Below are positions 1-64,000 of a stretch of DNA of 64,000 bases, one piece after another. Below the pieces are notes generated by a model that ran no database searches, had not been told where the DNA came from, and worked only from the letters and a program-made list of their open reading frames with translations. Position 1 is the stretch's first letter; every line of letters starts with the position of its first letter. The stretch covers positions 1 to 64,000 of the forward strand of contig JAFYOS010000025.1 in the NCBI GenBank assembly GCA_017560125.1. Direction: 5' to 3'. The stretch is from Bacteroidaceae bacterium (GTDB taxonomy: Bacteria; Bacteroidota; Bacteroidia; Bacteroidales; Bacteroidaceae). The position numbers were made by a program, and so were the translations under genes.

Positions 1-1
1 A

Positions 2-565
2 ACTACGATTAATTCAATGGAGGATTACGAGATTCGAGATATTATGAATCGTAACATCCATCCTGATATAACTTTAGACTTTGAATTTCGACAAATAACA
101 AAACAGGAATTATATTGGATACAACCAACATATAATCCTCTATATGGTTCACCCATGCCTGCTCAGCCGCAAATAGTGCAAAGAGCAATATTGGTTCTAA
201 ATTGTATTCCTAGAAATGTTGGAACAATTGTAGCAGAACATGTTCACTATTTTGTAAAATTACCCGGAAATATCGTTGCTGCAGGACAAGAGTTTGATAT
301 CGCAGAAGTGAAAGACGGTTTTGTTACTATGCGTCGTGAAAACTTGTATTGTGATATTCTTGAAGGTAGCACTCCAACAAATATAAAGTATGGTTTTCCT
401 CGTATTGTGCCGATACTTCCTGGTATGACAGGTGTACACAAAGGCATTGTCTTGCAACCAAATGCAAATCTTAATCAAGATATTGAAATAAGTTGGCGTT
501 TGAATGCAGATGGAGCATCTATCAAAAGTGGTAAAATCAAATTAAAAGATGTACCAAGGAAATAA
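2..565 (+). CDS. C-terminal part of a protein cut by the window start; possibly a Schlafen/AlbA-type ATP-binding protein
   Basis: The frame is open to the left edge, with sense codons before the first ATG at 17, so this is probably the tail of a longer protein and not a 182-residue gene. The visible part has no signal peptide, membrane segment or cofactor motif. It begins with a charged segment around 'IRDIMNRNIHPD', followed by alternating hydrophobic stretches that suggest a beta-sandwich. From memory, such a domain occurs at the C-terminus of bacterial proteins carrying an N-terminal AlbA_2/Schlafen ATP-binding domain. That assignment is an inference and needs the missing upstream half. 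The A+T-rich codon use differs from the housekeeping genes further right, which fits an accessory gene. Confidence 0.55.
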   Translation, partial: TTINSMEDYEIRDIMNRNIHPDITLDFEFRQITKQELYWIQPTYNPLYGSPMPAQPQIVQRAILVLNCIPRNVGTIVAEHVHYFVKLPGNIVAAGQEFDIAEVKDGFVTMRRENLYCDILEGSTPTNIKYGFPRIVPILPGMTGVHKGIVLQPNANLNQDIEISWRLNADGASIKSGKIKLKDVPRK

Positions 566-635
566 TGTTTTGCATTATTTTACACCTACTAGTAGGGATT
601 CCGAACTGCGGTGGAGCAAAATTTTAGTGTACCTA

Positions 636-665
636 TTTCTGTTTCAAATATTTTCACTACCTTTG
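636..665 (+). promoter_or_regulatory. Bacteroidetes-type promoter of the candidate small RNA
   Basis: The -7 box TACCTTTG at 658-665 matches the Bacteroidetes consensus TAnnTTTG. A TTTC at 636-639 lies 18 bases upstream, close to the usual -33 TTTG with 19-base spacing. Expected transcript start is near 672. Confidence 0.5.
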
Positions 666-671
666 CATCAA

Positions 672-862
672 AGTAGGAACTCGTCTCTGCGAGACACTGC
701 AGAATGGTGCAGAAATTAGGTGGAGCAATAGCGGGAGATTACGTTTGGAGTATTTCTTTAATGCGAAGATATAAAGCCATTTAGAAAAGAAACTCATTTT
801 CTGGTGGCACCACAGAAAGAAAGTCCTAAATTGTTATAAAACAACAATTTAGGACTTTTTCT
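672..862 (+). ncRNA. Candidate structured small RNA of about 190 nt
   Basis: A promoter-like box ends at 665 and a strong intrinsic terminator begins at 822, with no sensible reading frame between them. Two small hairpins sit near the expected 5' end: GTCTC/GAGAC at 683-687 and 691-695, and CTGCA/TGCAG at 697-701 and 708-712. The sequence was not recognised as tmRNA, 6S RNA or SRP RNA. It could instead be the leader of the small protein gene downstream, although the terminator argues for a free transcript. Confidence 0.4.
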
Positions 863-866
863 TTTT
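822..866 (+). terminator. Intrinsic terminator
   Basis: A 14-base perfect stem (822-835 with 843-856, arm AGTCCTAAATTGTT) closes a 7-base loop and is followed by a T-rich tract. It ends the candidate small RNA. Confidence 0.8.
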
Positions 867-1043
867 CTTCAAAACCTAATTTTGGCAACCTTTTGGCAAC
901 TTTTTGATATTTCTTCGCCGTTTGAGATGCTTGTGGAACCATTTTGAGGGGGCACATTACCAATTTTGCAGTACCGGTTTATTATTACCGAGCGATTGTG
1001 AGGTTTATGCTAATTCCACAACCCGCATCTTTCAATGCCACAT

Positions 1044-1051
1044 TACCTTTG
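1044..1051 (+). promoter_or_regulatory. -7 box upstream of the small GIY-YIG-like gene
   Basis: TACCTTTG fits TAnnTTTG. Its position puts the transcript start near 1058, only a few bases before the ATG at 1064. This rules out the upstream ATG at 944 as the start and suggests a nearly leaderless message. Confidence 0.45.
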
Positions 1052-1063
1052 CAGCAAAAAGAG

Positions 1064-1369
1064 ATGGGTAAAAAGTACAAGGAAATAGTAAGCGAGATAA
1101 ACGATTTTTGTGCGATAGTACAAGTAAACGACATCGGCAAGGCGCACATTGGAATAACCAACGCTCCCAAGCGGCGCCTGTTTTACGAGCACAAGATTAC
1201 AAACGAGAGGCATTGGTGGATATACATCAAGGCCGACTGTGCGGAAACCGCAAGAGCCGTTGAGCGATATTTCATCGACAGGGGCATGAAGGGTGGCACT
1301 GGCGGTGGCGACGATGAAACTATTTATGTATATTGTTTTGTGAAAAAACAGGACGCCCGATTGGCGTGA
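1064..1369 (+). CDS. Small GIY-YIG-like protein
   Basis: This 101-residue protein is read from the ATG at 1064. An ATG at 944 is in frame, but it lies upstream of the -7 box and adds a poorly conserved-looking sequence. The body resembles a minimal GIY-YIG fold: 'AHIGITNAPKRRLFYEH' has the shape of the second motif with its arginine, and a helix with 'ARAVERYF' carries a possible catalytic glutamate. It continues into a glycine-rich 'GGTGGGDD' and ends with 'IYVYCF'. Classical GIY-YIG nucleases cut DNA, and many small relatives have unknown roles. The canonical GIY and YIG triplets are not intact, so activity is uncertain. No partner gene is near. Confidence 0.5.
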   Translation: MGKKYKEIVSEINDFCAIVQVNDIGKAHIGITNAPKRRLFYEHKITNERHWWIYIKADCAETARAVERYFIDRGMKGGTGGGDDETIYVYCFVKKQDARLA

Positions 1370-1467
1370 TAGCAATTTATCGTTAACAGGTAATTGTTCT
1401 GTATTTCGACGCGCCTAATACATGCAGACGCTAATCGTCCGACCACGGTGTGTAACGATTTCCACAC

Positions 1468-2097
1468 CTACCACCCTATTCCACAGGTAGCACAATTGCG
1501 TTCGATAGCTGCGGCCAGTTCGCTTACGCCGAGGCCTAGGATTGCAGCCACATTGGTATAGTGGTCAACGAGTGGCAGGCTATCCGTGTCGCGTTCTATG
1601 AATAGGCGTTCGAGCGGCACTGCCCTGAGCGCGTCGGGGTTGAACAGCGTGCCGAATGATATATGGAAGCCCGCCGCGATGTATTGGCGCAGTTGCTCGG
1701 GCTTTCCACGAAATCCGTGGATTATCCATGCTTGCGTGGGGCGGCACTCCCTGCGAAGACGCATGACGGTCTCCTGCCCCTTTACAACATGTAGGATAAG
1801 CGGTTTTTTCACTGCCTCGGATATTTCTATATGGCGCTTCAGAACCGGAATCTGACGTTCGACATCGGCAGCGCCCTTCGGGATATCTATTCCGCACTCC
1901 CCTATCGCCTTCACGCGGGCATCGCCGGCAATGGCCGCAACAGCATCTATATAGCCGGCCCAATGCTCGTCTATCTCCCACGGATGCAGCCCCACCGACA
2001 CATGGGCGACGCCATCGGGGATAGCATTCCCGCACGAGAGGATGCAACAGCCGTCTGCGGCGTCACCATGATGAGTGTGTATATCGATGAGCCTCAT
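1468..2097 (-). CDS. TatD-family metal-dependent hydrolase
   Basis: A 209-residue amidohydrolase-fold protein of the TatD family, whose members are metal-dependent DNases/hydrolases of the cytoplasm. Metal ligands are visible in order: HTH at residues 7-9, the glutamate of 'GECGID' at 67, His103 in 'ILHVVKG', His127 in 'IIHGFRG' and the aspartate of 'ERDTDS' at 170. It is shorter than the roughly 255-residue E. coli TatD. Short forms are usual in Bacteroidetes, and the complete ligand set argues against decay. It starts 10 bases after the crcB stop on the same strand, so the two are probably co-transcribed. Confidence 0.85.
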   Translation of the reverse strand: MRLIDIHTHHGDAADGCCILSCGNAIPDGVAHVSVGLHPWEIDEHWAGYIDAVAAIAGDARVKAIGECGIDIPKGAADVERQIPVLKRHIEISEAVKKPLILHVVKGQETVMRLRRECRPTQAWIIHGFRGKPEQLRQYIAAGFHISFGTLFNPDALRAVPLERLFIERDTDSLPLVDHYTNVAAILGLGVSELAAAIERNCATCGIGW

Positions 2098-2107
2098 ACC
2101 CGTTTCA

Positions 2108-2491
2108 TTAAGCGTTTATGGAGGTTAGCAGATAGCCAAGGGCCACTAACATGATGCCGGCCACCACGCTCGTCGTCACATAGGCCGCAAACGACAACAT
2201 GTCGCCACCACTGAGCATTGCCAGCGCCTCCTTCGAGAATGTAGAGAATGTGGTAAAGCCGCCGCACAGTCCCACGGCAAGGAACAGGAACCAATTATCG
2301 GGCTCGACAGCCGTGCGGTTGTATAGCCCACACACAACGCCTATCACCAGTGAGCCTACGAGGTTCACCGCGAGCGTAGCCCACGGGAAGCCGCAGCACA
2401 CGCCCTTGAGCGCAAGCCCCACAAGGTAGCGTGCCATTCCGCCAACAGCGCTTCCGCAGCCAACGGCCAGCATAGCATATATTTTTTCCAT
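2108..2491 (-). CDS. crcB: Fluoride ion channel CrcB/Fluc
   Basis: The 127-residue product has four hydrophobic segments and the family signatures: 'GGMARY' near residue 17, an asparagine in the pore helix ('AVNLVGS', Asn43) and the phenylalanine-rich 'GGFTTFSTF' at 77-85 that lines the pore. Fluc proteins form antiparallel dimers in the inner membrane and export fluoride. Many bacteria carry two crcB genes or a fluoride riboswitch. Here a single gene is seen, and no riboswitch was recognised in the 52-base gap upstream. It precedes the TatD-like gene at a 10-base distance. Confidence 0.92.
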   Translation of the reverse strand: MEKIYAMLAVGCGSAVGGMARYLVGLALKGVCCGFPWATLAVNLVGSLVIGVVCGLYNRTAVEPDNWFLFLAVGLCGGFTTFSTFSKEALAMLSGGDMLSFAAYVTTSVVAGIMLVALGYLLTSINA

Positions 2492-2543
2492 ATCAGTGTC
2501 GTGTCGAACAGATTGTGTGTAATTTTATCGTGCGAGGGAGCGG

Positions 2544-2960
2544 CTATTCCAGTCCATCAACCCCTTCGAGCGCCACGCGCTTGCTGTAACAGGTAGCCTG
2601 GAACGAAGCGATGAGCACGCCATCCTGGTTTTTCACCCTCACCTCGCAATAGGGCACCTTGGGGTGGCGCGACACTGCCACAGCCTCGGCGGTCAATATG
2701 TCGCCCAGCATGGCCGAGCGATGATAGAAGATAGATGAATCGATGGCAAAGGTCAACTGCATACCCGAATTCGAAACGGCGGCCAGCGCCACATCGGCAA
2801 GGGTGAATATAGCGCCACCCTGGCACACGCCACCCGCATTCAGATGATGTTCCTTTACTTCGAGCTGCGACTGCGCTACCCCATCCTTCACACTGATGAG
2901 TCGGGCGCCCACAAAGGCAGCAAATTTATCTCCTTGGCTTATAAAATCTTTTAGTGTCAT
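2544..2960 (-). CDS. PaaI-family hotdog thioesterase
   Basis: A 138-residue hotdog-fold protein. The PaaI subfamily core 'HHLNAGGVCQGG' is at residues 38-49, followed by 'AIFTLADVA' with the aspartate at 56 that activates water in acyl-CoA thioesterases of this type. The likely reaction is hydrolysis of an acyl- or aryl-CoA; the substrate cannot be read from the sequence. It lies 2 bases downstream of the esterase gene at 2963-3910 on the same strand, so the two are likely co-transcribed. Confidence 0.85.
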   Translation of the reverse strand: MTLKDFISQGDKFAAFVGARLISVKDGVAQSQLEVKEHHLNAGGVCQGGAIFTLADVALAAVSNSGMQLTFAIDSSIFYHRSAMLGDILTAEAVAVSRHPKVPYCEVRVKNQDGVLIASFQATCYSKRVALEGVDGLE

Positions 2961-2962
2961 TC

Positions 2963-3910
2963 TTAATATCCAAAATATGTAGCAGCATATTCATTCATAG
3001 CCTCCAAAGAGTGCCTGCTGCTATCGGCATCCTTGTCGAGCCCGTGGTTGGAATTGGGATACTCAACCAGCTTATATTCAACACCTGTGGCGCCGAAAGC
3101 GTTCACAAGCGACACCACGTTTTCCCATACCACAAGGGTATCTTGCCTGCCATAGGAGAGCAACGTGGGAGGGGTATCGCTCTTCACGTACGACACGGGC
3201 GAAATGCTGTGCATCAGACGCACAAATTCCTCGCTGCGGGCAATATCCTCGGGCGAAGCGCCCTCGGGGCCCATCTTGGTCATCATCGCCTTGGCATCCT
3301 CGGTTGTAAGGTCGAAGGTCGAGAAGTCGGCAGGCCCCGCCTTTGAATGCACAAACACAACAGGCAGAGGCGACTGCGAGCCCATGCTGTAGCCATAGAG
3401 CATGGCCAGATGTGCACCCGCCGAATAGCCCGAAAGAGCCACCTTAGTGATATTTATTCCCTGTGCCATCAGATACCCCTTTATGGTGGATATGGCAGTA
3501 GCTATCTCTGTAAGCATTGTGGTGAAATCGGTCTTTTCCTCACCGGCCATGTTCAGGAACGAGTAGTTCATGGTGGCTGTCACATAGCCCCTGTCGGCAA
3601 AATAGCGGCACTCCGAAGCCATCGACGCCTTGTCGCCCGATGTCCACGAACCGCCATGCAGGAAGAGCATCAGTCCATGCTCGCGCTCCTTGTCGGCCTT
3701 CGCGGGAATGTATATATCGAGAACATTACGCTCCTTGTTGCCATAGCGCACATCGGAGCAGACGCACACCGTGTCGCCATTCTCGGCAACAGCAGTCGAA
3801 TTGTACATAGGTATCATCGGCGCATCATAGACGTTTAGAACAAAAATTACGAGCCCCGCAATAAAAAGCATAACGAGCGTGCCGGAAATCAGATACGAAC
3901 TCTTATTCAT
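2963..3910 (-). CDS. Exported or membrane-anchored alpha/beta hydrolase (esterase)
   Basis: A 315-residue product from the ATG at 3910. The in-frame ATG at 4003 is rejected because a promoter-like -7 box lies between the two. Residues 7-27 form one hydrophobic segment, either a signal anchor or an uncleaved signal, so the enzyme should face the periplasm. The hormone-sensitive-lipase-like oxyanion motif HGG is at 85-87, the nucleophile elbow 'GYSAG' at 161-165 with Ser163, then an aspartate in 'GRQDTLV' and a histidine in 'NSNHGLD' complete the triad. Family members cleave small esters, often acetyl groups on sugars. The substrate here is unknown. Confidence 0.82.
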   Translation of the reverse strand: MNKSSYLISGTLVMLFIAGLVIFVLNVYDAPMIPMYNSTAVAENGDTVCVCSDVRYGNKERNVLDIYIPAKADKEREHGLMLFLHGGSWTSGDKASMASECRYFADRGYVTATMNYSFLNMAGEEKTDFTTMLTEIATAISTIKGYLMAQGINITKVALSGYSAGAHLAMLYGYSMGSQSPLPVVFVHSKAGPADFSTFDLTTEDAKAMMTKMGPEGASPEDIARSEEFVRLMHSISPVSYVKSDTPPTLLSYGRQDTLVVWENVVSLVNAFGATGVEYKLVEYPNSNHGLDKDADSSRHSLEAMNEYAATYFGY

Positions 3911-3935
3911 AACAATCCTATTTGTGGTTACTGCG

Positions 3936-3943
3936 TAAAGGTA
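3936..3943 (-). promoter_or_regulatory. -7 box of the esterase gene
   Basis: On the minus strand this reads TACCTTTA, one base from TAnnTTTG, about 26 bases before the chosen start at 3910. It supports that start over the ATG at 4003. Confidence 0.45.
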
Positions 3944-4016
3944 AATCAAAAATGGCTTATTCGTGCAAATTATCGAAAAAGATTTTACAACAGACCGCAC
4001 CATTGCCGTTAAGGGC

Positions 4017-4065
4017 TATAAAAAAACAGCGAGCCACGCACCGGTGTTCGGAACGCAGCTCGCTG
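4017..4065 (-). terminator. Intrinsic terminator of the MscS gene
   Basis: On the minus strand an 8-base stem (CAGCGAGC/GCTCGCTG, 4058-4065 with 4027-4034) is followed by a run of T. It lies just past the stop codon at 4084. Confidence 0.75.
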
Positions 4066-4083
4066 ATTGCACTATGCAGTTTA

Positions 4084-4989
4084 TTACTTGCTCATGTTTA
4101 CAGTAATAGTGTTGAAGGGGAAATTGAGTCCCTTCTCGGGGAATGTGCTATAAACAGTCTTGTTCATATCGAAGTATATTCCCCAGTAATCGGCAGCATT
4201 ACACCAAACGCGCACCTTGATATCGATTGAGCTTGCGCTCATTTCTCCAAGCTCAACAAAGGGAGCGGGGGTTTTAAGAATGCGAGCATCCTTCTCCATA
4301 ATCTCGAGCAGAACCTTCTTGGCCAATTCGAAATCGTCGCCATAAGAGATAGAGAACACCATATCGACACGACGGGTCTTCTCGCGCGAGTAGTTATTGA
4401 TGATACCTGTAGAGAGAGGGCCGTTGGGCACGATGATGATGCGGTTGTCGGGAGTCTGGATAAGGGTATTGAAAATCTGAATCTCCTTAACAGTACCGGC
4501 CTGTCCCTGAGCCTCGATGTAGTCGCCCACCTTGTAAGGTCTGAAGAGCAATACCATGACACCACCTGCAAAATTCTGCAATGTGCCGCTGAGCGCCATA
4601 CCGATAGCAACACCGGCAGAAGCGAAGAGGGCTACAAACGACGAGGTGTCGATACCTACTACGCTGATGATGATAATGAGAAGAACGATGAGAGCCACAA
4701 TGTCGATGAAGCTCACAAGGAATGTCTGTATAGAAGCATCAGTGTTCTTCTTACTCATCATTGTCTTCACCAAAGAGATAAGACGCTTAGAAAGCCAGCG
4801 ACCGATGAACCATATAAGAGCAATCTTGATGATGGTAAATCCTATCGAAAGGGCTGCATCGGTTAAATACTTTACAATCTCCGAAATGGTCAATTGCGAG
4901 ATTGAGCTAATTGCGGCATCAATGTTCAGGTTGGTAGCCAAACTGTCGGCGGCAGCCGCAGCCTGCGCCAAGATCAAATTCAAAATCAT
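4084..4989 (-). CDS. mscS: Small-conductance mechanosensitive channel, MscS family
   Basis: A 301-residue inner-membrane channel that opens under membrane tension and protects against osmotic downshock. After a short N-terminal stretch come three hydrophobic segments around residues 45-65, 88-112 and 118-150. The last has the Gly/Ala-rich packing of the MscS pore helix ('ASAGVAIGMALSGTLQNFAGG' region). It is followed by the beta domain with 'RPYKVGDYIE' and the family motif 'VPNGPLSTGIINNYSR'. Length is close to E. coli MscS (286). The gene stands alone with its own terminator. Confidence 0.92.
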   Translation of the reverse strand: MILNLILAQAAAAADSLATNLNIDAAISSISQLTISEIVKYLTDAALSIGFTIIKIALIWFIGRWLSKRLISLVKTMMSKKNTDASIQTFLVSFIDIVALIVLLIIIISVVGIDTSSFVALFASAGVAIGMALSGTLQNFAGGVMVLLFRPYKVGDYIEAQGQAGTVKEIQIFNTLIQTPDNRIIIVPNGPLSTGIINNYSREKTRRVDMVFSISYGDDFELAKKVLLEIMEKDARILKTPAPFVELGEMSASSIDIKVRVWCNAADYWGIYFDMNKTVYSTFPEKGLNFPFNTITVNMSK

Positions 4990-5057
4990 ATGTTATCTAT
5001 TTTATTTATTGTTCAAGCGGATGGTCGTGTTGCCGGGCAAACGCGGCCTCGTTAACC

Positions 5058-5097
5058 GAAAAAAGGCTGTACCTGACAATTCAGGCACAGTCCTTTT
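5058..5097 (-). terminator. Intrinsic terminator downstream of bcp
   Basis: On the minus strand a 12-base stem with two mismatches (arms near 5082-5092 and 5065-5076) is followed by six T. It is positioned to stop transcription of the cyclophilin-bcp operon before the MscS gene. Confidence 0.78.
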
Positions 5098-5152
5098 CTG
5101 AAAATTTCTGCAAAATTACACAAAATCCCGCAAACGACAAAGCCACAGGGCT

Positions 5153-5602
5153 CTATCCTTGCAATATCTGTGTGGCGGCATTCTTTGTATCGACCTTGGT
5201 TATTACGCGCTCTATGATGCCGTCGGGCGATATCACAAACGTGGTGCGCAATATGCCGTCGTACACCCTGCCGGCCATTTTCTTCTCGCCCCACGCACCG
5301 AACTGCTTTATAAGCCTCTTTTCGGTGTCGGCTATCAGCGGAAAATTGAGCTGCTGCTTGGTCTTGAAGCGCATGTGCGAAGCCTCGCTGTCGGCGCTCA
5401 CACCCACCACGGCATAGCCGGCTGCAACAAGGTCGCTGAGTGCGTCGCGCAACGAGCATGCCTCGGCAGTGCAGCCGGGGGTACTGTCCTTAGGGTAGAA
5501 ATATACCACCAGACGCTTACCGGCGAAGTCGCTCACGCGCCACTCGTTGCCGGCCTCGTCCTTGCCCAGATATTCAGGGGCTTTGTCTCCTACGGCAAGC
5601 AT
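5153..5602 (-). CDS. bcp: Thiol peroxidase of the Bcp/PrxQ type
   Basis: A 149-residue cytoplasmic peroxiredoxin that reduces hydrogen peroxide and organic peroxides using thioredoxin. The active-site motif 'STPGCTAEACSLRD' has the peroxidatic Cys44 and a resolving Cys49 five residues later, the arrangement of PrxQ/Bcp proteins. An arginine in 'LRTTFVISPDG' is in the expected position late in the fold. Length is typical. It begins 2 bases after the stop of the cyclophilin gene, so the pair forms an operon that ends at the terminator near 5060. Confidence 0.94.
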   Translation of the reverse strand: MLAVGDKAPEYLGKDEAGNEWRVSDFAGKRLVVYFYPKDSTPGCTAEACSLRDALSDLVAAGYAVVGVSADSEASHMRFKTKQQLNFPLIADTEKRLIKQFGAWGEKKMAGRVYDGILRTTFVISPDGIIERVITKVDTKNAATQILQG

Positions 5603-5604
5603 GG

Positions 5605-6279
5605 TTATTCTATTACCTTAATACTCAATATTCTTACATCCTGGTTGGGACGGTCGAACATGTCGGTTGCCACGTTCTGTATCTTATCGACCACCTCGAG
5701 GCCCTTGGTTATTTCGCCAAACACGGTATATTGTCCGTCGAGGAAGGGAGTACCGCCCACGGTGGTGTAAAGCTTCTTCTGCTCGGCTGTGAGCTCGCCC
5801 ATGCCTACCTCTTTCATTCTCTGGCTCATGCCCTCAATCTCCTCACCGGTATAGACCTTGCCCCACACGATGTAGAACTGGCTTGCCGATGATTTTTTCA
5901 TGGGGTTCACCGCGTCGCCCTCGCGAGCAGCGGCAAGAGCACCGCGCTTGTGCATGATGGTTGGGATGAACTCCGCATCGATTCTATACGAGGGGCCACC
6001 CTCGCCAAGGCGTACACCCTGCTCGGCATATTTCGAGTCGGGGTCGCCACCCTGAATCATAAAATTCTTTATAACACGATGGAACAGCAAGGAATCGAAA
6101 TATTGTTCCTGGGCCAATTTAATAAAATTGTCGCGATGCTTGGGTGTCTCGTTGTAGAGCACAAATTCCATTGTTCCGGCCGTTGTTTCCATTACAACCT
6201 TGGTATTGCCGTTGCTCGATGCGCAACCGCTGAAAAGCATTGCTGCCACAACGAGCAGCATGTAGATTGATTTTTTCAT
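5605..6279 (-). CDS. Peptidyl-prolyl isomerase of the cyclophilin type, lipoprotein
   Basis: From the ATG at 6279 the product is 224 residues with a lipoprotein signal: 'MKKSIYMLLVVAAMLFSGC', with the acylated cysteine at 19. The in-frame ATG at 6339 is rejected because it precedes the promoter box and would bury the signal. The cyclophilin core follows, with 'FHRVIKNFMIQGGD' holding the catalytic arginine, 'GALAAARE' and a 'SQFYI' strand. It probably assists folding in the periplasm or outer membrane. An insertion before the last strands is common in Bacteroidetes members. bcp follows at 2 bases. Confidence 0.93.
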   Translation of the reverse strand: MKKSIYMLLVVAAMLFSGCASSNGNTKVVMETTAGTMEFVLYNETPKHRDNFIKLAQEQYFDSLLFHRVIKNFMIQGGDPDSKYAEQGVRLGEGGPSYRIDAEFIPTIMHKRGALAAAREGDAVNPMKKSSASQFYIVWGKVYTGEEIEGMSQRMKEVGMGELTAEQKKLYTTVGGTPFLDGQYTVFGEITKGLEVVDKIQNVATDMFDRPNQDVRILSIKVIE

Positions 6280-6298
6280 AACAGTATAAAATTTTCCG

Positions 6299-6306
6299 TA
6301 AAGATA
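6299..6306 (-). promoter_or_regulatory. -7 box of the cyclophilin-bcp operon
   Basis: Minus strand TATCTTTA, one base from TAnnTTTG, about 20 bases before the chosen start codon. Confidence 0.5.
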
Positions 6307-6363
6307 AGCCAATAAATCCGAATTTGTCGTAAATTGCACACATTATTATACAACGGCACAGCG

Positions 6364-7884
6364 ATGAAATTTTTCAGAACAGAACAGATACGACACATCG
6401 ACGCCACCACCATAGAGCGCGAACCAATAGCATCGATAGACCTCATGGAGCGGGCAGCCGCTCGGTTGCACAGCGCCATAATGAACCATTTCGGACAACA
6501 GGGATATACATTTGCCCTATTCGCAGGGCCTGGCAACAACGGTGGCGATGCGCTCGCCGTGGCACGCATGCTGCACGCATCAGGCGAGGCTGTAGCCGTG
6601 TGGTTGGTTGCCCCCACAGGCCGTCTGTCGGCCGATTGCAGATGCAACCTCGAAAGGCTGAAACCGATGGGCATACCCACCAACGAGTGCAACGACGAAT
6701 TTGCCGCACCATCGCTACCCGCACGATGCGTGATAATAGACGGCCTCTTCGGCAGCGGACTGAACAAGCCTCTCGACGGGCTGTTCGCCCAAGTGGTCGA
6801 TTTCATAAACAGCACCCCGGCAACCGTCGTGGCCATCGACATACCCTCGGGGCTTCCCGGAGAGGCGGTTATCACCCCCGACAGCAAGGTGGTAAACGCC
6901 GACATCACCCTCACCCTGCAATTCCCGAAGCTATCACTCATGATGCCCGAAAACGAGAAGGCGGTGGGCCATTGGCAAGTGCTCGATATATCACTGGACG
7001 CCACAGCGATAGCCGAGTGCGACACCCCATATCGCTACACCACGGCAAGTGACATTAAAGCGCTCGTGCGCCCACGAAGCAGGTTTTCGCACAAGGGCAA
7101 TTACGGACGCGCACTGCTCGTTGCCGGTTCGTTGGGCATGGCAGGAGCCTCCATACTGGCGGCACGCGCCGCATTGCGCTCGGGAACGGGACTGCTGACG
7201 GTATGCACCCCGTGGGTAAACAACGCCATGGTGCAATGCGCCGTACCCGAAGCAATGACACTGCCCTACCACGGAGAGGCACACCTGTGCTCGGCCCCCG
7301 ACACCGCGCCCTATAGCGCCATAGCCATTGGGCCGGGGCTTGGCACCGACGAAGCGACCGCCAAGGCCCTGCTCGAAACGATGGAGCAATGCAAAGCGCC
7401 ACTGGTGCTCGACGCCGATGCACTGAACATAATATCGTCGCACGAGGGGTGGATAGAGAAGATACCCGCCGGCAGCATCATCACCCCGCATCCCGGCGAA
7501 TTTGCCCGCCTTGCCGGCAAGCACACGGGCCGCATGGAGCAGATAGCCCAGGCAACAGCCATGGCCACACGCCTTGGAATAGTGGTGGTGCTCAAAGGCG
7601 CCTACACCGTCGTCTGCACCCCCGACGGCCAACAGCACTTCAACAGCAGCGGAAACCCCGGCATGGCAACAGGTGGCAGCGGCGATGTGCTCACAGGAAT
7701 AACCCTTGCACTGCTCGCACAGGGCTACCCGCCCACCGAGGCTGCGCTGATGGCCGTATATATACACGGGCTTGCCGGCGACGTGGCTGCAACCGAGCAT
7801 GGATATACAGCAACGACGGCAGGAGACATTGTAAATGCTCTGCCGTCGGCATGGAAAACGTTGGAAGCCCCTCACGCGCGTTAG
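6364..7884 (+). CDS. nnr: Bifunctional NAD(P)H-hydrate repair enzyme (epimerase + dehydratase)
   Basis: A 506-residue two-domain enzyme that repairs hydrated NADH/NADPH. The N-terminal YjeF_N epimerase half (about 1-215) shows 'GPGNNGGDALAVARML', 'DGLFGSGLNKPL' and 'AIDIPSGL'. The C-terminal ADP-dependent dehydratase half (about 225-500) has a ribokinase-like fold with 'HKGNYGRALLVAGS', 'AIGPGLGTD', 'LDADALNII', 'ITPHPGEFARL' and 'GMATGGSGDVLTG'. The start at 6364 is preferred over the upstream ATG at 6334 because the family begins near 'MKFFRTEQIRHID'. It is transcribed away from the cyclophilin gene, and its stop codon overlaps that of the convergent DsbA-like gene by 4 bases. Confidence 0.95.
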   Translation: MKFFRTEQIRHIDATTIEREPIASIDLMERAAARLHSAIMNHFGQQGYTFALFAGPGNNGGDALAVARMLHASGEAVAVWLVAPTGRLSADCRCNLERLKPMGIPTNECNDEFAAPSLPARCVIIDGLFGSGLNKPLDGLFAQVVDFINSTPATVVAIDIPSGLPGEAVITPDSKVVNADITLTLQFPKLSLMMPENEKAVGHWQVLDISLDATAIAECDTPYRYTTASDIKALVRPRSRFSHKGNYGRALLVAGSLGMAGASILAARAALRSGTGLLTVCTPWVNNAMVQCAVPEAMTLPYHGEAHLCSAPDTAPYSAIAIGPGLGTDEATAKALLETMEQCKAPLVLDADALNIISSHEGWIEKIPAGSIITPHPGEFARLAGKHTGRMEQIAQATAMATRLGIVVVLKGAYTVVCTPDGQQHFNSSGNPGMATGGSGDVLTGITLALLAQGYPPTEAALMAVYIHGLAGDVAATEHGYTATTAGDIVNALPSAWKTLEAPHAR

Positions 7885-8234
7885 CTCCACGAATGGTGCA
7901 GCTCGTGTTCGCGCTCCTGCGAGAAGCCCTTCTTATCCTTTAGATTGTAAATCTTGAAACTGTTTGCCTTGGGGGCCATGCCCACCTCGGCGCTCTTCAG
8001 CAGCTCGTCTATGACGTCGGGAAACTGCTCATACGACTCTATGTTTACCGCAGTGCGACCGATGTTCAAACGACGATTGACGAAGGTACGAATATCCTCA
8101 ATCATGCCACACATCACATAATCAATCTCGACCATATCGCCCAAACGATACTCCAGCGCCCTCAACACAGGCGCACTACCCCAGCACCATGTACAAACGG
8201 GGTCGGCAAAAACCGTAATTCTTAGCTTCTTCAT
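7881..8234 (-). CDS. Truncated DsbA/FrnE-like thiol oxidoreductase
   Basis: A 117-residue protein that starts like DsbA-family (FrnE-type) oxidoreductases: 'ITVFADPVCTWCWGS' with the redox CxxC at Cys14 and Cys17. Full-length relatives have about 200-300 residues, with a helical insertion and a C-terminal half of the thioredoxin fold that ends at a cis-proline loop. Here the protein stops after the first part of the helical insertion, exactly at the end of the convergent nnr gene. There is no signal peptide, so it would be cytoplasmic. It may be a decayed remnant or a short family that works as a partner. The start at 8234 is chosen over 8243 from the family pattern. Confidence 0.6.
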   Translation of the reverse strand: MKKLRITVFADPVCTWCWGSAPVLRALEYRLGDMVEIDYVMCGMIEDIRTFVNRRLNIGRTAVNIESYEQFPDVIDELLKSAEVGMAPKANSFKIYNLKDKKGFSQEREHELHHSWS

Positions 8235-8291
8235 ATAACACACTGTTTTATGCTATAACAAAGCTGCCCCGCAATTGTTGAGCGTCGGGGG

Positions 8292-8708
8292 TTACCCCTT
8301 TTCGATGCACTCGTCCATGAGCATCACCTCGAAGCGGCGCAACCACTCGGGAGCAGCCCCGAAACTGTCGATAACCACATGGCTTTTATCGCCCACACGT
8401 ATGCCTATCACATATTTGTAATTATCCTTCACATCGCCTTGGTAGAGAGGTTTCAGCGAGAAGAAACCGTTGCGCAAGGCGTGCCCCACCAACGAATCGA
8501 GTCGCTCGTTGGGAATCCAGTGCTTGAAGCGCGTAGTCATCTTGTCGCGATACTCGTCGAGCATTTTCACATGAGCATATCCATTCATAGCACAGCTCTC
8601 GTAACAGACCTCGTAACTCTTGTTCTGTTTCTCGTTGTAGTAGCTCAACGACAGGGCAGTCCCCTCTTTCTTGCGTTTATTGCTATATATCCCTAACATA
8701 CTATACAT
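8292..8708 (-). CDS. Hypothetical protein
   Basis: A 138-residue soluble-looking protein, not recognised. Two cysteines lie close together in 'YEVCYESCAMNG'. The rest is mixed charged and aromatic, with 'RKKEG' near the start and 'PEWLRRFEVMLMDEC' at the end, and there is no signal peptide or membrane segment. The start is uncertain: ATGs exist at residues 1 and 4. It sits between the DsbA-like gene and a small membrane-protein gene on the same strand, but gaps of 57 bases or more argue against tight coupling. Confidence 0.55.
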   Translation of the reverse strand: MYSMLGIYSNKRKKEGTALSLSYYNEKQNKSYEVCYESCAMNGYAHVKMLDEYRDKMTTRFKHWIPNERLDSLVGHALRNGFFSLKPLYQGDVKDNYKYVIGIRVGDKSHVVIDSFGAAPEWLRRFEVMLMDECIEKG

Positions 8709-8790
8709 TTATTTTAATATTACACAGGTTTGATATCCACGGTATCACAGGGCAAATATCCGAACTGCAGCCCGATGACGGTTTGCCGTT

Positions 8791-9012
8791 TCAACACTTT
8801 TGCGATGCCGCACCATAGGAGTGCAGACGTCCCAACCACTCGCACACACGTAAATGACACGATGCAACCCTCTTGCGCAGAATGCGACGAACCAGTTTCA
8901 CACATTTTGCACAGTCGGCACATAGCTCTTTACCCGTCATATATGCCGCATAGGCGGTGCCGGCTACAAAGCAGAAAACCAATAAATAACAGATAAGATT
9001 CATTCCGTTCAT
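8791..9012 (-). CDS. Small cysteine-containing membrane protein
   Basis: A 73-residue product from the ATG at 9012 (9003 is also possible). Residues 4-24 form one hydrophobic helix, followed by 'ELCADCAKCV' with a CxxCxxC, a basic stretch and two further cysteines near the C-terminus. A good -7 box lies 28 bases upstream. The cysteine cluster could bind a metal or be redox active. No family was recognised, and the small size means the gene call rests on the promoter and on the clear membrane segment. Confidence 0.45.
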   Translation of the reverse strand: MNGMNLICYLLVFCFVAGTAYAAYMTGKELCADCAKCVKLVRRILRKRVASCHLRVCEWLGRLHSYGAASQKC

Positions 9013-9039
9013 AACATATATTTTTTTTCGATTACGCAG

Positions 9040-9047
9040 CAAAATTA
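9040..9047 (-). promoter_or_regulatory. -7 box of the small membrane-protein gene
   Basis: Minus strand TAATTTTG, an exact fit to TAnnTTTG. No good -33 box at the usual distance. Confidence 0.45.
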
Positions 9048-9180
9048 CCACCGCGTAGTGTCAACTTGTGACACACGATAAAAAATATGTTTTATTTTGG
9101 AAAAATATTTTAGAAGGGGGAATGTGATAGTTTGGCGCGACAGCCACAGACAGAGCTGCAATGGTTACATCGCCGGGATA

Positions 9181-9223
9181 TATAAAAAAAATTCGAGGTA
9201 AGCTCCATGAGCTTACCTCGAAT
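9181..9223 (-). terminator. Intrinsic terminator of tRNA-Leu
   Basis: A perfect 15-base stem (9191-9205 with 9209-9223) with a 3-base loop is followed on the minus strand by a run of T. It starts 3 bases after the tRNA 3' end. Confidence 0.88.
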
Positions 9224-9225
9224 CG

Positions 9226-9307
9226 TGCGCCTGATAGGACTCGAACCTACACGTCGCGAAACACCAGATCCTAAGTCTGGCGCGTCTACCAATTTCGCCA
9301 CAGGCGC
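9226..9307 (-). tRNA. tRNA-Leu (anticodon TAG)
   Basis: An 82-base class II tRNA. The acceptor stem GCGCCTG pairs with its 3' partner, the D-arm holds 'AAATTGGTAGACGC', and the anticodon stem CCAGA/TCTGG encloses the loop CTTAGGA with anticodon TAG, which reads CUA and other CUN codons. A long variable arm is followed by the T-arm 'GGTTCGAGTCC'. The 3' CCA is not encoded. A consensus promoter lies just upstream and a terminator just downstream, so it is a single-gene transcript. Confidence 0.96.
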
Positions 9308-9320
9308 GTCATAACTTTTG

Positions 9321-9351
9321 CAAAGATAGTGCAAAGCGAGTGAAGAACAAA
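9321..9351 (-). promoter_or_regulatory. Consensus promoter of tRNA-Leu
   Basis: On the minus strand TTTG (9348-9351), exactly 19 bases, then TATCTTTG (9321-9328). This is a full match to the Bacteroidetes primary sigma factor consensus TTTG-N19-TAnnTTTG, and the clearest promoter in the window. Confidence 0.88.
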
Positions 9352-9427
9352 ATAAACTCGATTATTTTTTATCGTCTGCCGTCGTCGGCAGGGGCTGCAA
9401 CGGGCGTGCATGCGGCGACCTGCAACA

Positions 9428-10093
9428 TCACTCCACCCGGTGAATGACTATGTCGTCTATGGCATTAAAATGATTTATAAGGCTGACATCGTTGTTGTTA
9501 CCCTTGAATTTAACCACCATGGTTACGTAGTACGATGTAGCACCCGCAGCGGCCGCTCTCTCGTCCATCTGATACGACACTATTACTATATCCTTTGCAT
9601 TCAGGTGCGAGGGGATTGAATCGAGGACTGCCTTGTTGAGCGTGGAGAACTCGATGATGTAGCTTTTAAGCCCCAGACGACGGAATATGCGGCTAAGCAG
9701 TTCCAGCCCCACCAAGGCGAGCAGCGTTGCCAGCACGCCCAGCATATACATGCCGGCGCCCACGCAAAGGCCTATGGCTGCTGTTGCCCATATGCCGGCT
9801 GCAGTGGTTAGTCCGCGCACTATCTGCTTGTTCAGTATGATGGTTCCGGCACCAATGAAGCCGATACCCGTCACCACCTGCGCGGCTATACGGCTGGGGT
9901 CGAGCCCCACCCCAACGCGGCCAAGCACCTCGTCGAAGCCATGTTGCGATACCACCATGATGAGTGCACTGCCCAGTGCCACAAGAAAATGGGTGCGATA
10001 GCCGGCCTCCTTGGCGCGATACTCGCGCTCAAGACCGATAAATATTCCCAGCACGCCGGCCACCAACAATCGTAATACAAATTCCGCTGTCAT
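9428..10093 (-). CDS. MgtC/SapB-family membrane protein
   Basis: A 221-residue protein with an MgtC-type membrane domain in the first 145 residues: 'GIFIGLEREYRAKEAGYRTH' early, then 'VVTGIGFIGAGTI' and 'VRGLTTAAGIWATAAIG', all diagnostic for the family. The C-terminal 75 residues are soluble and resemble the ACT-like domain of longer MgtC homologues. In pathogens MgtC supports growth at low magnesium and inhibits ATP synthase; in commensals the role is unclear. It stands alone between tRNA-Leu and the secreted repeat protein. Confidence 0.9.
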   Translation of the reverse strand: MTAEFVLRLLVAGVLGIFIGLEREYRAKEAGYRTHFLVALGSALIMVVSQHGFDEVLGRVGVGLDPSRIAAQVVTGIGFIGAGTIILNKQIVRGLTTAAGIWATAAIGLCVGAGMYMLGVLATLLALVGLELLSRIFRRLGLKSYIIEFSTLNKAVLDSIPSHLNAKDIVIVSYQMDERAAAAGATSYYVTMVVKFKGNNNDVSLINHFNAIDDIVIHRVE

Positions 10094-10174
10094 ATCAGTT
10101 TCTTTTTGCGAATATAATATATCGAATCGACATTGCCATGTGGTTGCAGAAGATTAACATGCATTCACAATAAC

Positions 10175-10209
10175 AAAAACAGAACGGCACAATAGGCCGT
10201 TCTGTTTTT
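10175..10209. terminator. Bidirectional terminator
   Basis: The stem AGAACGGC/GCCGTTCT is extended by A/T runs on both sides (10175-10188 with 10196-10209). It terminates the secreted repeat protein gene on the minus strand. Confidence 0.82.
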
Positions 10210-10230
10210 GTTTGATTGCATTTATGCGCG

Positions 10231-13200
10231 TTATTTCACAATCTTGCTTGTCTTGACTGCACCGTTGGCATATACCTTCTTCACGATATTAACGCCGGGG
10301 AAGGGAGTAGCTGCCATCTTGCCGTCGGCACTGTAATATGCAACAGATACCACCTCGCCCTCTGCATCGACGATGTCGTCGGCGATAGATGTCTCGTTCA
10401 CAAGGATAAATTTCCATCTTGACTGCTCGGCGTTGTAGTGCCACAAGCAGATGTGGCCCCAGTTGGCCTTACCGTCGTCGTGACCAAGAATGTGGAGAGC
10501 ATAGTGTGTTTCGTTGTTTTCAGCAAAATTAGTGATAGCATCACAAGAACCGATGTTGAACTTCACGCCACCTGCGCTTCGTGCAAAGAAGAGCTTCTTG
10601 GTGTCGCTCATAGGCAGACGTACCGACCATGTATCCCATGTGCCCATGTATTCGCCTGTCTCCTTGTTCTTCAGGTACATGTACTTGCAGTTCTCCATTG
10701 TCTCGATGCTGTTGGTGTCACCCTCTTCCACTATCCATGTGTAGGCGTCGGCTGTACCGTTGGCCTCGTCGAGCAATGTGCCCCAGTAGGGCTGGTTGGT
10801 GCTTGTAACAGCAGGATCGGCCTTGTCGTTCTTGCCTACAAAGATACCCATTTCGGCGCCATGCTTAGCATAGAACTCCGAGTATGTGCTTACGATGTAG
10901 TACTCGTTGCCATATACGATGGGAACAATCTCCATATTGGCAAGTGCCTCGATGTTGCTCTGCAATGCATCGGCAGCATTCTTGGCAGCATTTGCATCCT
11001 TTGTATCGGCCAACGCCTGAGCAGCCACATAAGCAGCCTTGAACGCGGGAACGCCGTCGCCATTGTACTGGCCGGGGTTGCTACCGAATGCATCGGCTGT
11101 GAAGCCGGCTGTGCTGACAGCAGATAGAACGCTCTGCAACCACATGATGCCGAAGTTATCAACCGATACCTTGTAGATTTCCCACTCGCTCTGACCGTCG
11201 AATTCGAAGAGCTCGCTCTCGATATCAGAGAAAGGACATGCACCCATGCCACCGCCCCAGTCCTGCAACAGGAATGTAGCCTCCATGCCGTCCAACTCCG
11301 ATGATTCGTCGTTGACAACGCCTGTGCAGCTCATGTTGAACATATCTTCGTGTGTAGCATTCTCTTTGATGGTAAATGCAGCAGCTTCGGTCTTGAAGTA
11401 TGTGCTGTTCACGTCGCCCCATACGCTAGGTGTCTTCACGTAGTAGTCCTTGGACAAGCTGTGCAGATAGTACTTGCCATCGCCTGCGTCCTCGAAGGTG
11501 AAAAGACATACGCTGTTGGGATATTTGCTTTCATATACATTGATACCGCTGTAGTAGCCTGAACCCTCGCCAATAACCTCTGTGCCGTCCATATCGAACT
11601 TGTTCAGGTTACCATAGAGGATGTAGAAACCACCATCGACAATCTGCGATACATCGGTAACCTTCTCGATAACCTTCAGGTTGTAGGGATCCTGCTCGGG
11701 AACATCGTCGGGATCGTATGTCTCGCCGTTGGTGATACCGAAATCGACGGGAGCACGGTTGTAGCTATTATTGGCACGGCTTACCATGCGGTAACGGAAT
11801 GCCGAAATCTCCTCGTCGAGAGTAACCTGAACGTATGAGTACTCGCCCACCTCGGGAAGGATGTCGTGATCCTTGCTGTATGCAGTGTGGAAGTATGTGC
11901 CGTGGTTGCCGTCAACAAGAGCAGCTACACCGCCACCATCGGTAGAGCAGAGTGAATTCACCTCGAACTGATCCTCGCGCAAGGGGATGAGCTCGCCCGC
12001 TGCATCGTAGAGCTCGAACTCGCCAAGACAGAACATCACTGTACCGCTTCCGCTGTAGTAGTCCTGCTTTGTAGCCTTGGTTACTGTGATGCGGATAACA
12101 TCTGTGGGCTCGTTCAAATAGAGCACAGGAGTATCCCATATGTAGCTGTTGTTCACGTTGCCACCTTCGCGCTCGCCGGGGAGTCCGTCCTTCTCGGTAT
12201 AGCGGAGGGGGAGTGAATATACGCGCTCAACCTGCGATGCAAAGAATTCATCGAGGCCGCTTGTGAGCTCCTCAATCATGAGGGTGATATCGACCAACGC
12301 TGTGAGGTTGTCGATGCGGATGTTGGCAGCATCAACAAGGTGGATAAGACGATCTACATACTGTTCGGGATAAGCGCCTACTGTCCAACCCTCGCTGCCG
12401 TCTGTGAATGTAAGGCCGGCCTCGTTGGTAAGGTATTCGATTGAGTCGGTAAGGAGATAGAGATACTGCTTGCGATACTGAGCCGACAACAGGTCAATCT
12501 GGCTGGTCTTGCGAACAGCCTCGTCGGCATTGGCGTTGTCCGATGCGATGATTGCGCGGCCCTCGGCAACGGCTGTGGTCAGAGCCTCGTATTCGCCATC
12601 GTCCTCGTCCTCGAGATAGCCCTGAGAAGCGAGCAGCGAGTCGGCTACGTTGATGGCAGCCTGAAGACCAGTTTCAATGGCTGTACCCTTGATATTAGAG
12701 ATATTGGCGCGATATACATGCCATGCATAATTGAATGTATATTGAGCATCCTCTGCCATTTCGGCCTCGTTGACGATAGCCATGCGGATGAAACGGCGCT
12801 GACCAAGGTAGAGGTTCTCGTCGCATGTGATGATGAACGAACCGGGAACGGTGTCGCACTCCTGGAATTTGTACTTACCGGCTTTGAATGTGGTGTTCAC
12901 CCATTCGGCATACTCCGATTCATCGACACGACCTGCGGGGTTATATACATAGTGACCGTTAACGGGCCAGTAAATAAAGTATGTATCCTGCTCGCCTGTG
13001 GGAATGAATGTGATGATGTCGGCAGCCGAAGCTTTAAGAGCCGCACCATAGGGAGAGTGATAGAAGGCGTTACCATAATATACATCCTCGCGGCCATAGT
13101 CGGGGTTGTCGGCACCGTAGTCGTAGGTGTAGTCGCTACCTTTGAGCACGAATGCACCACCCTCGGCCAACTGCGAAAGGGTTGTCACCTTCTCGCCAAG

Positions 13201-13797
13201 CTCGAAGCCATACTCGGGATAGGGAAGATACTCGACGCCACCGGCTGTGATACCCACGGTTGTAGGCATATTCTTGCGGTTGGAACGAGAGAACCATCTG
13301 ATCTTGAATTTCGACATGGGCTCGGGGAGCGTAACCTCGAGGTAGTGATAAGCCTGAGGCAATGTACCTTTAGAATATGTTCCGTGGAAGTGTGTTCCAG
13401 TAGAACCGTCGATGAGTGCAGCAAGACCGCCACCGTCGTTTGTTGCAACGGCGTTGGACGAGAGCATCTCCTCGGTGAACTCGACCATATTGTCGTCAGC
13501 GTCGTAAACACGGAATTCGGACATGGTGAAGAAGGGGAAACCGGGGCCGTAACCTGCGCAGATACCATCGTAGCTGTACTCGGACAACGTGTCGGTGGTA
13601 TTTGTGGTGATTACGGTAAAACGGAACGAGCTGACGGGCTCGTCGAACTCGAAATAGCGGGTAGTAAACTCGTTACTATCACCAGTAAAGCGACCGGGCA
13701 ATCCATCCGCTGTTGTGAGCGTGATTGGAAAAATATCACCGGCCAAAAGGGCTACTGAAAACATCAGCCCTGTCAGAAGGGATAAAAACTTTTTCAT
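10231..13797 (-). CDS. Large secreted protein with two discoidin-like modules and a type IX-like C-terminal tail
   Basis: The product has 1188 residues from the ATG at 13797, which gives a clean signal peptide ('MKKFLSLLTGLMFSVALLAG'); an ATG at 13851 would hide it. Two related modules are visible at about 25-220 and 528-730. They share 'DGGGLAALIDG...GTHFH' versus 'DGGGVAALVDG...GTYFH' and 'EKVTTLSQLAEGG' versus 'EKVTDVSQIVDGG', and look like F5/8 (discoidin) carbohydrate-binding domains each followed by a lectin-like beta domain. Helical linkers lie at about 370-450 and 920-1000. The last 80 residues, ending 'ANGAVKTSKIVK', resemble a type IX secretion sorting tail. No catalytic domain was recognised, so it is probably a surface glycan binder. 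Confidence 0.85.
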   Translation of the reverse strand: MKKFLSLLTGLMFSVALLAGDIFPITLTTADGLPGRFTGDSNEFTTRYFEFDEPVSSFRFTVITTNTTDTLSEYSYDGICAGYGPGFPFFTMSEFRVYDADDNMVEFTEEMLSSNAVATNDGGGLAALIDGSTGTHFHGTYSKGTLPQAYHYLEVTLPEPMSKFKIRWFSRSNRKNMPTTVGITAGGVEYLPYPEYGFELGEKVTTLSQLAEGGAFVLKGSDYTYDYGADNPDYGREDVYYGNAFYHSPYGAALKASAADIITFIPTGEQDTYFIYWPVNGHYVYNPAGRVDESEYAEWVNTTFKAGKYKFQECDTVPGSFIITCDENLYLGQRRFIRMAIVNEAEMAEDAQYTFNYAWHVYRANISNIKGTAIETGLQAAINVADSLLASQGYLEDEDDGEYEALTTAVAEGRAIIASDNANADEAVRKTSQIDLLSAQYRKQYLYLLTDSIEYLTNEAGLTFTDGSEGWTVGAYPEQYVDRLIHLVDAANIRIDNLTALVDITLMIEELTSGLDEFFASQVERVYSLPLRYTEKDGLPGEREGGNVNNSYIWDTPVLYLNEPTDVIRITVTKATKQDYYSGSGTVMFCLGEFELYDAAGELIPLREDQFEVNSLCSTDGGGVAALVDGNHGTYFHTAYSKDHDILPEVGEYSYVQVTLDEEISAFRYRMVSRANNSYNRAPVDFGITNGETYDPDDVPEQDPYNLKVIEKVTDVSQIVDGGFYILYGNLNKFDMDGTEVIGEGSGYYSGINVYESKYPNSVCLFTFEDAGDGKYYLHSLSKDYYVKTPSVWGDVNSTYFKTEAAAFTIKENATHEDMFNMSCTGVVNDESSELDGMEATFLLQDWGGGMGACPFSDIESELFEFDGQSEWEIYKVSVDNFGIMWLQSVLSAVSTAGFTADAFGSNPGQYNGDGVPAFKAAYVAAQALADTKDANAAKNAADALQSNIEALANMEIVPIVYGNEYYIVSTYSEFYAKHGAEMGIFVGKNDKADPAVTSTNQPYWGTLLDEANGTADAYTWIVEEGDTNSIETMENCKYMYLKNKETGEYMGTWDTWSVRLPMSDTKKLFFARSAGGVKFNIGSCDAITNFAENNETHYALHILGHDDGKANWGHICLWHYNAEQSRWKFILVNETSIADDIVDAEGEVVSVAYYSADGKMAATPFPGVNIVKKVYANGAVKTSKIVK

Positions 13798-13848
13798 AAG
13801 CACTGGACTTAAAAAATTAATTATAATATTGAGTGATTTTTCTAAAAG

Positions 13849-13897
13849 CAAATAACGGACGAAAAATTCAAAAAAGCAAATTTTCGTCCGTTATTTG
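13849..13897 (-). terminator. Long hairpin, probable terminator of malQ
   Basis: A 17-base perfect stem (13849-13865 with 13881-13897) encloses a 15-base A-rich loop. It lies 42 bases past the malQ stop and before the secreted-protein gene. The following minus-strand sequence is T-rich but not a clean run. Confidence 0.65.
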
Positions 13898-13938
13898 TAT
13901 GATATTTTCCCATCGAGGCTACGCGCCCCTGCAAGGGA

Positions 13939-16479
13939 TTACTGCAGTTTGCGTCCCGAGTCGGCAATCATGGCAGAAAGCATCTTATTGAAATTTCTCT
14001 TCTTGGAAAGCTCCTCTATAGTCATGTGCATGCGATAGTTCCATACATGGCCTCGGTTCGAAGGTATATTTATGCGTTCGTCGCGGGCATTGCGACGGCG
14101 CAATTTCTCGTCCATAGCCATCCAATCCTGCCAAGCGATGAGCGTGAGCATGGAGGGTGCCTGCAAGTGCTGCTCGATGATGTCGCGAGCAATCTCGCCA
14201 CTCATTTCGGCCGGCGCCTTGCCATCGTAGCCCAGTTCGTCGCTGTAGAAGCATTGTGTATCGTCGCTGTTCTCCTGCCACCACTCGCGCAGGGTGCTCA
14301 TGTCGTGTGTCGAGGGGGTTGCCACCGACAGGTAGGGGTAGTCGTATGTAGGCGCAAACCGCACTCCATACTGCTTGGGCATGCGCTGTATCTCCAGCGA
14401 AAGCACCTGCAGGTTTCTCATGGCCCAGGGCACACACTCGGGAATCATACCAAGATCCTCGCCACACGCAGTCATCGATGTGGCGCTGAGCAGCGGAGCG
14501 AGCTTCTTCATAGCCTCCTCGAACCAGAAGCCGGTGTGACGATGGTAGAAGAAGTCCTCGTATATGCGGTCGAACGCCTGACGGTTGCGCTCGCTGAGCG
14601 AACGGTAACATTTTGTTTCGGACGCCATAATGCGCGGATGGTAGTATCCGGGCAGATTTTCGTCGGGGATGAACAACAGGTCGGCGGGCTTGTCCGAGGG
14701 CAGGTCGGTAGAAGCATTGCACGAATGCAGCGACACATTGAAGGGGAAGCCTGCCTCTTCGATCTCCTGCACCGAAAGAGGCATGCTCGCACGGAAGTGG
14801 CCCGACAGACCGCTCGACACATACGAGGGTATCTCCCATATGCGGAAGAAGCCCAAAATGTGGTCTATGCGGAAAGCATCGAAGAAGTGGGCCATATATT
14901 TCAGTCGGCGGCGCCACCACGAATAGTTGTCGCGTGCCATCACCTCCCAGTTGTATGTAGGGAAGCCCCAATTTTGTCCATCGGCCGAGAAAGCATCGGG
15001 CGGAGCACCTGCCGAGCCGCGACGATTGAAGAGCTCTTTGTAGCACCACACATCGACACCATCGGGAGCCACGCCAATGGGGATATCGCCCTTGAGGGCA
15101 ACGCCCAGCGACAGGGCATAGTCGTGAGCCTCTTTCAATTGCGTATAGAGCAGATATTGCACGAAACCATGGTACTGCATCTCGCGGGCCGCGTCGGGAT
15201 ATTCCGCTACAAGAGCCGCAACGGTGGTGTCGTCGTAGGTATCGTATTTAGCCCAGTTGCCGGGGCCGGGACAGAGCTTTGCGGTGAGGAAGCGATAGGC
15301 GCAATAGGGCTTGAGCCAATCGTGCTGCTCGCGTTCAAAGGCTTTATATCCGTCGCCCGAAAGGAAATCGTCGCCACACTCGTCGAACAGTCGGCGCAGA
15401 TATTCCTCTTTCAGTTTGTTGACCTCGGAATAGTCGAACGTGGGATTGTCGTTCAGTCGCTTGGCACGACGCAAGAAACCCGCGCGCTTGCGACCGTCCT
15501 TCAACGATGGAAGCGCCGACATGTCGATATACTGGGGATGAAGCGCAAACACCGAAACACAATTATAGGGATAGGAATCGCCCGCACCGCCACAGATGGT
15601 GGTGTCGTTCACAGGGAGCAATTGCAGCACATGCTGTCCGGTGGCAGCAAGCCATTCGGCAAATAATTTCAAATCGCCGAAGTCGCCAACGCCCCAGCTA
15701 TTCTCCGAACGAAGCGAAAAGAGAGGAATTACCGTGCCGGCCACGCGCAAGCAGGGTGCACCGAAATCGAGCCCCTCCAACGACACGCGTCGAACCACGG
15801 GATTGGCCTCCTCGGCCACATAGAGCACACGGTTATCGCCCTGCTCCCATCGCGCCTCGCCATTTTTCTCGTTGTAGGCCACGAATTTATAATGCAATAT
15901 TCTGCCAAGCAATGTAGAGGCATCGATAACGCACTGCCAACGGTTGAAACCTACGCAGGTCATGCGAACGGCGCGCTCGGGCGCCCAGCATCCTGTAGCA
16001 TCGGCATCGCCGGCCAGCACCAATATTTCGTCGTCGGAAAGGCCGCACATTGGAATATCGATAATGAGCGCATCGGTACATTCGCTCTGTGGAACAACCT
16101 CGGCATAGGCGTTGTATTTTTTATTTTTCGCATAGAAATTTTTGAACAAACCCGTCTGCATGTAATTGCAAAAAGGCGAGTCGAGCCACTTGTCGGAAAC
16201 CATCCACGACGAGCGACAAGCGCCGAACTTGATATGATGGGGCATACCACCCCACTCGCTACGCTTCACCTCGCCATCGCGAGCTATCTCGTAGCCATAC
16301 TTAATATCTTCTATATCACATTCGAGCGTTAAAAAGCCGCCCCACGTTCCGGGCATCTGCTCATCGAGCTGCAGACAACCGTTCACACTCTCGCCCATAG
16401 CATTGCGGAAGCGGTATTTTATCTGCACATAAGCATTATCCGAAGTGCGGAAGCCTATATTAAAATCAATCCTTCGCAT
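13939..16479 (-). CDS. malQ: 4-alpha-glucanotransferase (amylomaltase), GH77
   Basis: An 846-residue enzyme that transfers maltodextrin chains between glucans in the cytoplasm. About 250 N-terminal residues appear to hold two starch-binding (CBM20-like) domains, as in plant DPE2 and Bacteroidetes relatives. The GH77 catalytic domain follows from 'VIPLFSLRSENSWGVGDF'. Key motifs are 'FDAFRIDHILGFFRIW' with the nucleophile aspartate, 'CGEDLGMIP' with the acid/base glutamate, and 'ATPSTHDMSTLREWW' with the third carboxylate. No signal peptide. It is divergent from leuA across a 389-base spacer and has its own -7 box at 16558. Confidence 0.95.
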   Translation of the reverse strand: MRRIDFNIGFRTSDNAYVQIKYRFRNAMGESVNGCLQLDEQMPGTWGGFLTLECDIEDIKYGYEIARDGEVKRSEWGGMPHHIKFGACRSSWMVSDKWLDSPFCNYMQTGLFKNFYAKNKKYNAYAEVVPQSECTDALIIDIPMCGLSDDEILVLAGDADATGCWAPERAVRMTCVGFNRWQCVIDASTLLGRILHYKFVAYNEKNGEARWEQGDNRVLYVAEEANPVVRRVSLEGLDFGAPCLRVAGTVIPLFSLRSENSWGVGDFGDLKLFAEWLAATGQHVLQLLPVNDTTICGGAGDSYPYNCVSVFALHPQYIDMSALPSLKDGRKRAGFLRRAKRLNDNPTFDYSEVNKLKEEYLRRLFDECGDDFLSGDGYKAFEREQHDWLKPYCAYRFLTAKLCPGPGNWAKYDTYDDTTVAALVAEYPDAAREMQYHGFVQYLLYTQLKEAHDYALSLGVALKGDIPIGVAPDGVDVWCYKELFNRRGSAGAPPDAFSADGQNWGFPTYNWEVMARDNYSWWRRRLKYMAHFFDAFRIDHILGFFRIWEIPSYVSSGLSGHFRASMPLSVQEIEEAGFPFNVSLHSCNASTDLPSDKPADLLFIPDENLPGYYHPRIMASETKCYRSLSERNRQAFDRIYEDFFYHRHTGFWFEEAMKKLAPLLSATSMTACGEDLGMIPECVPWAMRNLQVLSLEIQRMPKQYGVRFAPTYDYPYLSVATPSTHDMSTLREWWQENSDDTQCFYSDELGYDGKAPAEMSGEIARDIIEQHLQAPSMLTLIAWQDWMAMDEKLRRRNARDERINIPSNRGHVWNYRMHMTIEELSKKRNFNKMLSAMIADSGRKLQ

Positions 16480-16557
16480 ATATATTTTTATTTACATTTT
16501 CACTACTAAGCCGCACACAACAGCGTCAATTCGGACACTATTTCTATACAGCGTCTG

Positions 16558-16565
16558 CAAATATA
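16558..16565 (-). promoter_or_regulatory. -7 box of malQ
   Basis: Minus strand TATATTTG, an exact fit to TAnnTTTG, about 79 bases before the start codon. Confidence 0.55.
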
Positions 16566-16771
16566 GCGAAAGTGAAATAAGAAAATAAGAAACTGGTAAA
16601 ATTTATTTCGGAACATAGCTACTATCCGCGCCCTGCCACAAAAAAACGGCGCCCGTTCCCCCGGGCAAGCAGCGCAAAAAAACGGGGCATGCATTGCAGG
16701 CGCGAGGGGGTGTACACACGCGTGCTAATAAATATAGGCACAAAAAAGGGTTATAATTCGAAAGAAAATGC

Positions 16772-16779
16772 TATATTTG
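16772..16779 (+). promoter_or_regulatory. -7 box of the leuACDB operon
   Basis: TATATTTG, an exact fit to TAnnTTTG, about 90 bases before the leuA ATG. It is the only good promoter box before the four leu genes. Confidence 0.6.
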
Positions 16780-16868
16780 TAAAATTTTACAGCCATAGGC
16801 GCAGCCCGCAACGCGCTACGTGGCTTAAAATCAATCAAATAGAGTAATAATAATAAAACATAAAAACA

Positions 16869-18371
16869 ATGGACAACAGACTTTACATTTTTGACACCAC
16901 GCTCCGCGACGGAGAGCAGGTGCCCGGATGCCAGTTGAACACAGTGGAAAAAATTCAGGTGGCAAAGCAATTGGAAATGCTCGGAGTCGATGTCATCGAG
17001 GCAGGTTTCCCCATATCGAGCCCCGGCGACTTCAACTCGGTTATCGAAATATCTAAAGCCGTTACATGGCCCACAATATGCGCCCTCACACGTGCTGTCG
17101 AGAAGGATATCGACTGTGCTGCCGAGGCATTGAAATATGCTAAGCGCAAACGTATCCACACTGGTATCGGTACCAGTCCCTCGCACATCAAGTACAAGTT
17201 CAACAGCACCCCCGAGGAGATTATTGAGCGTGCTGTGGCTGCCGTTAAGTATGCCAAGCGCTATGTAGATGATGTGGAATTCTATGCCGAGGATGCAGGC
17301 CGCACCGACAACGAATACCTCGCACGTGTCATAGACGCTGTGTGCAAGGCTGGTGCTACCGTATGTAACATCCCCGACACAACAGGTTTCCGCACTCCCT
17401 ACGAGTATGGCGAGAAGATTAAATACCTCTACGAGAATGTAGATGCATTCGCAGCAGGTCGCGCAATCCTCTCTACCCACTGCCACAACGACCTCGGTAT
17501 GGCTACAGCCAACACCGTAGCAGGTGTGCTCAACGGTGCACGCCAGGTGGAGGTTACCATCAACGGTATCGGCGAGCGTGCAGGTAACACATCGCTCGAG
17601 GAGGTTGCAATGATCTTCAAGACACACCCCGACCTTGGCATCCAGACCAACATTAACACACAGAAGATATATCCCACAAGCCGTATGGTATCGAGCCTTA
17701 TGAACATGCCCGTACAGGCAAACAAGGCCATCGTGGGACGCAACGCATTCGCACACTCATCGGGTATTCACCAGGACGGCGTGCTGAAGAACGTGTGTAC
17801 ATACGAGATTATGGACCCCAAAGAGGTGGGTATCGACGACAACGCAATCGTATTGACAGCACGCAGTGGTCGTGCAGCCCTCAAGCACCGTCTTTCTGTG
17901 CTCGGCATCGAGGTTGAGGGCGAGAAGCTCAACGAGATTTACGAGCAGTTCCTCCGCCTTGCCGACAAGAAGAAGGAGATTAACGACGACGATATCTTGA
18001 TGCTCGCAGGTGCAGACCGTAGCACAAACAAGGGTATCAAGCTCGAATACCTTCAGGTTACCACCGGCGTCAACCTGCGTTCGGTTGCAAGCATCGGCTT
18101 GCGCATAGCAGGTGAGCTCTTCGAGGCAGCCGCTACCGGCAACGGTCCCGTAGATGCAGCCATCAGCGCGTTGAAGCAGATTATCAAACGCGAAATGACA
18201 TTGCGCGAGTTCACCATCCAGGCTATCAGCAAGGGCAGCGACGATGTAGGTAAAGTACACATGCAGGTTGAGTACAACGGAGTAAACTACTACGGCTTCG
18301 GAGCTAACACCGACATCATATCTGCATCGGTTGAAGCATATATTGACTGTATAAACAAATTCCGCGATTAA
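16869..18371 (+). CDS. leuA: 2-isopropylmalate synthase
   Basis: A 500-residue enzyme that condenses acetyl-CoA with 2-oxoisovalerate, the first committed step of leucine synthesis. The start has the HMGL-family signature '[14 protein letters not shown]'. The TIM barrel runs to about residue 270 and includes '[15 protein letters not shown]' and '[15 protein letters not shown]'. After '[11 protein letters not shown]' comes the C-terminal leucine-binding regulatory domain (about 380-500), so feedback inhibition by leucine is expected. It is the first gene of a tight operon, with leuC 6 bases downstream. Confidence 0.97.
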
Positions 18372-18377
18372 GAAGAA

Positions 18378-19772
18378 ATGAACACACTTTTTGACAAAAT
18401 ATGGGATTCGCACATCGTTCACAAAGTGGAAGATGGCCCCACACAATTATACATAGACAGACTGTATTGTCACGAAGTAACATCGCCACAGGCTTTTGAT
18501 GACCTCAGAAGCCGTGGCATCAAATGTCTTCGTCCCGACAAGATCTACTGCATGCCCGACCACAACATACCGACACAAAACCAGGACAAACCCATCGAGG
18601 AACCTGTTTCGCGTCATCAGGTGGAAACGCTGACACGCAATGCTCACGAATTCGGGCTCACACACTTCGGCATGAAGCACCCCAAGAACGGCATCATACA
18701 CGTGGTGGGCCCCGAGCTCGGACTCACACTCCCCGGCATGACAATCGTTTGCGGCGACTCGCACACCTCTACACACGGAGCAATGGGTGCCATCGCATTC
18801 GGCATCGGCACAAGCGAGGTGGGCATGGTGCTTGCATCGCAGTGCATCCTGCAGCAGAAGCCCAAGTCGATGCGCATAACCGTTGACGGCGAGCTTGGCA
18901 AGGGTGTAACAGCAAAGGACGTTGCCCTCTACATCATTTCGAAGATGACCACCAGCGGCGCTACCGGCTATTTCGTGGAGTACGCAGGTTCGGCCATCCG
19001 TTCGATGAGCATGGAGAGCCGCCTTACACTCTGTAACCTCTCTATCGAGATGGGCGCACGCGGTGGTATGGTTGCTCCCGACGAGATTACATTCGAATAC
19101 ATCAAGGGACGCGAGTATGCACCCCAGGGCGAGGAGTGGGACAAGGCTGTTGCCTACTGGAAGACACTCCCCAGCGACGCAGATGCAGTGTTCGACAAGG
19201 AGATTGTGTTCGACGCAGCCGACATCGAGCCCCGCGTAACCTATGGTACTAACCCTGGCATGGGTATAGGTATCAGCGAAGCTGTTCCCGCAGTGGAAAC
19301 AATGCCCGAAGCGGGACAGGCATCGTACATCAAGTCGCTCGAATACATGGGATTTGCTGCCGGCGAAAAGCTCGAAGGCCACCCCATCGACTACGTATTC
19401 ATCGGCTCATGCACCAACGGCCGCATCGAGGACTTCAGAGCGTTTGCCGAGATTGTAAAGGGACACAAGAAGGCCGAGAATGTAGTGACATGGATTGTAC
19501 CCGGTTCGTGGAGCGTATATCGCCAGATTGAAGAGGAAGGACTCGCCGCTATATTCGCCGAAGCAGGCTTCGAACTGCGCGAGCCCGGCTGCTCGGCATG
19601 TCTTGCCATGAACGAGGACAAGATACCCGCAGGCAAATATTCTATTTCGACCAGCAACCGTAACTTCGAAGGCCGTCAGGGCCCCGGTGCACGCACCATC
19701 CTTGCAAGCCCCTACGTTGCGGCAGCCGCAGCCATCACCGGCAAAATTACCGACCCGCGTAAATTCCTTTAA
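18378..19772 (+). CDS. leuC: 3-isopropylmalate dehydratase, large subunit
   Basis: A 464-residue aconitase-family subunit that, with LeuD, isomerises 2- to 3-isopropylmalate. The 4Fe-4S ligands are visible as the cysteine in 'IGSCTNGR' and the pair in '[10 protein letters not shown]'. The substrate loop '[20 protein letters not shown]' is intact. Length is usual. leuA ends 6 bases upstream and leuD starts 12 bases downstream. Confidence 0.97.
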
Positions 19773-19784
19773 CAGAAAAAGACG

Positions 19785-20375
19785 ATGAAAAAAGAGAAAT
19801 TCAACATAATAAAAGACTCGTGCATTCCCCTTCCTTTGGAGAACATCGACACCGACCAGATAGTACCTGCACGCTTTCTTAAGGCCACCACACGCGAGGG
19901 CTTCGGCGAGAACCTCTTCCGCGACTGGCGCTTCGACGAGCAGGGCAACAAGATAGAGAGCTTCGTGCTGAACGACCCCACCTACTCGGGACAGATACTT
20001 GTGGCCGGAAAGAACTTCGGTTCAGGTTCGAGCCGCGAGCATGCGGCATGGGCCATCGCCGACTATGGATTCCGCGTGGTGGTATCGAGCTTCTTTGCCG
20101 ACATTCACAAGAACAACGAACTGAACAATTTTGTATTGCCCGTAGTGGTGAGCGAGGGATTCCTTCAGGAGCTCTTCGATTCCATCTATGCCAATCCCCG
20201 TACCGAGGTAATCGTAAACCTTCCCGAGCAGACAATCACAAACACTGCAACAGGAAAATCGGAGACCTTCGAGATAAACGCCTACAAGAAACATTGTCTG
20301 ATGAACGGCTTGGACGACATCGATTTCCTTCTGAGCAACAAGGACAAGATTGAAAAATGGGAGGCGACACGTTAA
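19785..20375 (+). CDS. leuD: 3-isopropylmalate dehydratase, small subunit
   Basis: A 196-residue swivel-domain subunit that completes the LeuC active site. 'ENIDTDQIVPARFL' near residue 20 and 'GKNFGSGSSREHAAWA' near residue 75 are the family signatures. Length is typical of the bacterial form. It lies between leuC (12-base gap) and leuB (21-base gap). Confidence 0.97.
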   Translation: MKKEKFNIIKDSCIPLPLENIDTDQIVPARFLKATTREGFGENLFRDWRFDEQGNKIESFVLNDPTYSGQILVAGKNFGSGSSREHAAWAIADYGFRVVVSSFFADIHKNNELNNFVLPVVVSEGFLQELFDSIYANPRTEVIVNLPEQTITNTATGKSETFEINAYKKHCLMNGLDDIDFLLSNKDKIEKWEATR

Positions 20376-20396
20376 ACCAATAAAAGAGCAGTAACA

Positions 20397-21470
20397 ATGA
20401 ACATAAAGCTAGCAGTGCTTCCCGGCGACGGAATAGGTCCCGAGATTATAGCACAAGCATTGGAAGTAACAAAGGCCGTATGCAACAAATTCGGCCACAC
20501 ATTGGAGTATAAGAAAGGACTGGTGGGTGCATGCGCCATCGACGCAACAGGCAACCCCTACCCCGACGAGACACACGAGCTCTGCATGCAGAGCGACGCA
20601 GTGCTCTTCGGTGCTGTGGGCGACCTTCGCTTCGACAACAACCCCTCGGCAAAGGTACGCCCCGAGCAGGGACTCCTTGCCATGCGCAAGAAGCTCGGCC
20701 TGTATGCCAACCTGCGCCCCGTAACCACATTCGAATCGCTCATACACAAATCGCCCCTGCGCGCCGACATCGTGAAGGGTGCCGACTTCATGTGCATACG
20801 CGAGCTCACAGGCGGTATGTACTTCGGACGTCCCCAGGGCCGTTCAGAGGATGGCAACACAGCCTATGACACCTGCGTATATACACGCGAGGAGATTGAG
20901 CGCATCGTAAAGCTCGCATACGAATATGCGATGAAGCGCCGCAAGAAGGTGACAGTGGTCGATAAGGCCAACGTGCTTGCCACATCGCGCATGTGGCGCC
21001 AGATTGCCAACGAGATTGCGCCCCAGTACCCCGAGGTGGAGACCGAATTCATGTTTGTAGATAACGCAGCAATGCGCCTCATACAGTGGCCCACATCGTT
21101 CGACGTGATGGTAACCGAGAACATGTTCGGCGACATCCTCACCGACGAAGGCTCGGTAATCACCGGCTCGATGGGACTTCTGCCCTCGGCATCTATCGGC
21201 GTTCACACATCGCTCTTCGAGCCCATTCACGGTTCATGGCCCCAGGCAGCCGGACAAAACATCGCCAACCCCTTGGCAACAATTCTGTCGGCAGCAATGA
21301 TGTTCGAGTACGCCTTCGGCCTGTTCGAAGAGGGAGCACTCATCCGCGAGGCCGTAAGCGCATCGATGGAGGCAAACGTATGCACACCCGATATACAGAC
21401 CGAAAGCGACACCAAATATGGTACAGCCGAGGTAGGCGCATGGATTGTGGACTACATTAACAACAAGTAA
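20397..21470 (+). CDS. leuB: 3-isopropylmalate dehydrogenase
   Basis: A 357-residue NAD-dependent oxidative decarboxylase, the third step of leucine synthesis. '[10 protein letters not shown]' opens the protein, '[14 protein letters not shown]' and the 'DKANVL' segment hold substrate-binding residues, and '[19 protein letters not shown]' with 'FEPIHGSWP' forms the cofactor region. It is the last gene of leuACDB. A terminator follows at 21544. Confidence 0.97.
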
Positions 21471-21543
21471 CAGAGAGGCCGTTGAAATTACAGTAAAAAA
21501 TTACTCAAACGGTTTCCCGGTCCGCGAAACATATTCAACCACA

Positions 21544-21585
21544 AGAGCCTGCCCGATTTTACAAAAAGTCAGGCGGGCTCTTTTG
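21544..21585 (+). terminator. Intrinsic terminator of the leu operon
   Basis: An interrupted GC-rich stem (AGAGCC at 21544-21549 with GGCTCT at 21576-21581) is followed by TTTTG. Confidence 0.72.
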
Positions 21586-21631
21586 CTCAACAACCAACAA
21601 CAAAAAGCAGAGAAACAGGAGGTTACAAGTG

Positions 21632-23602
21632 ATGAAGAATATAAACGACAATATGCGTTACCTTCAATTATTGGCAAAGGAATTTCCCAATGTCCCCAAA
21701 GTGACGACAGAGATAATAAACCTTGAGGCTATACTGCAACTACCAAAATCCACAGAGCACTTTCTTGCCGACCTACACGGCGAGAACGAGGCATTCCAGC
21801 ACGTGCTGCGCAACGCCTCGGGAAACATCAAGCGCAAGGTACAGGAGACATTCGACAAGTATCTGAGCGAACAGGAGATAAAAGAGCTCTGTACACTCAT
21901 ATACTACCCCGAGGAGAAGCTCGAAATGGTAAAGCTCGAAAAGAGGGACATGAGCGATTTCTATCAGACAACGCTGAACCGCTTGATAATGGTGTGCAGA
22001 AATGTATCATCAAAATACACCCGTTCCAAGGTGCGCAAAAGCCTTCCCGAGCAGTTTGCCTTCATCATAGAGGAGCTGCTGCACGAATCGTCGGACGGGC
22101 ACAACAAGCACGAATACTACAACATCATCGTGCGCACTATCATACGCACCCGCCGAGCCGAGCCCTTCATCGTGCAGCTGTGCTACCTGATACAGCGCCT
22201 GGCGATTGACCGCCTGCACATATTGGGCGACATTTTCGACCGAGGCCCCGGTGCGCATCTCATAATGGACACCCTGTGCAACTACCACAACCTTGATATA
22301 CAGTGGGGTAACCACGACATATTGTGGATGGGAGCGGCAGCTGGCAACCCAGCATGTGCCGCAGCAGTCATAAGGCTTTCGCTGCGATATGCCAACACCA
22401 AAACCCTGGAGGACGGCTACGGCATAAACATGGTGCCGCTTGCCACATTTGCAATGGAGACATATGCAGACGACCCGTGCGACATATTCAAGCCCTTCAT
22501 CGATTTCAACGGCGAAAATTCGCCCCGACAGAAGACGCAGCGACTGATAGCTCAGATGCACAAAGCCATTGCCGTCATACAGTTCAAGCTCGAGTCGCAG
22601 CTCTATCTGCAAAACCCCGATTGGAAAATGAGCGACCGCTGCCTGCTCGAAAAAATGGATTTCGAAAATGGCACCATAGAGTACAACGGAAAGACATATC
22701 CCATAGAGGACAGATACTTCCCCACCATAGACAAGGATAACCCATACTGCCTGAACGAAGAGGAGCAGGAGATTATGGACAGCCTCGTACGTTCGTTCCG
22801 CACAAGCGAAAGGCTGCAACGCCACATGCAGTGCCTGCTGGCAAACGGCGGCATGTATGCAGTGTGCAATTCCAACCTGCTGTTCCACGCATCGATGCCT
22901 CTGAACGAGGACGGCACACTGCGCGAGGTGGAGATACAGGGACAGACCTACAAAGGCAAGGAGCTCATGCGACGCATAGAGCAGATAATAAGGCTTGCCT
23001 ACGAGGAGGGCGCCGAGGACGACGAGCGAGCATACGCCCGCGACTTCTTCTGGTATCTGTGGTGCGGTCCCGACAGCCCTCTGTTCGATAAATCGAAGAT
23101 GACAACCTTCGAACGCTACTTCATAAACAACAAGGAGGTGCACATAGAGGAGAAAGGCTGGTACTTCAAGCTGCGCGACAGAGAGGATGTGTGCGAAAGA
23201 CTGCTCGACGACTTCGAGGTTGACGGCAAGTATCGCCACATAATAAACGGTCACGTGCCCGTGAAGGTGGGCAAGGGCGAGAACCCCATAAAGGCCGGAG
23301 GCCGACTGATGGTCATCGACGGCGGCTTTGCACGTGCCTACCACTCGACCACAGGCATCGCCGGATATACCCTTGTATATCACAGCCGCGGCTTCCAGCT
23401 GGTGCAGCACGCGCCGTTCACCTCGACCGAAGAGGCTGTGCGCGAGGGAATAGATATCCAATCGACCACCTCCATTGTGGAGACATCGAACCGCCGCGTG
23501 CTTGTAGCCGACACCGACATAGGCCGCGAACTGCGCAAACAGATTGCAGAACTAGAACTACTATTGAGAGCCTACCGCAAAGGTTGGCTGAAAGAAAACT
23601 AA
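21632..23602 (+). CDS. fbp: Fructose-1,6-bisphosphatase, class III
   Basis: A 656-residue metallophosphatase-type FBPase (the Firmicutes form, also usual in Bacteroides), which makes fructose 6-phosphate in gluconeogenesis. Motifs: 'HFLADLHGENEAF' near the start, 'LHILGDIFDRGPGAH' and 'WGNHDILWMGAAAG' with metal ligands, and 'IINGHVPVKVGKGENPIKAGG' near the end. The ATG at 21632 is chosen over the GTG at 21629 because an AGGAGG ribosome site at 21617-21622 is then 9 bases away. dusB follows at 9 bases and GH43 after that, so the three may form one operon. Confidence 0.95.
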   Translation: MKNINDNMRYLQLLAKEFPNVPKVTTEIINLEAILQLPKSTEHFLADLHGENEAFQHVLRNASGNIKRKVQETFDKYLSEQEIKELCTLIYYPEEKLEMVKLEKRDMSDFYQTTLNRLIMVCRNVSSKYTRSKVRKSLPEQFAFIIEELLHESSDGHNKHEYYNIIVRTIIRTRRAEPFIVQLCYLIQRLAIDRLHILGDIFDRGPGAHLIMDTLCNYHNLDIQWGNHDILWMGAAAGNPACAAAVIRLSLRYANTKTLEDGYGINMVPLATFAMETYADDPCDIFKPFIDFNGENSPRQKTQRLIAQMHKAIAVIQFKLESQLYLQNPDWKMSDRCLLEKMDFENGTIEYNGKTYPIEDRYFPTIDKDNPYCLNEEEQEIMDSLVRSFRTSERLQRHMQCLLANGGMYAVCNSNLLFHASMPLNEDGTLREVEIQGQTYKGKELMRRIEQIIRLAYEEGAEDDERAYARDFFWYLWCGPDSPLFDKSKMTTFERYFINNKEVHIEEKGWYFKLRDREDVCERLLDDFEVDGKYRHIINGHVPVKVGKGENPIKAGGRLMVIDGGFARAYHSTTGIAGYTLVYHSRGFQLVQHAPFTSTEEAVREGIDIQSTTSIVETSNRRVLVADTDIGRELRKQIAELELLLRAYRKGWLKEN

Positions 23603-23611
23603 AACCACGGA

Positions 23612-24598
23612 ATGAAAATAGCAGATATAGAATTCGGACGCTACCCAGTGTTTCTTGCACCCATGGAGGATGTCACCGACGCAGCCTTCCGACTGATGTG
23701 CAAGGGCTTCGGCGCCGACATGGTATATACGGAGTTCGTATCGAGCGACGCGCTCATACGCGACGTAAACCGCTCGGTGCAGAAGCTGAACATCTACGAC
23801 GAGGAGCGCCCCGTAGCCATACAGATATATGGCAACGAAGTAGAACCCATGGTCGAGGCGGCCAAACGCGTTGAACAGGCACGCCCCGACATACTCGACA
23901 TAAATTTCGGTTGCCCTGTGAAAAAGGTAGCCCGCAAGGGCGCCGGTGCAGGCATGCTGCAGAACATCCCCAAGCTGCTGCAAATAACAAAAGCAGTGGT
24001 CGATGCCGTAAAGATACCCGTAACCGTAAAGACACGACTGGGCTGGGACGACAATAGCAAGGTGATAGTGGAGCTTGCCGAAGCACTGCAGGACTGCGGT
24101 ATAGCAGCCCTCACCGTTCACGGACGCACCCGTGCACAGATGTACACAGGCGAGGCCGACTGGACGCTCATAGGCAAGATAAAGGAGAACCCGCGCATGC
24201 GCATACCCATCATTGGCAACGGCGACATCACCACCCCCGAACGCGCCAAGGAGTGCTTCGACCGCTACGGAGTAGATGCCGTGATGATAGGCCGCGCCAG
24301 CTTCGGACGCCCGTGGATATTCCGCGAAGTGAAGCACTATCTTGAGCATGGCGAGCATGTAGAGCCCTTCACATTCAAAGAGACAATGGACATACTGCGC
24401 CACCAGGTGCTCGACAGCATTGAGCGACTCGACGAGCGTCGCGGCATATTGCACATACGCCGCCATCTGGCCGCCACCCCGTTGCTGAAGGGGCTCACCG
24501 ATTTCCGCCCCATGCGCATAGCCATGCTTCGCGCCGAAAAGCTCGACGAGCTCTTCGCAATACTCGACAAAATAGAAGAAACATACGGACAACCATAA
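23612..24598 (+). CDS. dusB: tRNA-dihydrouridine synthase, DusB type
   Basis: A 328-residue FMN enzyme that reduces uridines in the D-loop of tRNA. 'APMEDVTDAAFRLMCKGFGA' lies near the start, 'NFGCPVKKVARKGAGAGM' carries the catalytic cysteine, and 'VKTRLGWDD', 'VHGRTRAQMYTGEADW', 'IGNGDI' and 'MIGRASFGRPWIF' complete the FMN and substrate sites. Length is typical. It is 9 bases from fbp and 12 bases from the GH43 gene. Confidence 0.94.
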   Translation: MKIADIEFGRYPVFLAPMEDVTDAAFRLMCKGFGADMVYTEFVSSDALIRDVNRSVQKLNIYDEERPVAIQIYGNEVEPMVEAAKRVEQARPDILDINFGCPVKKVARKGAGAGMLQNIPKLLQITKAVVDAVKIPVTVKTRLGWDDNSKVIVELAEALQDCGIAALTVHGRTRAQMYTGEADWTLIGKIKENPRMRIPIIGNGDITTPERAKECFDRYGVDAVMIGRASFGRPWIFREVKHYLEHGEHVEPFTFKETMDILRHQVLDSIERLDERRGILHIRRHLAATPLLKGLTDFRPMRIAMLRAEKLDELFAILDKIEETYGQP

Positions 24599-24610
24599 AA
24601 ACAGCACACA

Positions 24611-25591
24611 ATGAGAATAATACGCACATTGATGGTGATGGTCATATGCCTTATGGCAATGACACATGCCACCGCACAAACCGGCGACACCGGAGTCGCC
24701 TTGCCCGACCAGCTGATGCTGGCCGACCCCTTCATCATAAAGCACGATGGATGGTACTACATATACGGAACATCGGACAGCGACGGAATAGCAGTTTATC
24801 GCTCGCGCGACCTGAAAAACTGGAGCGGCCGATGTGGCAACGCTAAAAAATCACTTGCACTACACAAGGACGATGTATGGGGCGAAAGGCTGTTCTGGGC
24901 GCCCGAAGTATATAAGTTTGGCGACAAATTCATCATGACCTACAGCAGTCAAGTACACATCTGCTATGCCGAATCGGACTCACCCTGCGGCCCATTTGTA
25001 CAAAAGGAGCAACGCCCCTATCTGCCCAACGAGGGTGGAATAGACGGTTCAATCTTCACCGACGACGATGGCAAGGCATACATCTTCTGGGTACGTTTCG
25101 AAGAGGGAAACATCATATGGGTAGCCGAGCTCACCCCCGACCTTAAGGAGATAAAGATGGAGACAGCCCGCAGGCTGATTGAACCGCTCGAAGGAACATG
25201 GGAAAAGAAGATGTACACCATAGCCGAAGGCCCCATCACCATAAAGCACAAAGGAAAGTACTATCTGACCTACAGCTGCAACGACTACCGTAGCCAGGAA
25301 TATGCCGTAGGACTCGCCGTAGCCGACCACCCCCTGGGCCCATACAAACGCCACGACAAAAACCCCTTGTTGCACCGCCACTGCGGTTACGCTGGCACCG
25401 GACACCATGCCATATTTCGCGATGGACGCAAATATTACATGGTCTATCACGCACACAAGGACCACACAACCGCAGAGCCCAGGCAGACACTTATAGCGCC
25501 TATTAAATTCCGCCGCGACAAGGATAACGGCAAAAATGCATACCGAATAGAGGTATCAGAAAAGATAATTATCCCGCGCATCGAAAAATAA
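24611..25591 (+). CDS. Secreted glycoside hydrolase, GH43
   Basis: A 326-residue exported five-bladed propeller enzyme. The signal peptide ends near 'THATAQ' (residue 22). The three carboxylates of GH43 are visible: Asp39 in 'LADPF', Asp145 in 'GGIDGSIF' and Glu206 in 'TIAEGPI'. Known members cleave arabinose, xylose or galactose linkages in plant polysaccharides; the substrate cannot be fixed from sequence. No SusC/SusD pair is near, so this is not a typical polysaccharide utilization locus. It follows dusB at 12 bases. Confidence 0.9.
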   Translation: MRIIRTLMVMVICLMAMTHATAQTGDTGVALPDQLMLADPFIIKHDGWYYIYGTSDSDGIAVYRSRDLKNWSGRCGNAKKSLALHKDDVWGERLFWAPEVYKFGDKFIMTYSSQVHICYAESDSPCGPFVQKEQRPYLPNEGGIDGSIFTDDDGKAYIFWVRFEEGNIIWVAELTPDLKEIKMETARRLIEPLEGTWEKKMYTIAEGPITIKHKGKYYLTYSCNDYRSQEYAVGLAVADHPLGPYKRHDKNPLLHRHCGYAGTGHHAIFRDGRKYYMVYHAHKDHTTAEPRQTLIAPIKFRRDKDNGKNAYRIEVSEKIIIPRIEK

Positions 25592-25619
25592 AAGAAAACA
25601 AAATAATTGCATATCTCAA

Positions 25620-25627
25620 TATTTTTG
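25620..25627 (+). promoter_or_regulatory. -7 box of the acyltransferase gene
   Basis: TATTTTTG fits TAnnTTTG, 46 bases before the ATG at 25674. Confidence 0.45.
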
Positions 25628-25673
25628 CCGAATATTGCATAAATGTTAAATACCGTTCAAAATAAACAAGGCT

Positions 25674-26822
25674 ATGATAAATCCCGCAGAATTTGAAGAG
25701 ATACGCCCGTATAATCCCGAGGAGCTCCCCGCTATATACGAAGAACTTATCGCCGACCCGGAATTCAAGGAGGTGATGACACGCGCATTCCCACAATTGT
25801 CATACGAACAGATTTGTGGAGCCATGAGAATGAGCAAGACCAATCTCGATTTCCAAAAGACACTTGTAAAACCATTCCTGCAAGAGCTTTTGAACAAATT
25901 GAGCAAAGGCCTCGAACTGAGCTACGACTGCAAGGAGCAACTTGGTAACGCTCTATACATTTCGAACCATAGAGATATCATACTCGACTCGGCATTCCTC
26001 GACATTGCACTTGTAAACGAGATTGACAACACGGTGGAAATTGCCATTGGCGACAACCTGCTCATACGTCCTTGGATCAAGAAGCTCGTGCGCGTAAACC
26101 GCAGTTTCATCGTTCAGCGCTCGCTCACCATGCGCGAACTGCTGGCATCGTCCAAGCGCCTGTCGTCGTACATACACTATGCCATCAACGAGAAGAAGCA
26201 GCCCGTGTGGATAGCACAACGCGAAGGACGCGCCAAGGACAGCAACGACTTCACTGCCGAGAGCGTGCTCAAGATGCTTGCCATGTATGCACCCGGCGAC
26301 CCCATCGAGGCACTGAAGGCACTGAACATTGCGCCCACATCAATGTCGTACGAGTACGACCCCTGTGACTACCTGAAGGCAAAGGAATTCCAGCAGAAAA
26401 GGGACAACCCCGAGCACAAGAAATCGCCGTTCGACGACCTGCTGAACATGCAGACCGGACTGATGGGCTACAAGGGACACATACATTTCCATGTAGCAAA
26501 ATGCATAAACGAGGAGCTCGACAAGATAGATGCCGACACCCCGAAGGGCGAAAAATTTGCTATCGCAGCTCAGATAATAGACCGCGCCATACACAGCAAC
26601 TACCACTTCTGGCCCATCAACTACTATTTCTACGAGCAGCTCACAGGCGACACACGCTTTGCCGATAAATATACCGTGGAAGAGAAGGCCAAGCTCGATG
26701 CATATCTTGCTGGCCAGATTGCCAAGGTCGATTTGCCCGAAAAGGACGAGGAATTCCTTCGCAAGAAGATTCTCGAAATGTATGCAAATCCTGTCATCAA
26801 CTATATCAAAGCGACAGAATAA
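25674..26822 (+). CDS. 1-acyl-glycerol-3-phosphate acyltransferase-like protein
   Basis: A 382-residue PlsC-like acyltransferase of the long Bacteroidetes type. The catalytic block is 'ISNHRDIILDSAFLD', with the histidine-aspartate pair, near residue 100. The glycerophosphate-binding region follows near 'VWIAQREGRAKDSND'. No clear membrane helix is seen, so it is probably a peripheral membrane enzyme of phospholipid or other glycerolipid synthesis. The C-terminal 130 residues are charged and not recognised. Own promoter and own terminator, hence probably monocistronic. Confidence 0.82.
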   Translation: MINPAEFEEIRPYNPEELPAIYEELIADPEFKEVMTRAFPQLSYEQICGAMRMSKTNLDFQKTLVKPFLQELLNKLSKGLELSYDCKEQLGNALYISNHRDIILDSAFLDIALVNEIDNTVEIAIGDNLLIRPWIKKLVRVNRSFIVQRSLTMRELLASSKRLSSYIHYAINEKKQPVWIAQREGRAKDSNDFTAESVLKMLAMYAPGDPIEALKALNIAPTSMSYEYDPCDYLKAKEFQQKRDNPEHKKSPFDDLLNMQTGLMGYKGHIHFHVAKCINEELDKIDADTPKGEKFAIAAQIIDRAIHSNYHFWPINYYFYEQLTGDTRFADKYTVEEKAKLDAYLAGQIAKVDLPEKDEEFLRKKILEMYANPVINYIKATE

Positions 26823-26840
26823 CAACCGACCATACACAAC

Positions 26841-26876
26841 AAAAAAAGAGAAACCGCAAGGGTTTCTCTTTTTTTG
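26841..26876. terminator. Bidirectional terminator
   Basis: The stem AAAGAGAAACC/GGTTTCTCTTT with loop GCAAG is flanked by A and T runs. It serves the acyltransferase gene on plus and tRNA-Gln on minus. Confidence 0.85.
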
Positions 26877-26879
26877 TTG

Positions 26880-26950
26880 TTGTCCCACGAAGATTCGAAC
26901 TTCGACAAACAGAACCAAAACCTGTTGTGCTACCATTACACCATAGGACA
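26880..26950 (-). tRNA. tRNA-Gln (anticodon TTG)
   Basis: A 71-base tRNA: acceptor stem TGTCCTA/TGGGACA, D-arm 'GGTGTAATGGTAGCAC', anticodon loop TTTTGGT with anticodon TTG (codon CAA), T-arm 'AAGTTCGAATCTT'. Discriminator A, CCA not encoded. A -7 box lies 31 bases upstream. Confidence 0.95.
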
Positions 26951-26980
26951 ATCCTAAATGCTTTCTGTTAAAAAGCTGTG

Positions 26981-26988
26981 CAAAGATA
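26981..26988 (-). promoter_or_regulatory. -7 box of tRNA-Gln
   Basis: Minus strand TATCTTTG, an exact fit to TAnnTTTG, with a TTGC at the -33 distance. Confidence 0.65.
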
Positions 26989-27054
26989 AGCCATTCCTAA
27001 TGAAATTGCAAGTACTTTCAGTTTTTATTACCCAAATATCGCGCAAAATGGCCG

Positions 27055-28152
27055 TCAGAAACTATTTACAGCCGATATAATCAGGCGCACCTCGTCGTCG
27101 GTGAGCAGGGGGTGCAAAGGCAGGCTAAGTTCCTCGGCCGACAGCTTTTCGGCGATGGGGCACGACAGCCCCGCCCACTGCGAATAGCACTGCTGCTTGT
27201 GCGGTGGCAGCGGATAGTGTATCTGCGTCTGTATGCCACACTGCGTCATGTGGTGCTGCAAAGCATCGCGCTCGGGCGACATAAGGGCAAATATATGGAA
27301 TACATGGCCGCTGAAATCGGGCACTCGGGGCACCTTCACCCGGGGGTTATCGATGCCGTCTATATACATCTTTGCAATGGCGCGGCGACGCTCGTTATCG
27401 CTATCGAGACGACGCAATTTCACTCGCAGCACTGCTGCCTGAAATTCATCCATGCGACTATTTACACCCACATGCTCGTGGACATATTTCTGTGAACTAC
27501 CGTAGTTGTGAAGCGACGCCACCACATCGGCCAAACAGGTATCATCTGTTGTAACTGCACCGGCATCGCCCAAAGCACCAAGATTCTTACCCGGATAGAA
27601 GCTATGCGCGCCGGCGTCACCCAAAGAGCCCGTGCGACGGTTACCATAGAGCGCTCCGTGGGCCTGTGCATTGTCCTCGACTATTTTTATGCCACGTTCG
27701 CGGCAGAAGGCTGCAAGCGTATCGCTATAGGCGCACTGCCCATAAAGATGTACCATGACATAGGCTTTGCAACGCGGCGTGCAGGCTGCACGCAGAGCGG
27801 CCTCGCCAACCAGGAAGCTATCCTCGTCGGGCTCCACAAAAACAGGTACAAGATTGTTGTTCGTGATTGCAAGCACCGAAGCGATGAACGTATTTGCCGG
27901 CACCAGAACCTCGTCACCCTCCTTCAGCACACCCATTACAATGTAGGCACGCAGTATGAGCCACAGCGCATCGTAGCCGTTGCCGCATGCCACACAATGG
28001 CTGTTGCCGATATATGCCGCATACTCTTTTTCGAACGAGGCGCACTCCTCGCCCAGCAGAAACCAGCCACGCTCCACTATGCGGCGTAAGGCATCGGTAA
28101 TCTGCGGTTCGTACGAAGCCGTTATCTCTTTAAGCGGTAGGTAGGTAATCAT
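27055..28152 (-). CDS. Sugar 3-aminotransferase of the FdtB/QdtB type (DegT/DnrJ/EryC1 family)
   Basis: A 365-residue PLP enzyme. The PLP lysine is Lys189 in 'HSFYPGKNLGALGDAG', the aspartate pairing with the pyridine nitrogen is Asp160 in 'VEDNAQAHG', and 'VACGNGYDAL' binds the phosphate. The neighbours are two FdtA/QdtA-type 3,4-ketoisomerases, so the likely substrate is a dTDP-3-keto-6-deoxyhexose and the product dTDP-Fuc3N or dTDP-Qui3N for a surface polysaccharide. It overlaps the upstream cupin gene by 4 bases. Confidence 0.9.
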   Translation of the reverse strand: MITYLPLKEITASYEPQITDALRRIVERGWFLLGEECASFEKEYAAYIGNSHCVACGNGYDALWLILRAYIVMGVLKEGDEVLVPANTFIASVLAITNNNLVPVFVEPDEDSFLVGEAALRAACTPRCKAYVMVHLYGQCAYSDTLAAFCRERGIKIVEDNAQAHGALYGNRRTGSLGDAGAHSFYPGKNLGALGDAGAVTTDDTCLADVVASLHNYGSSQKYVHEHVGVNSRMDEFQAAVLRVKLRRLDSDNERRRAIAKMYIDGIDNPRVKVPRVPDFSGHVFHIFALMSPERDALQHHMTQCGIQTQIHYPLPPHKQQCYSQWAGLSCPIAEKLSAEELSLPLHPLLTDDEVRLIISAVNSF

Positions 28153-28568
28153 TGTTCTTTCTTATATTCGAGAAATTCATCGAAATTGCGTATGTAGTCC
28201 TGCGGCTCGTAATGCTCGGAGGCGAGCACCAACGCCACGGCGCCACTCGAAAAATTGCGTAGTTCCTCCCACACCCCTGCCGACAGCAACAGTGCCTGCG
28301 AAGGGCGGTTCAAATGGAATGTACGCTCGCTTTTTCCATCGTTTATATAGACATCGAAGCTACCCGACGCTGCCACGATAAGCTCGCGCAATGTCTTGTG
28401 GGCATGACCGCCACGCGACGCTCCACCGGGAATGTCGTATATAAAAAAGACGCGCTCGGTGTCGAAGCCATCTATCTTGCCGTTCTCGACCTCGGTGAGG
28501 TTGCCCTTCGAACCGTGGTGACGCGCAAGCTCCACTATGCGGCAATCATCTATTGTGGCACTTTTCAT
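28149..28568 (-). CDS. FdtA/QdtA-family dTDP-sugar 3,4-ketoisomerase
   Basis: A 139-residue cupin. The active-site strand reads 'GGHAHKTLRE' (residues 53-62) with both histidines of the HxH pair used by FdtA to move the keto group from C4 to C3 of dTDP-4-keto-6-deoxyglucose. A second conserved block is 'FIYDIPGGASRGG'. It overlaps the aminotransferase gene downstream and the second cupin gene upstream by 4 bases each, so the three are translationally coupled. Confidence 0.88.
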   Translation of the reverse strand: MKSATIDDCRIVELARHHGSKGNLTEVENGKIDGFDTERVFFIYDIPGGASRGGHAHKTLRELIVAASGSFDVYINDGKSERTFHLNRPSQALLLSAGVWEELRNFSSGAVALVLASEHYEPQDYIRNFDEFLEYKKEQ

Positions 28569-28993
28569 AGCACTCCTTCGCTTTTCAGTTCAACATATTT
28601 TTCGTAGTCGCGTATATAGTCCTTGGGGCTGTACTTGGTGGATGTAAGCACCAGAGCAATGGAATTTGTCGCAAAATTGAGCAGATGGCGCCATGTGCCG
28701 GCCGGCACATACACTCCTTTATTGCATTGGTCGAAGTGATATGTCACCGCCGTCTTGCCATCATCGACTAGCAGGTCGAAACTACCCGACAGGGCTACAA
28801 TGAACTCCTCGCTTGTGTAGTAGGCATGGCCTTGGCGCGCCTCGCCACCGGGAACATCATACACCCAGTATGTGCGCTCCACCGCAAAAGGCAGAGTGAT
28901 GCCCGACTCGACAACCGACAGGTTGCCGCGCTTATCGCGTATCTTGCCAAGCTTTATTACGCGCACCTTCTTATGTATCTTGTTTGCTGCCAT
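28565..28993 (-). CDS. Second FdtA/QdtA-family cupin with an altered histidine pair
   Basis: A 142-residue relative of the adjacent cupin from the ATG at 28993; an ATG at 29014 is possible. The core is recognisable ('YWVYDVPGGEARQGHAYY' and 'ALSGSFDLLVDDG'), but the second active-site histidine is tyrosine (HAY, not HAH). Many FdtA/QdtA-family members carry HAY, so this may be a distinct isomerase with another stereochemical outcome, or a partner subunit of the HAH copy. It is the first gene of the three-gene cluster. No dTDP-glucose synthesis genes or N-acyltransferase are adjacent. Confidence 0.85.
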   Translation of the reverse strand: MAANKIHKKVRVIKLGKIRDKRGNLSVVESGITLPFAVERTYWVYDVPGGEARQGHAYYTSEEFIVALSGSFDLLVDDGKTAVTYHFDQCNKGVYVPAGTWRHLLNFATNSIALVLTSTKYSPKDYIRDYEKYVELKSEGVL

Positions 28994-29101
28994 CGGGAAT
29001 AGTTCTAACCACAAAGGTAAATATTTTTAGCGTACATCGGGTAATCTATATGCAAAAATATAATTGCCCCGCGCATCAATGACGCCACAAAGGGCGCATA
29101 A

Positions 29102-29137
29102 ACAAAAAACAGGCAGCCCGTTTGCGACTGCCTGTTT
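29102..29137 (-). terminator. Intrinsic terminator of pnp
   Basis: On the minus strand the stem AAACAGGCAG/CTGCCTGTTT is followed by further T, 21 bases after the pnp stop. Confidence 0.8.
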
Positions 29138-29157
29138 CTATATATTCCAATCAATCC

Positions 29158-31323
29158 TTACGCCTCGTTACGGGGACGACGGGGACGACGCTCACGCTCT
29201 ACATAGCCTTCGGGCTTCTCGAGAAGCACGCGACGTGAAAGCTTGAACTTACCTGTCTTGGGATCAATCTCAAGGAGCTTAACCTTCAGCTTGTCACCCT
29301 CGGCGATACCGGCCTCCTCGATTGTCTCGAAGCGCTTCCAGTCAATCTCCGAAATGTGCAAGAGACCATCCTTACCGGGCATGAACTCCACGAATGCACC
29401 ATAGGGCATCACGCTGCGTACTGTGCCCTCGTAAACCTCGCCGGCCTCGGGGATAGCAACGATTGCGCGGATTTTTGAAAGAGCAGCCTCGATGCTTGCT
29501 GCGTTTGTAGCTGCAATTTCGATAACGCCCTCGCCATCGATTTCCTCGATAGAGATGGTTGCACCTGTCTCCTCCTGCATACCCTGGATGATTTTTCCAC
29601 CCGGACCAATAACTGCACCAATGAACTCCTTGGGAATGCGCATTGTCTCGATGCGGGGAGCGTGGGGCTTCATGTCGGCACGAGGCTCTGCGATGCACTC
29701 GGTAATCTTGCCAAGGATGTGCATACGACCCTCGCGAGCCTGGTTGAGCGCCTTCTCGAGGATGTCGAATGAAAGACCGTCAACCTTGATGTCCATCTGT
29801 GTAGCTGTAATACCGTCAACAGTACCTGTTACCTTGAAGTCCATATCGCCCAAGTGGTCCTCATCGCCAAGAATATCGCTAAGCACGGCATATTTGTCCT
29901 CGCCTGCGTTCTTGATAAGACCCATTGCAATACCCGATACGGGTTTCTTTATCTTGACACCGGCATCCATGAGCGCAAGTGTACCTGCACACACTGTAGC
30001 CATTGAAGAAGAACCATTTGATTCGAGGATATCCGAAACTACGCGAACGCAGTAGGGATAGTCGGCGGGAACCATGTTCTTGAGTGCACGGCAAGCGAGG
30101 TTACCATGACCAATCTCGCGACGGCCAACACCACGCTGAGGTCTTGCCTCACCGGTTGAGAAGGGAGGGAAGTTGTAGTGCAACAAGAAACGGTCTGTAC
30201 CCTGTGTCATCACGTCGTCGATAATCTTCTCGTCGCGCTTGGTACCAAGGGTAACCGATGTGAGCGACTGTGTCTCACCACGTGTGAAGACTGCCGAACC
30301 GTGAGGGCCGGGAAGGTAACCAACCTCGCACCAGATGGGACGAATCTCGGTAGTCTTACGACCGTCGAGACGCTTGCCCTCGTCGAGGATGCAACGACGC
30401 ATCGCCTCTTTCTCTACATCGTGGTAGTAGCGGTCGATGAGTGCGCCCTTCTCTTCGAGTTCCTCCTCGGTGAACTGAGCCTTGAACTCCTCTTTGATAG
30501 CATCGAATGCCTCGGCACGCTGATGCTTGTCGCGGTTACCGCTTGAAGCAATCTCGTAAGCCTTGCCATAGCAAGCCTCACGTACCTGAGCGCAGAGCTC
30601 CTCGTCATTAACCTCGTGGCAGTATTCGCGTTTTACGGTCTTGCCAACCTCTTCCATAAGCTCCATCTGAGCCTTGCAATGAACCTTGATAGCCTCGTGA
30701 GCCACCTTCATTGCCTCGAGAAGGTCGTTCTCTGAAACCTCTTTCATCTCGCCCTCTACCATCATGATATTGTCATATGTGGCTGCAACCATGATATCCA
30801 TGTCTGCACTTTCGAGCTGTGCGAATGTGGGGTTAACAACGAACTCGCCGTTGATGCGAGCTACGCGAACCTCTGAAATGGGGCCATTGAAGGGGATGTC
30901 CGAAACTGCAAGCGCTGCCGAAGCTGCAAGTCCTGCGAGCGAGTCGGGCATGTCAACACCATCAGCCGAGAAGAGGATGATGTTTACATACACCTCGGCA
31001 TGATAGTTGTCGGGGAACAAGGGGCGCAATGCGCGGTCCACCAAACGACATGTCAATATCTCGTAATCAGAGGCCTTACCCTCACGCTTTGTAAAACCGC
31101 CGGGGTAGCGACCGAAAGCGGCATATTTCTCTTTATACTCTACCTGTAAAGGCATAAAATCGGTGCCGGGGACTGCATCCTTTGCAGCACATACGGTCGC
31201 CAACAACATTGTGTTACCCAAACGAAGCATCACTGCACCGTCGGCCTGCTTTGCAAGCTTACCGGTTTCGAGAGTGATGACACGTCCATCGGGTAATGTC
31301 ACATTCTTTGTAACAACATTCAT
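29158..31323 (-). CDS. pnp: Polynucleotide phosphorylase
   Basis: A 721-residue 3'-5' exoribonuclease that degrades RNA by phosphorolysis and is a core part of the degradosome. Two RNase PH domains come first, with '[19 protein letters not shown]' in the first and 'RRREIGHG'-type residues and '[21 protein letters not shown]' in the second. The KH domain has '[17 protein letters not shown]' and the S1 domain '[15 protein letters not shown]'. The start at 31323 gives the usual N-terminus; the ATG at 31431 lies upstream of the promoter box. It is divergent from the TlpA-like gene. Confidence 0.97.
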
Positions 31324-31359
31324 CTTATTAAATTTTTCTTTATTCCCTAAATTATCTCG

Positions 31360-31367
31360 CAAAGATA
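31360..31367 (-). promoter_or_regulatory. -7 box of pnp
   Basis: Minus strand TATCTTTG, an exact fit, 37 bases before the start codon at 31323. Confidence 0.6.
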
Positions 31368-31389
31368 TACAAATTCCAACACTTTCCAC

Positions 31390-31397
31390 TATCTTTG
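31390..31397 (+). promoter_or_regulatory. -7 box of the TlpA-like lipoprotein gene
   Basis: TATCTTTG, an exact fit, 33 bases before the ATG at 31431. It lies back to back with the pnp promoter. Confidence 0.6.
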
Positions 31398-31430
31398 TCA
31401 ACAGATTTTGTATTTTTAAGTTATTTAGCA

Positions 31431-32588
31431 ATGAAAAAATTCACAATTATCATATTTTCAACGATTACGCTCCTCTTCGCAGCATGCGACAAGAAGCCGC
31501 AGTTCACCATCAAGGGCTCCATTTCGGACGCCACAGGCAAAAGCCTCTACCTGTCGCACATGGGCATAAACAGCAGCGCCATAGTGGATTCGGTAAAAAT
31601 AAAGGGCGACGGCTTGTTCGAATTCAAGCAGCCGCAGCCCGACAGCTACGATTTCTATCGTCTGCAACTGGGCAAAAACAGCAAGGCAATCACCGTCGCC
31701 ATAGACAGCAACGAAACGGTTACCCTCACAATCAACGGCAAGGAGTTCACCGACAGCTACGTTGCCGAAGGTTCCGAGGAAACGCGCAAAATACAGGAAA
31801 TAAACCAGTTGCGCACCGCATTAGAGAAGCAGATAACCCTTTACATAAAGAACAGCGGCCCCGCAACCGCCGACACCAAGGTGGCCATCTACAACACGGT
31901 GAAGGAATTCAAGGAGAACATCTTCAAACAGTATATTGCCCCCGCGCCCGACAAGGCAAGCGCCTACTACGCGCTGTTCCTGCAGGCAAACGGCATATCC
32001 ATATTCAACCCCAACGCCAACCGCTTCGACAGCAAATGCTTCTCGGCGGTAGCAACCTCGCTCAGCAACCGCTACCCCGGTTCGGTCAGAGCAAAAAACA
32101 TATACAGCATAGCCGCTAAAGGCATGCAGAGCACACGCCCCGTGCAGACCGACACAATAGACGCCAAGGAGAGCACACTCACCGCTACCGGCCTGTTCGA
32201 CATCAAGCTACCCAATATAAAGGGCGACAGCGTAAGCCTCTCTTCACTGAAAGGAAAAATCGTATTGCTCGATTTCGTAGCATACGGCGACACCCGAACA
32301 AGCGCACACACCATCGCACTGCGCGAGCTCTATAAAAAGTACAAAGAGCAGGGCTTCGAAATATTCCAAGTGTCATTCGACGACAACGAACACTTCTGGA
32401 AGACATCGGCCGACAACCTGCCTTGGATATGCGTGCGCGATGCAGCCGGAGCAGCATCGTCGAACATCCTGCTCTACAGAATAGACAAAATACCCTCGTA
32501 TTTCCTTATAAACAAGGAGAACGAAATAGTGCTGCGCGACGAGCAGATAACAAACCTGTCGGCAGAAATAGAAAAACTGATGAAATAG
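31431..32588 (+). CDS. TlpA-like lipoprotein without the redox CxxC
   Basis: A 385-residue lipoprotein: signal '[19 protein letters not shown]' with the acylated cysteine at 19. Residues about 25-130 resemble the DUF4369 beta domain common before thioredoxin domains in Bacteroidetes. A helical middle part leads to an AhpC/TSA-type thioredoxin fold from about 255 ('[20 protein letters not shown]'). Where active TlpA proteins have CxxC, this one reads '[14 protein letters not shown]', with no cysteine, so it cannot act as a dithiol reductase. It may be structural or bind a partner. The start at 31431 fits the signal peptide and the promoter. Confidence 0.85.
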
Positions 32589-32688
32589 GAATCACAGAAG
32601 CAATTTAGCAAGAACAGGGTAAAAACCGATTAAATATTAAAGAAAGAAAATATTTATGCTTTTAGTTGCAAATTGAATTTAAAGCCAC

Positions 32689-32696
32689 TATATTTG
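32689..32696 (+). promoter_or_regulatory. -7 box of greA
   Basis: TATATTTG, an exact fit to TAnnTTTG, with TTGC at the -33 distance (19-base spacer). The transcript would start near 32703, leaving a leader of about 80 bases. Confidence 0.65.
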
Positions 32697-32720
32697 CAAC
32701 AACAGAGAAGAAAATTGATG

Positions 32721-32756
32721 GGTTCCGGCAAGCCGTTGCCGGAATCCATTGTTTTA
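32721..32756 (+). promoter_or_regulatory. Leader hairpin of greA, possible attenuator
   Basis: The stem GGTTCCGGCA/TGCCGGAATCC (32721-32730 with 32737-32747) has a 6-base loop and is followed by ATTGTTTTA. It lies inside the transcript before greA. It could be a partial terminator in the leader. Confidence 0.5.
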
Positions 32757-32785
32757 CTAATTTTTATTTAGAAGAGTAGAAAGAA

Positions 32786-33247
32786 ATGAGTTACATGTCC
32801 GAAGAGGGCTACAAAAAATTGTTAGCCGATTTAAAAGAGTTGGAAGGCAAACGCCCCGAAATCGTACGTCAGATAGCTGAGGCACGCGATAAAGGAGACC
32901 TTTCGGAGAATGCCGAATACGATGCGGCAAAAGAGGCGCAAGGATTGCTCGAAATGAAAATTAACGAGCTGAAGCTTATCATAGCCGATGCCAAAATTAT
33001 AGACACCAGCAAGCTCAACACAGAGAGCGTTCAGGTTCTCACAAAAGTAGAATTGAAGAATGTCAAGACAGGTGCAATGATGACATACAGCATTGTACCC
33101 GAGAGCGAAGCCAATCTGCGCGAGGGAAAAATCTCAATCAACACCCCCATCGCAAAAGGTCTGTTGGGCAAGAAGGTAGGCGAAACAGCCGAGATTACAA
33201 TCCCCCAGGGAAAAATTTCTTTGGAAATTATAAACATCTCAATCTAA
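32786..33247 (+). CDS. greA: Transcription elongation factor GreA
   Basis: A 153-residue protein that rescues backtracked RNA polymerase by stimulating transcript cleavage. The N-terminal coiled coil has 'ARDKGDLSENAEYDAAKEAQ', with the acidic tip residues (D-x-x-E) that place magnesium in the polymerase channel. The C-terminal FKBP-like domain ends in 'PIAKGLLGKKVGE'. Length is typical. Its stop overlaps the ATG of the HIT gene (TAATG), so the pair is translationally coupled. Confidence 0.96.
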   Translation: MSYMSEEGYKKLLADLKELEGKRPEIVRQIAEARDKGDLSENAEYDAAKEAQGLLEMKINELKLIIADAKIIDTSKLNTESVQVLTKVELKNVKTGAMMTYSIVPESEANLREGKISINTPIAKGLLGKKVGETAEITIPQGKISLEIINISI

Positions 33248-33648
33248 TGGCAACTATTTTCAGCAGAATAGTAGCAGGCGAAATACCCAGCTACAAGGTT
33301 GCAGAGAACGACAAGTTCTATGCATTCCTCGACATCAACCCCTTGGCCAAGGGACACACACTGGTGATCCCCAAGCGCGAGGTTGATTACTTCTTCGACC
33401 TTACAGACGAAGAGATAGGCGAAATGCAGATATTTGCCAAGAAGGTTGCAAGCGCCATCAAAGCCGCATACCCCTGCATCAAGGTAGGTCAGGCCGTACT
33501 TGGCCTCGAGGTACCCCATGCCCACATACACCTCGTACCCATGCAGTCGGAAAAAGACATGCTCTTCACGAACCCCAAATTGCAGTTGACAACAGAGGAG
33601 TTCATCGAAGTGGCAGAGAATATCAGAAAGAACTTTCCCGGAGAGTAA
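33247..33648 (+). CDS. HIT-family nucleotide hydrolase
   Basis: A 133-residue histidine-triad protein of the HinT-like branch. 'SRIVAGEIPSYKV' opens the fold, and the triad 'HAHIHLVP' lies near residue 93. Members hydrolyse nucleoside phosphoramidates or acyl-AMP. It shares one base with greA. A terminator overlaps the last codons and the stop. Confidence 0.93.
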   Translation: MATIFSRIVAGEIPSYKVAENDKFYAFLDINPLAKGHTLVIPKREVDYFFDLTDEEIGEMQIFAKKVASAIKAAYPCIKVGQAVLGLEVPHAHIHLVPMQSEKDMLFTNPKLQLTTEEFIEVAENIRKNFPGE

Positions 33649-33668
33649 TACCGGGAAAGTTCTTCGTT
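33629..33668 (+). terminator. Intrinsic terminator overlapping the end of the HIT gene
   Basis: A perfect 13-base stem (33629-33641 with 33651-33663) has a 9-base loop that contains the stop codon region at 33646-33648. T-rich sequence follows. Confidence 0.78.
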
Positions 33669-33760
33669 TGAGTTGTTGAATAAGATTGGTTACCGCCTCG
33701 CAGCGGGTAATCGGCTTATAAGACAACTTTTATTTATATATAAACTAAGGAGTAAATACC

Positions 33761-35095
33761 ATGCGCACACTCATATCGAACGTAACAATCGTCAACGAAG
33801 GAACATCGGTAAAAGGTTCAGTTGTATTGAACGACAACAAAATAGCAGAAATATGCACCGAGGGTAATTCACCACGCCGCAAGTGCGACGAAACAATCGA
33901 CGGCACCGGCATGTACCTGATGCCCGGAGTGATAGACGACCACGTACATTTCCGCGAGCCCGGCCTGACCAACAAGGCCACCATCGCATCGGAGAGCCGT
34001 GCGGCAGCAGCCGGCGGCGTGACATCGTACATGGACATGCCCAATACAAAGCCTACGACTGTTACCATAGCCGCGCTGAACGATAAATTCAGAAGAGCAG
34101 CCAAGGACAGCCGCATAAACTACTCGTTCTACTTCGGTGCAACGAACAACAACAGCGACCTGTTCGAGAAGCTGACAAGCAGGGTGTGCGGCATAAAGCT
34201 GTTCATGGGATCGAGCACAGGCAACATGCTGGTCGATGACGCCGAGGGGCTCGACAAGGTATTCTCCAAAGCAAATATGCCCATTGCCGTACACTGCGAG
34301 GACAGCGACATAATAAACCGCAACGCCGCCCTGTACAAAGAGCAGTACGGCGACGACCCCGATGTGAAATTCCACCCGCTGATACGCAGCGAGGAGGCAT
34401 GCTACAGCTCGCTCGTACGCGCCGTAGAACTGGCCAAGAAGCACGACAAGCAGCTGCACGTGATGCACATAAGCACCGCTCGCGAGCTTGATTTGCTGAC
34501 CACCGAATCGCTCAGCAACAAGAAGATAACAGCCGAAGCAACCCCCGCACACCTCACCTTCTGCGACAGCGACTACGCCACACTGGGCACACGCATCAAG
34601 TGCAACCCGGCAATAAAGAGCGACAGCGACAGAGCTGCCCTACGCGAAGGCATAAACAGCGGCAAAATAGATATCATAGGTACCGACCACGCTCCGCACC
34701 TGCTCGAGGACAAGCAGGGAGGCGCACTGAAGGCCACATCGGGAATGCCATCGATACAGTTCTCGCTGCCCTCGATGCTGCAGCTGGTTGACGACGGTGT
34801 ATTCACCATAGAAAAGGTGGTAGAGAAGATGTGCCACGCTCCGGCAGAGCTGTTCAAGATAAACAAGCGCGGATACATAAGAAAAGGATATTATGCCGAC
34901 CTTGTACTCGTTGCCCCCGACAGCCCTTGGACCGTATCGAAGGAGAACATCCTGAGCCAGTGCCAATGGAGCCCGTTCGAAGGCAGAATATTCAATTGGA
35001 AGGTGTGCCGCACATGGGTAAACGGCCAGTGCGTATATAACAACGGCACAGTGAACGACGAGGTAAGAGGTAAAGCGCTCAAATTCACACGATGA
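33761..35095 (+). CDS. pyrC: Dihydroorotase
   Basis: A 444-residue zinc amidohydrolase that closes carbamoyl aspartate to dihydroorotate in pyrimidine synthesis. 'PGVIDDHVHFREPGLT' gives the HxH ligands and substrate arginine, 'GIKLFMGSSTG' includes the lysine that is carboxylated in related enzymes, and 'IAVHCED', 'LHVMHIST' and 'IIGTDHAPH' hold further ligands. This is the long type I form. An AAGGAG ribosome site precedes the ATG. The stop overlaps the next gene by 4 bases. Confidence 0.94.
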   Translation: MRTLISNVTIVNEGTSVKGSVVLNDNKIAEICTEGNSPRRKCDETIDGTGMYLMPGVIDDHVHFREPGLTNKATIASESRAAAAGGVTSYMDMPNTKPTTVTIAALNDKFRRAAKDSRINYSFYFGATNNNSDLFEKLTSRVCGIKLFMGSSTGNMLVDDAEGLDKVFSKANMPIAVHCEDSDIINRNAALYKEQYGDDPDVKFHPLIRSEEACYSSLVRAVELAKKHDKQLHVMHISTARELDLLTTESLSNKKITAEATPAHLTFCDSDYATLGTRIKCNPAIKSDSDRAALREGINSGKIDIIGTDHAPHLLEDKQGGALKATSGMPSIQFSLPSMLQLVDDGVFTIEKVVEKMCHAPAELFKINKRGYIRKGYYADLVLVAPDSPWTVSKENILSQCQWSPFEGRIFNWKVCRTWVNGQCVYNNGTVNDEVRGKALKFTR

Positions 35096-35901
35096 AGATA
35101 TTTCGCTTCAAGTACAGTCCTACCGAACTGCTCCCATACATAGATTGGAGCTACTTCTATCACGCATGGCGCATAAAGCCCGAGGAGCAAAGCTCGCACG
35201 AAGGTCTAGAACTGAAGAGAGAGGCGATGGAGCTGCTTGCCGCCAACAGCGACAAACAGATATATGCGACATTCTGCCTGTGCAGCGCACACAGCGATGG
35301 CGACGACATAATGGTCGAAGGCCAACGCTTTCCCATGTTGCGACAACAGCACAACGACGCCGAGCGCCCCAACCTGTGTCTGGCCGATTTCATTTCACCC
35401 ATCGAGGACAAGATAGGACTATTTGCCACCAGCGTAGAGGGCAGCTTCGAAAACAGCTACCCCGATGACGACTATCGCCACATGGTGATGCAAACCCTCG
35501 GTGACCGCCTTGCCGAAGCAGCCGCATCGCATCTGCACAGCGTCGTACGCACCAGCAAAGAGCTTTGGGGCTATTCGCCGGACGAAAATTTCACGCCACA
35601 GGAGCTCAACAGCGAACCATACACGGGCATACGCCCTGCAATAGGCTACCCCTCGCTACCCGACCAATCCATCATATTTCTTTTGGACGGCATCCTGCAC
35701 CTGCAGGAGATTGGCATCGAGCTAACCCCAAGCGGAGCCATGCTGCCCCACTCTTCGGTATGCGGACTGATGTTCGCTCACCCTGCCGCACGCTATTTCA
35801 GCGTGGGTAGAATAGACGCCACCCAGCTCGCCGACTACGCTCAACGCCGCGGCATCGGGATGGAGAGCGCAAAGAAATTCCTATCGCGAAACATCATTTA
35901 A
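35092..35901 (+). CDS. Standalone cobalamin-dependent methionine synthase activation domain
   Basis: A 269-residue protein whose C-terminal part matches the reactivation domain of MetH: 'YTGIRPAIGYPSLPDQS' near 180 and 'SSVCGLMFAHPAARYFSVG' near 225 form the S-adenosylmethionine-binding region. 'LLPYIDWSYFYHAWRI' near residue 15 is the family's N-terminal motif. In E. coli this domain is fused to MetH and remethylates oxidised cobalamin. Here it is separate, so a shortened MetH probably lies elsewhere. It is translationally coupled to pyrC (4-base overlap). Confidence 0.88.
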   Translation: MKIFRFKYSPTELLPYIDWSYFYHAWRIKPEEQSSHEGLELKREAMELLAANSDKQIYATFCLCSAHSDGDDIMVEGQRFPMLRQQHNDAERPNLCLADFISPIEDKIGLFATSVEGSFENSYPDDDYRHMVMQTLGDRLAEAAASHLHSVVRTSKELWGYSPDENFTPQELNSEPYTGIRPAIGYPSLPDQSIIFLLDGILHLQEIGIELTPSGAMLPHSSVCGLMFAHPAARYFSVGRIDATQLADYAQRRGIGMESAKKFLSRNII

Positions 35902-35937
35902 CCCTTACCTTATATATAATATATAGTCCACACAAGC

Positions 35938-35974
35938 AAAAAAAGAGGATGGCACATGTGCCATCCTCTTTTTC
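35938..35974. terminator. Bidirectional terminator
   Basis: A perfect 24-base palindrome (35945-35968, arm GAGGATGGCACA) is flanked by A and T runs. It serves the pyrC pair on plus and the pyruvate oxidoreductase on minus. Confidence 0.9.
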
Positions 35975-35998
35975 ATTTATCTATTCAGGGAATAGTTA

Positions 35999-38900
35999 TT
36001 ATTCCTTGCTCCAATCGAGCTTAGACATACGTACGTAGCTTGCGTAACGCTTCTGAGCCATCTGCTGAGCAGCATCGAAGAGCTCCTGAGCCTCTGCAGG
36101 GAACATCTTAGCAAGTGATGCGTAACGAACCTCACCCTGCAAGAACTCCTGGAATTTATCCCACTGGGGCTCTTTGCTATCGAGTGTGAAGGGGTTCTTA
36201 CCCTCTTCCTCGAGAGCGGGGTTGTAACGCCACAAGTGCCAGTAACCGCACTCAACAGCAGCAGCCTGCTCGGCCTGTGCCTTACCCATACCCTTGCGGA
36301 TACCGTGGTTGATACAGGGAGCGTATGCGATAACGAGTGAAGGACCGGGATAAGCCTCAGCCTCGCGGATGGCCTTCAAGCACTGGTCGTAGCTTGCACC
36401 CATAGCAATCTGAGCAACATATACATAACCATATGTAGTTGCAATCATACCAAGGTCTTTCTTGCGGATACGTTTACCCGAAGCAGCGAACTTAGCGATA
36501 GCGCCGAGAGGAGTAGCCTTAGATGACTGACCACCGGTGTTAGAGTAAACCTCTGTATCGAGTACGAGGATGTTGATGTCCTCACCTGATGCAATTACGT
36601 GGTCGAGACCGCCGTAACCGATGTCGTATGAAGCACCGTCACCACCGATAATCCACTGTGAACGCTTAGCGATGAACTGCTTGATAGCAAGGATCTGTTT
36701 TGAGTATTCGCAACCTGTAGCCTCGCAAGCAGCGATAATCTTAGGCTCGAGCTCCTTAGTGATTGTAGCATCCTCCTTGTTCTCGATCCACTGACGGTAG
36801 AGAGCCTTTGTCTCGTCGCTGCACTTGTCGCAGTTCTGAGCCTCAGTCATGATGCGCTCAAGACGGTTGCGCATCTTGTTGTCAGCAAGCTTCATACCAA
36901 GACCGAACTCGCAGAAGTCCTCGAACAATGAGTTCGCCCATGCGGGACCCTCGCCCTTCTCGTTAGTTGTGTAGGGAGTAGAGGGAACAGAACCGGTGTA
37001 GATTGAAGAACAACCTGTTGCGTTAGCAACGAGCTGGTGGTCACCGAAGAGCTGTGTAACGAGCTTAACATAAGGTGTCTCACCGCAACCTGAACATGCT
37101 CCTGAGAACTCGAAGAGAGGAGTAGCAAACTGTGAGTTCTTGGGGTTAGATTTAACGTCAACGAGTGACTGCTTTGTCTTAACGTTCTTAACGCAGTAGT
37201 TCCAGTTGTCAGCCTCTGCTCTCTCCTGCTCGAGAGAAACCATTGTGAGTGCCGAGCCACCGAGCTTGGGATTACCGGGACATACGTCAACGCAGTTACC
37301 GCAACCAAGACAGTCGAGTACGCCAACCTGGATGCGGAAGTTCATACCCTTCATAGCTGCGGGAGCCTTCATCTCGATTGTCTCTGCTGCGAAGCCTGCC
37401 TTCTCGTTCTCGTCGAGTACGAAGGGACGGATACAGCCGTGAGGACAAACGTATGAACAACGGTTACACTGAATACACTTAGCAGCATCCCACTTGGGAA
37501 CGAATGCACTTACACCACGCTTCTCGTAAGCCGATGTACCCTGAGGCCATGTACCGTCAACAACCTGCAAGAATGCAGAAACGGGGAGCTGAGCACCCTT
37601 CTGTGCGTTGATGGGGCGTACAATCTCGTTGATGAATGCGGGATCATCGTTTGCGGGAGCAACGTCTGCGGGAAGTGAAGCCCAAGCGGGATCGATAGCG
37701 AGCTGCTTGTACTCACCACCACGGTCAACTGCCGCATTGTTCTTGTCAACGATGTCCTGACCCTTCTTGCCGTAAGACTTAACGATGAACTTCTTCATCT
37801 GCTCGATAGCGAGGTCAACGGGGATAACGCCTGTGATGCGGAAGAATGCGCTCTGAAGGATTGTGTTGGTACGGTTACCAAGACCAATCTCCTGAGCAAT
37901 CTTTGTTGCGTTGATATAGTAAACCTTGATGTCGTTCTTCGCGAAGTAGCTCTTAATGTCGTTGGGGAGGTTGTTGATGAGTTCCTCGCCGTCCCATACT
38001 GTATTAAGAAGGAATGTACCACCCTTCTGAAGACCACGGATTACATCGTACATACGCAAGTATGCCTGAACGTGGCAAGCTACGAAGTTGGGAGTGTTTA
38101 CAAGATATGTAGAACGGATGGGCTTGTCACCGAAACGGAGGTGTGAGCAAGTGAAACCACCAGACTTCTTAGAGTCGTAAGAGAAGTATGCCTGGCAGTG
38201 CTTGTCTGTGTTCTCACCGATGATCTTTACTGAGTTCTTGTTAGCACCTACTGTACCGTCAGCGCCGAGACCGTAGAACTTAGCCTCGAACATACCCTCA
38301 GAAACTGCAATCTCCTCTTTAGCGGGGAGTGAAGTGAAGGTAACATCGTCTACGATACCTACTGTGAAGTGGTTCTTGGGTGTAGGCAATGCGAGGTTCT
38401 CGTATACTGACATTACAACAGCGGGAGTAACGTCGTTTGAACCGATACCTGAGCGGCCGCCAACGATGATGGGGTTGATAGCCTTCAGCTCGGGGCAGTC
38501 GTTGAATGCCTCAACTACATCGAGGTAGAGGGGCTCACCGTTTGCGCCGGGCTCTTTTGTACGGTCGAGAACAGCTATGCGCTTAACGCTCTTAGGCATT
38601 ACAGCAGCAAGATACTTGAGTGAGAAGGGACGGTAGAGGTGTACGCTTACGAGACCTACCTTCTCGCCTTTCTGGCTGAGGTAGTCGATTGTCTCGCGAA
38701 CAGCCTCTGTAGTAGAACCCATTACAACAATCACGCGGTCTGCGTCCTCAGCACCGTAGTATGTGAAGGGAGCGTAGTTGCGGCCTGTGATTGCTGAAAT
38801 CTCCTTCATGTACTCAGCAACGATGTCGGGTACTGCATCGTAGTACTTGTTAACAACCTCCTTGTGAGTCATGAATGTCTCGGGGTTCTCGGCTGTACCA

Positions 38901-39553
38901 CGTGTAGAGGGTGCTGTGGGAGTAAGTGCGCGGTTGCGGAACTCCTGAACTGCATTCCAATCTACGAGGGGAGCGATATCCTCCTGCTCAATGAGCTCAA
39001 TCTTCTGGATTTCGTGTGATGTACGGAAGCCATCGAAGAAGTTAAGGAAGGGGATGCGGCTCTTCAATGTAGCGAGGTGTGCTACGGGAGCCAAGTCCAT
39101 AACCTCCTGAACAGAACCCTCGCAAAGCATTGCGAAACCTGTCTGGCGGCAAGCCATAACGTCCATGTGGTCACCGAATATACACAAAGAGCTACCTGCA
39201 AGGCTTCGTGCCGATACGTGGAATACCGAAGGAAGAAGCTCACCGGCAATCTTGTACATATTAGGAATCATCAGCAGAAGACCCTGCGATGCTGTGAATG
39301 TGTTAGTCAATGCACCTGCCTGCAATGAACCGTGTACTGCACCGGCAGCACCACCTTCAGACTGCATCTCCTGAACGGCTACTGTCTCGCCGAAGAGATT
39401 CTTACGTCCCTGAGCTGCCCACTCATCAACATACTCCGCCATTGTAGACGAAGGAGTGATAGGGTAGATAGCAGCTACCTCCGAAAACATATAAGCTACG
39501 TGTGCCGCAGCCTGGTTTCCGTCACAAGTGATAAATTTCTTAGTTTTAGTCAT
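35999..39553 (-). CDS. nifJ: Pyruvate:ferredoxin (flavodoxin) oxidoreductase
   Basis: An 1184-residue single-chain enzyme that oxidises pyruvate to acetyl-CoA and CO2 with ferredoxin as acceptor, central to anaerobic metabolism. It opens with 'DGNQAAAHVAYMFSEVAAIY' and 'ITPSSTMAEY'. Two 4Fe-4S motifs lie near residues 690-760: 'CIQCNRCSYVCPHGC' and 'CLGCGNCVDVCPGNP'. The thiamine diphosphate domain has 'GACSGCGETPYVKL' and 'GDGASYDIGYGGLDH' followed by 'YSNTGGQ'. The protein uses strongly biased codons, as expected for an abundant enzyme. Confidence 0.97.
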   Translation of the reverse strand: MTKTKKFITCDGNQAAAHVAYMFSEVAAIYPITPSSTMAEYVDEWAAQGRKNLFGETVAVQEMQSEGGAAGAVHGSLQAGALTNTFTASQGLLLMIPNMYKIAGELLPSVFHVSARSLAGSSLCIFGDHMDVMACRQTGFAMLCEGSVQEVMDLAPVAHLATLKSRIPFLNFFDGFRTSHEIQKIELIEQEDIAPLVDWNAVQEFRNRALTPTAPSTRGTAENPETFMTHKEVVNKYYDAVPDIVAEYMKEISAITGRNYAPFTYYGAEDADRVIVVMGSTTEAVRETIDYLSQKGEKVGLVSVHLYRPFSLKYLAAVMPKSVKRIAVLDRTKEPGANGEPLYLDVVEAFNDCPELKAINPIIVGGRSGIGSNDVTPAVVMSVYENLALPTPKNHFTVGIVDDVTFTSLPAKEEIAVSEGMFEAKFYGLGADGTVGANKNSVKIIGENTDKHCQAYFSYDSKKSGGFTCSHLRFGDKPIRSTYLVNTPNFVACHVQAYLRMYDVIRGLQKGGTFLLNTVWDGEELINNLPNDIKSYFAKNDIKVYYINATKIAQEIGLGNRTNTILQSAFFRITGVIPVDLAIEQMKKFIVKSYGKKGQDIVDKNNAAVDRGGEYKQLAIDPAWASLPADVAPANDDPAFINEIVRPINAQKGAQLPVSAFLQVVDGTWPQGTSAYEKRGVSAFVPKWDAAKCIQCNRCSYVCPHGCIRPFVLDENEKAGFAAETIEMKAPAAMKGMNFRIQVGVLDCLGCGNCVDVCPGNPKLGGSALTMVSLEQERAEADNWNYCVKNVKTKQSLVDVKSNPKNSQFATPLFEFSGACSGCGETPYVKLVTQLFGDHQLVANATGCSSIYTGSVPSTPYTTNEKGEGPAWANSLFEDFCEFGLGMKLADNKMRNRLERIMTEAQNCDKCSDETKALYRQWIENKEDATITKELEPKIIAACEATGCEYSKQILAIKQFIAKRSQWIIGGDGASYDIGYGGLDHVIASGEDINILVLDTEVYSNTGGQSSKATPLGAIAKFAASGKRIRKKDLGMIATTYGYVYVAQIAMGASYDQCLKAIREAEAYPGPSLVIAYAPCINHGIRKGMGKAQAEQAAAVECGYWHLWRYNPALEEEGKNPFTLDSKEPQWDKFQEFLQGEVRYASLAKMFPAEAQELFDAAQQMAQKRYASYVRMSKLDWSKE

Positions 39554-39605
39554 AATTTTTATTTAAAAATAAATAGTATATTTCTCATTATTTATTTAGA
39601 GTGTA

Positions 39606-39613
39606 CAAAATTA
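39606..39613 (-). promoter_or_regulatory. -7 box of the pyruvate oxidoreductase gene
   Basis: Minus strand TAATTTTG, an exact fit, about 53 bases before the start codon. Confidence 0.5.
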
Positions 39614-39656
39614 CAAAATAATTAGATACCATTACTACAAAATCGGCAAAAAAGAG

Positions 39657-39664
39657 TAATTTTG
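39657..39664 (+). promoter_or_regulatory. -7 box of the GHL10-like gene
   Basis: TAATTTTG, an exact fit, 15 bases before the ATG at 39680. The leader would be very short. Confidence 0.5.
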
Positions 39665-39679
39665 TGAAATAATTTAGCC

Positions 39680-41353
39680 ATGAAGAACTATATAACAACC
39701 ATAATATGCCTTTTATTGTTGTCACCGCTGAAAATAAGCGCACAATACTGGCAATCACCCAAGAGAGAATACCGCGCAGTGTGGGTTACAACCATCGAAA
39801 ACCTCGACTGGCCCAAGACAAAGATTAAAAGCCCCGCCGACATCGACAAGCAGAAAAACGAGCTCACCCAACTGCTCGATTCGCTTGCCCAATTCAATAT
39901 AAACACCATCCTGTTGCAGACACGCGTACGCGGCGACGTCATTTACCCATCCGACATCGAGCCCTTCTCGGCCGTACTCACCGGCAAGGCGGGCAAAAAC
40001 CCCGGATACGACCCGCTTGCATTCGCCATAGACGAGTGCCACAAACGTGGCATGCAGCTGCACGCATGGCTGGTAACCCTTCCCCTGGGCAAAGCCGCAC
40101 ATGTGAAATCGCATGGCCGCAACAGCCTAACCAACAAGCGCCCCGAGCTATGCAAGCTCTATCAGGGCAGCTGGTACATGGAACCCGGCGAGCCGCAAAC
40201 CGCCACCTATCTCACATCGCTCATTGCCGAAATAGTAACGAAGTACGACATCGACGGCATACACCTCGACTACATACGATACCCCGACAGGCCGCGCAAC
40301 TACAACGACCAAGCACTACACCGTCGCTACGGCAAGGGAATGAGCAACGCCGACTGGCGTCGCAAGAACATCACAACCATAGTAAAAGACATTTACAACA
40401 AAACAAAAAGCATCAAGCCATGGGTACGCGTAAGCTGTGCTCCACTTGGCAAACACGCCGACCTCTCACGCTACTCGTCAAAAGGGTGGAATGCACACAA
40501 CACCGTATATCAGGAGGCACAGGAATGGCTGCGCGAGGGTATCATGGATGCGCTCTTCCCCATGATGTATTTTTCGGAGAACAACTTCTACCCCTTCGTA
40601 CTTGATTGGCAAGAAAATAGCTTCGGCAGACACATAGCACCCGGATTGGGTGTATATAGGCTCATGAGCAGCGAGGGCGACTGGGATAGAGAGGAAATAA
40701 CAAGGCAGTTTTTCACATCGCGCCAAGCGGGTACAGCCGGTACAGCCATATTCCGCGCCGAGCACCTACTGAAGAACTACAAAGGGGTAGCCAATTTTTT
40801 GAAAATATTCAACAGCCGCCCCGCATTGGTTCCAGCAATGACATGGCAGGACGAAACGCCCGCAAGCCCACAAAACATCAGCGGCACACATAGCGAAAAA
40901 GGGCTCACACTCACATGGGAAAAGGTAGATAGCAAGAAGGGAATGCCGGCGACAAGATACAATATATATCGTTCGAAAACCGCGCCCGTGGACATCGAAA
41001 ACATAGACAATCTTGTTGCATCCAACATCAGGGAGAACACATTCGTATGGAACGACCTTCCCGAAGATTCGCACTGGGCCGTCACAGCCGTAAATGCATA
41101 CGAAATAGAGAGCGAACCCGCAACGTGGCACGAAAAAATACCGCGCTCAAAAATGTACCGCGACAGATTCATTCTGCCCGACGCACAAACGTGGGGCATG
41201 CGCGTGCTGATAAAGGATTTCACCGGGAAAATGATACACTCATCGCCATACAACGAAAGCGTAAATGTAGAGGGACTGGCGCCCGGTTGCTATCGTCTTG
41301 AGGTGATGTCGCGAAAAGGCGAAACCCTTGAGCGCCACACATTCGTGCGATGA
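39680..41353 (+). CDS. Exported glycoside-hydrolase-like protein (GHL10/UPF0748 family)
   Basis: A 557-residue protein with a signal peptide ending near 'LKISAQ' (residue 21). The GHL10-type barrel runs from 'EYRAVWVTTIENLDWP' to about residue 370. 'LLQTRVRGDVIYPS', 'CHKRGMQLHAWL', 'IDGIHLDYIRYPD' and 'MDALFPMMYF' are typical, with the aspartates of 'HLDYIRYPD' in the likely active site. A fibronectin type III-like domain follows (about 390-475), then a beta domain whose end, 'LERHTFVR', recalls a type IX sorting tail. Related proteins act on peptidoglycan or glycan chains, but the activity is unproven here. Confidence 0.85.
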   Translation: MKNYITTIICLLLLSPLKISAQYWQSPKREYRAVWVTTIENLDWPKTKIKSPADIDKQKNELTQLLDSLAQFNINTILLQTRVRGDVIYPSDIEPFSAVLTGKAGKNPGYDPLAFAIDECHKRGMQLHAWLVTLPLGKAAHVKSHGRNSLTNKRPELCKLYQGSWYMEPGEPQTATYLTSLIAEIVTKYDIDGIHLDYIRYPDRPRNYNDQALHRRYGKGMSNADWRRKNITTIVKDIYNKTKSIKPWVRVSCAPLGKHADLSRYSSKGWNAHNTVYQEAQEWLREGIMDALFPMMYFSENNFYPFVLDWQENSFGRHIAPGLGVYRLMSSEGDWDREEITRQFFTSRQAGTAGTAIFRAEHLLKNYKGVANFLKIFNSRPALVPAMTWQDETPASPQNISGTHSEKGLTLTWEKVDSKKGMPATRYNIYRSKTAPVDIENIDNLVASNIRENTFVWNDLPEDSHWAVTAVNAYEIESEPATWHEKIPRSKMYRDRFILPDAQTWGMRVLIKDFTGKMIHSSPYNESVNVEGLAPGCYRLEVMSRKGETLERHTFVR

Positions 41354-41375
41354 CACACCACAAGCGCCGGCAACA

Positions 41376-43856
41376 TCAGTCGCAATAGTATAGTCGCTTT
41401 ATTCGGGCCGACACCGAGGTCAGTATCTCGTACGGGATGGTTTCCAGCCATTCGGCCAAGCGATAAACAGGAAGATTTTCGCCGAAAATTTCAACCACAT
41501 CACCCTCTTTGCAATCGATGTCGGTAACATCGACCATACACACATCCATGCAGATATTACCCACATAGCGGGCCGGCTTGCCATTCACTAGGCAATAGCC
41601 GCGACCATTGCCCAGCTTTCTGTTCAAGCCATCGGCATATCCTATAGGCAACGCCGCTATTCTCGACGGGCGCTCCAACCTGCCGCGACGGCTGTAACCA
41701 ACCGTTTCGTCGGCCGGCACATCGCGCAAATGCAATATGATGGTCTTGAGCGTTGCCACCGTCTTCAGATTTACATCCTCACAGATAGGCGACACACCAT
41801 AGAGCCCGATGCCAAGGCGCACCATATCGAACTGCTTATCCGAGAAACGTTCTATGCCGGCGCTATTGCATATGTGGCGCAAGATGCGATGAGGAAAAGC
41901 CGCCTGCAACGTATCGGCCGCTACACAGAAGCGCTCGACCTGCTCGGCAGTGAAGGCATCGAAATCCGACGAGTCGCTTCCCACGAAATGCGAGAAAACA
42001 GAACGGGGCGTAAGCGCCGTTTGTCGCTTGAGCTCCTCGACAAGCTCCGGCACCTCCTGGGGCAAGAAGCCCAATCGATGCATACCCGTATCAATCTTTA
42101 TATGAACAGGATAATCGGTGATACCCTCGCGTGTGGCCGCCTGCACCAATGCACGCAGCATAGAGAAGCTATAAACCTCGGGCTCGAGCTTATTGGCAAA
42201 CAGCGAACGGAACGAGCAGGGCTCGGGGTTCATTATAATAATGCCGGTTGCAAGCCCCGCCTTGCGCAGCTCTACACCCTCATCGACCACAGCCACCGCA
42301 AGATAGTTCACATTGCTATCCTGAAGGGTGCGGGCAACCTCCATGGCACCAACGCCATAGGCCGACGCCTTAACCATACATATAACCTTCGTTTCGGGCG
42401 CAAGGTAGTTGCGATAGTGGTTAAGGTTTTCACGCAGAGCGCTCATATTCACCTCGAGAATGGTCTGATGAACCTTCTTCTCGAGCGCCTCGGACAACGT
42501 TTCGAAAGAGTAGGCGTGAGTACCCTTCACCAAAATAACCTCGTCGTGGAGCGCGGCAAAAACCTCCGACGCCAACAACTCGTCCACAGTAGCAAAAAAG
42601 TACGATTTCAACGGCATTTTTTCGAAACGCGCAGCCTCGGAAGCAATATCCTTACCCACCCCAATAAATTTATCTATTCCGCGCTTTTCTATGTAACGGG
42701 CAACCGTACGATAGAGCGAACGCGCCGTCTGCCCTGTCTCCTTCAGGTCGGAGAGAATGAGCGTATGCGTGAGGTCACCCATGGAGCTGCAGCGACGCTG
42801 CATGAAATCGAGCGCAATATCGAGCGAAGCCGTATCGGAATTGGAATTGTCGTTTATTATCACACAATTGTTTATACCCTCTTTCACCTCGAGGCGCATA
42901 GCCACAGGCTCCAGATGAGCCATTCGCTCGGCTATCTCCTCGGCCGACACCATCAGGTACAGCGCCACCGCAAGGCAGTTTATGGAATCCTCGATGGAGG
43001 CGTCATCCACAAAAGGGATTGTATATTGGTTTTCAAATGCTAGATAGCGATAGCGTATGGTGGCGTGTGTCGCCGTCTTCTCGATGGAGCTTATATAGAG
43101 CGGGCGCTCCGAATCGGTACGCGACCAAGCGATTTCGCGCGACGACAGCAGCGAACGGCTCACGGAATTGGCCAGCATCGCATCGTCGCCATTGTATATT
43201 ATCACATCGCACTCCTTGAAGAGCGACAGCTTCTCGGCACACTTCTGCTGCATGCTGCTGAAATTTTCCTGATGGGCCTCGCTTAGGTTGGTGATGACAC
43301 CTATGGTGGGACGGATAATCCTCTGCAAGCGATCCATTTCGTCCTGTCGCGAGATACCCGCCTCGAACACACCAAGCGTGGTTTCGTCGTTCAGCATCCA
43401 CACCGAAAGAGGCACACCTATCTGCGAATTGTAGCTGCGCGGTGAACGTGTCACCACATAATCGCCACAGGTAATCTGATAGAGCCACTCCTTTACAATG
43501 GTCTTGCCATCGCTGCCGGTGATGCCCACAACCGGAATATCGAAACGGCTTCGATGATAGGCAGCCAATGCCTGCAACGACGACAGTGTATCGTCCACGA
43601 CAAGGAAATTCGCATCGGCGTAACAAGCGCAATCAAACGATTGATTGACAACAAAATTACGCACACCGCGTCTATACAAATCATCGACATAGTCGTGACC
43701 ATCGCCATGGCGTGTGACTATGGCAAAAAACAGGGTTTCCTCGGGGAAGCTCAGCGAACGGCTGTCCGTGAGCAGACGAAGTATCTTGCCACCGGGCGAA
43801 ACACCTACGTATCGGGCCTTTATTATCCTGCCCAGTTCCTCTATCGTGTACGACAT
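41376..43856 (-). CDS. murF-alr: Fused UDP-MurNAc-tripeptide D-Ala-D-Ala ligase / alanine racemase
   Basis: An 826-residue fusion for peptidoglycan synthesis. The MurF half (about 1-455) has the ATP loop 'VVGITGSDGKTIVKEW' (109-124), 'FEAGISRQDEMDRL' and 'NDNSNSD'. The alanine racemase half (about 460-826) has the PLP lysine in 'ICMVKASAYGVGAMEVA' and 'HIKIDTGMHRLGF', and the C-terminal 'NICMDVCMVDVTDI'. One chain thus makes D-alanine and adds the D-Ala-D-Ala dipeptide, while the ligase Ddl lies elsewhere. The fusion is known in Bacteroidetes. The start overlaps the GSCFA gene by 16 bases. Confidence 0.94.
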   Translation of the reverse strand: MSYTIEELGRIIKARYVGVSPGGKILRLLTDSRSLSFPEETLFFAIVTRHGDGHDYVDDLYRRGVRNFVVNQSFDCACYADANFLVVDDTLSSLQALAAYHRSRFDIPVVGITGSDGKTIVKEWLYQITCGDYVVTRSPRSYNSQIGVPLSVWMLNDETTLGVFEAGISRQDEMDRLQRIIRPTIGVITNLSEAHQENFSSMQQKCAEKLSLFKECDVIIYNGDDAMLANSVSRSLLSSREIAWSRTDSERPLYISSIEKTATHATIRYRYLAFENQYTIPFVDDASIEDSINCLAVALYLMVSAEEIAERMAHLEPVAMRLEVKEGINNCVIINDNSNSDTASLDIALDFMQRRCSSMGDLTHTLILSDLKETGQTARSLYRTVARYIEKRGIDKFIGVGKDIASEAARFEKMPLKSYFFATVDELLASEVFAALHDEVILVKGTHAYSFETLSEALEKKVHQTILEVNMSALRENLNHYRNYLAPETKVICMVKASAYGVGAMEVARTLQDSNVNYLAVAVVDEGVELRKAGLATGIIIMNPEPCSFRSLFANKLEPEVYSFSMLRALVQAATREGITDYPVHIKIDTGMHRLGFLPQEVPELVEELKRQTALTPRSVFSHFVGSDSSDFDAFTAEQVERFCVAADTLQAAFPHRILRHICNSAGIERFSDKQFDMVRLGIGLYGVSPICEDVNLKTVATLKTIILHLRDVPADETVGYSRRGRLERPSRIAALPIGYADGLNRKLGNGRGYCLVNGKPARYVGNICMDVCMVDVTDIDCKEGDVVEIFGENLPVYRLAEWLETIPYEILTSVSARIKRLYYCD

Positions 43857-44827
43857 TGTTCTATCTCTTTTGAAAAATCAAAGAAAGGATATTTTTCCTT
43901 AATACCCTCTATTTTTAATAATAATTTGCTTTTGAAATCGCGATGCGCCTGCGACTCCGCATCGAAGGGGCGATGCGCCACACCACGCGCTATCTCCTCG
44001 ACCATGGCGAGCAGTTTTTCCGTTTCGCTGTCGAAATAGCACTCCTTGAAACACTCCCACACATAGCCCACCGCCTGTTGCGAGGGGTGAATCATATCCT
44101 CGGCATAGAAACGGTAGTCGCGCAGTTCGTCGAGCACAATTTCGTAGGCCGGGAAATAGAACACCCTGCCCGGAAACAATCGCCTAAGTTCCTCGACCAC
44201 AAGCAGAAGCACCGCTTTGCTCACCTGATTGCCATGCAGTCCATCCTTCACGTGGCGTATAGGGCTCACGGTGAGCAAAATCTTCAGAGCATCGTTCCGC
44301 CGGAAAAGCTTTTCGAAAATAGCCTTCATGGCTGCTACCGCCTCGTCAACAGCAAGCAGCGAGCGAGTGAAGCACGACGATGGCAGCTTGTGACAATTGC
44401 CCACAACCATATCGTCGCCGGCACGCCTGTAAACGTAGGCCGTACCGAATGTCAGCGTCAGCAGGTCGAGCCCATCGAGCGCATCGGCCGCGTTTTCTAT
44501 CGATTGGTTCACAGCAGCGACAAGCTCATTCTTGCTGCGACGCGAAAAATCGCCATGATGCAGCATGCTGTGCCACAGCTCGTTATGAAAGACCAGCTCG
44601 GGAGAATCATCGGAGAAACAATCCCTGTCGGCTATGCGGTTGAGAGCCGCAGCAATGGAGAGCGGATTATACAAAATGCCGAATGGATTGAGCTCCACCG
44701 GAAATTTGGATGCAAGCAGCCGCTTGCCGATATTCTCGGCAAAGCATGAGCCCAAAATCATCTGTCGCGTGGCGTATGATATTTCAAGCTCTCTCTTCGG
44801 TAGTTCTACAGGTATGGTCAGTCGCAT
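43841..44827 (-). CDS. GSCFA-family protein
   Basis: A 328-residue cytoplasmic protein named for its motif 'GSCFAENIG' (residues 26-34), a GDSL-like serine hydrolase block in which Ser27 is the likely nucleophile. 'LTVSPIRHVKDG' in the middle and 'YRFYAEDMIHPSQQA' near residue 235 hold the conserved aspartate and histidine. The biochemical role is unknown; the coupling to murF-alr suggests a cell-envelope function. It overlaps murF-alr by 16 bases. Confidence 0.88.
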   Translation of the reverse strand: MRLTIPVELPKRELEISYATRQMILGSCFAENIGKRLLASKFPVELNPFGILYNPLSIAAALNRIADRDCFSDDSPELVFHNELWHSMLHHGDFSRRSKNELVAAVNQSIENAADALDGLDLLTLTFGTAYVYRRAGDDMVVGNCHKLPSSCFTRSLLAVDEAVAAMKAIFEKLFRRNDALKILLTVSPIRHVKDGLHGNQVSKAVLLLVVEELRRLFPGRVFYFPAYEIVLDELRDYRFYAEDMIHPSQQAVGYVWECFKECYFDSETEKLLAMVEEIARGVAHRPFDAESQAHRDFKSKLLLKIEGIKEKYPFFDFSKEIEQCRTR

Positions 44828-44968
44828 GATTTTGCAAAATTAAAAAGCTCTTTCGATTTTTGAAACTGTTTTCGGCTTATTTATCTGTTCTTGTACAATA
44901 TTCTGTATTTATTGGCAGGGGAAAAGAAAATATCATGTTCAAAATTGTATTATTTGCTACTATTTGGT

Positions 44969-44976
44969 TATTTTTG
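44969..44976 (+). promoter_or_regulatory. -7 box of dxs
   Basis: TATTTTTG, fitting TAnnTTTG, 30 bases before the ATG at 45007. It lies after the upstream in-frame ATGs at 44860 and 44935, so those are not used. Confidence 0.5.
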
Positions 44977-45006
44977 CATTATTATTTTAGGAAAATTGGG
45001 CTTACT

Positions 45007-46902
45007 ATGACCAAAAACGAGAAATTTCCATTACTAAGCAATATAGACACCCCCGCTGATTTAAGAAGGTTGTCCGAGAAGCAACTGCCGCAAGTATGCG
45101 ACGAGCTGCGCGACTTCATCATAGAGTCGCTTTCGAACAATCCGGGACACTTCGCATCGAGCCTTGGAACAGTAGAACTCACCGTGGCTCTGCACTATGT
45201 GATGTCAACCCCCAACGACAAAATCGTATGGGACGTGGGCCATCAGGCCTATGGTCACAAGATACTTACCGGCCGTCGCGACCGCTTCGATACCAACAGA
45301 AAATTCAAGGGATTGAAGCCGTTCCCCGCACCCGAAGAGAGCGAATATGACGCTTTCATCGGCGGCCATGCATCGAACTCGATTTCGGCCGCATTGGGCC
45401 TTGCTGTCGCAGCCAAGATGAACGGCCGCGAGCAGGAGCGCACCATCGCCGTAATTGGCGACGGTTCTATGAGTGGCGGATTGGCATACGAGGGACTAAA
45501 CAACGCATCGTCGAGCGACAACGACCTGCTCATCATATTGAACGACAACAACATGTCTATCGACAAGAGCGTGGGCGGAATGAGCCAGTTGCTCATCTCC
45601 ATGCACTCGTCGCGCCTGTACAACAAGATAAGGCACAGAGCAGCACGCTTCTTCACAAAGATAGGACTGCTGAACAAGACACGTGCGGCAAGCCTCACCC
45701 GCTTCAACAACGGATTGAAGGCGATGCTCTACCAGCAGCGCAACATTTTCGAAGGAATGTCGGTAAGATATTTCGGCCCCATCGACGGCCACGACGTAAT
45801 AGAACTGGTGCGCACGCTGAACATCATCAAGGACATGAAAGGCCCCAAGCTGCTGCACATACACACCGTAAAAGGCAAGGGTTACAAGCCCGCCGAGGAG
45901 GATGCGACATCGTGGCACCAGCCGGGAATATTCGATATAGAGACAGGCGAAAGAATAGTTTCGGAGAGCGGCATTCCCCGTTTCCAGGATGTATTCGGAG
46001 AAACGCTCGTGGAGCTTGCCAAGGCCAACCCCGCAGTGGTAGGCGTCACACCCGCCATGCCCACCGGCTGTTCAATGAACCTGTTGATGAACGAAATGCC
46101 CGAAAGATTTTTCGACGTGGGCATCGCCGAAGGACACGCGGTAACATTCGCAGCTGGCCTTGGAAAAGGCGGCGCAATGCCCTTCTGCAACATCTATTCA
46201 TCGTTCATGCAACGTGGATACGACAACCTCATTCACGACGCCGCACTGCAACGCGTCAACATGGTGCTTTGCCTCGATCGAGCAGGTATCGTGGGCGAGG
46301 ACGGCCCCACACACCACGGCGCCTTCGACCTTGCATTCCTGCGCCCCATACCCGACATCACCATATCGTCGCCCTACGACGAGTGCGAGCTCAGAAGGCT
46401 CATGTACACTGCACAGCAGCCCGCCATGGGAACATTTGTCATCAGATATCCCCGCGGACGAGGCATGCTCACCGACTGGAAATGCCCATTGGAAAGCATC
46501 CCCGTAGGCAAGGGACGTTGCATAAAAGAGGGTAACGACATTGCACTGCTCACCCTGGGCCCCATAGGCAAGAGCGTTGCCGGCGTTGTAAACGACGCCG
46601 AGCGCGAGGGCATAAGCGTAGCACACTACGACATGCGCTTCCTGAAGCCCATCGACAAGGAGCTGTTGCACGAAGTAGGCAAGAAATTCAAGTATGTGAT
46701 AACCCTCGAAGACGGTGTCATTGCCGGCGGATTGGGTACAGCCGTCACCGAATTTATGGCCGAGAACGGTTACACACCCACCATAAAGACCATGGGTATC
46801 CCCGACACATTTGTAGAGCACGGTTCGGCAGAGGAACTGTACAAATTGTGCAAAATGGACAAGGAGGCCGTACTCAAAGCCGTGCTTAACATCAAGAAAT
46901 AA
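45007..46902 (+). CDS. dxs: 1-deoxy-D-xylulose-5-phosphate synthase
   Basis: A 631-residue thiamine diphosphate enzyme, first step of the MEP isoprenoid pathway. '[20 protein letters not shown]' and '[18 protein letters not shown]' bind substrate and thiamine diphosphate, '[19 protein letters not shown]' opens the second domain with the conserved glutamate, and '[14 protein letters not shown]' lies near the end. The start at 45007 gives the usual N-terminus; 49 residues from the longer frame look like non-coding A+T-rich sequence. trkA follows at 6 bases. Confidence 0.95.
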
Positions 46903-46908
46903 GAAACC

Positions 46909-48249
46909 ATGAAGATTGTCATAGCCGGTGCAGGCGCCGTAGGTACACACCTTGCGAAACTATTGTCGGCCGAAAGTCATGATGTAGTGTTGCTCGACGA
47001 GAGCGAGGAGCGCTTAGGCAAACTGGAGTCGCTATTCGACCTAAAGGCCATGATAGGCTCCCCCACCCGAATCAGCAACCTGAAAAACGCCGGCGCAGGC
47101 GGTGCCGACCTGTTCGTAGCGGTAACGCCCGACGAGAGCACAAATATAAACGCCTGCATACTGGCCCACCACCTGGGTGCAAAAAAGACCATTGCCCGCA
47201 TCGACAACTACGAATATCTGCAGCCCAAGCACAAGGCATTTTTCAACAGCTTGGGAATAAATTCGCTCATTTATCCCGAAAAGCTGGCAGCCGAGGAGAT
47301 TGTCACAAGCATCAAATATTGCTGGATGCGACAGATGCTCGAATTCGGCAACGGCGAGCTGGTGATGATAGGAGTAAAAGTGCGCTCCAATTCACACATC
47401 ATAGGCGTGCCGTTCCGCGATTTGCAGCGCGACAACCCCTACCACATTGTGGCCATACAGCGAGGCGACGAAACTATCATTCCACGCGGTAACGACCAAA
47501 TAGAGACCGACGACCTTGTCTGCTTCATGACCACCAAGGAGTACATCTCGTACATACGCGAAATTTGCGGCAAGGAGCAGTACTCCGAGGTAAAAAGCGT
47601 GTTAATGATGGGTGGCAGCCGCATCGCAGTGCGCACCGCAGAGCTCATCCCCGACGACATAAGCATAAAAATAATAGAGAGCGACTATGCCCGATGCAAC
47701 AAACTGATTGAACTGGTCGATGACAGAGTGATGGTAATAAACGGCGACGGACGCGACCCCGAACTGCTGCGCAGCGAAGGCATCGACCGCACCGACGCAT
47801 TCATCGCGCTGAGCGACAATTCGGAAACAAACATCCTTGCCTGCCTTGCAGCCAAGCGCTCGGGCGTATATCGTACCGTAGCCGAGATTGAGAACATCGA
47901 CTACATTTCGATGGCCGAGGAGATGGATATCGGTTCGGTGATAAACAAGAAGAAGCTTGCCGCAAGCCACATTTTCCAGTTGCTGCTGAATACCGACGTG
48001 TCGAGCGTGCGATGCTTGATGTTCACCGAGGCCGTGGTAGCCGAATTCCCCGTAAACGAAGGAATGCCCATCACCAAACGCCCCATCAAGGACCTTGGAC
48101 TGCCTTCGGGCGCAAATATCGGTGGTGTCATACGCAACGGCAGGGGTATAAACGTATCGGGTAACAGCATGATTCTGCCCGATGACCATGTGATTATCTT
48201 CTGCCTGGAGCATGTACTGAAGAAACTGGAGAAATACTTCAAAAAATGA
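46909..48249 (+). CDS. trkA: Trk potassium uptake regulatory subunit TrkA
   Basis: A 446-residue peripheral membrane protein with two RCK units. Each starts with a Rossmann domain: 'KIVIAGAGAVGTHLAKLL' at the N-terminus and 'SVLMMGGSRIAVRTAELI' near 228, each followed by a TrkA-C domain. It gates the TrkH channel in response to nucleotides. The stop overlaps trkH by 4 bases. Confidence 0.96.
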   Translation: MKIVIAGAGAVGTHLAKLLSAESHDVVLLDESEERLGKLESLFDLKAMIGSPTRISNLKNAGAGGADLFVAVTPDESTNINACILAHHLGAKKTIARIDNYEYLQPKHKAFFNSLGINSLIYPEKLAAEEIVTSIKYCWMRQMLEFGNGELVMIGVKVRSNSHIIGVPFRDLQRDNPYHIVAIQRGDETIIPRGNDQIETDDLVCFMTTKEYISYIREICGKEQYSEVKSVLMMGGSRIAVRTAELIPDDISIKIIESDYARCNKLIELVDDRVMVINGDGRDPELLRSEGIDRTDAFIALSDNSETNILACLAAKRSGVYRTVAEIENIDYISMAEEMDIGSVINKKKLAASHIFQLLLNTDVSSVRCLMFTEAVVAEFPVNEGMPITKRPIKDLGLPSGANIGGVIRNGRGINVSGNSMILPDDHVIIFCLEHVLKKLEKYFKK

Positions 48250-49700
48250 TTCACTTCAAAATAATCTCAAGAATATTGGGACTGCTGTTGTTGATCGAGG
48301 CGCTCTTCATGCTGACAGCACTGGGCGTATCTATCTATTACAACGAACACATAGTATCTGCTTACATATACACCATAGCAGCGACAATAGCCGGAGGCAC
48401 ACTGCTACTCTACACCGGCAGCGGAAGCGACAGAAACATCTCGCGCAAGGATGGCTACATAGTCGTGTCGCTGGCCTGGATAATATTCTCGGTATTCGGT
48501 TCGCTGCTCTACATGCTCAGTGGCTACATACCGAATGTAAGCAACGCCTTCTTCGAAACAATATCGGGATTTACCACCACCGGCGCCACCATACTCGACA
48601 ACATAGAGGAGCTGCCACCGAGCCTGCTCTTCTGGCGAGCCATGACACACTGGATTGGAGGTTTGGGAATAGTATTCTTCACGGTAGCCATTCTGCCTAT
48701 CTTCGGTATGGGCGATATCCACCTGTTCGCAGCCGAGGCGACCGGCCCCATACATGGTAAACTGCACCCGCGAATATCGGTTACAGCACGATGGATTCTG
48801 ACCATATACATAAGCCTCACGGCCATCACAGCCACATGCCTTACATTTGCAGGGATGGATATTTTCGATGCCATATGCCACGCCATGTCCACGATTGCCA
48901 CAGGTGGTTTCTCGACCAAACAGGCCAGCATAGAGGCGTTCAATTCGCCGCTCATAGAATACATCATTCTTATATTCATGTTCATTGGCGGTACCAATTT
49001 CTCGCTACTGTACCTTACCATTTTCAAGGGCAAAATAAAGGAACTGATTAGCGATTCGGAGTTCAAATGCTATGCAGGTATTGTGATTGGCGCATCGCTG
49101 GTGATTACAACCGGGCTCATTCTGACCGGCACATCCGACGCCGAAATAGCCATACGCGAAGCACTTTTCCAGGTGGTGGCAACCGTCACAACCACCGGTT
49201 TCTGCACCACCGACTACATGGGATGGCACCCTCTGCTGTGGCTCATCATCAGCGGACTGATGTACTTCGGTGCATGCTCGGGCTCTACAACCGGCGGTAT
49301 GAAGTGTGTGAGAGTGACCATACTGAGCAAGGTGATGACAAACGAATTCAAGCGAATAGTCCACCCAAACGCCATCATTCCCGTAAGAATGAGCAAGAAG
49401 ATTATATCGTCGCCCGTGCAGTCGGCTATCCTTGCCTACACGGTGCTCTATCTGGGAGTGGTGATGGCCGGAGTATTGGTGAATGTGGCCTTCGGGCTCG
49501 AATTTATGGAGGCATACGGCCTGTCGGTTTCGTGCACCAGTAATATAGGCCCCGCGCTTGGAAGCTACGGCCCTGCATACAGCATGAACGCGCTACCCGA
49601 AACGCTCAAATGGTTCTGTTCGTTTCAGATGCTGGTAGGCCGTCTCGAATTCTTTGCGGTGCTACTGATGCTCACCCCGATGTTCTGGAAAAGACAATAG
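48246..49700 (+). CDS. trkH: Trk potassium uptake channel TrkH
   Basis: A 484-residue inner-membrane protein with about ten hydrophobic segments in four pore repeats. Selectivity-filter segments are visible as 'SGFTTTGATIL', 'MSTIATGGFST', 'VTTTGFCTTDY' and 'SCTSNIGPALG'. It works with TrkA, to which it is coupled by a 4-base overlap. It converges on the DUF4435 gene with 11 bases between the stops. Confidence 0.96.
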   Translation: MIHFKIISRILGLLLLIEALFMLTALGVSIYYNEHIVSAYIYTIAATIAGGTLLLYTGSGSDRNISRKDGYIVVSLAWIIFSVFGSLLYMLSGYIPNVSNAFFETISGFTTTGATILDNIEELPPSLLFWRAMTHWIGGLGIVFFTVAILPIFGMGDIHLFAAEATGPIHGKLHPRISVTARWILTIYISLTAITATCLTFAGMDIFDAICHAMSTIATGGFSTKQASIEAFNSPLIEYIILIFMFIGGTNFSLLYLTIFKGKIKELISDSEFKCYAGIVIGASLVITTGLILTGTSDAEIAIREALFQVVATVTTTGFCTTDYMGWHPLLWLIISGLMYFGACSGSTTGGMKCVRVTILSKVMTNEFKRIVHPNAIIPVRMSKKIISSPVQSAILAYTVLYLGVVMAGVLVNVAFGLEFMEAYGLSVSCTSNIGPALGSYGPAYSMNALPETLKWFCSFQMLVGRLEFFAVLLMLTPMFWKRQ

Positions 49701-49711
49701 AACAGCTCTAT

Positions 49712-50737
49712 TTATTCCGCCCCGGCGGCAGGTGCCACGTCGAAGCTGTGGAGCAGGGACTCCACATCGGCCTTGAGCCTTTTATAAGGCTCCGAATTCT
49801 TGTAATTGGTATTGCGGCGCAGTGCCATCATCAGGTCGCACTGGCTATGGCGATAGGCCGATATCTCATTGGTATATTGCACACGATGATAGGCTAGATT
49901 CTGTATCTCCTCTTCGCGTGCATGGCGCAACGAACGGCAAAGCGGGTTCAGTATGCGCATGACAACCCCCTCCATTATATGGTGTCCTTGTATATATAGA
50001 TAGACACTCTCTTCGGTGACGCCCAAGGTCGGGAGTTCCTTCAGTATCTGCTGATATTTACCGTAAAGGTCGCCACGCTTGCGTCGAAGCATGGCCAGAT
50101 TGTGCACTACCCTGCCGTTAAGCTGCTTTAGAGAATGTTCGGGGTGCCCTATATTAAAAGAGGTAAGGCGCACAATATCGCAAAATTTCAGCAAAGGCAT
50201 TGTACTCAGATCGTGCTCGCGATAGAGCAATATGCTCCATGCAAACAGCGGGAAGCATATGCGCGAATAGAGCTGCATGAAGGCGGTAATATCCATTAGG
50301 CGGGTATCGTTCTGCGTGCTCTGTACGCACACCTGATGCAAGCTCTCGGCATAGCACTGATAATTTTCTATTGCATAGGCATAGGTGTGCATGATGTATG
50401 GGTTGCCTATCATCTGTCGCGAGGTCTCGGTTGCGCCCTGTAACAGATAGTCGTAGTCGCTATCGACGCAGGCTATCATATTCTTACCGAAGGCCTTGCC
50501 CAGCATATTCATCATGGCCTGTTTTTTGCCCTTGGAGAGGCTGGAGCGTGCCGGCAGCATCACCTCGAAATGGTATTTTTCGTTCTCGTACTCGTCGAAG
50601 AGCGAACGCCAAAAGGATATATCCTCGTAGCTCTCGACATAGGCCACAATGCGATGACGCGCTTTCTTGGGACGAAGAGCATTCGCTGCCGCCACAAAAT
50701 CGGAATTCAGATATTGAGTCAATGGCTTTGGCTTCAT
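49712..50737 (-). CDS. DUF4435 TOPRIM-like protein, AriB-like
   Basis: A 341-residue protein with the DUF4435 pattern: 'IVAYVESYEDISFWR' with Glu35 and 'IACVDSDYDYLL' with Asp92 and Asp94, the glutamate and DxD of a TOPRIM metal site. The middle part is helical, and 'NPYIMHTYAYAIENYQCY' is a second conserved region. In PARIS anti-phage systems the DUF4435 protein AriB is the effector held by the ATPase AriA. Here the upstream gene, 27 bases away on the same strand, is an AAA ATPase, which is the same pairing and order. A housekeeping role is the main alternative. Confidence 0.82.
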   Translation of the reverse strand: MKPKPLTQYLNSDFVAAANALRPKKARHRIVAYVESYEDISFWRSLFDEYENEKYHFEVMLPARSSLSKGKKQAMMNMLGKAFGKNMIACVDSDYDYLLQGATETSRQMIGNPYIMHTYAYAIENYQCYAESLHQVCVQSTQNDTRLMDITAFMQLYSRICFPLFAWSILLYREHDLSTMPLLKFCDIVRLTSFNIGHPEHSLKQLNGRVVHNLAMLRRKRGDLYGKYQQILKELPTLGVTEESVYLYIQGHHIMEGVVMRILNPLCRSLRHAREEEIQNLAYHRVQYTNEISAYRHSQCDLMMALRRNTNYKNSEPYKRLKADVESLLHSFDVAPAAGAE

Positions 50738-50764
50738 CGCTACGAGGGATTAGAGCTGTGTTAT

Positions 50765-51589
50765 TTACTGTGTGATATCGGCTATCTCGGTCACCGCATC
50801 GAGCCATCCGTCCATAATGATTGCGGGCGAATGTGTGCACAACACAATCTGCACATTGGGGTTCAGCTGTCGGATGAGCGAAATGAGGCGTTTTTGCCAC
50901 TCGATGTGCAACGATATTTCGGGCTCGTCCATGAAGAGCACGCCGTAGTTATTGTCCTGCACCAAGGCGGTGAGCAATATCACCAGCAGCTGCTTTTCGC
51001 CCGAGGAGAGCATGTAGGGCGATATCTTCTCGCCATACTGCATGAAATATATCTCGTTGCTGTCGCGAACGATTGTCTTGCCCGTTTCGCTGAAGAGGTC
51101 GTCAATCAGGTCCTGGAAAAGCCTTTTGGGCTTCGAAAGCTCACCGGCCTTCAGCTGCTCCTCGGGGCTGCCCGAGGTGAGCATGCCTATTATGCGGTTG
51201 CCTATATTCACCTGATAATTCAGGTAGCGGCGCTGCAACTGATAGAGCTGCCAGTCGAGCTCGGTGCGCACATTGGCATCGGACATTTTTTCGAGCAGCT
51301 CGCTGTTGAGAACCGGGCGGTCTATGCTGCGTATCACATCGAAATGTATGATATTGGCATCCTCGGGGTAGAACACAAAGCGCACGCCGTCGCCGGGCTG
51401 TGTCGTCAATTTGTGCGTACGCAGAATATCGAGCTGCGATGCCGAACGGTTTATTATGGTACTCTTTCCCAGGCCGTTGCTTCCGCTGAGAATATTCACA
51501 TCGGGGCGCAACTTCCAAAGGATGTGCTTGCGATTATTCCATAGAGAATCTATCTCGATGCTCTGTATATATTTAGCCTGCATTTCCAT
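50765..51589 (-). CDS. ABC-type AAA ATPase paired with DUF4435, AriA-like
   Basis: A 274-residue SMC/ABC-class ATPase. Walker A is 'LSGSNGLGKSTI' (36-44 core), a short helical middle replaces the long coiled coil of SMC proteins, the ABC signature is 'MLSSGEKQLLV' (194-200 core), Walker B is 'VLFMDEPEISLH' (217-228) and His253 follows in 'VLCTHSPAI'. All catalytic residues are intact. It is shorter than typical PARIS AriA, so it may be a compact form or belong to a sister family. It lies 28 bases after the four-helix membrane protein gene. Confidence 0.85.
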   Translation of the reverse strand: MEMQAKYIQSIEIDSLWNNRKHILWKLRPDVNILSGSNGLGKSTIINRSASQLDILRTHKLTTQPGDGVRFVFYPEDANIIHFDVIRSIDRPVLNSELLEKMSDANVRTELDWQLYQLQRRYLNYQVNIGNRIIGMLTSGSPEEQLKAGELSKPKRLFQDLIDDLFSETGKTIVRDSNEIYFMQYGEKISPYMLSSGEKQLLVILLTALVQDNNYGVLFMDEPEISLHIEWQKRLISLIRQLNPNVQIVLCTHSPAIIMDGWLDAVTEIADITQ

Positions 51590-51617
51590 AAATTCGTTAT
51601 TTATTGGGTGTGTGCAA

Positions 51618-51947
51618 CTACTCTTCGAGCTCTTTCGGTATGCGGAACGATGTATATAACTCCAGCAATGCGCCCACGCTCATTGCCACCATCCACTCGT
51701 TGCGGTGGTGCGTGAACATAAGCACACCTGCCGCCACAAGCGCCAAGGAGCCCACTGTCTGCATGGTGACAAGGCGTCGCAACACGAAGCTGCCGCCGCG
51801 CACGCGACCGAGGAACTGCATAATGGCAAACAGCACCGCACCTATTGTGTATATATACGACGCCTGAGCGCCGAACGACATTTTCATCATTGCACCGGCC
51901 AACAACATGGTGGCACCAATCATCATCAATATGCTTCGCAATTTCAT
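51618..51947 (-). CDS. Four-helix membrane protein of unknown function
   Basis: A 109-residue product from the ATG at 51947; the ATG at 51968 is also possible and would overlap ftsB further. Four hydrophobic segments are visible, at about 3-20, 28-43, 56-75 and 84-98, with almost no loops. No family was recognised. It overlaps or abuts the end of ftsB and precedes the ATPase gene by 28 bases, so it is part of the same operon. Confidence 0.65.
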   Translation of the reverse strand: MKLRSILMMIGATMLLAGAMMKMSFGAQASYIYTIGAVLFAIMQFLGRVRGGSFVLRRLVTMQTVGSLALVAAGVLMFTHHRNEWMVAMSVGALLELYTSFRIPKELEE

Positions 51948-51957
51948 ACAATAAAAT

Positions 51958-52257
51958 TTAATCATCAAAAATAAATATCTCTTCGTCGGACTCGTGCATG
52001 CCGTATCGCTCGCGTGCTATCTTCTCCATATAGACGGGGTCGGCATCTAGCTCGTCCAATTTGCGGGTAAGCTCGTCGAACTGCTCCTGCAGTTCGTCCC
52101 TCTGCGACTCGAGGCTTGCTATCTCGCGCTTGTTCTGTATGTGCTTCATCAGATTGTTCTCGTCGAGGAAAACAATTATCACCGCAAACGCAATGGACAC
52201 AAATGCGTATTTATGTCTGGAAATCCAACGTCCCAATTGTGCTATGCTGTCATTCAT
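51958..52257 (-). CDS. ftsB: Septum formation initiator, FtsB/DivIC family
   Basis: A 99-residue bitopic membrane protein. One transmembrane helix at about 19-34 ('AFVSIAFAVIIVFLDE') is followed by a coiled coil from 'NKREIASLESQRDELQ' to about 75 and the family end 'YMEKIARERYGM', then an acidic tail. FtsB joins FtsL and FtsQ at the division site. The start at 52257 fits the family and the promoter box; the ATG at 52320 lies upstream of the box. It is the first gene of the operon containing the ATPase/DUF4435 pair, divergent from dnaX. Confidence 0.9.
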   Translation of the reverse strand: MNDSIAQLGRWISRHKYAFVSIAFAVIIVFLDENNLMKHIQNKREIASLESQRDELQEQFDELTRKLDELDADPVYMEKIARERYGMHESDEEIFIFDD

Positions 52258-52287
52258 ACTATATAGGTGTGCTCTTGTTGATAGAGA

Positions 52288-52295
52288 CAAAGATA
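52288..52295 (-). promoter_or_regulatory. -7 box of the ftsB operon
   Basis: Minus strand TATCTTTG, an exact fit, about 31 bases before the ATG at 52257. Confidence 0.6.
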
Positions 52296-52490
52296 AAAAA
52301 AATAGATTAGAATGCCACAACGAAAACCATTTTTATAATACGAGGCGTTATTTTTGCAAAATAAACAGTCTTATCCCGAAAAAAAATCGTATTTTCGCGT
52401 TGCAAGTGCATTGTCGGCCCAAGCGAAGAACGCACACCCCCGGCAAGCCACGGCACCACAATATGAATAAGCCTTAAACAAGCGCACAAA

Positions 52491-54320
52491 ATGGGAAATT
52501 ACATAGTTTCGGCACGCAAGTACCGCCCCGACACATTCGAATCGGTCGTGGCACAGAAGGCATTGACCACGACACTGAAAAATGCCATCCAGACAGGAAA
52601 ATTAGCACACGCATATCTATTCTGCGGACCTCGCGGAGTAGGTAAAACCACGTGTGCACGTATCTTTGCAAAGACAATAAACTGCGAACACCCCACCGCC
52701 AACGGCGAGCCGTGTAACACATGCGAATCGTGCCAGTCGTTCAACCAGCAGCGCTCGTTCTCCATATACGAGCTCGACGCCGCCAGCAACAACTCGGTTG
52801 ACGACATCCGCGGACTGAACGAACAGGTGCGCATACCGCCACAAGTAGGCCGATACAAGGTATATATAATAGACGAGGTGCACATGCTCTCGCAGGCCGC
52901 CTTCAACGCCTTCCTGAAGACACTGGAGGAGCCGCCTGCCCATGCCATCTTCATTCTCGCCACCACCGAGAAGCACAAAATTATCCCCACCATATTGTCG
53001 CGTTGCCAGATATACGATTTCAGCCGAATAGAGAGCAACGACATCATTGCCCACCTGAAGGGCATTGCCGACAACGAGGGAATAAAGAGCGACTACGACG
53101 CGCTGCGCATAATTGCACAGAAATCGGACGGATGCATGCGCGACGCCCTCTCGCTCTTCGACCAGATGGCCAGCTTCACACAGGGCAACCTTACATACGA
53201 CAGGGTGATTGAGAGCCTCAACATACTCGACTACGAATATTACTTCAGATTTACCGAGCATATATTGGCCTCGCAGACCTCGCAGCTGCTATTGCTCTTC
53301 AACGAGGTACTGAACAAAGGATTCGAAGGCAGCATTTTCGTCAGCGGACTGGCATCGCACTTCCGCGACCTGCTTGTAGCATGCGACCCCGCCACACATG
53401 CACTACTCGAATGTGGCGACGAGCTTCGCAACCGATACATAGGACAGGCGGCCAAATGCACACCCAAATTCCTGTTCCGTGCAATAAAGCTGTGCAACGA
53501 CTGCGAAATGAACTATCGCACAAGCCGCAACAAGAGGTTGCTGGTAGAGCTCACCCTGATACAGCTGTCGCAAATAAACGAGGATGGCGACGAATCGTCG
53601 GGGCATCGCCCTATGCAGCTAAAACCTATATTCAACAAAATAAATAACCAGGAGAACATTGAGCCGGCACCCGCAGTAGCGGTGCAGGCTGCACCCATAC
53701 AAGAGAACAAACCCGCCGCAACCGCTGCACCGCAGCCCGAACCGCCCAAGCAACCTGCAGCCGAGGCAAGAACGGTGCTTTCGGGACGCCCCGAAATGCT
53801 CAAGGAGCGACGCCCCGAAGGGCGCACTCCCTTTGCCGGCATGTTCGGACGCACGCACCACATAGCCACACAAGGCAACAGCAGCCAACAAGCCGAAAAG
53901 GATAACCAAGTCGCCGCTGCCGAAAACCGCGAGGCTGCAGCCATGCCCGAAAGCAAAAAGAGCCTCACACAGGAACTGCTATCGCAGAAATGGTTCGAAT
54001 ATGCGCTGCAACTACCCGTGAACGAACGCGCCCTTGCCGACCGCATGAAGATTATCCCTCCCGAGCTGACCGGCGAAAACACATTTGTGATAAAGGTGGA
54101 CAACCAACTGGTGGCCGAAATCTTCGCAAAGGAATCGAAGGCCATCACAAAATACATAGAAAAGGAGTGTGGCTGCAACGCCATCACCATGAAGATAGAA
54201 GAGAACGAGCACAAGGTGCAACTGCGCATCTACGACCGCACGGAACAATTCAAATTACTCACCGAAAAGAACCCGGCGCTCGAGAAACTACGAAAACATC
54301 TCAACCTCGATTTTTCATAA
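52491..54320 (+). CDS. dnaX: DNA polymerase III subunits gamma and tau
   Basis: A 609-residue clamp-loader ATPase. Walker A is 'CGPRGVGKTTCARIFAK', the zinc module has 'CEHPTANGEPCNTCESC', and 'IIDEVHMLSQAAFNAFLKTL' (Walker B region) and 'ATTEKHKIIPTILSRCQ' (sensor 1 and arginine finger) follow. Domain III ends near 360. A proline/alanine/glutamine-rich linker (about 385-460) leads to a C-terminal domain that would bind the polymerase. No obvious slippery site for making gamma was seen. Divergent from ftsB. Confidence 0.96.
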   Translation: MGNYIVSARKYRPDTFESVVAQKALTTTLKNAIQTGKLAHAYLFCGPRGVGKTTCARIFAKTINCEHPTANGEPCNTCESCQSFNQQRSFSIYELDAASNNSVDDIRGLNEQVRIPPQVGRYKVYIIDEVHMLSQAAFNAFLKTLEEPPAHAIFILATTEKHKIIPTILSRCQIYDFSRIESNDIIAHLKGIADNEGIKSDYDALRIIAQKSDGCMRDALSLFDQMASFTQGNLTYDRVIESLNILDYEYYFRFTEHILASQTSQLLLLFNEVLNKGFEGSIFVSGLASHFRDLLVACDPATHALLECGDELRNRYIGQAAKCTPKFLFRAIKLCNDCEMNYRTSRNKRLLVELTLIQLSQINEDGDESSGHRPMQLKPIFNKINNQENIEPAPAVAVQAAPIQENKPAATAAPQPEPPKQPAAEARTVLSGRPEMLKERRPEGRTPFAGMFGRTHHIATQGNSSQQAEKDNQVAAAENREAAAMPESKKSLTQELLSQKWFEYALQLPVNERALADRMKIIPPELTGENTFVIKVDNQLVAEIFAKESKAITKYIEKECGCNAITMKIEENEHKVQLRIYDRTEQFKLLTEKNPALEKLRKHLNLDFS

Positions 54321-54328
54321 GCAAACAG

Positions 54329-54369
54329 GAGAGTTTGTAAGGCAAAAAGGGCCTTACAAACTCTCTTTC
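54329..54369 (+). terminator. Intrinsic terminator of dnaX
   Basis: A perfect 15-base stem (54329-54343 with 54351-54365) is followed by TTTC, 8 bases after the dnaX stop. Confidence 0.82.
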
Positions 54370-54781
54370 AAAACAGCAAGCCGATAAGCTTATTTAGATT
54401 TTGTCTAAAATAGACCAACTAATAAATCAACAACCGCCCATTTGCCCGAAACCCCCATTTTAAGAAGCGCCGACAAGCCTCATAATCATTTCAACAGAAT
54501 ATATTAACAAAGTTATTAACAGGATTACACGCTGGTAATCAACATATTGAAAAGTTTTTCACTATTCTGCCACCTTAATAAACCACAGAAACGCAACGTA
54601 CTGATATTTAGCCCCTTGTACGTATATGGAAAAACCAAAACTTTTTCCACTTGTTTTTCTAGTTTTTCTTTCGGATATTTGCATTGCCGATAGCAACAAG
54701 GCTGTTTACAACAAGCACCACAATGTGCATACAAAAACCATCCGCGTTGCAAAAAAACTAACATTTTACTGACTGATATTG
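54370..54781. other. A+T-rich spacer upstream of dnaA, possible replication origin
   Basis: About 410 bases with no gene. It contains close variants of the DnaA box TTATCCACA: ATATTAACA (54501-54509) and TTATTAACA (54513-54521), the latter with two mismatches, plus TTTTTCCAC (54642-54650), and several A+T-rich stretches. The location next to dnaA is usual for oriC, but the boxes are weak and no clear cluster of exact matches exists. A dnaA promoter could not be fixed. Confidence 0.4.
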
Positions 54782-56152
54782 ATGAACTCACATTTGAATA
54801 CAATATGGGATAATTGTCTGCGCATTATACGTGACAACATTTCCGCGCAAGCCTTCACCACATGGTTTGCCGACATTGTTCCGTTGAGCTACAAGGACAA
54901 CACCCTAAACATACAGATAAAGAGCCACTTTATCTATGAGTTCCTTGAGGAGAACTACATAGATTTGCTTCAAAGCACATTTAACCGTGTCATCGGCGAG
55001 GGCACTCGTCTTACCTATACCATACTTGCCGACCAGACAAACGGCCTCACAACAGAGATAAAGCCCGAAGTACACACAACAACTACTGCAAGCAAGACAA
55101 CCAACGAAGTCAGCGCTTCGAAGGAATTCCAGTCTATGCTCATTGGCAAATACACCTTCGACAACTACGTAGAGGGTAGCAGCAACAAGCTGTCGCGCAC
55201 AGCAGCCGAGAGTGTAGCCATGTTGCCCGGAAAGACATTCAACCCCCTTTTCATTCACGGAGCATCGGGTGTGGGCAAAACCCACCTTGTGAACGCCATT
55301 GGTACACGCATCAAGCAGTTGCACCCCCACCTGCGCGTACTTTATATATCGGCTCACCTGTTCCAGGTGCAGTACACCGATTCTATACTCCATAAGAACT
55401 TCAACGATTTCATGCGATTCTATCAGAGCATAGACATCCTCATCATCGACGATATTCAGGAGTTCGCCGGCCTTCCCGGAACACAGAACGCGTTCTTCCA
55501 CATATTCAACCACCTGCACCTGAACGGCAAGCAGTTGATTATGACATCGGACCGTTCGCCCGCCCAGCTCAAAGGCATGGAAGAGCGCCTCATCACACGC
55601 TTCAAATGGGGCCTTAGCGCCGAGATTGAAAGGCCCGACCTGGAGCTGCGCAAGAACATCCTTCGCAACAAGATACGCCACGACGGACTGAAATTCCCCG
55701 AGGAGGTTATATCGTACATCGCCGAGCATGTAAACGCCAGCGTACGCGACCTCGAAGGCATCGTAGTATCGCTCATGGCCCACTCTACCATCAACAACAG
55801 AGATATCGACCTCGAACTGGCCTACAAAGTACTCGGTAACATCAGCGAATACGAAAAGGAGCCCATCACAATAGAGAAGATCATCAAGAGCGTTGCCGAC
55901 TACTACAAAGTAGATATCAACAGCGTGAACACCAAATCGCGCAAACGCGAGATTGTATTGGTAAGACAGACATCGATGTACCTTGCCAAGAAGCACCTCG
56001 ACCTCTCTACATCCAAGATTGGTTACCACATCGGACGCAGAGACCACGCGACAGTTCTTCACGCATGCAAGACCATTGCCAACCTGCTCGACACAGACAA
56101 GCAGTTCCGCAACGAGATGAAAGAGATTGAAACCATGCTGCAGTCAGCATAA
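54782..56152 (+). CDS. dnaA: Chromosomal replication initiator DnaA
   Basis: A 456-residue initiator that binds DnaA boxes and opens oriC. Domain I ('IWDNCLRIIRDNISAQAFTT') is followed by a short linker, then the AAA+ domain from about 115 ('YTFDNYVEG'). Walker A is 'FIHGASGVGKTHLVNAI', Walker B 'ILIIDDIQEFAG'. Domain IV has the DNA-binding helix 'LDLSTSKIGYHIGRRDHATV'. The ATG at 54782 is preferred over the in-frame TTG at 54779. A 44-base palindrome follows. Confidence 0.97.
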   Translation: MNSHLNTIWDNCLRIIRDNISAQAFTTWFADIVPLSYKDNTLNIQIKSHFIYEFLEENYIDLLQSTFNRVIGEGTRLTYTILADQTNGLTTEIKPEVHTTTTASKTTNEVSASKEFQSMLIGKYTFDNYVEGSSNKLSRTAAESVAMLPGKTFNPLFIHGASGVGKTHLVNAIGTRIKQLHPHLRVLYISAHLFQVQYTDSILHKNFNDFMRFYQSIDILIIDDIQEFAGLPGTQNAFFHIFNHLHLNGKQLIMTSDRSPAQLKGMEERLITRFKWGLSAEIERPDLELRKNILRNKIRHDGLKFPEEVISYIAEHVNASVRDLEGIVVSLMAHSTINNRDIDLELAYKVLGNISEYEKEPITIEKIIKSVADYYKVDINSVNTKSRKREIVLVRQTSMYLAKKHLDLSTSKIGYHIGRRDHATVLHACKTIANLLDTDKQFRNEMKEIETMLQSA

Positions 56153-56168
56153 ACAGATACATCACACA

Positions 56169-56212
56169 AAGAGAGAGAGGCTCTATACCGCGGTATAGAG
56201 CCTCTCTCTCTT
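56169..56212. terminator. 44-base perfect palindrome, probable bidirectional terminator
   Basis: Two 22-base arms with no mismatch and no loop meet at 56190/56191, between convergent dnaA and aroQ. The outer part is a GA/TC dinucleotide run. The T runs after the stem are weak, so termination is likely but not certain. Confidence 0.65.
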
Positions 56213-56230
56213 ATATAGCACAATAACAGG

Positions 56231-56668
56231 CTACATATCGCCTATCATCTCTTTCAAATACTCCAAACCCTTCTTGTAGCCATCGAAGCCCAAGCCACAG
56301 ATGGTGCGCTGAGCATAGAGCGACACATAGGAGAACTGTCGGAACTGCTCGCGCGTTGCGATGTCGGTCAGATGAACCTCGACCGTAGGCAGCGCCACAG
56401 CCTTCAATGCATCGAGAATGGCCACACTGGTGTGGGTGTAGGCCGCAGGGTTTATAAGAATACCGTCGAAGCAGCCGTAAGCAGCCTGTATGGTATCGAC
56501 GATATTTCCTTCGTGGTTCGACTGATAGAGCTCCACCTCGATACCAAGCTCCGAGGCACTGCTACGGATAAACTGCTGCAAGGCCTCGAAATTACGAGCA
56601 CCATAGAGAGCGGGTTCGCGCAATCCCAGCATATTCAGATTGGGGCCGTTAATAACCAATATCTTCAT
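56231..56668 (-). CDS. aroQ: 3-dehydroquinate dehydratase, type II
   Basis: A 145-residue enzyme that removes water from 3-dehydroquinate, third step of the shikimate pathway. 'VINGPNLNMLGLREPALYG' holds the catalytic tyrosine (Tyr22), 'SNHEGNIVD' and 'INPAAYTHTSVAI' with the active-site asparagine and histidine follow, and 'EVHLTDIATREQFR' completes the site. It is the last gene of the aromatic operon and lies 7 bases after pheA. Confidence 0.95.
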   Translation of the reverse strand: MKILVINGPNLNMLGLREPALYGARNFEALQQFIRSSASELGIEVELYQSNHEGNIVDTIQAAYGCFDGILINPAAYTHTSVAILDALKAVALPTVEVHLTDIATREQFRQFSYVSLYAQRTICGLGFDGYKKGLEYLKEMIGDM

Positions 56669-56675
56669 AGCGCCA

Positions 56676-57818
56676 TCAGATTATCTCGGCATAGGTACCG
56701 AAGTACTTAAACTGCTCGCCACTGTTGTGCAGTTCGCACATGAGCGAGAGGAATTCATCGCTATAGACCGAAGCCTCGATATCGAAATAGAAACGGTACT
56801 CGAATTCGCGCTCGGGCATCTGACGGCTCTCGAGCTTCACAAGATTCACACCCGTAGCATTGAAGCGCGACAAAACGCGGAAAAGCGTTCCGGGACGGTT
56901 CGGAATGACCATCATGATGCTTGTGCGGTTGGCACCCGAGAATATCTGCTGTTTCTTCGAAATGCAGATGAAGCGGGTATAGTTGTTATCGCGGTTCTGC
57001 AGAGAGGTTTTCAGCGTCTGCAACTGGTAGAGCTCGGCACACAGGCGCGACGAGATTGAAGCCTTGGTTGTGTCGCCCGACTTGGCTATCATGCGTGCAG
57101 CCTCGGCGGTGTTCTCCACGGGGATGATGCGGACATTTTTCAAGCCGGCAAGGAAATCCGAGCATTGGCTGATAGCCTGCTGGTGTGAATAGACCTCACG
57201 GATATCCTCGAGTTTTGCACCGGGAAGCGCAAGCAGCGAATGGTCTATTTTAAGGCGCACTCCACGCACGATGCTCACATTGTATTCCGAAAGGAGGTCG
57301 TAGATGACATTCACCGAACCGGCAAGCGAGTTCTCGATGGGGAGCACTCCATACTCGCACAGGCCTGTGCTCACCGCACGGAAGACAGCATCGAAGCCAC
57401 CTACATAGACCATTTCGGGAAGGTCGAAAAGACGCTCGGCCGCAAGGTGGGCATATGCACCTTCGCAACCTGAGCAAGCCACCGATGCACGCTTGGGGAA
57501 CGACATGGGGGGCTTCGAGGTGAGCTCCTTTATCTGCTCGAAGAACTCGGTGCCCTGTGAGAGCATTCTTGTCTGATAGGACTCGCTGAGATCGAAGATG
57601 GTCTGGTACAACGAGCGACCATAGCCCTCGTACTCGGGGCCCAGTTTTTTGGAGATATTTTGCAGTACGGCACGCGCACGCGAAGGATGATAAACAACCA
57701 TGTTGTTCTCTTTCTTGTAACGTGCGATGTCTGTCACCACCTGCATGCGCTCGGCGAACAGACGACACATTTCGCTGTCGATGCCATCTATTTTTTCACG
57801 TAATTCATCTAAATTCAT
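56676..57818 (-). CDS. pheA: Bifunctional chorismate mutase / prephenate dehydratase
   Basis: A 380-residue enzyme of phenylalanine synthesis. The AroQ-type chorismate mutase domain (about 1-90) starts with 'MNLDELREKIDGIDSEM'. The prephenate dehydratase domain (about 105-285) shows 'GCEGAYAHLAAERLF', 'YGVLPIENSLAGSV' and 'NRDNNYTRFICIS', and the ACT domain (about 295-380) has 'PGTLFRVLSRFNATGVNLVKLESR', the phenylalanine-sensing region. The start at 57818 fits the mutase; 57842 adds 8 residues. Length and order are as in E. coli PheA. Confidence 0.94.
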   Translation of the reverse strand: MNLDELREKIDGIDSEMCRLFAERMQVVTDIARYKKENNMVVYHPSRARAVLQNISKKLGPEYEGYGRSLYQTIFDLSESYQTRMLSQGTEFFEQIKELTSKPPMSFPKRASVACSGCEGAYAHLAAERLFDLPEMVYVGGFDAVFRAVSTGLCEYGVLPIENSLAGSVNVIYDLLSEYNVSIVRGVRLKIDHSLLALPGAKLEDIREVYSHQQAISQCSDFLAGLKNVRIIPVENTAEAARMIAKSGDTTKASISSRLCAELYQLQTLKTSLQNRDNNYTRFICISKKQQIFSGANRTSIMMVIPNRPGTLFRVLSRFNATGVNLVKLESRQMPEREFEYRFYFDIEASVYSDEFLSLMCELHNSGEQFKYFGTYAEII

Positions 57819-57863
57819 GGTATATAATTTTATATCGTTCAATATGGAATAGCGCCAGCCGGG

Positions 57864-59129
57864 CTATTTATCACACACGCAACCACCCAGGGCCGCAAAA
57901 TCGTCGAAGAAGAAAGGGTACGATTTTGCCACACACTCGGCACCCTTGATAAGGGTGTCGCCGGTAGCCACTGTCGATAGGATTGCCGCCGACATTGCTA
58001 TGCGGTGGTCGCCGAAGCTATCGACTGGCTGTTGCGCCACGGCCTTGCCACCGACAACGGTGTAGGTATCCTCGCCAATGGTCGATTCGATGCCGAAGGC
58101 TGCAAGCACACTCTTCATGGCTGCAAGGCGGTCGCTCTCTTTGTAGCGAAGACGGCCAACGTGTGTAAACAGCGTAGCACCCTGAGCCGCCGCTGCCGCA
58201 ACCGAAAGGATGGGCACAAGGTCGGGCGTATCGACACAGTCGAGCTCTGCGCCATGCAACTGCGACGGCATGGCTACAATGCCCTCGTCGGCGAAACGTA
58301 TGTCGGCACCCATTTTGCGCAGGTGATCTACTATGCGACGGTCGCCCTGTAACGAATCGGCATTCATGCCACACACCGTAACAGGTTTGCTGCCGATAGC
58401 ACCGGCCACCAACCAAAAAGCGGCTGCCGACCAATCGCCCTCGACGCGCACCGTAGAGGGTACGCTGTAGCGCTGCGGTGCAGGAACTACAAAAGCACCA
58501 TCCTGCTCCTCGACCGTGATGCCCGAACTGCGAAGCGCATCGAGCGTCATACCCAAATAGGAGGCACTGGTGAGCTCGCCCTCCACATTCAGCCGGCTGG
58601 GCTTGTCGAGCATGGGCAGGGCAAACAGCAGGCCGGTGAAATATTGCGATGATATATTGCCGGGCAACGAATATTCGCCCGCCGTAAGGGTTCCCTTGCA
58701 TGTAAGTGGCAGATGCGCTCCCTCGCAGTGCTCAACCAATTGAATACCGTGCTGCAACAAGACGTCGTAGAGCTGTTCCATAGGACGCAAAGGCAATTTG
58801 CCCTTGCCGGTGAGTGTGGCATCGGCACCAAGGGCCGCAACCACAGGCAGCAGGAAACGAAGGGTAGAACCACTCTCGCCACAAGGCAGCTCGCCGCCCT
58901 TGCGAAGCGAAATGGGAGTAACATCGAAAGCCCCGTTGCCATATTTTATGTCGGCACCCAAGGCATTGAGCGATTGCATGGTGGCACACAGGTCGTCGTT
59001 GAGCGAGTCGCAAAGCACCTGCGAAGGCGCCGTTGCAAGCGCTGCACAAATGAGCAACCTATGGGCCTGCGACTTCGAGGGAGGTGGGGTCACCCCGCCG
59101 CCAAGCACGCCCTTTACTATTTTATCCAT
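57864..59129 (-). CDS. aroA: 5-enolpyruvylshikimate-3-phosphate synthase
   Basis: A 421-residue enzyme of the shikimate pathway. 'VTPPPSKSQAHRLLICAAL' near residue 14 replaces the common 'PGSKS' block, 'PCGESGSTLRFLLPVVAALG' is the phosphoenolpyruvate loop, and 'LRYKESDRLAAMKSVLAAFG' and 'DSFGDHRIAMSAAIL' complete the active site. The glycine of the 'SGSTLRF' loop normally targeted by glyphosate is present in this altered context (class I versus II not resolved). It lies 2 bases from aroB and 45 bases from pheA. Confidence 0.94.
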   Translation of the reverse strand: MDKIVKGVLGGGVTPPPSKSQAHRLLICAALATAPSQVLCDSLNDDLCATMQSLNALGADIKYGNGAFDVTPISLRKGGELPCGESGSTLRFLLPVVAALGADATLTGKGKLPLRPMEQLYDVLLQHGIQLVEHCEGAHLPLTCKGTLTAGEYSLPGNISSQYFTGLLFALPMLDKPSRLNVEGELTSASYLGMTLDALRSSGITVEEQDGAFVVPAPQRYSVPSTVRVEGDWSAAAFWLVAGAIGSKPVTVCGMNADSLQGDRRIVDHLRKMGADIRFADEGIVAMPSQLHGAELDCVDTPDLVPILSVAAAAAQGATLFTHVGRLRYKESDRLAAMKSVLAAFGIESTIGEDTYTVVGGKAVAQQPVDSFGDHRIAMSAAILSTVATGDTLIKGAECVAKSYPFFFDDFAALGGCVCDK

Positions 59130-59131
59130 AG

Positions 59132-60187
59132 CTATATTACCTGTTTTAGTTTTACAAGAACCTCATCGACAGGCACTGTTATAAGGTCGCAGTTGCCTAT
59201 CGCACGCGGCAGCACCAACGTCAGGTTGCCTCCGCGGCGTTTCTTGTCGGAAAGGATTACATCGAACATCTGCTCGGCGCTGTAGGGACAACCGAGGTCG
59301 AAGCCATATTGCTCGAGAAGGGCGGTCAACGGCTTTTCGACATCGGCGAGCCCGAAGAGGGGCGCCATTTTGGCCGCTATAACCATACCCTTGGCCACAG
59401 CCGAGCCATGAGAAACCTCGAAATTACTCAGCTTCTCTATTGCATGACCGAATGTGTGACCAAAATTAAGCAATCCACGCTTGCCGTTATCGAATTCGTC
59501 CTCTTGCACAACGTCGCGCTTAATCTCGACGCAACGCGCAACCACATCTATTCTGTCGAAGGGCAATGTGTGCAATTTGTCGTAAAGCGCGGCATCGAGT
59601 ATCACGCCATATTTTATGACCTCGGCACAACCGTCGCGATAGATGTCGCTCGAGAGCGTGTCCATGAGACGGGTGTCGCAGCACACCAGTCGGGGCTGAT
59701 AAAAAGCACCCACCAGATTCTTGCCGGCAGGAATATCTATCGCCGTCTTTCCACCCACCGAGCTATCGACAGCCGCAAGCAGGGTTGTAGGCACCTGTAT
59801 GTATGATATTCCTCGCAGATAGAGCGAGGCCGAAAGACCGCCAAGGTCGCCCACCACTCCGCCACCGAAGGCTACGAGGGCGTCGCTGCGTGTAAGACGG
59901 TTCCGGGCCATGAAATCGAGAAAGGCAAGCATGTTTTCGGCCGATTTCGATTCCTCGCCCGCTGGAATAACATATTTGCAGACGTCGTAGCCGGCAGCGG
60001 TGAGTTCTTTCATCATTGCGGCGCCATGCAAGGCATCGATATTGCTGTCGGTGAGCAACGCCAGGCGGCAATTGCCCACAAGCGCATGCAAACGCTCGCC
60101 AAGACAGGCAAGCGCACCATCGCCAATGATTATATCGTAGCTGCCCGAGGCAGCTACGTGTATTGTTTTGTATGTATCTGTTGTCAT
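59132..60187 (-). CDS. aroB: 3-dehydroquinate synthase
   Basis: A 351-residue NAD- and zinc-dependent enzyme, second step of the shikimate pathway. 'ALVAFGGGVVGDLGGLSASLYLRG' binds NAD, 'PTTLLAAVDSSVGGKTAID' and 'NFGHTFGHAIEK' give the zinc histidines, and 'EVIKYGVILD' lies between. The start at 60187 overlaps the tyrA stop by 4 bases, favouring it over the ATG at 60235. Confidence 0.95.
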   Translation of the reverse strand: MTTDTYKTIHVAASGSYDIIIGDGALACLGERLHALVGNCRLALLTDSNIDALHGAAMMKELTAAGYDVCKYVIPAGEESKSAENMLAFLDFMARNRLTRSDALVAFGGGVVGDLGGLSASLYLRGISYIQVPTTLLAAVDSSVGGKTAIDIPAGKNLVGAFYQPRLVCCDTRLMDTLSSDIYRDGCAEVIKYGVILDAALYDKLHTLPFDRIDVVARCVEIKRDVVQEDEFDNGKRGLLNFGHTFGHAIEKLSNFEVSHGSAVAKGMVIAAKMAPLFGLADVEKPLTALLEQYGFDLGCPYSAEQMFDVILSDKKRRGGNLTLVLPRAIGNCDLITVPVDEVLVKLKQVI

Positions 60188-61014
60188 CCTTCGGATTCTT
60201 CTTTTGCTATGCGACCGTCGCGGAGCAGAGCACACAATGCCTGTGCATCCTCCTTGTCGAGCGCATCGCGATATTGCTTCAACGAATCAATCAATATATC
60301 AAGCTCGTCGAGAAGCGGCGCCTTGTTGTCGATGAAGAGCTCTGTCCACATAGCCTCGTTCAGACGAGCCACCCTTGTGAGGTCGCGGAAGCTACCGGCA
60401 CTGTAACCATCGTGCTTCAGCGCTGCGGGGCTCTTGATGAAGGCGTTCGACACAACGTGGCACAACTGCGATGTGTAGGCAATCATGCGGTCGTGGTGCT
60501 CGGCCTTTGTCACCGAAAAAGATTTGAATTCGAGCGGAGCAAGCATACGCTTCACTTTGTCGAGCAGCTCCATGTCGTCATATACGGGTGGCACAATGAC
60601 CATGGGAGCACCCTTGAACATAGTGGCGCGCGAGTACTTGAAACCGGAATATTGTGTACCGGCCATGGGATGGGCACCAACGTATGTAAATCCGTAACGT
60701 GCGGCATATTCGAAGCCCACACGGCACACCGATTCCTTCACTCCGCAGAAATCCATCACCGTAACCGACGACGGTATCTGCGATGCATTCTCTTCGAGAT
60801 AGGCCACAACAGCCTTCGGCGACAGAGCAATGATAATTAAATCGCACTCGGGGTAACGCTCGGGGAGCAGCAGGTCGTCGATGGTTCCACTCAGCTTGGC
60901 ATATCCCAGGATTGTGGAATTTATGTCGTAACCATATACAACGTCCCCAGCGGCCTTATATGCTTTCGCTACCGAACCGCCTATAAGACCTAATCCAACT
61001 ACACCTATTTTCAT
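60184..61014 (-). CDS. tyrA: Prephenate dehydrogenase
   Basis: A 276-residue NAD enzyme of tyrosine synthesis. '[20 protein letters not shown]' is the Rossmann motif, '[14 protein letters not shown]' with the catalytic histidine and '[11 protein letters not shown]' follow. No chorismate mutase or ACT domain is fused. The gene lies 5 bases after the DAHP synthase gene and overlaps aroB by 4. Confidence 0.94.
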
Positions 61015-61019
61015 CGCTG

Positions 61020-62036
61020 TTACTTATTGATAAGCATTCGCATTTCGTTCACTCGCTCGGCCACATCGGCAAACTGCTCGGGTGTGAGCGACTGTGCACC
61101 GTCGCACAATGCGCAAGGCGGGTTGTTGTGTACCTCGATGATAAGGGCGTCGGCACCTGATACTGTAGCTGCGCAAGCCATGGGCTTCACAAGGCGGGCA
61201 ACGCCTGTTGCGTGGCTGGGATCGACAACTACGGGCAAGTGTGAAAGCTCGTGGAGCATGGGAACCGATGCAAGGTCGAGCACGTTACGTGTATATGTGT
61301 CGAAGCTGCGGATGCCTCGCTCGCAGAGCATGACATTCTCGTTACCCTCGGCAAGTATGTACTCGGCGCTCATGAGGAACTCCTTGAGGGTTGCGGCAAG
61401 ACCGCGTTTAAGAAGAATAGGTTTCTTTGAGCGTCCCAACTCCTTGAGAAGCTCAAAATTCTGCATATTTCGTGCACCCACCTGTATGATATCCACATCG
61501 GCAAACATATCGAGGTGAGCGGCATTCATAATTTCTGTTACAATGGGCAGTCCGGTCTCTTTGCGAGCCTTGAAAAGCAACTCAAGACCTTCGCCACGAA
61601 GTCCCTGAAAATCGTATGGAGATGTACGGGGTTTGAAAGCTCCTCCACGAAGCATCTTGGCACCGGCGGCCTTCACAGCCTTGGCAACGGTGATAATCTG
61701 CTCCTCAGATTCCACAGAACAGGGGCCGGCAATCATACAGAAGTTGCCACCACCTATCTTGACCTTGTTCTCGCCCTCACCCACCTCAACGACTGTATCG
61801 TTGGGATGAAAACGGCGGCTCGCACTCTTAAAGGGCTCGCTCACACGGCTCACCTTATCTACTATCTCGAGGCTGGCGAGCAGGTCTATGTCTATTCTAC
61901 TTGTATCTCCGATAAGACCAATAATGGTTTGGTACTCACCTTCGCATACGTGAACTCTCACTTTTTGCGCTTCTATCCATTGGACAAGTTTATCTTTTTG
62001 CGCTTTTGTAACTCCGCTTTTTAATACAGCTATCAT
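61020..62036 (-). CDS. aroF: 3-deoxy-7-phosphoheptulonate synthase, type I-beta with regulatory domain
   Basis: A 338-residue enzyme that starts the shikimate pathway from phosphoenolpyruvate and erythrose 4-phosphate. The N-terminal 70 residues are a ferredoxin-like regulatory domain, as in the Thermotoga enzyme, where it binds tyrosine or phenylalanine. The barrel starts at '[17 protein letters not shown]', followed by '[19 protein letters not shown]', '[20 protein letters not shown]' and '[12 protein letters not shown]'. It is the first gene of the six-gene aromatic operon. The gene symbol may be given differently (aroG/aroA in Gram-positives). Confidence 0.95.
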
Positions 62037-62077
62037 ACGTCTTTCGTATTTATTTTGTTATTTCTCTTTAGTCGGCA

Positions 62078-62085
62078 CAAATATA
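62078..62085 (-). promoter_or_regulatory. -7 box of the aromatic amino acid operon
   Basis: Minus strand TATATTTG, an exact fit, about 42 bases before the aroF start codon. No leader peptide or riboswitch seen. Confidence 0.6.
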
Positions 62086-62372
62086 CAAATAAAAACTACC
62101 GAGAAAAGCTGTTTCCTGTTTTTTTTGGCCCGAATATTGGTTTTATGGCGCTTTTATTGCAAAAAGCATTACAAATTCCATCGACAAAAGATTTTCCCGA
62201 AACTACGTTGCACGATATATCATATAAGGATATAACAACAAAAAAGCATTTCAAAAAAAATTACTTTACAGCAGAGAGAAGAAGAGCGAAACAAGAAGGA
62301 TATAACCATGAAGACATTTAAGCCTTAATGCAAATAAATCGCTTTTATTCGCTTGATTACACATACTATCAC

Positions 62373-62380
62373 TATCTTTG
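62373..62380 (+). promoter_or_regulatory. -7 box of the phosphoethanolamine transferase gene
   Basis: TATCTTTG, an exact fit, 78 bases before the ATG at 62458. It excludes the upstream ATG at 62353 and places the N-terminal reading frame inside the transcript. Confidence 0.6.
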
Positions 62381-62457
62381 TAAACGTATTGCATATTGTC
62401 ATTCGTGCATTATGTATAAAAGCCAAGAAACACAAAGATTATCTTACAGATACTACT

Positions 62458-64000
62458 ATGCAAAATATTCAAACTGGAATTAAAATTTACTTTGAAAAGT
62501 TCTCAGATTTCATCTGTCGTTTTTACAATCGACTCGGTTGCATCGCATCCCCATTTGTAAAAGAATTTCCATATATCGTCATATTCCTGAAACTAATGGG
62601 AATAGCAGCAATATGGAACAGCAAAGAGACCCTAATTCAAAAAATAGGGGGGGGGAAGCATACACGCCTCTCTTTGGCAGAATGGCCTTACTATTCCTTT
62701 TTGCATACATCGGTGCGACCATTATATATAATATAAAACAACGTACACTCAAACTGGCGGTAAAAATTTTCTTTTACTTTATAACGGTAACCCTATATAC
62801 AATCGCGTTTTTCCTACAAACAAATTTCCAACTTGAAATTTGCAATCCCACCTGCTTTACATTATTGGCAGAAACAACATCTACCGAATCGCGCGAATTC
62901 ATCGATCAATACATATTTTCCAGCAGCATAATCCCAACGCTAAAGAAAGTATTTATTTATCTATTTATAATCATATGCTCCGAAATCTTATGGAACAAAA
63001 TTATAAATAGGCCCAACAAGCAATACACCATTGCAAAAATCCTTATAACAATTACATTAACACCGATACTACTATTTGCTTCATATTCAACAAATATATA
63101 TTGGAAAATATATAATGCCAAGTCTACCGATGAAATAAGTTTTCTAACTGCACCAACAGATCCCATTTCATCCATTTTCCTTTCACATTGCTTGCTTAAC
63201 ACGATGAAGCAAAGCATGGAAAAATTCACAATACTAAACAAAGCTATATATAATGAGGCGGCATCGCATAACACATCAAACGATTCATTAAATATAGTTG
63301 TAGTCATTGGAGAATCTTATATAAAATCACATTCTCGGTTATATGGTTACAATTTAAATACAACCCCTAATTTAAGTAAGGAGCAAAACAAGGAACGGTT
63401 ATTTGTTTTTAACGATGTAATAACATCGTCTAATAGCACAAGTCTTATAATGAAAAACATCGTATGCTGCAACAACAGCAGCAGCGGTGAGGATTGTTAT
63501 GACTACCCGAGTTTTCTCACTATATTCAAACAAGCCGGATACGACGTCTATTTTTGGGACAACCAAAAGAGCATGGCCGAAAACGCAGTATATTCATACA
63601 CATTGAATAGTTTCTTATACAATCCCGAGATATGCAAAGTAGCATATACAAAAACAAACGACCAATCGTTTCAATATGACGAACAGATTGTCGATTCATT
63701 CGAAGAAAACATTGGCGAGCCACCGGGCAAGCACAATATTGTACTATTCCACCTGAACGGACAACATACGATGCCCAATGAACGCTATCCACACAATACT
63801 TTCAAACATTTCACCGCCGATAGTGTGAAAAACGACCAACCATATATAACCGATGAAATGAAAGAGCAAATCGCCCATTACGACAATGCCACCTTATATA
63901 ACGACTATATACTTAATCGCATTATTAGGTTATTCGAAAACAGCAACACCATGCTAGTTTATTTTTCCGACCACGGCGAGGAAGTATATGACTACAGACC
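62458..64000 (+). CDS. Phosphoethanolamine transferase (EptA-like), frame broken at a G9 tract, cut by the window end
   Basis: A sulfatase-fold membrane enzyme that should add phosphoethanolamine to lipid A or another surface glycolipid. The frame from the ATG at 62458 gives a first hydrophobic segment ('YIVIFLKLMGIAAIW') and ends at 62736 after the G tract. The second frame, open from an ATG at 62613 to the window end, continues with membrane segments ('ALLFLFAYIGATII', 'IFFYFITVTLYTIAFF' and more), then the catalytic domain: 'NIVVVIGESYIKSHSRLYGY' with metal-site glutamate, 'SSNSTSLIMKN' with the nucleophile threonine, 'FHLNGQH' and 'YFSDHGEEVYDY'. With 10 or 7 G the two frames join into one protein with the normal membrane topology. 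The G9 form is off unless translation starts at 62613. The tail is missing. Confidence 0.8.
62647..62655 (+). repeat. Homopolymer of nine G inside the phosphoethanolamine transferase gene
   Basis: The longest G run noticed in the window, in an otherwise A+T-rich gene, exactly at the point where the two halves change frame. Slippage to 10 or 7 G restores a single frame. A sequencing error in the run is the simple alternative. Confidence 0.9.

What the first reader, a model, noticed from the sequence alone, without database searches (positions are those of the whole stretch)
62458..64000. Possible phase-variable phosphoethanolamine transferase with a G9 switch
The first membrane segment is in one frame and the rest of an EptA-like protein in another. 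The switch point is a run of nine G. A count of 7 or 10 G fuses both frames into a protein with the usual layout of membrane segments and catalytic domain; other counts, including 9, do not. Homopolymer slippage is an established way to switch surface genes in Campylobacter and Neisseria, but is much less described in Bacteroidales, where DNA inversion dominates. Switching this enzyme would change surface charge, with likely effects on cationic peptide and polymyxin resistance. An alternative start at 62613 could still give a shorter protein.
Basis: partly seen in the sequence, partly recalled or inferred. Interest (0 to 1): 0.82.

Follow-up and report, generated by a model that had tools for sequence, protein, structure and literature searches.

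The report
Slippage-switched surface-decorating enzyme in gut Bacteroidaceae
A gut bacterium's gene for an enzyme that decorates its outer surface is split by a run of nine G letters, and related species carry similar runs of differing length in the same kind of gene, which suggests a random on/off switch of a sort known in meningitis bacteria but little described in this group.

Summary
G9 at 62647-62655 separates a first membrane segment (ATG 62458) from the rest of a phosphoethanolamine (PEtN) transferase in another frame; the gene ends at 64310, outside the window. Same-genus homologues (43-56% identity) hold both parts in one frame. The enzyme scores nearer EptC/CptA (core heptose) than EptA (lipid A), so the polymyxin inference is weak.

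Comparison favours phase variation. In another genus of the family, three orthologues share a C tract at codons 16-18: C9 in frame, C8 and C7 out of frame, under purifying selection all the same. A further genome splits helix 1 from the rest by G8 in the window's loop. Two same-genus paralogues carry C10 and C9 at codon 4, in frame. Runs of 8 or more cluster in the 5' part of these genes (6 against 0.54 expected). Against: the window gene's four nearest homologues have no tract, and no reads or second strain were available, so switching within a strain is inferred.

The kind is known (Neisseria eptA, pptA); the lineage is new to the papers I could search. Side finding: many poly-G runs of this genus sit at a fixed distance upstream of the Bacteroidetes -7 promoter box.

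The parts
62037..62457 (.). AT-rich region between a divergent ORF on the minus strand (61020-62036) and the start of segment A; presumed to hold the promoter
   Evidence: promoter role is inference
62458..62736 (+). Segment A: reading frame from ATG 62458 that carries the first membrane segment and runs out of frame after the G run, closing at 62736
   Evidence: matches the N-termini of L020, L019, L021
62566..62616 (+). Most hydrophobic 17-residue stretch of segment A, the presumed first transmembrane helix
   Evidence: Kyte-Doolittle maximum 1.93 at residues 37-53
62647..62655 (+). G9 homopolymer tract, the presumed slippage site, in the loop between helix 1 and helix 2
62538..64000 (+). 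Segment B: frame with the remaining four hydrophobic segments and the catalytic domain; continues beyond the window to a stop ending at 64310 of G000:C22
62613..62615 (+). Alternative ATG in the frame of segment B
63291..63992 (+). In-window part of the Sulfatase-superfamily (PF00884) catalytic domain
   Evidence: residues 227-460 counted from 62613

Best explanation
The gene encodes an inner-membrane PEtN transferase of the EptC/CptA-like branch, with one membrane segment in A and four in B. The G9 tract in the loop between helices 1 and 2 is a slippage-prone contingency tract. In the deposited state, translation from 62458 leaves the frame just after helix 1 and stops at 62736 (OFF). Replication slippage would change the tract length in some cells and so make or break the enzyme, changing PEtN decoration of the LOS core or another periplasm-facing acceptor at random in the population. 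Shown: G9, two frames, homologues that span both parts, and recurrent 5' tracts with length and frame differences in related genes. Inferred: slippage in this strain, reversibility, acceptor and phenotype.
For: Homologues in the genus carry both parts in one frame. G9 is far beyond local chance. In another genus of the family, orthologues G442 (C9, in frame), G673 (C8, out of frame; 91% identical to G442) and G594 (C7, out of frame; 80%) share one tract at codons 16-18. G355 splits helix 1 from the rest with G8 in the homologous loop. Same-genus paralogues G009 (C10) and G025 (C9) carry an in-frame tract at codon 4. In 94 unique homologous genes, runs of 8 or more: 6 in 41.4 kb of N-terminal windows against 5 in 380 kb elsewhere, 0.54 expected. 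Purifying selection persists where the deposited copy is out of frame (dN 0.044, dS 0.625 for G442/G673; dN 0.053, dS 0.287 for G355/G513; pN/pS 0.135 for G673/G594, both out of frame). The same mechanism is documented for Neisseria eptA and pptA (passages of PMC10525099 and PMC3656113).
Against: The window gene's four nearest homologues (L019-L022) have no G/C run of 6 or more in the gene, so this tract is not conserved. G355's sister G513 reads G3AG5 there, so G8 could be a plain one-base loss. G594 also differs by a base just before its tract; its net length difference from G442 is one base, as in G673. The assembly is metagenomic in style, with 6.4% contamination, and no reads were available. 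Six G runs of 9 or more per genome is within low-order chance models. In one search the windows were set after tracts had been seen, one of the six runs is the window gene itself, and the C8/C9 pair shares one inherited tract.
Confidence: 0.74

Rival explanations
1. Assembly or sequencing miscount of the homopolymer: the chromosome is really in frame and nothing switches.
For: Long G runs are error-prone; the genome is a draft in 37 contigs with 6.4% contamination; no reads available.
Against: The tract itself is long whatever its exact count. Out-of-frame tracts are found independently in G355, G673 and G594, and other lesions are rare in these genes: only a few matches are flagged with internal stops.
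Confidence: 0.12
2. A plain frameshift in a dying gene: the copy is a recent pseudogene with no return.
For: The deposited frame is broken and the nearest homologues have no tract. Related genes with internal stops or split frames exist (G007:C58, G002:C43, G043:C161).
Against: Segment B has no stop over its whole length and keeps 303 of 548 aligned residues of L019, including the catalytic columns; in relatives, genes with an out-of-frame deposited copy remain under purifying selection.
Confidence: 0.08
3. Recoding: ribosome or RNA-polymerase slippage on the run makes some full-length protein from the present sequence, without DNA switching.
For: Homopolymers can cause transcriptional slippage (recalled, no call).
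Against: The tract base, position and length differ between relatives, and some copies are in frame without any need for recoding; no conserved stimulatory signal was sought.
Confidence: 0.04
4. The real protein starts at 62613 (or 62538) and segment A is not part of it.
For: An ATG at 62613 is in frame with segment B.
Against: Intact homologues include the first membrane segment, segment A matches their N-termini, and a protein from 62613 would have four hydrophobic segments instead of five stretches.
Confidence: 0.02

Closest known systems
Neisseria eptA (lptA), lipid A PEtN transferase under a homopolymeric tract in its reading frame (PMC10525099, passages)
   Same: PEtN transferase of the same superfamily; homopolymer inside the reading frame; frame-dependent expression
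   Different: Different branch (EptC/CptA-like here), different phylum, acceptor unknown; switching not measured here
Neisseria meningitidis pptA, poly-G in the coding region (PMC3656113, passages)
   Same: Poly-G of 7 to 11 in the coding region of a related transferase; most piliated strains have 8G, which is in frame
   Different: Acts on pilin with phosphorylcholine; in that paper 11G is in frame but the protein is inactive; here no activity is known
E. coli EptC / Salmonella CptA (PMC10525099, passages)
   Same: Best NCBIfam model (CptA) for segment B and best solved relative (EptC) for L020
   Different: Below the family cut-off (220 against 404 bits); no phase variation is mentioned for E. 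coli or Salmonella eptC in the passages seen
DNA-inversion phase variation of Bacteroidales (PMC12632263, passages)
   Same: Random ON/OFF variation of surface structures in the same order of bacteria
   Different: Recombinase-driven inversions; 'slipped' and 'homopolymer' do not occur in that review's main text

Membership tests
PEtN transferase of the sulfatase / alkaline phosphatase superfamily | PF00884 domain above cut-off | tested here: met
   133 bits against a cut-off of 25 for segment B
PEtN transferase of the sulfatase / alkaline phosphatase superfamily | Conserved catalytic threonine and metal-binding residues | tested here: met
   E280, T322, D497, H498 (L020 numbering) invariant in 31 sequences including segment B; their roles are recalled from EptA
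PEtN transferase of the sulfatase / alkaline phosphatase superfamily | Five N-terminal membrane helices | tested here: inconclusive
   By hydropathy one segment in A and four in B; in L020 seven overlapping windows that merge to about five stretches. No structure model could be had
EptC/CptA (NCBIfam) | Score above the curated cut-off | tested here: not met
   PRK10649.1 220 bits against 404; CptA domain model 204 against 900. It resembles this branch but is not filed as a member
EptA / MCR | Score above the curated cut-offs | tested here: not met
   P_eth_NH2_trans 125 against 500; PRK09598.1 110 against 561; MCR models 45-58 against 1200-1250
Phase-variable (contingency) locus by slippage | Homopolymer in the reading frame whose length sets the frame | tested here: met
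   G9 between two frames
Phase-variable (contingency) locus by slippage | Tract length differs between related genomes with in-frame and out-of-frame states | tested here: met
   Met for the G442/G673/G594 orthologues, not for the window gene itself, whose nearest homologues have no tract
Phase-variable (contingency) locus by slippage | Reversible, high-rate switching within a clone, with a phenotype | not testable with these tools
   No reads, isolates or chemistry

The most novel reading that the evidence does not exclude
Gut Bacteroidaceae run a second, little-noticed contingency system beside DNA inversion: homopolymer slippage. It acts inside reading frames of PEtN transferases (5' G or C tracts that arose at several places) and in a class of promoters where a G run sits a fixed distance upstream of the TAnnTTTG -7 box, often before genes of secreted proteins, so that surface lipids and surface proteins vary at random.
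Probability: 0.45. Interest if true: 0.82.

Novelty: new member of a known kind. Interest (0 to 1): 0.57.

Why it matters
Phase variation in Bacteroidales is described mainly through DNA inversion. Surveys that look only for invertible DNA would miss frame switching of surface-decorating enzymes by homopolymers. If true, gut Bacteroidaceae populations hold cells that differ at random in PEtN decoration, which may bear on host recognition, phage attack and tolerance of antimicrobial peptides. It can be tested from existing metagenome reads, and it warns that such genes may be annotated as pseudogenes.

Tried and rejected
Tract conservation in the nearest homologues of this gene: not found; L019-L022 lack any G/C run of 6 or more in the gene.

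Genome-wide excess of long G runs as sole proof: rejected; six runs of 9 or more lie within the range of chance models (0.2 to 6.7).

The window tract as a case of the promoter element: rejected; it lies inside the gene with other flanks, and the own genome has no match to either promoter pattern (one hit to the control pattern).

Other strains of the same species: none in reach. The single-protein scan of genome contigs confirmed no relative; the four-row alignment gave 17 loci, none recognisable as the same species (the tool says very near records may be left out).

Structure model of an intact homologue: not obtained.

L046 G8: not used as evidence, it is the first 8 bases of its contig; it entered no count. 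L265 G9: inside the gene but far downstream, counted as 'body'.

Full report
OBSERVATION. The window's last 1.5 kb reads as described. Nine G occupy 62647-62655. Upstream, an ATG at 62458 lies in a frame that closes at 62736; downstream, another frame is open from 62538 (TTG) or 62613 (ATG) past the window end to a stop ending at 64310 on the same contig, G000:C22. The host is a 2.61 Mb assembly in 37 contigs, 98.5% complete, 6.4% contamination. The gene stands alone: ORFs on the other strand upstream that look like aromatic-pathway genes, and a PEP-carboxykinase-like ORF 327 bases downstream; these names are recalled from the sequences, not searched.

TAXON. 

CHANCE. The gene is 36% GC. With pG 0.145 about 4.5e-5 runs of nine or more G are expected on its coding strand, and no other G/C run in it exceeds four. 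In 384 kb of own-genome sequence (window plus sixteen 20-kb stretches) G/C runs number 21 of length 6, 3 of length 7, none of 8 and one of 9, which is this one. Genome-wide there are six runs of nine or more; Markov models predict 0.2 (order 5) to 6.7 (order 1), so the total proves nothing by itself.

WHAT IT IS. Segment B has a Sulfatase-superfamily domain; segment A alone matches no Pfam family. Of NCBIfam's models the best is CptA, 220 bits against a cut-off of 404; lipid A / EptA models score 125 and 110. For the intact homologue L020 the best solved relative is EptC, E 3.7e-39; others include neisserial LptA/EptA at 4e-12 and MCR-1 at 2.5e-8. E280, T322, D497 and H498 (L020 numbering) are invariant in 31 aligned sequences; their catalytic and metal roles are recalled. 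I call it an EptC/CptA-like PEtN transferase. In E. coli EptC modifies heptose I of the core (PMC10525099, passages). The acceptor here is unknown.

BOTH FRAMES BELONG TOGETHER. In 44 genomes of the genus, 34 have a match to segment B at E up to 0.001. The four best relatives, at 56, 54, 52 and 43% identity (L019-L022), carry the first membrane segment and the rest in one frame (L022 is cut by its contig end). Segment A alone matches the N-termini of L020, L019 and L021 with pairwise E-values of 8e-08, 4e-07 and 5e-04. Hydropathy gives one segment in A and four in B. None of these four relatives has a G/C run of six or more in the gene, so the tract is not conserved among them.

RECURRENCE. 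(1) G355, another genus of the family: helix 1 in one frame, the rest in another, eight G between, in the homologous loop. Its 89%-identical relative G513 has an uninterrupted frame and reads G3AG5 there, so a plain one-base loss is possible. (2) In G355's genus three orthologues share a C tract at codons 16-18: G442 C9, in frame; G673, 91% identical, C8, start codon and remainder in different frames; G594, 80% identical, C7 with one further base changed before the tract, net one base shorter than G442, also out of frame. (3) Two same-genus paralogues have C10 (G009) and C9 (G025) at codon 4, in frame. (4) G002 has C6 at that place with its ATG out of frame with the rest; a non-ATG start further on cannot be excluded.

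COUNTS. One search took 131 loci fetched by homology (and 12 of the 17; each search returns only its best loci), leaving 94 unique genes after removal of duplicates and genes without the anchor motif. N-terminal windows (41.4 kb): 7 runs of seven or more, 6 of eight or more, 4 of nine or more. Elsewhere in these genes and their flanks (380 kb): 7, 5 and 1. Expected in the windows from the rate elsewhere: 0.76, 0.54 and 0.11. Cautions: windows set after tracts had been seen; the window gene is among them; G442, G673 and G594 share one inherited tract.

NOT DECAYED. Downstream of the tract the five compared relatives have no stop. dN and dS are 0.044 and 0.625 for G442 (in frame) and G673 (out of frame), 0.053 and 0.287 for G513 (in frame) and G355 (out of frame); for G673 and G594, both out of frame, pN/pS is 0.135 with dS near saturation. 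This fits a reversible switch or very recent loss better than old pseudogenes. In the window gene, 303 of 548 aligned residues after the tract equal L019, with no internal stop.

MECHANISM. Replication slippage on the tract would change its length in some cells, and only some lengths let translation from 62458 continue into segment B. The deposited sequence is in the OFF state. That it slips in this strain, is reversible, and alters LOS is inferred.

KNOWN KIND. [quoted passage not shown] lpt3 of Pasteurella multocida is called phase variable in the same review. Searches for slippage or homopolymer phase variation in this group (listings) showed no paper on such a transferase in Bacteroidales. 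Passages seen: a B. fragilis paper suggests slippage at a run of four C in a polysaccharide locus (PMC3090145); a 2025 phase-variation review speaks of Bacteroides through invertases (PMC11868660); a 2025 Bacteroidales review uses 'inversion' 13 times and 'slipped' or 'homopolymer' never (PMC12632263). The library lacks most subscription journals, so this does not prove absence.

SIDE FINDING. 97 runs of nine or more G were placed: 91 of the 92 distinct runs parsed from a listing that stops at G037, plus the 6 own runs. The pattern G7-TAA-N14..18-TAnnTTTG occurs 70 times in 30 of 44 genomes of the genus with 0 for the reversed control pattern, and 13 times in 10 of 100 genomes of G355's genus, control 0. 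TTAAC-N2..6-G6-N0..8-TAAA occurs 66 times against 3, with G runs of 6 to 10. Of 17 instances read in context among loci in hand, 16 have an ORF start within 150 bases, median 76; many of these ORFs begin like secreted proteins. Run length varies between loci; variation at one locus within a strain was not tested. One literature search on this (listing) showed no paper that I recognised as describing it.

Noticed in passing
Genus of the window, e.g. L053, L067, L135, L136, L152, L163; not the window itself: Promoter-like element TTAAC-N4/5-G(6 or more)-TAAA followed at fixed distance by the -7 box TAnnTTTG, in front of ORFs that often begin like secreted proteins (MRKFTLLIASLFITIGAMAQ...) or an ABC-type ATPase. 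70 hits against 0 control hits in 44 genomes; run length varies between loci, possibly a spacing switch.
   Followed up: partly
L078:906-916 (G000:C14): G11 (C11 on the coding strand) in frame at residue 238 of a 287-residue ORF that looks like a glycosyltransferase (name recalled, not searched); a second candidate contingency tract in the same genome.
   Followed up: no
G000:C8:59597, G000:C26:141213, G000:C2:58119, G000:C17:23869: The other four long G runs of the own genome: 64 bases before a lipoprotein-like ORF, 32 bases before a membrane-protein-like ORF, a wide intergenic space, and just before a terminase-like ORF (names recalled).
   Followed up: no
L127 (G011:C20:48779-48792): G14 (C14 on the coding strand) in frame at residue 221 of a 431-residue ORF, encoding a proline run.
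   Followed up: no
L175 (G032:C23:48477) and L145 (G007:C36:3168): Runs of nine near the 5' end of long ORFs (residue 8 of 643 and residue 23 of 749); the real start codons may lie after the run, which would make these upstream tracts.
   Followed up: no
G007:C58, G002:C43, G043:C161: Related PEtN-transferase genes with an internal stop or split into two frames away from any long homopolymer seen; possible true pseudogenes or draft errors.
   Followed up: no
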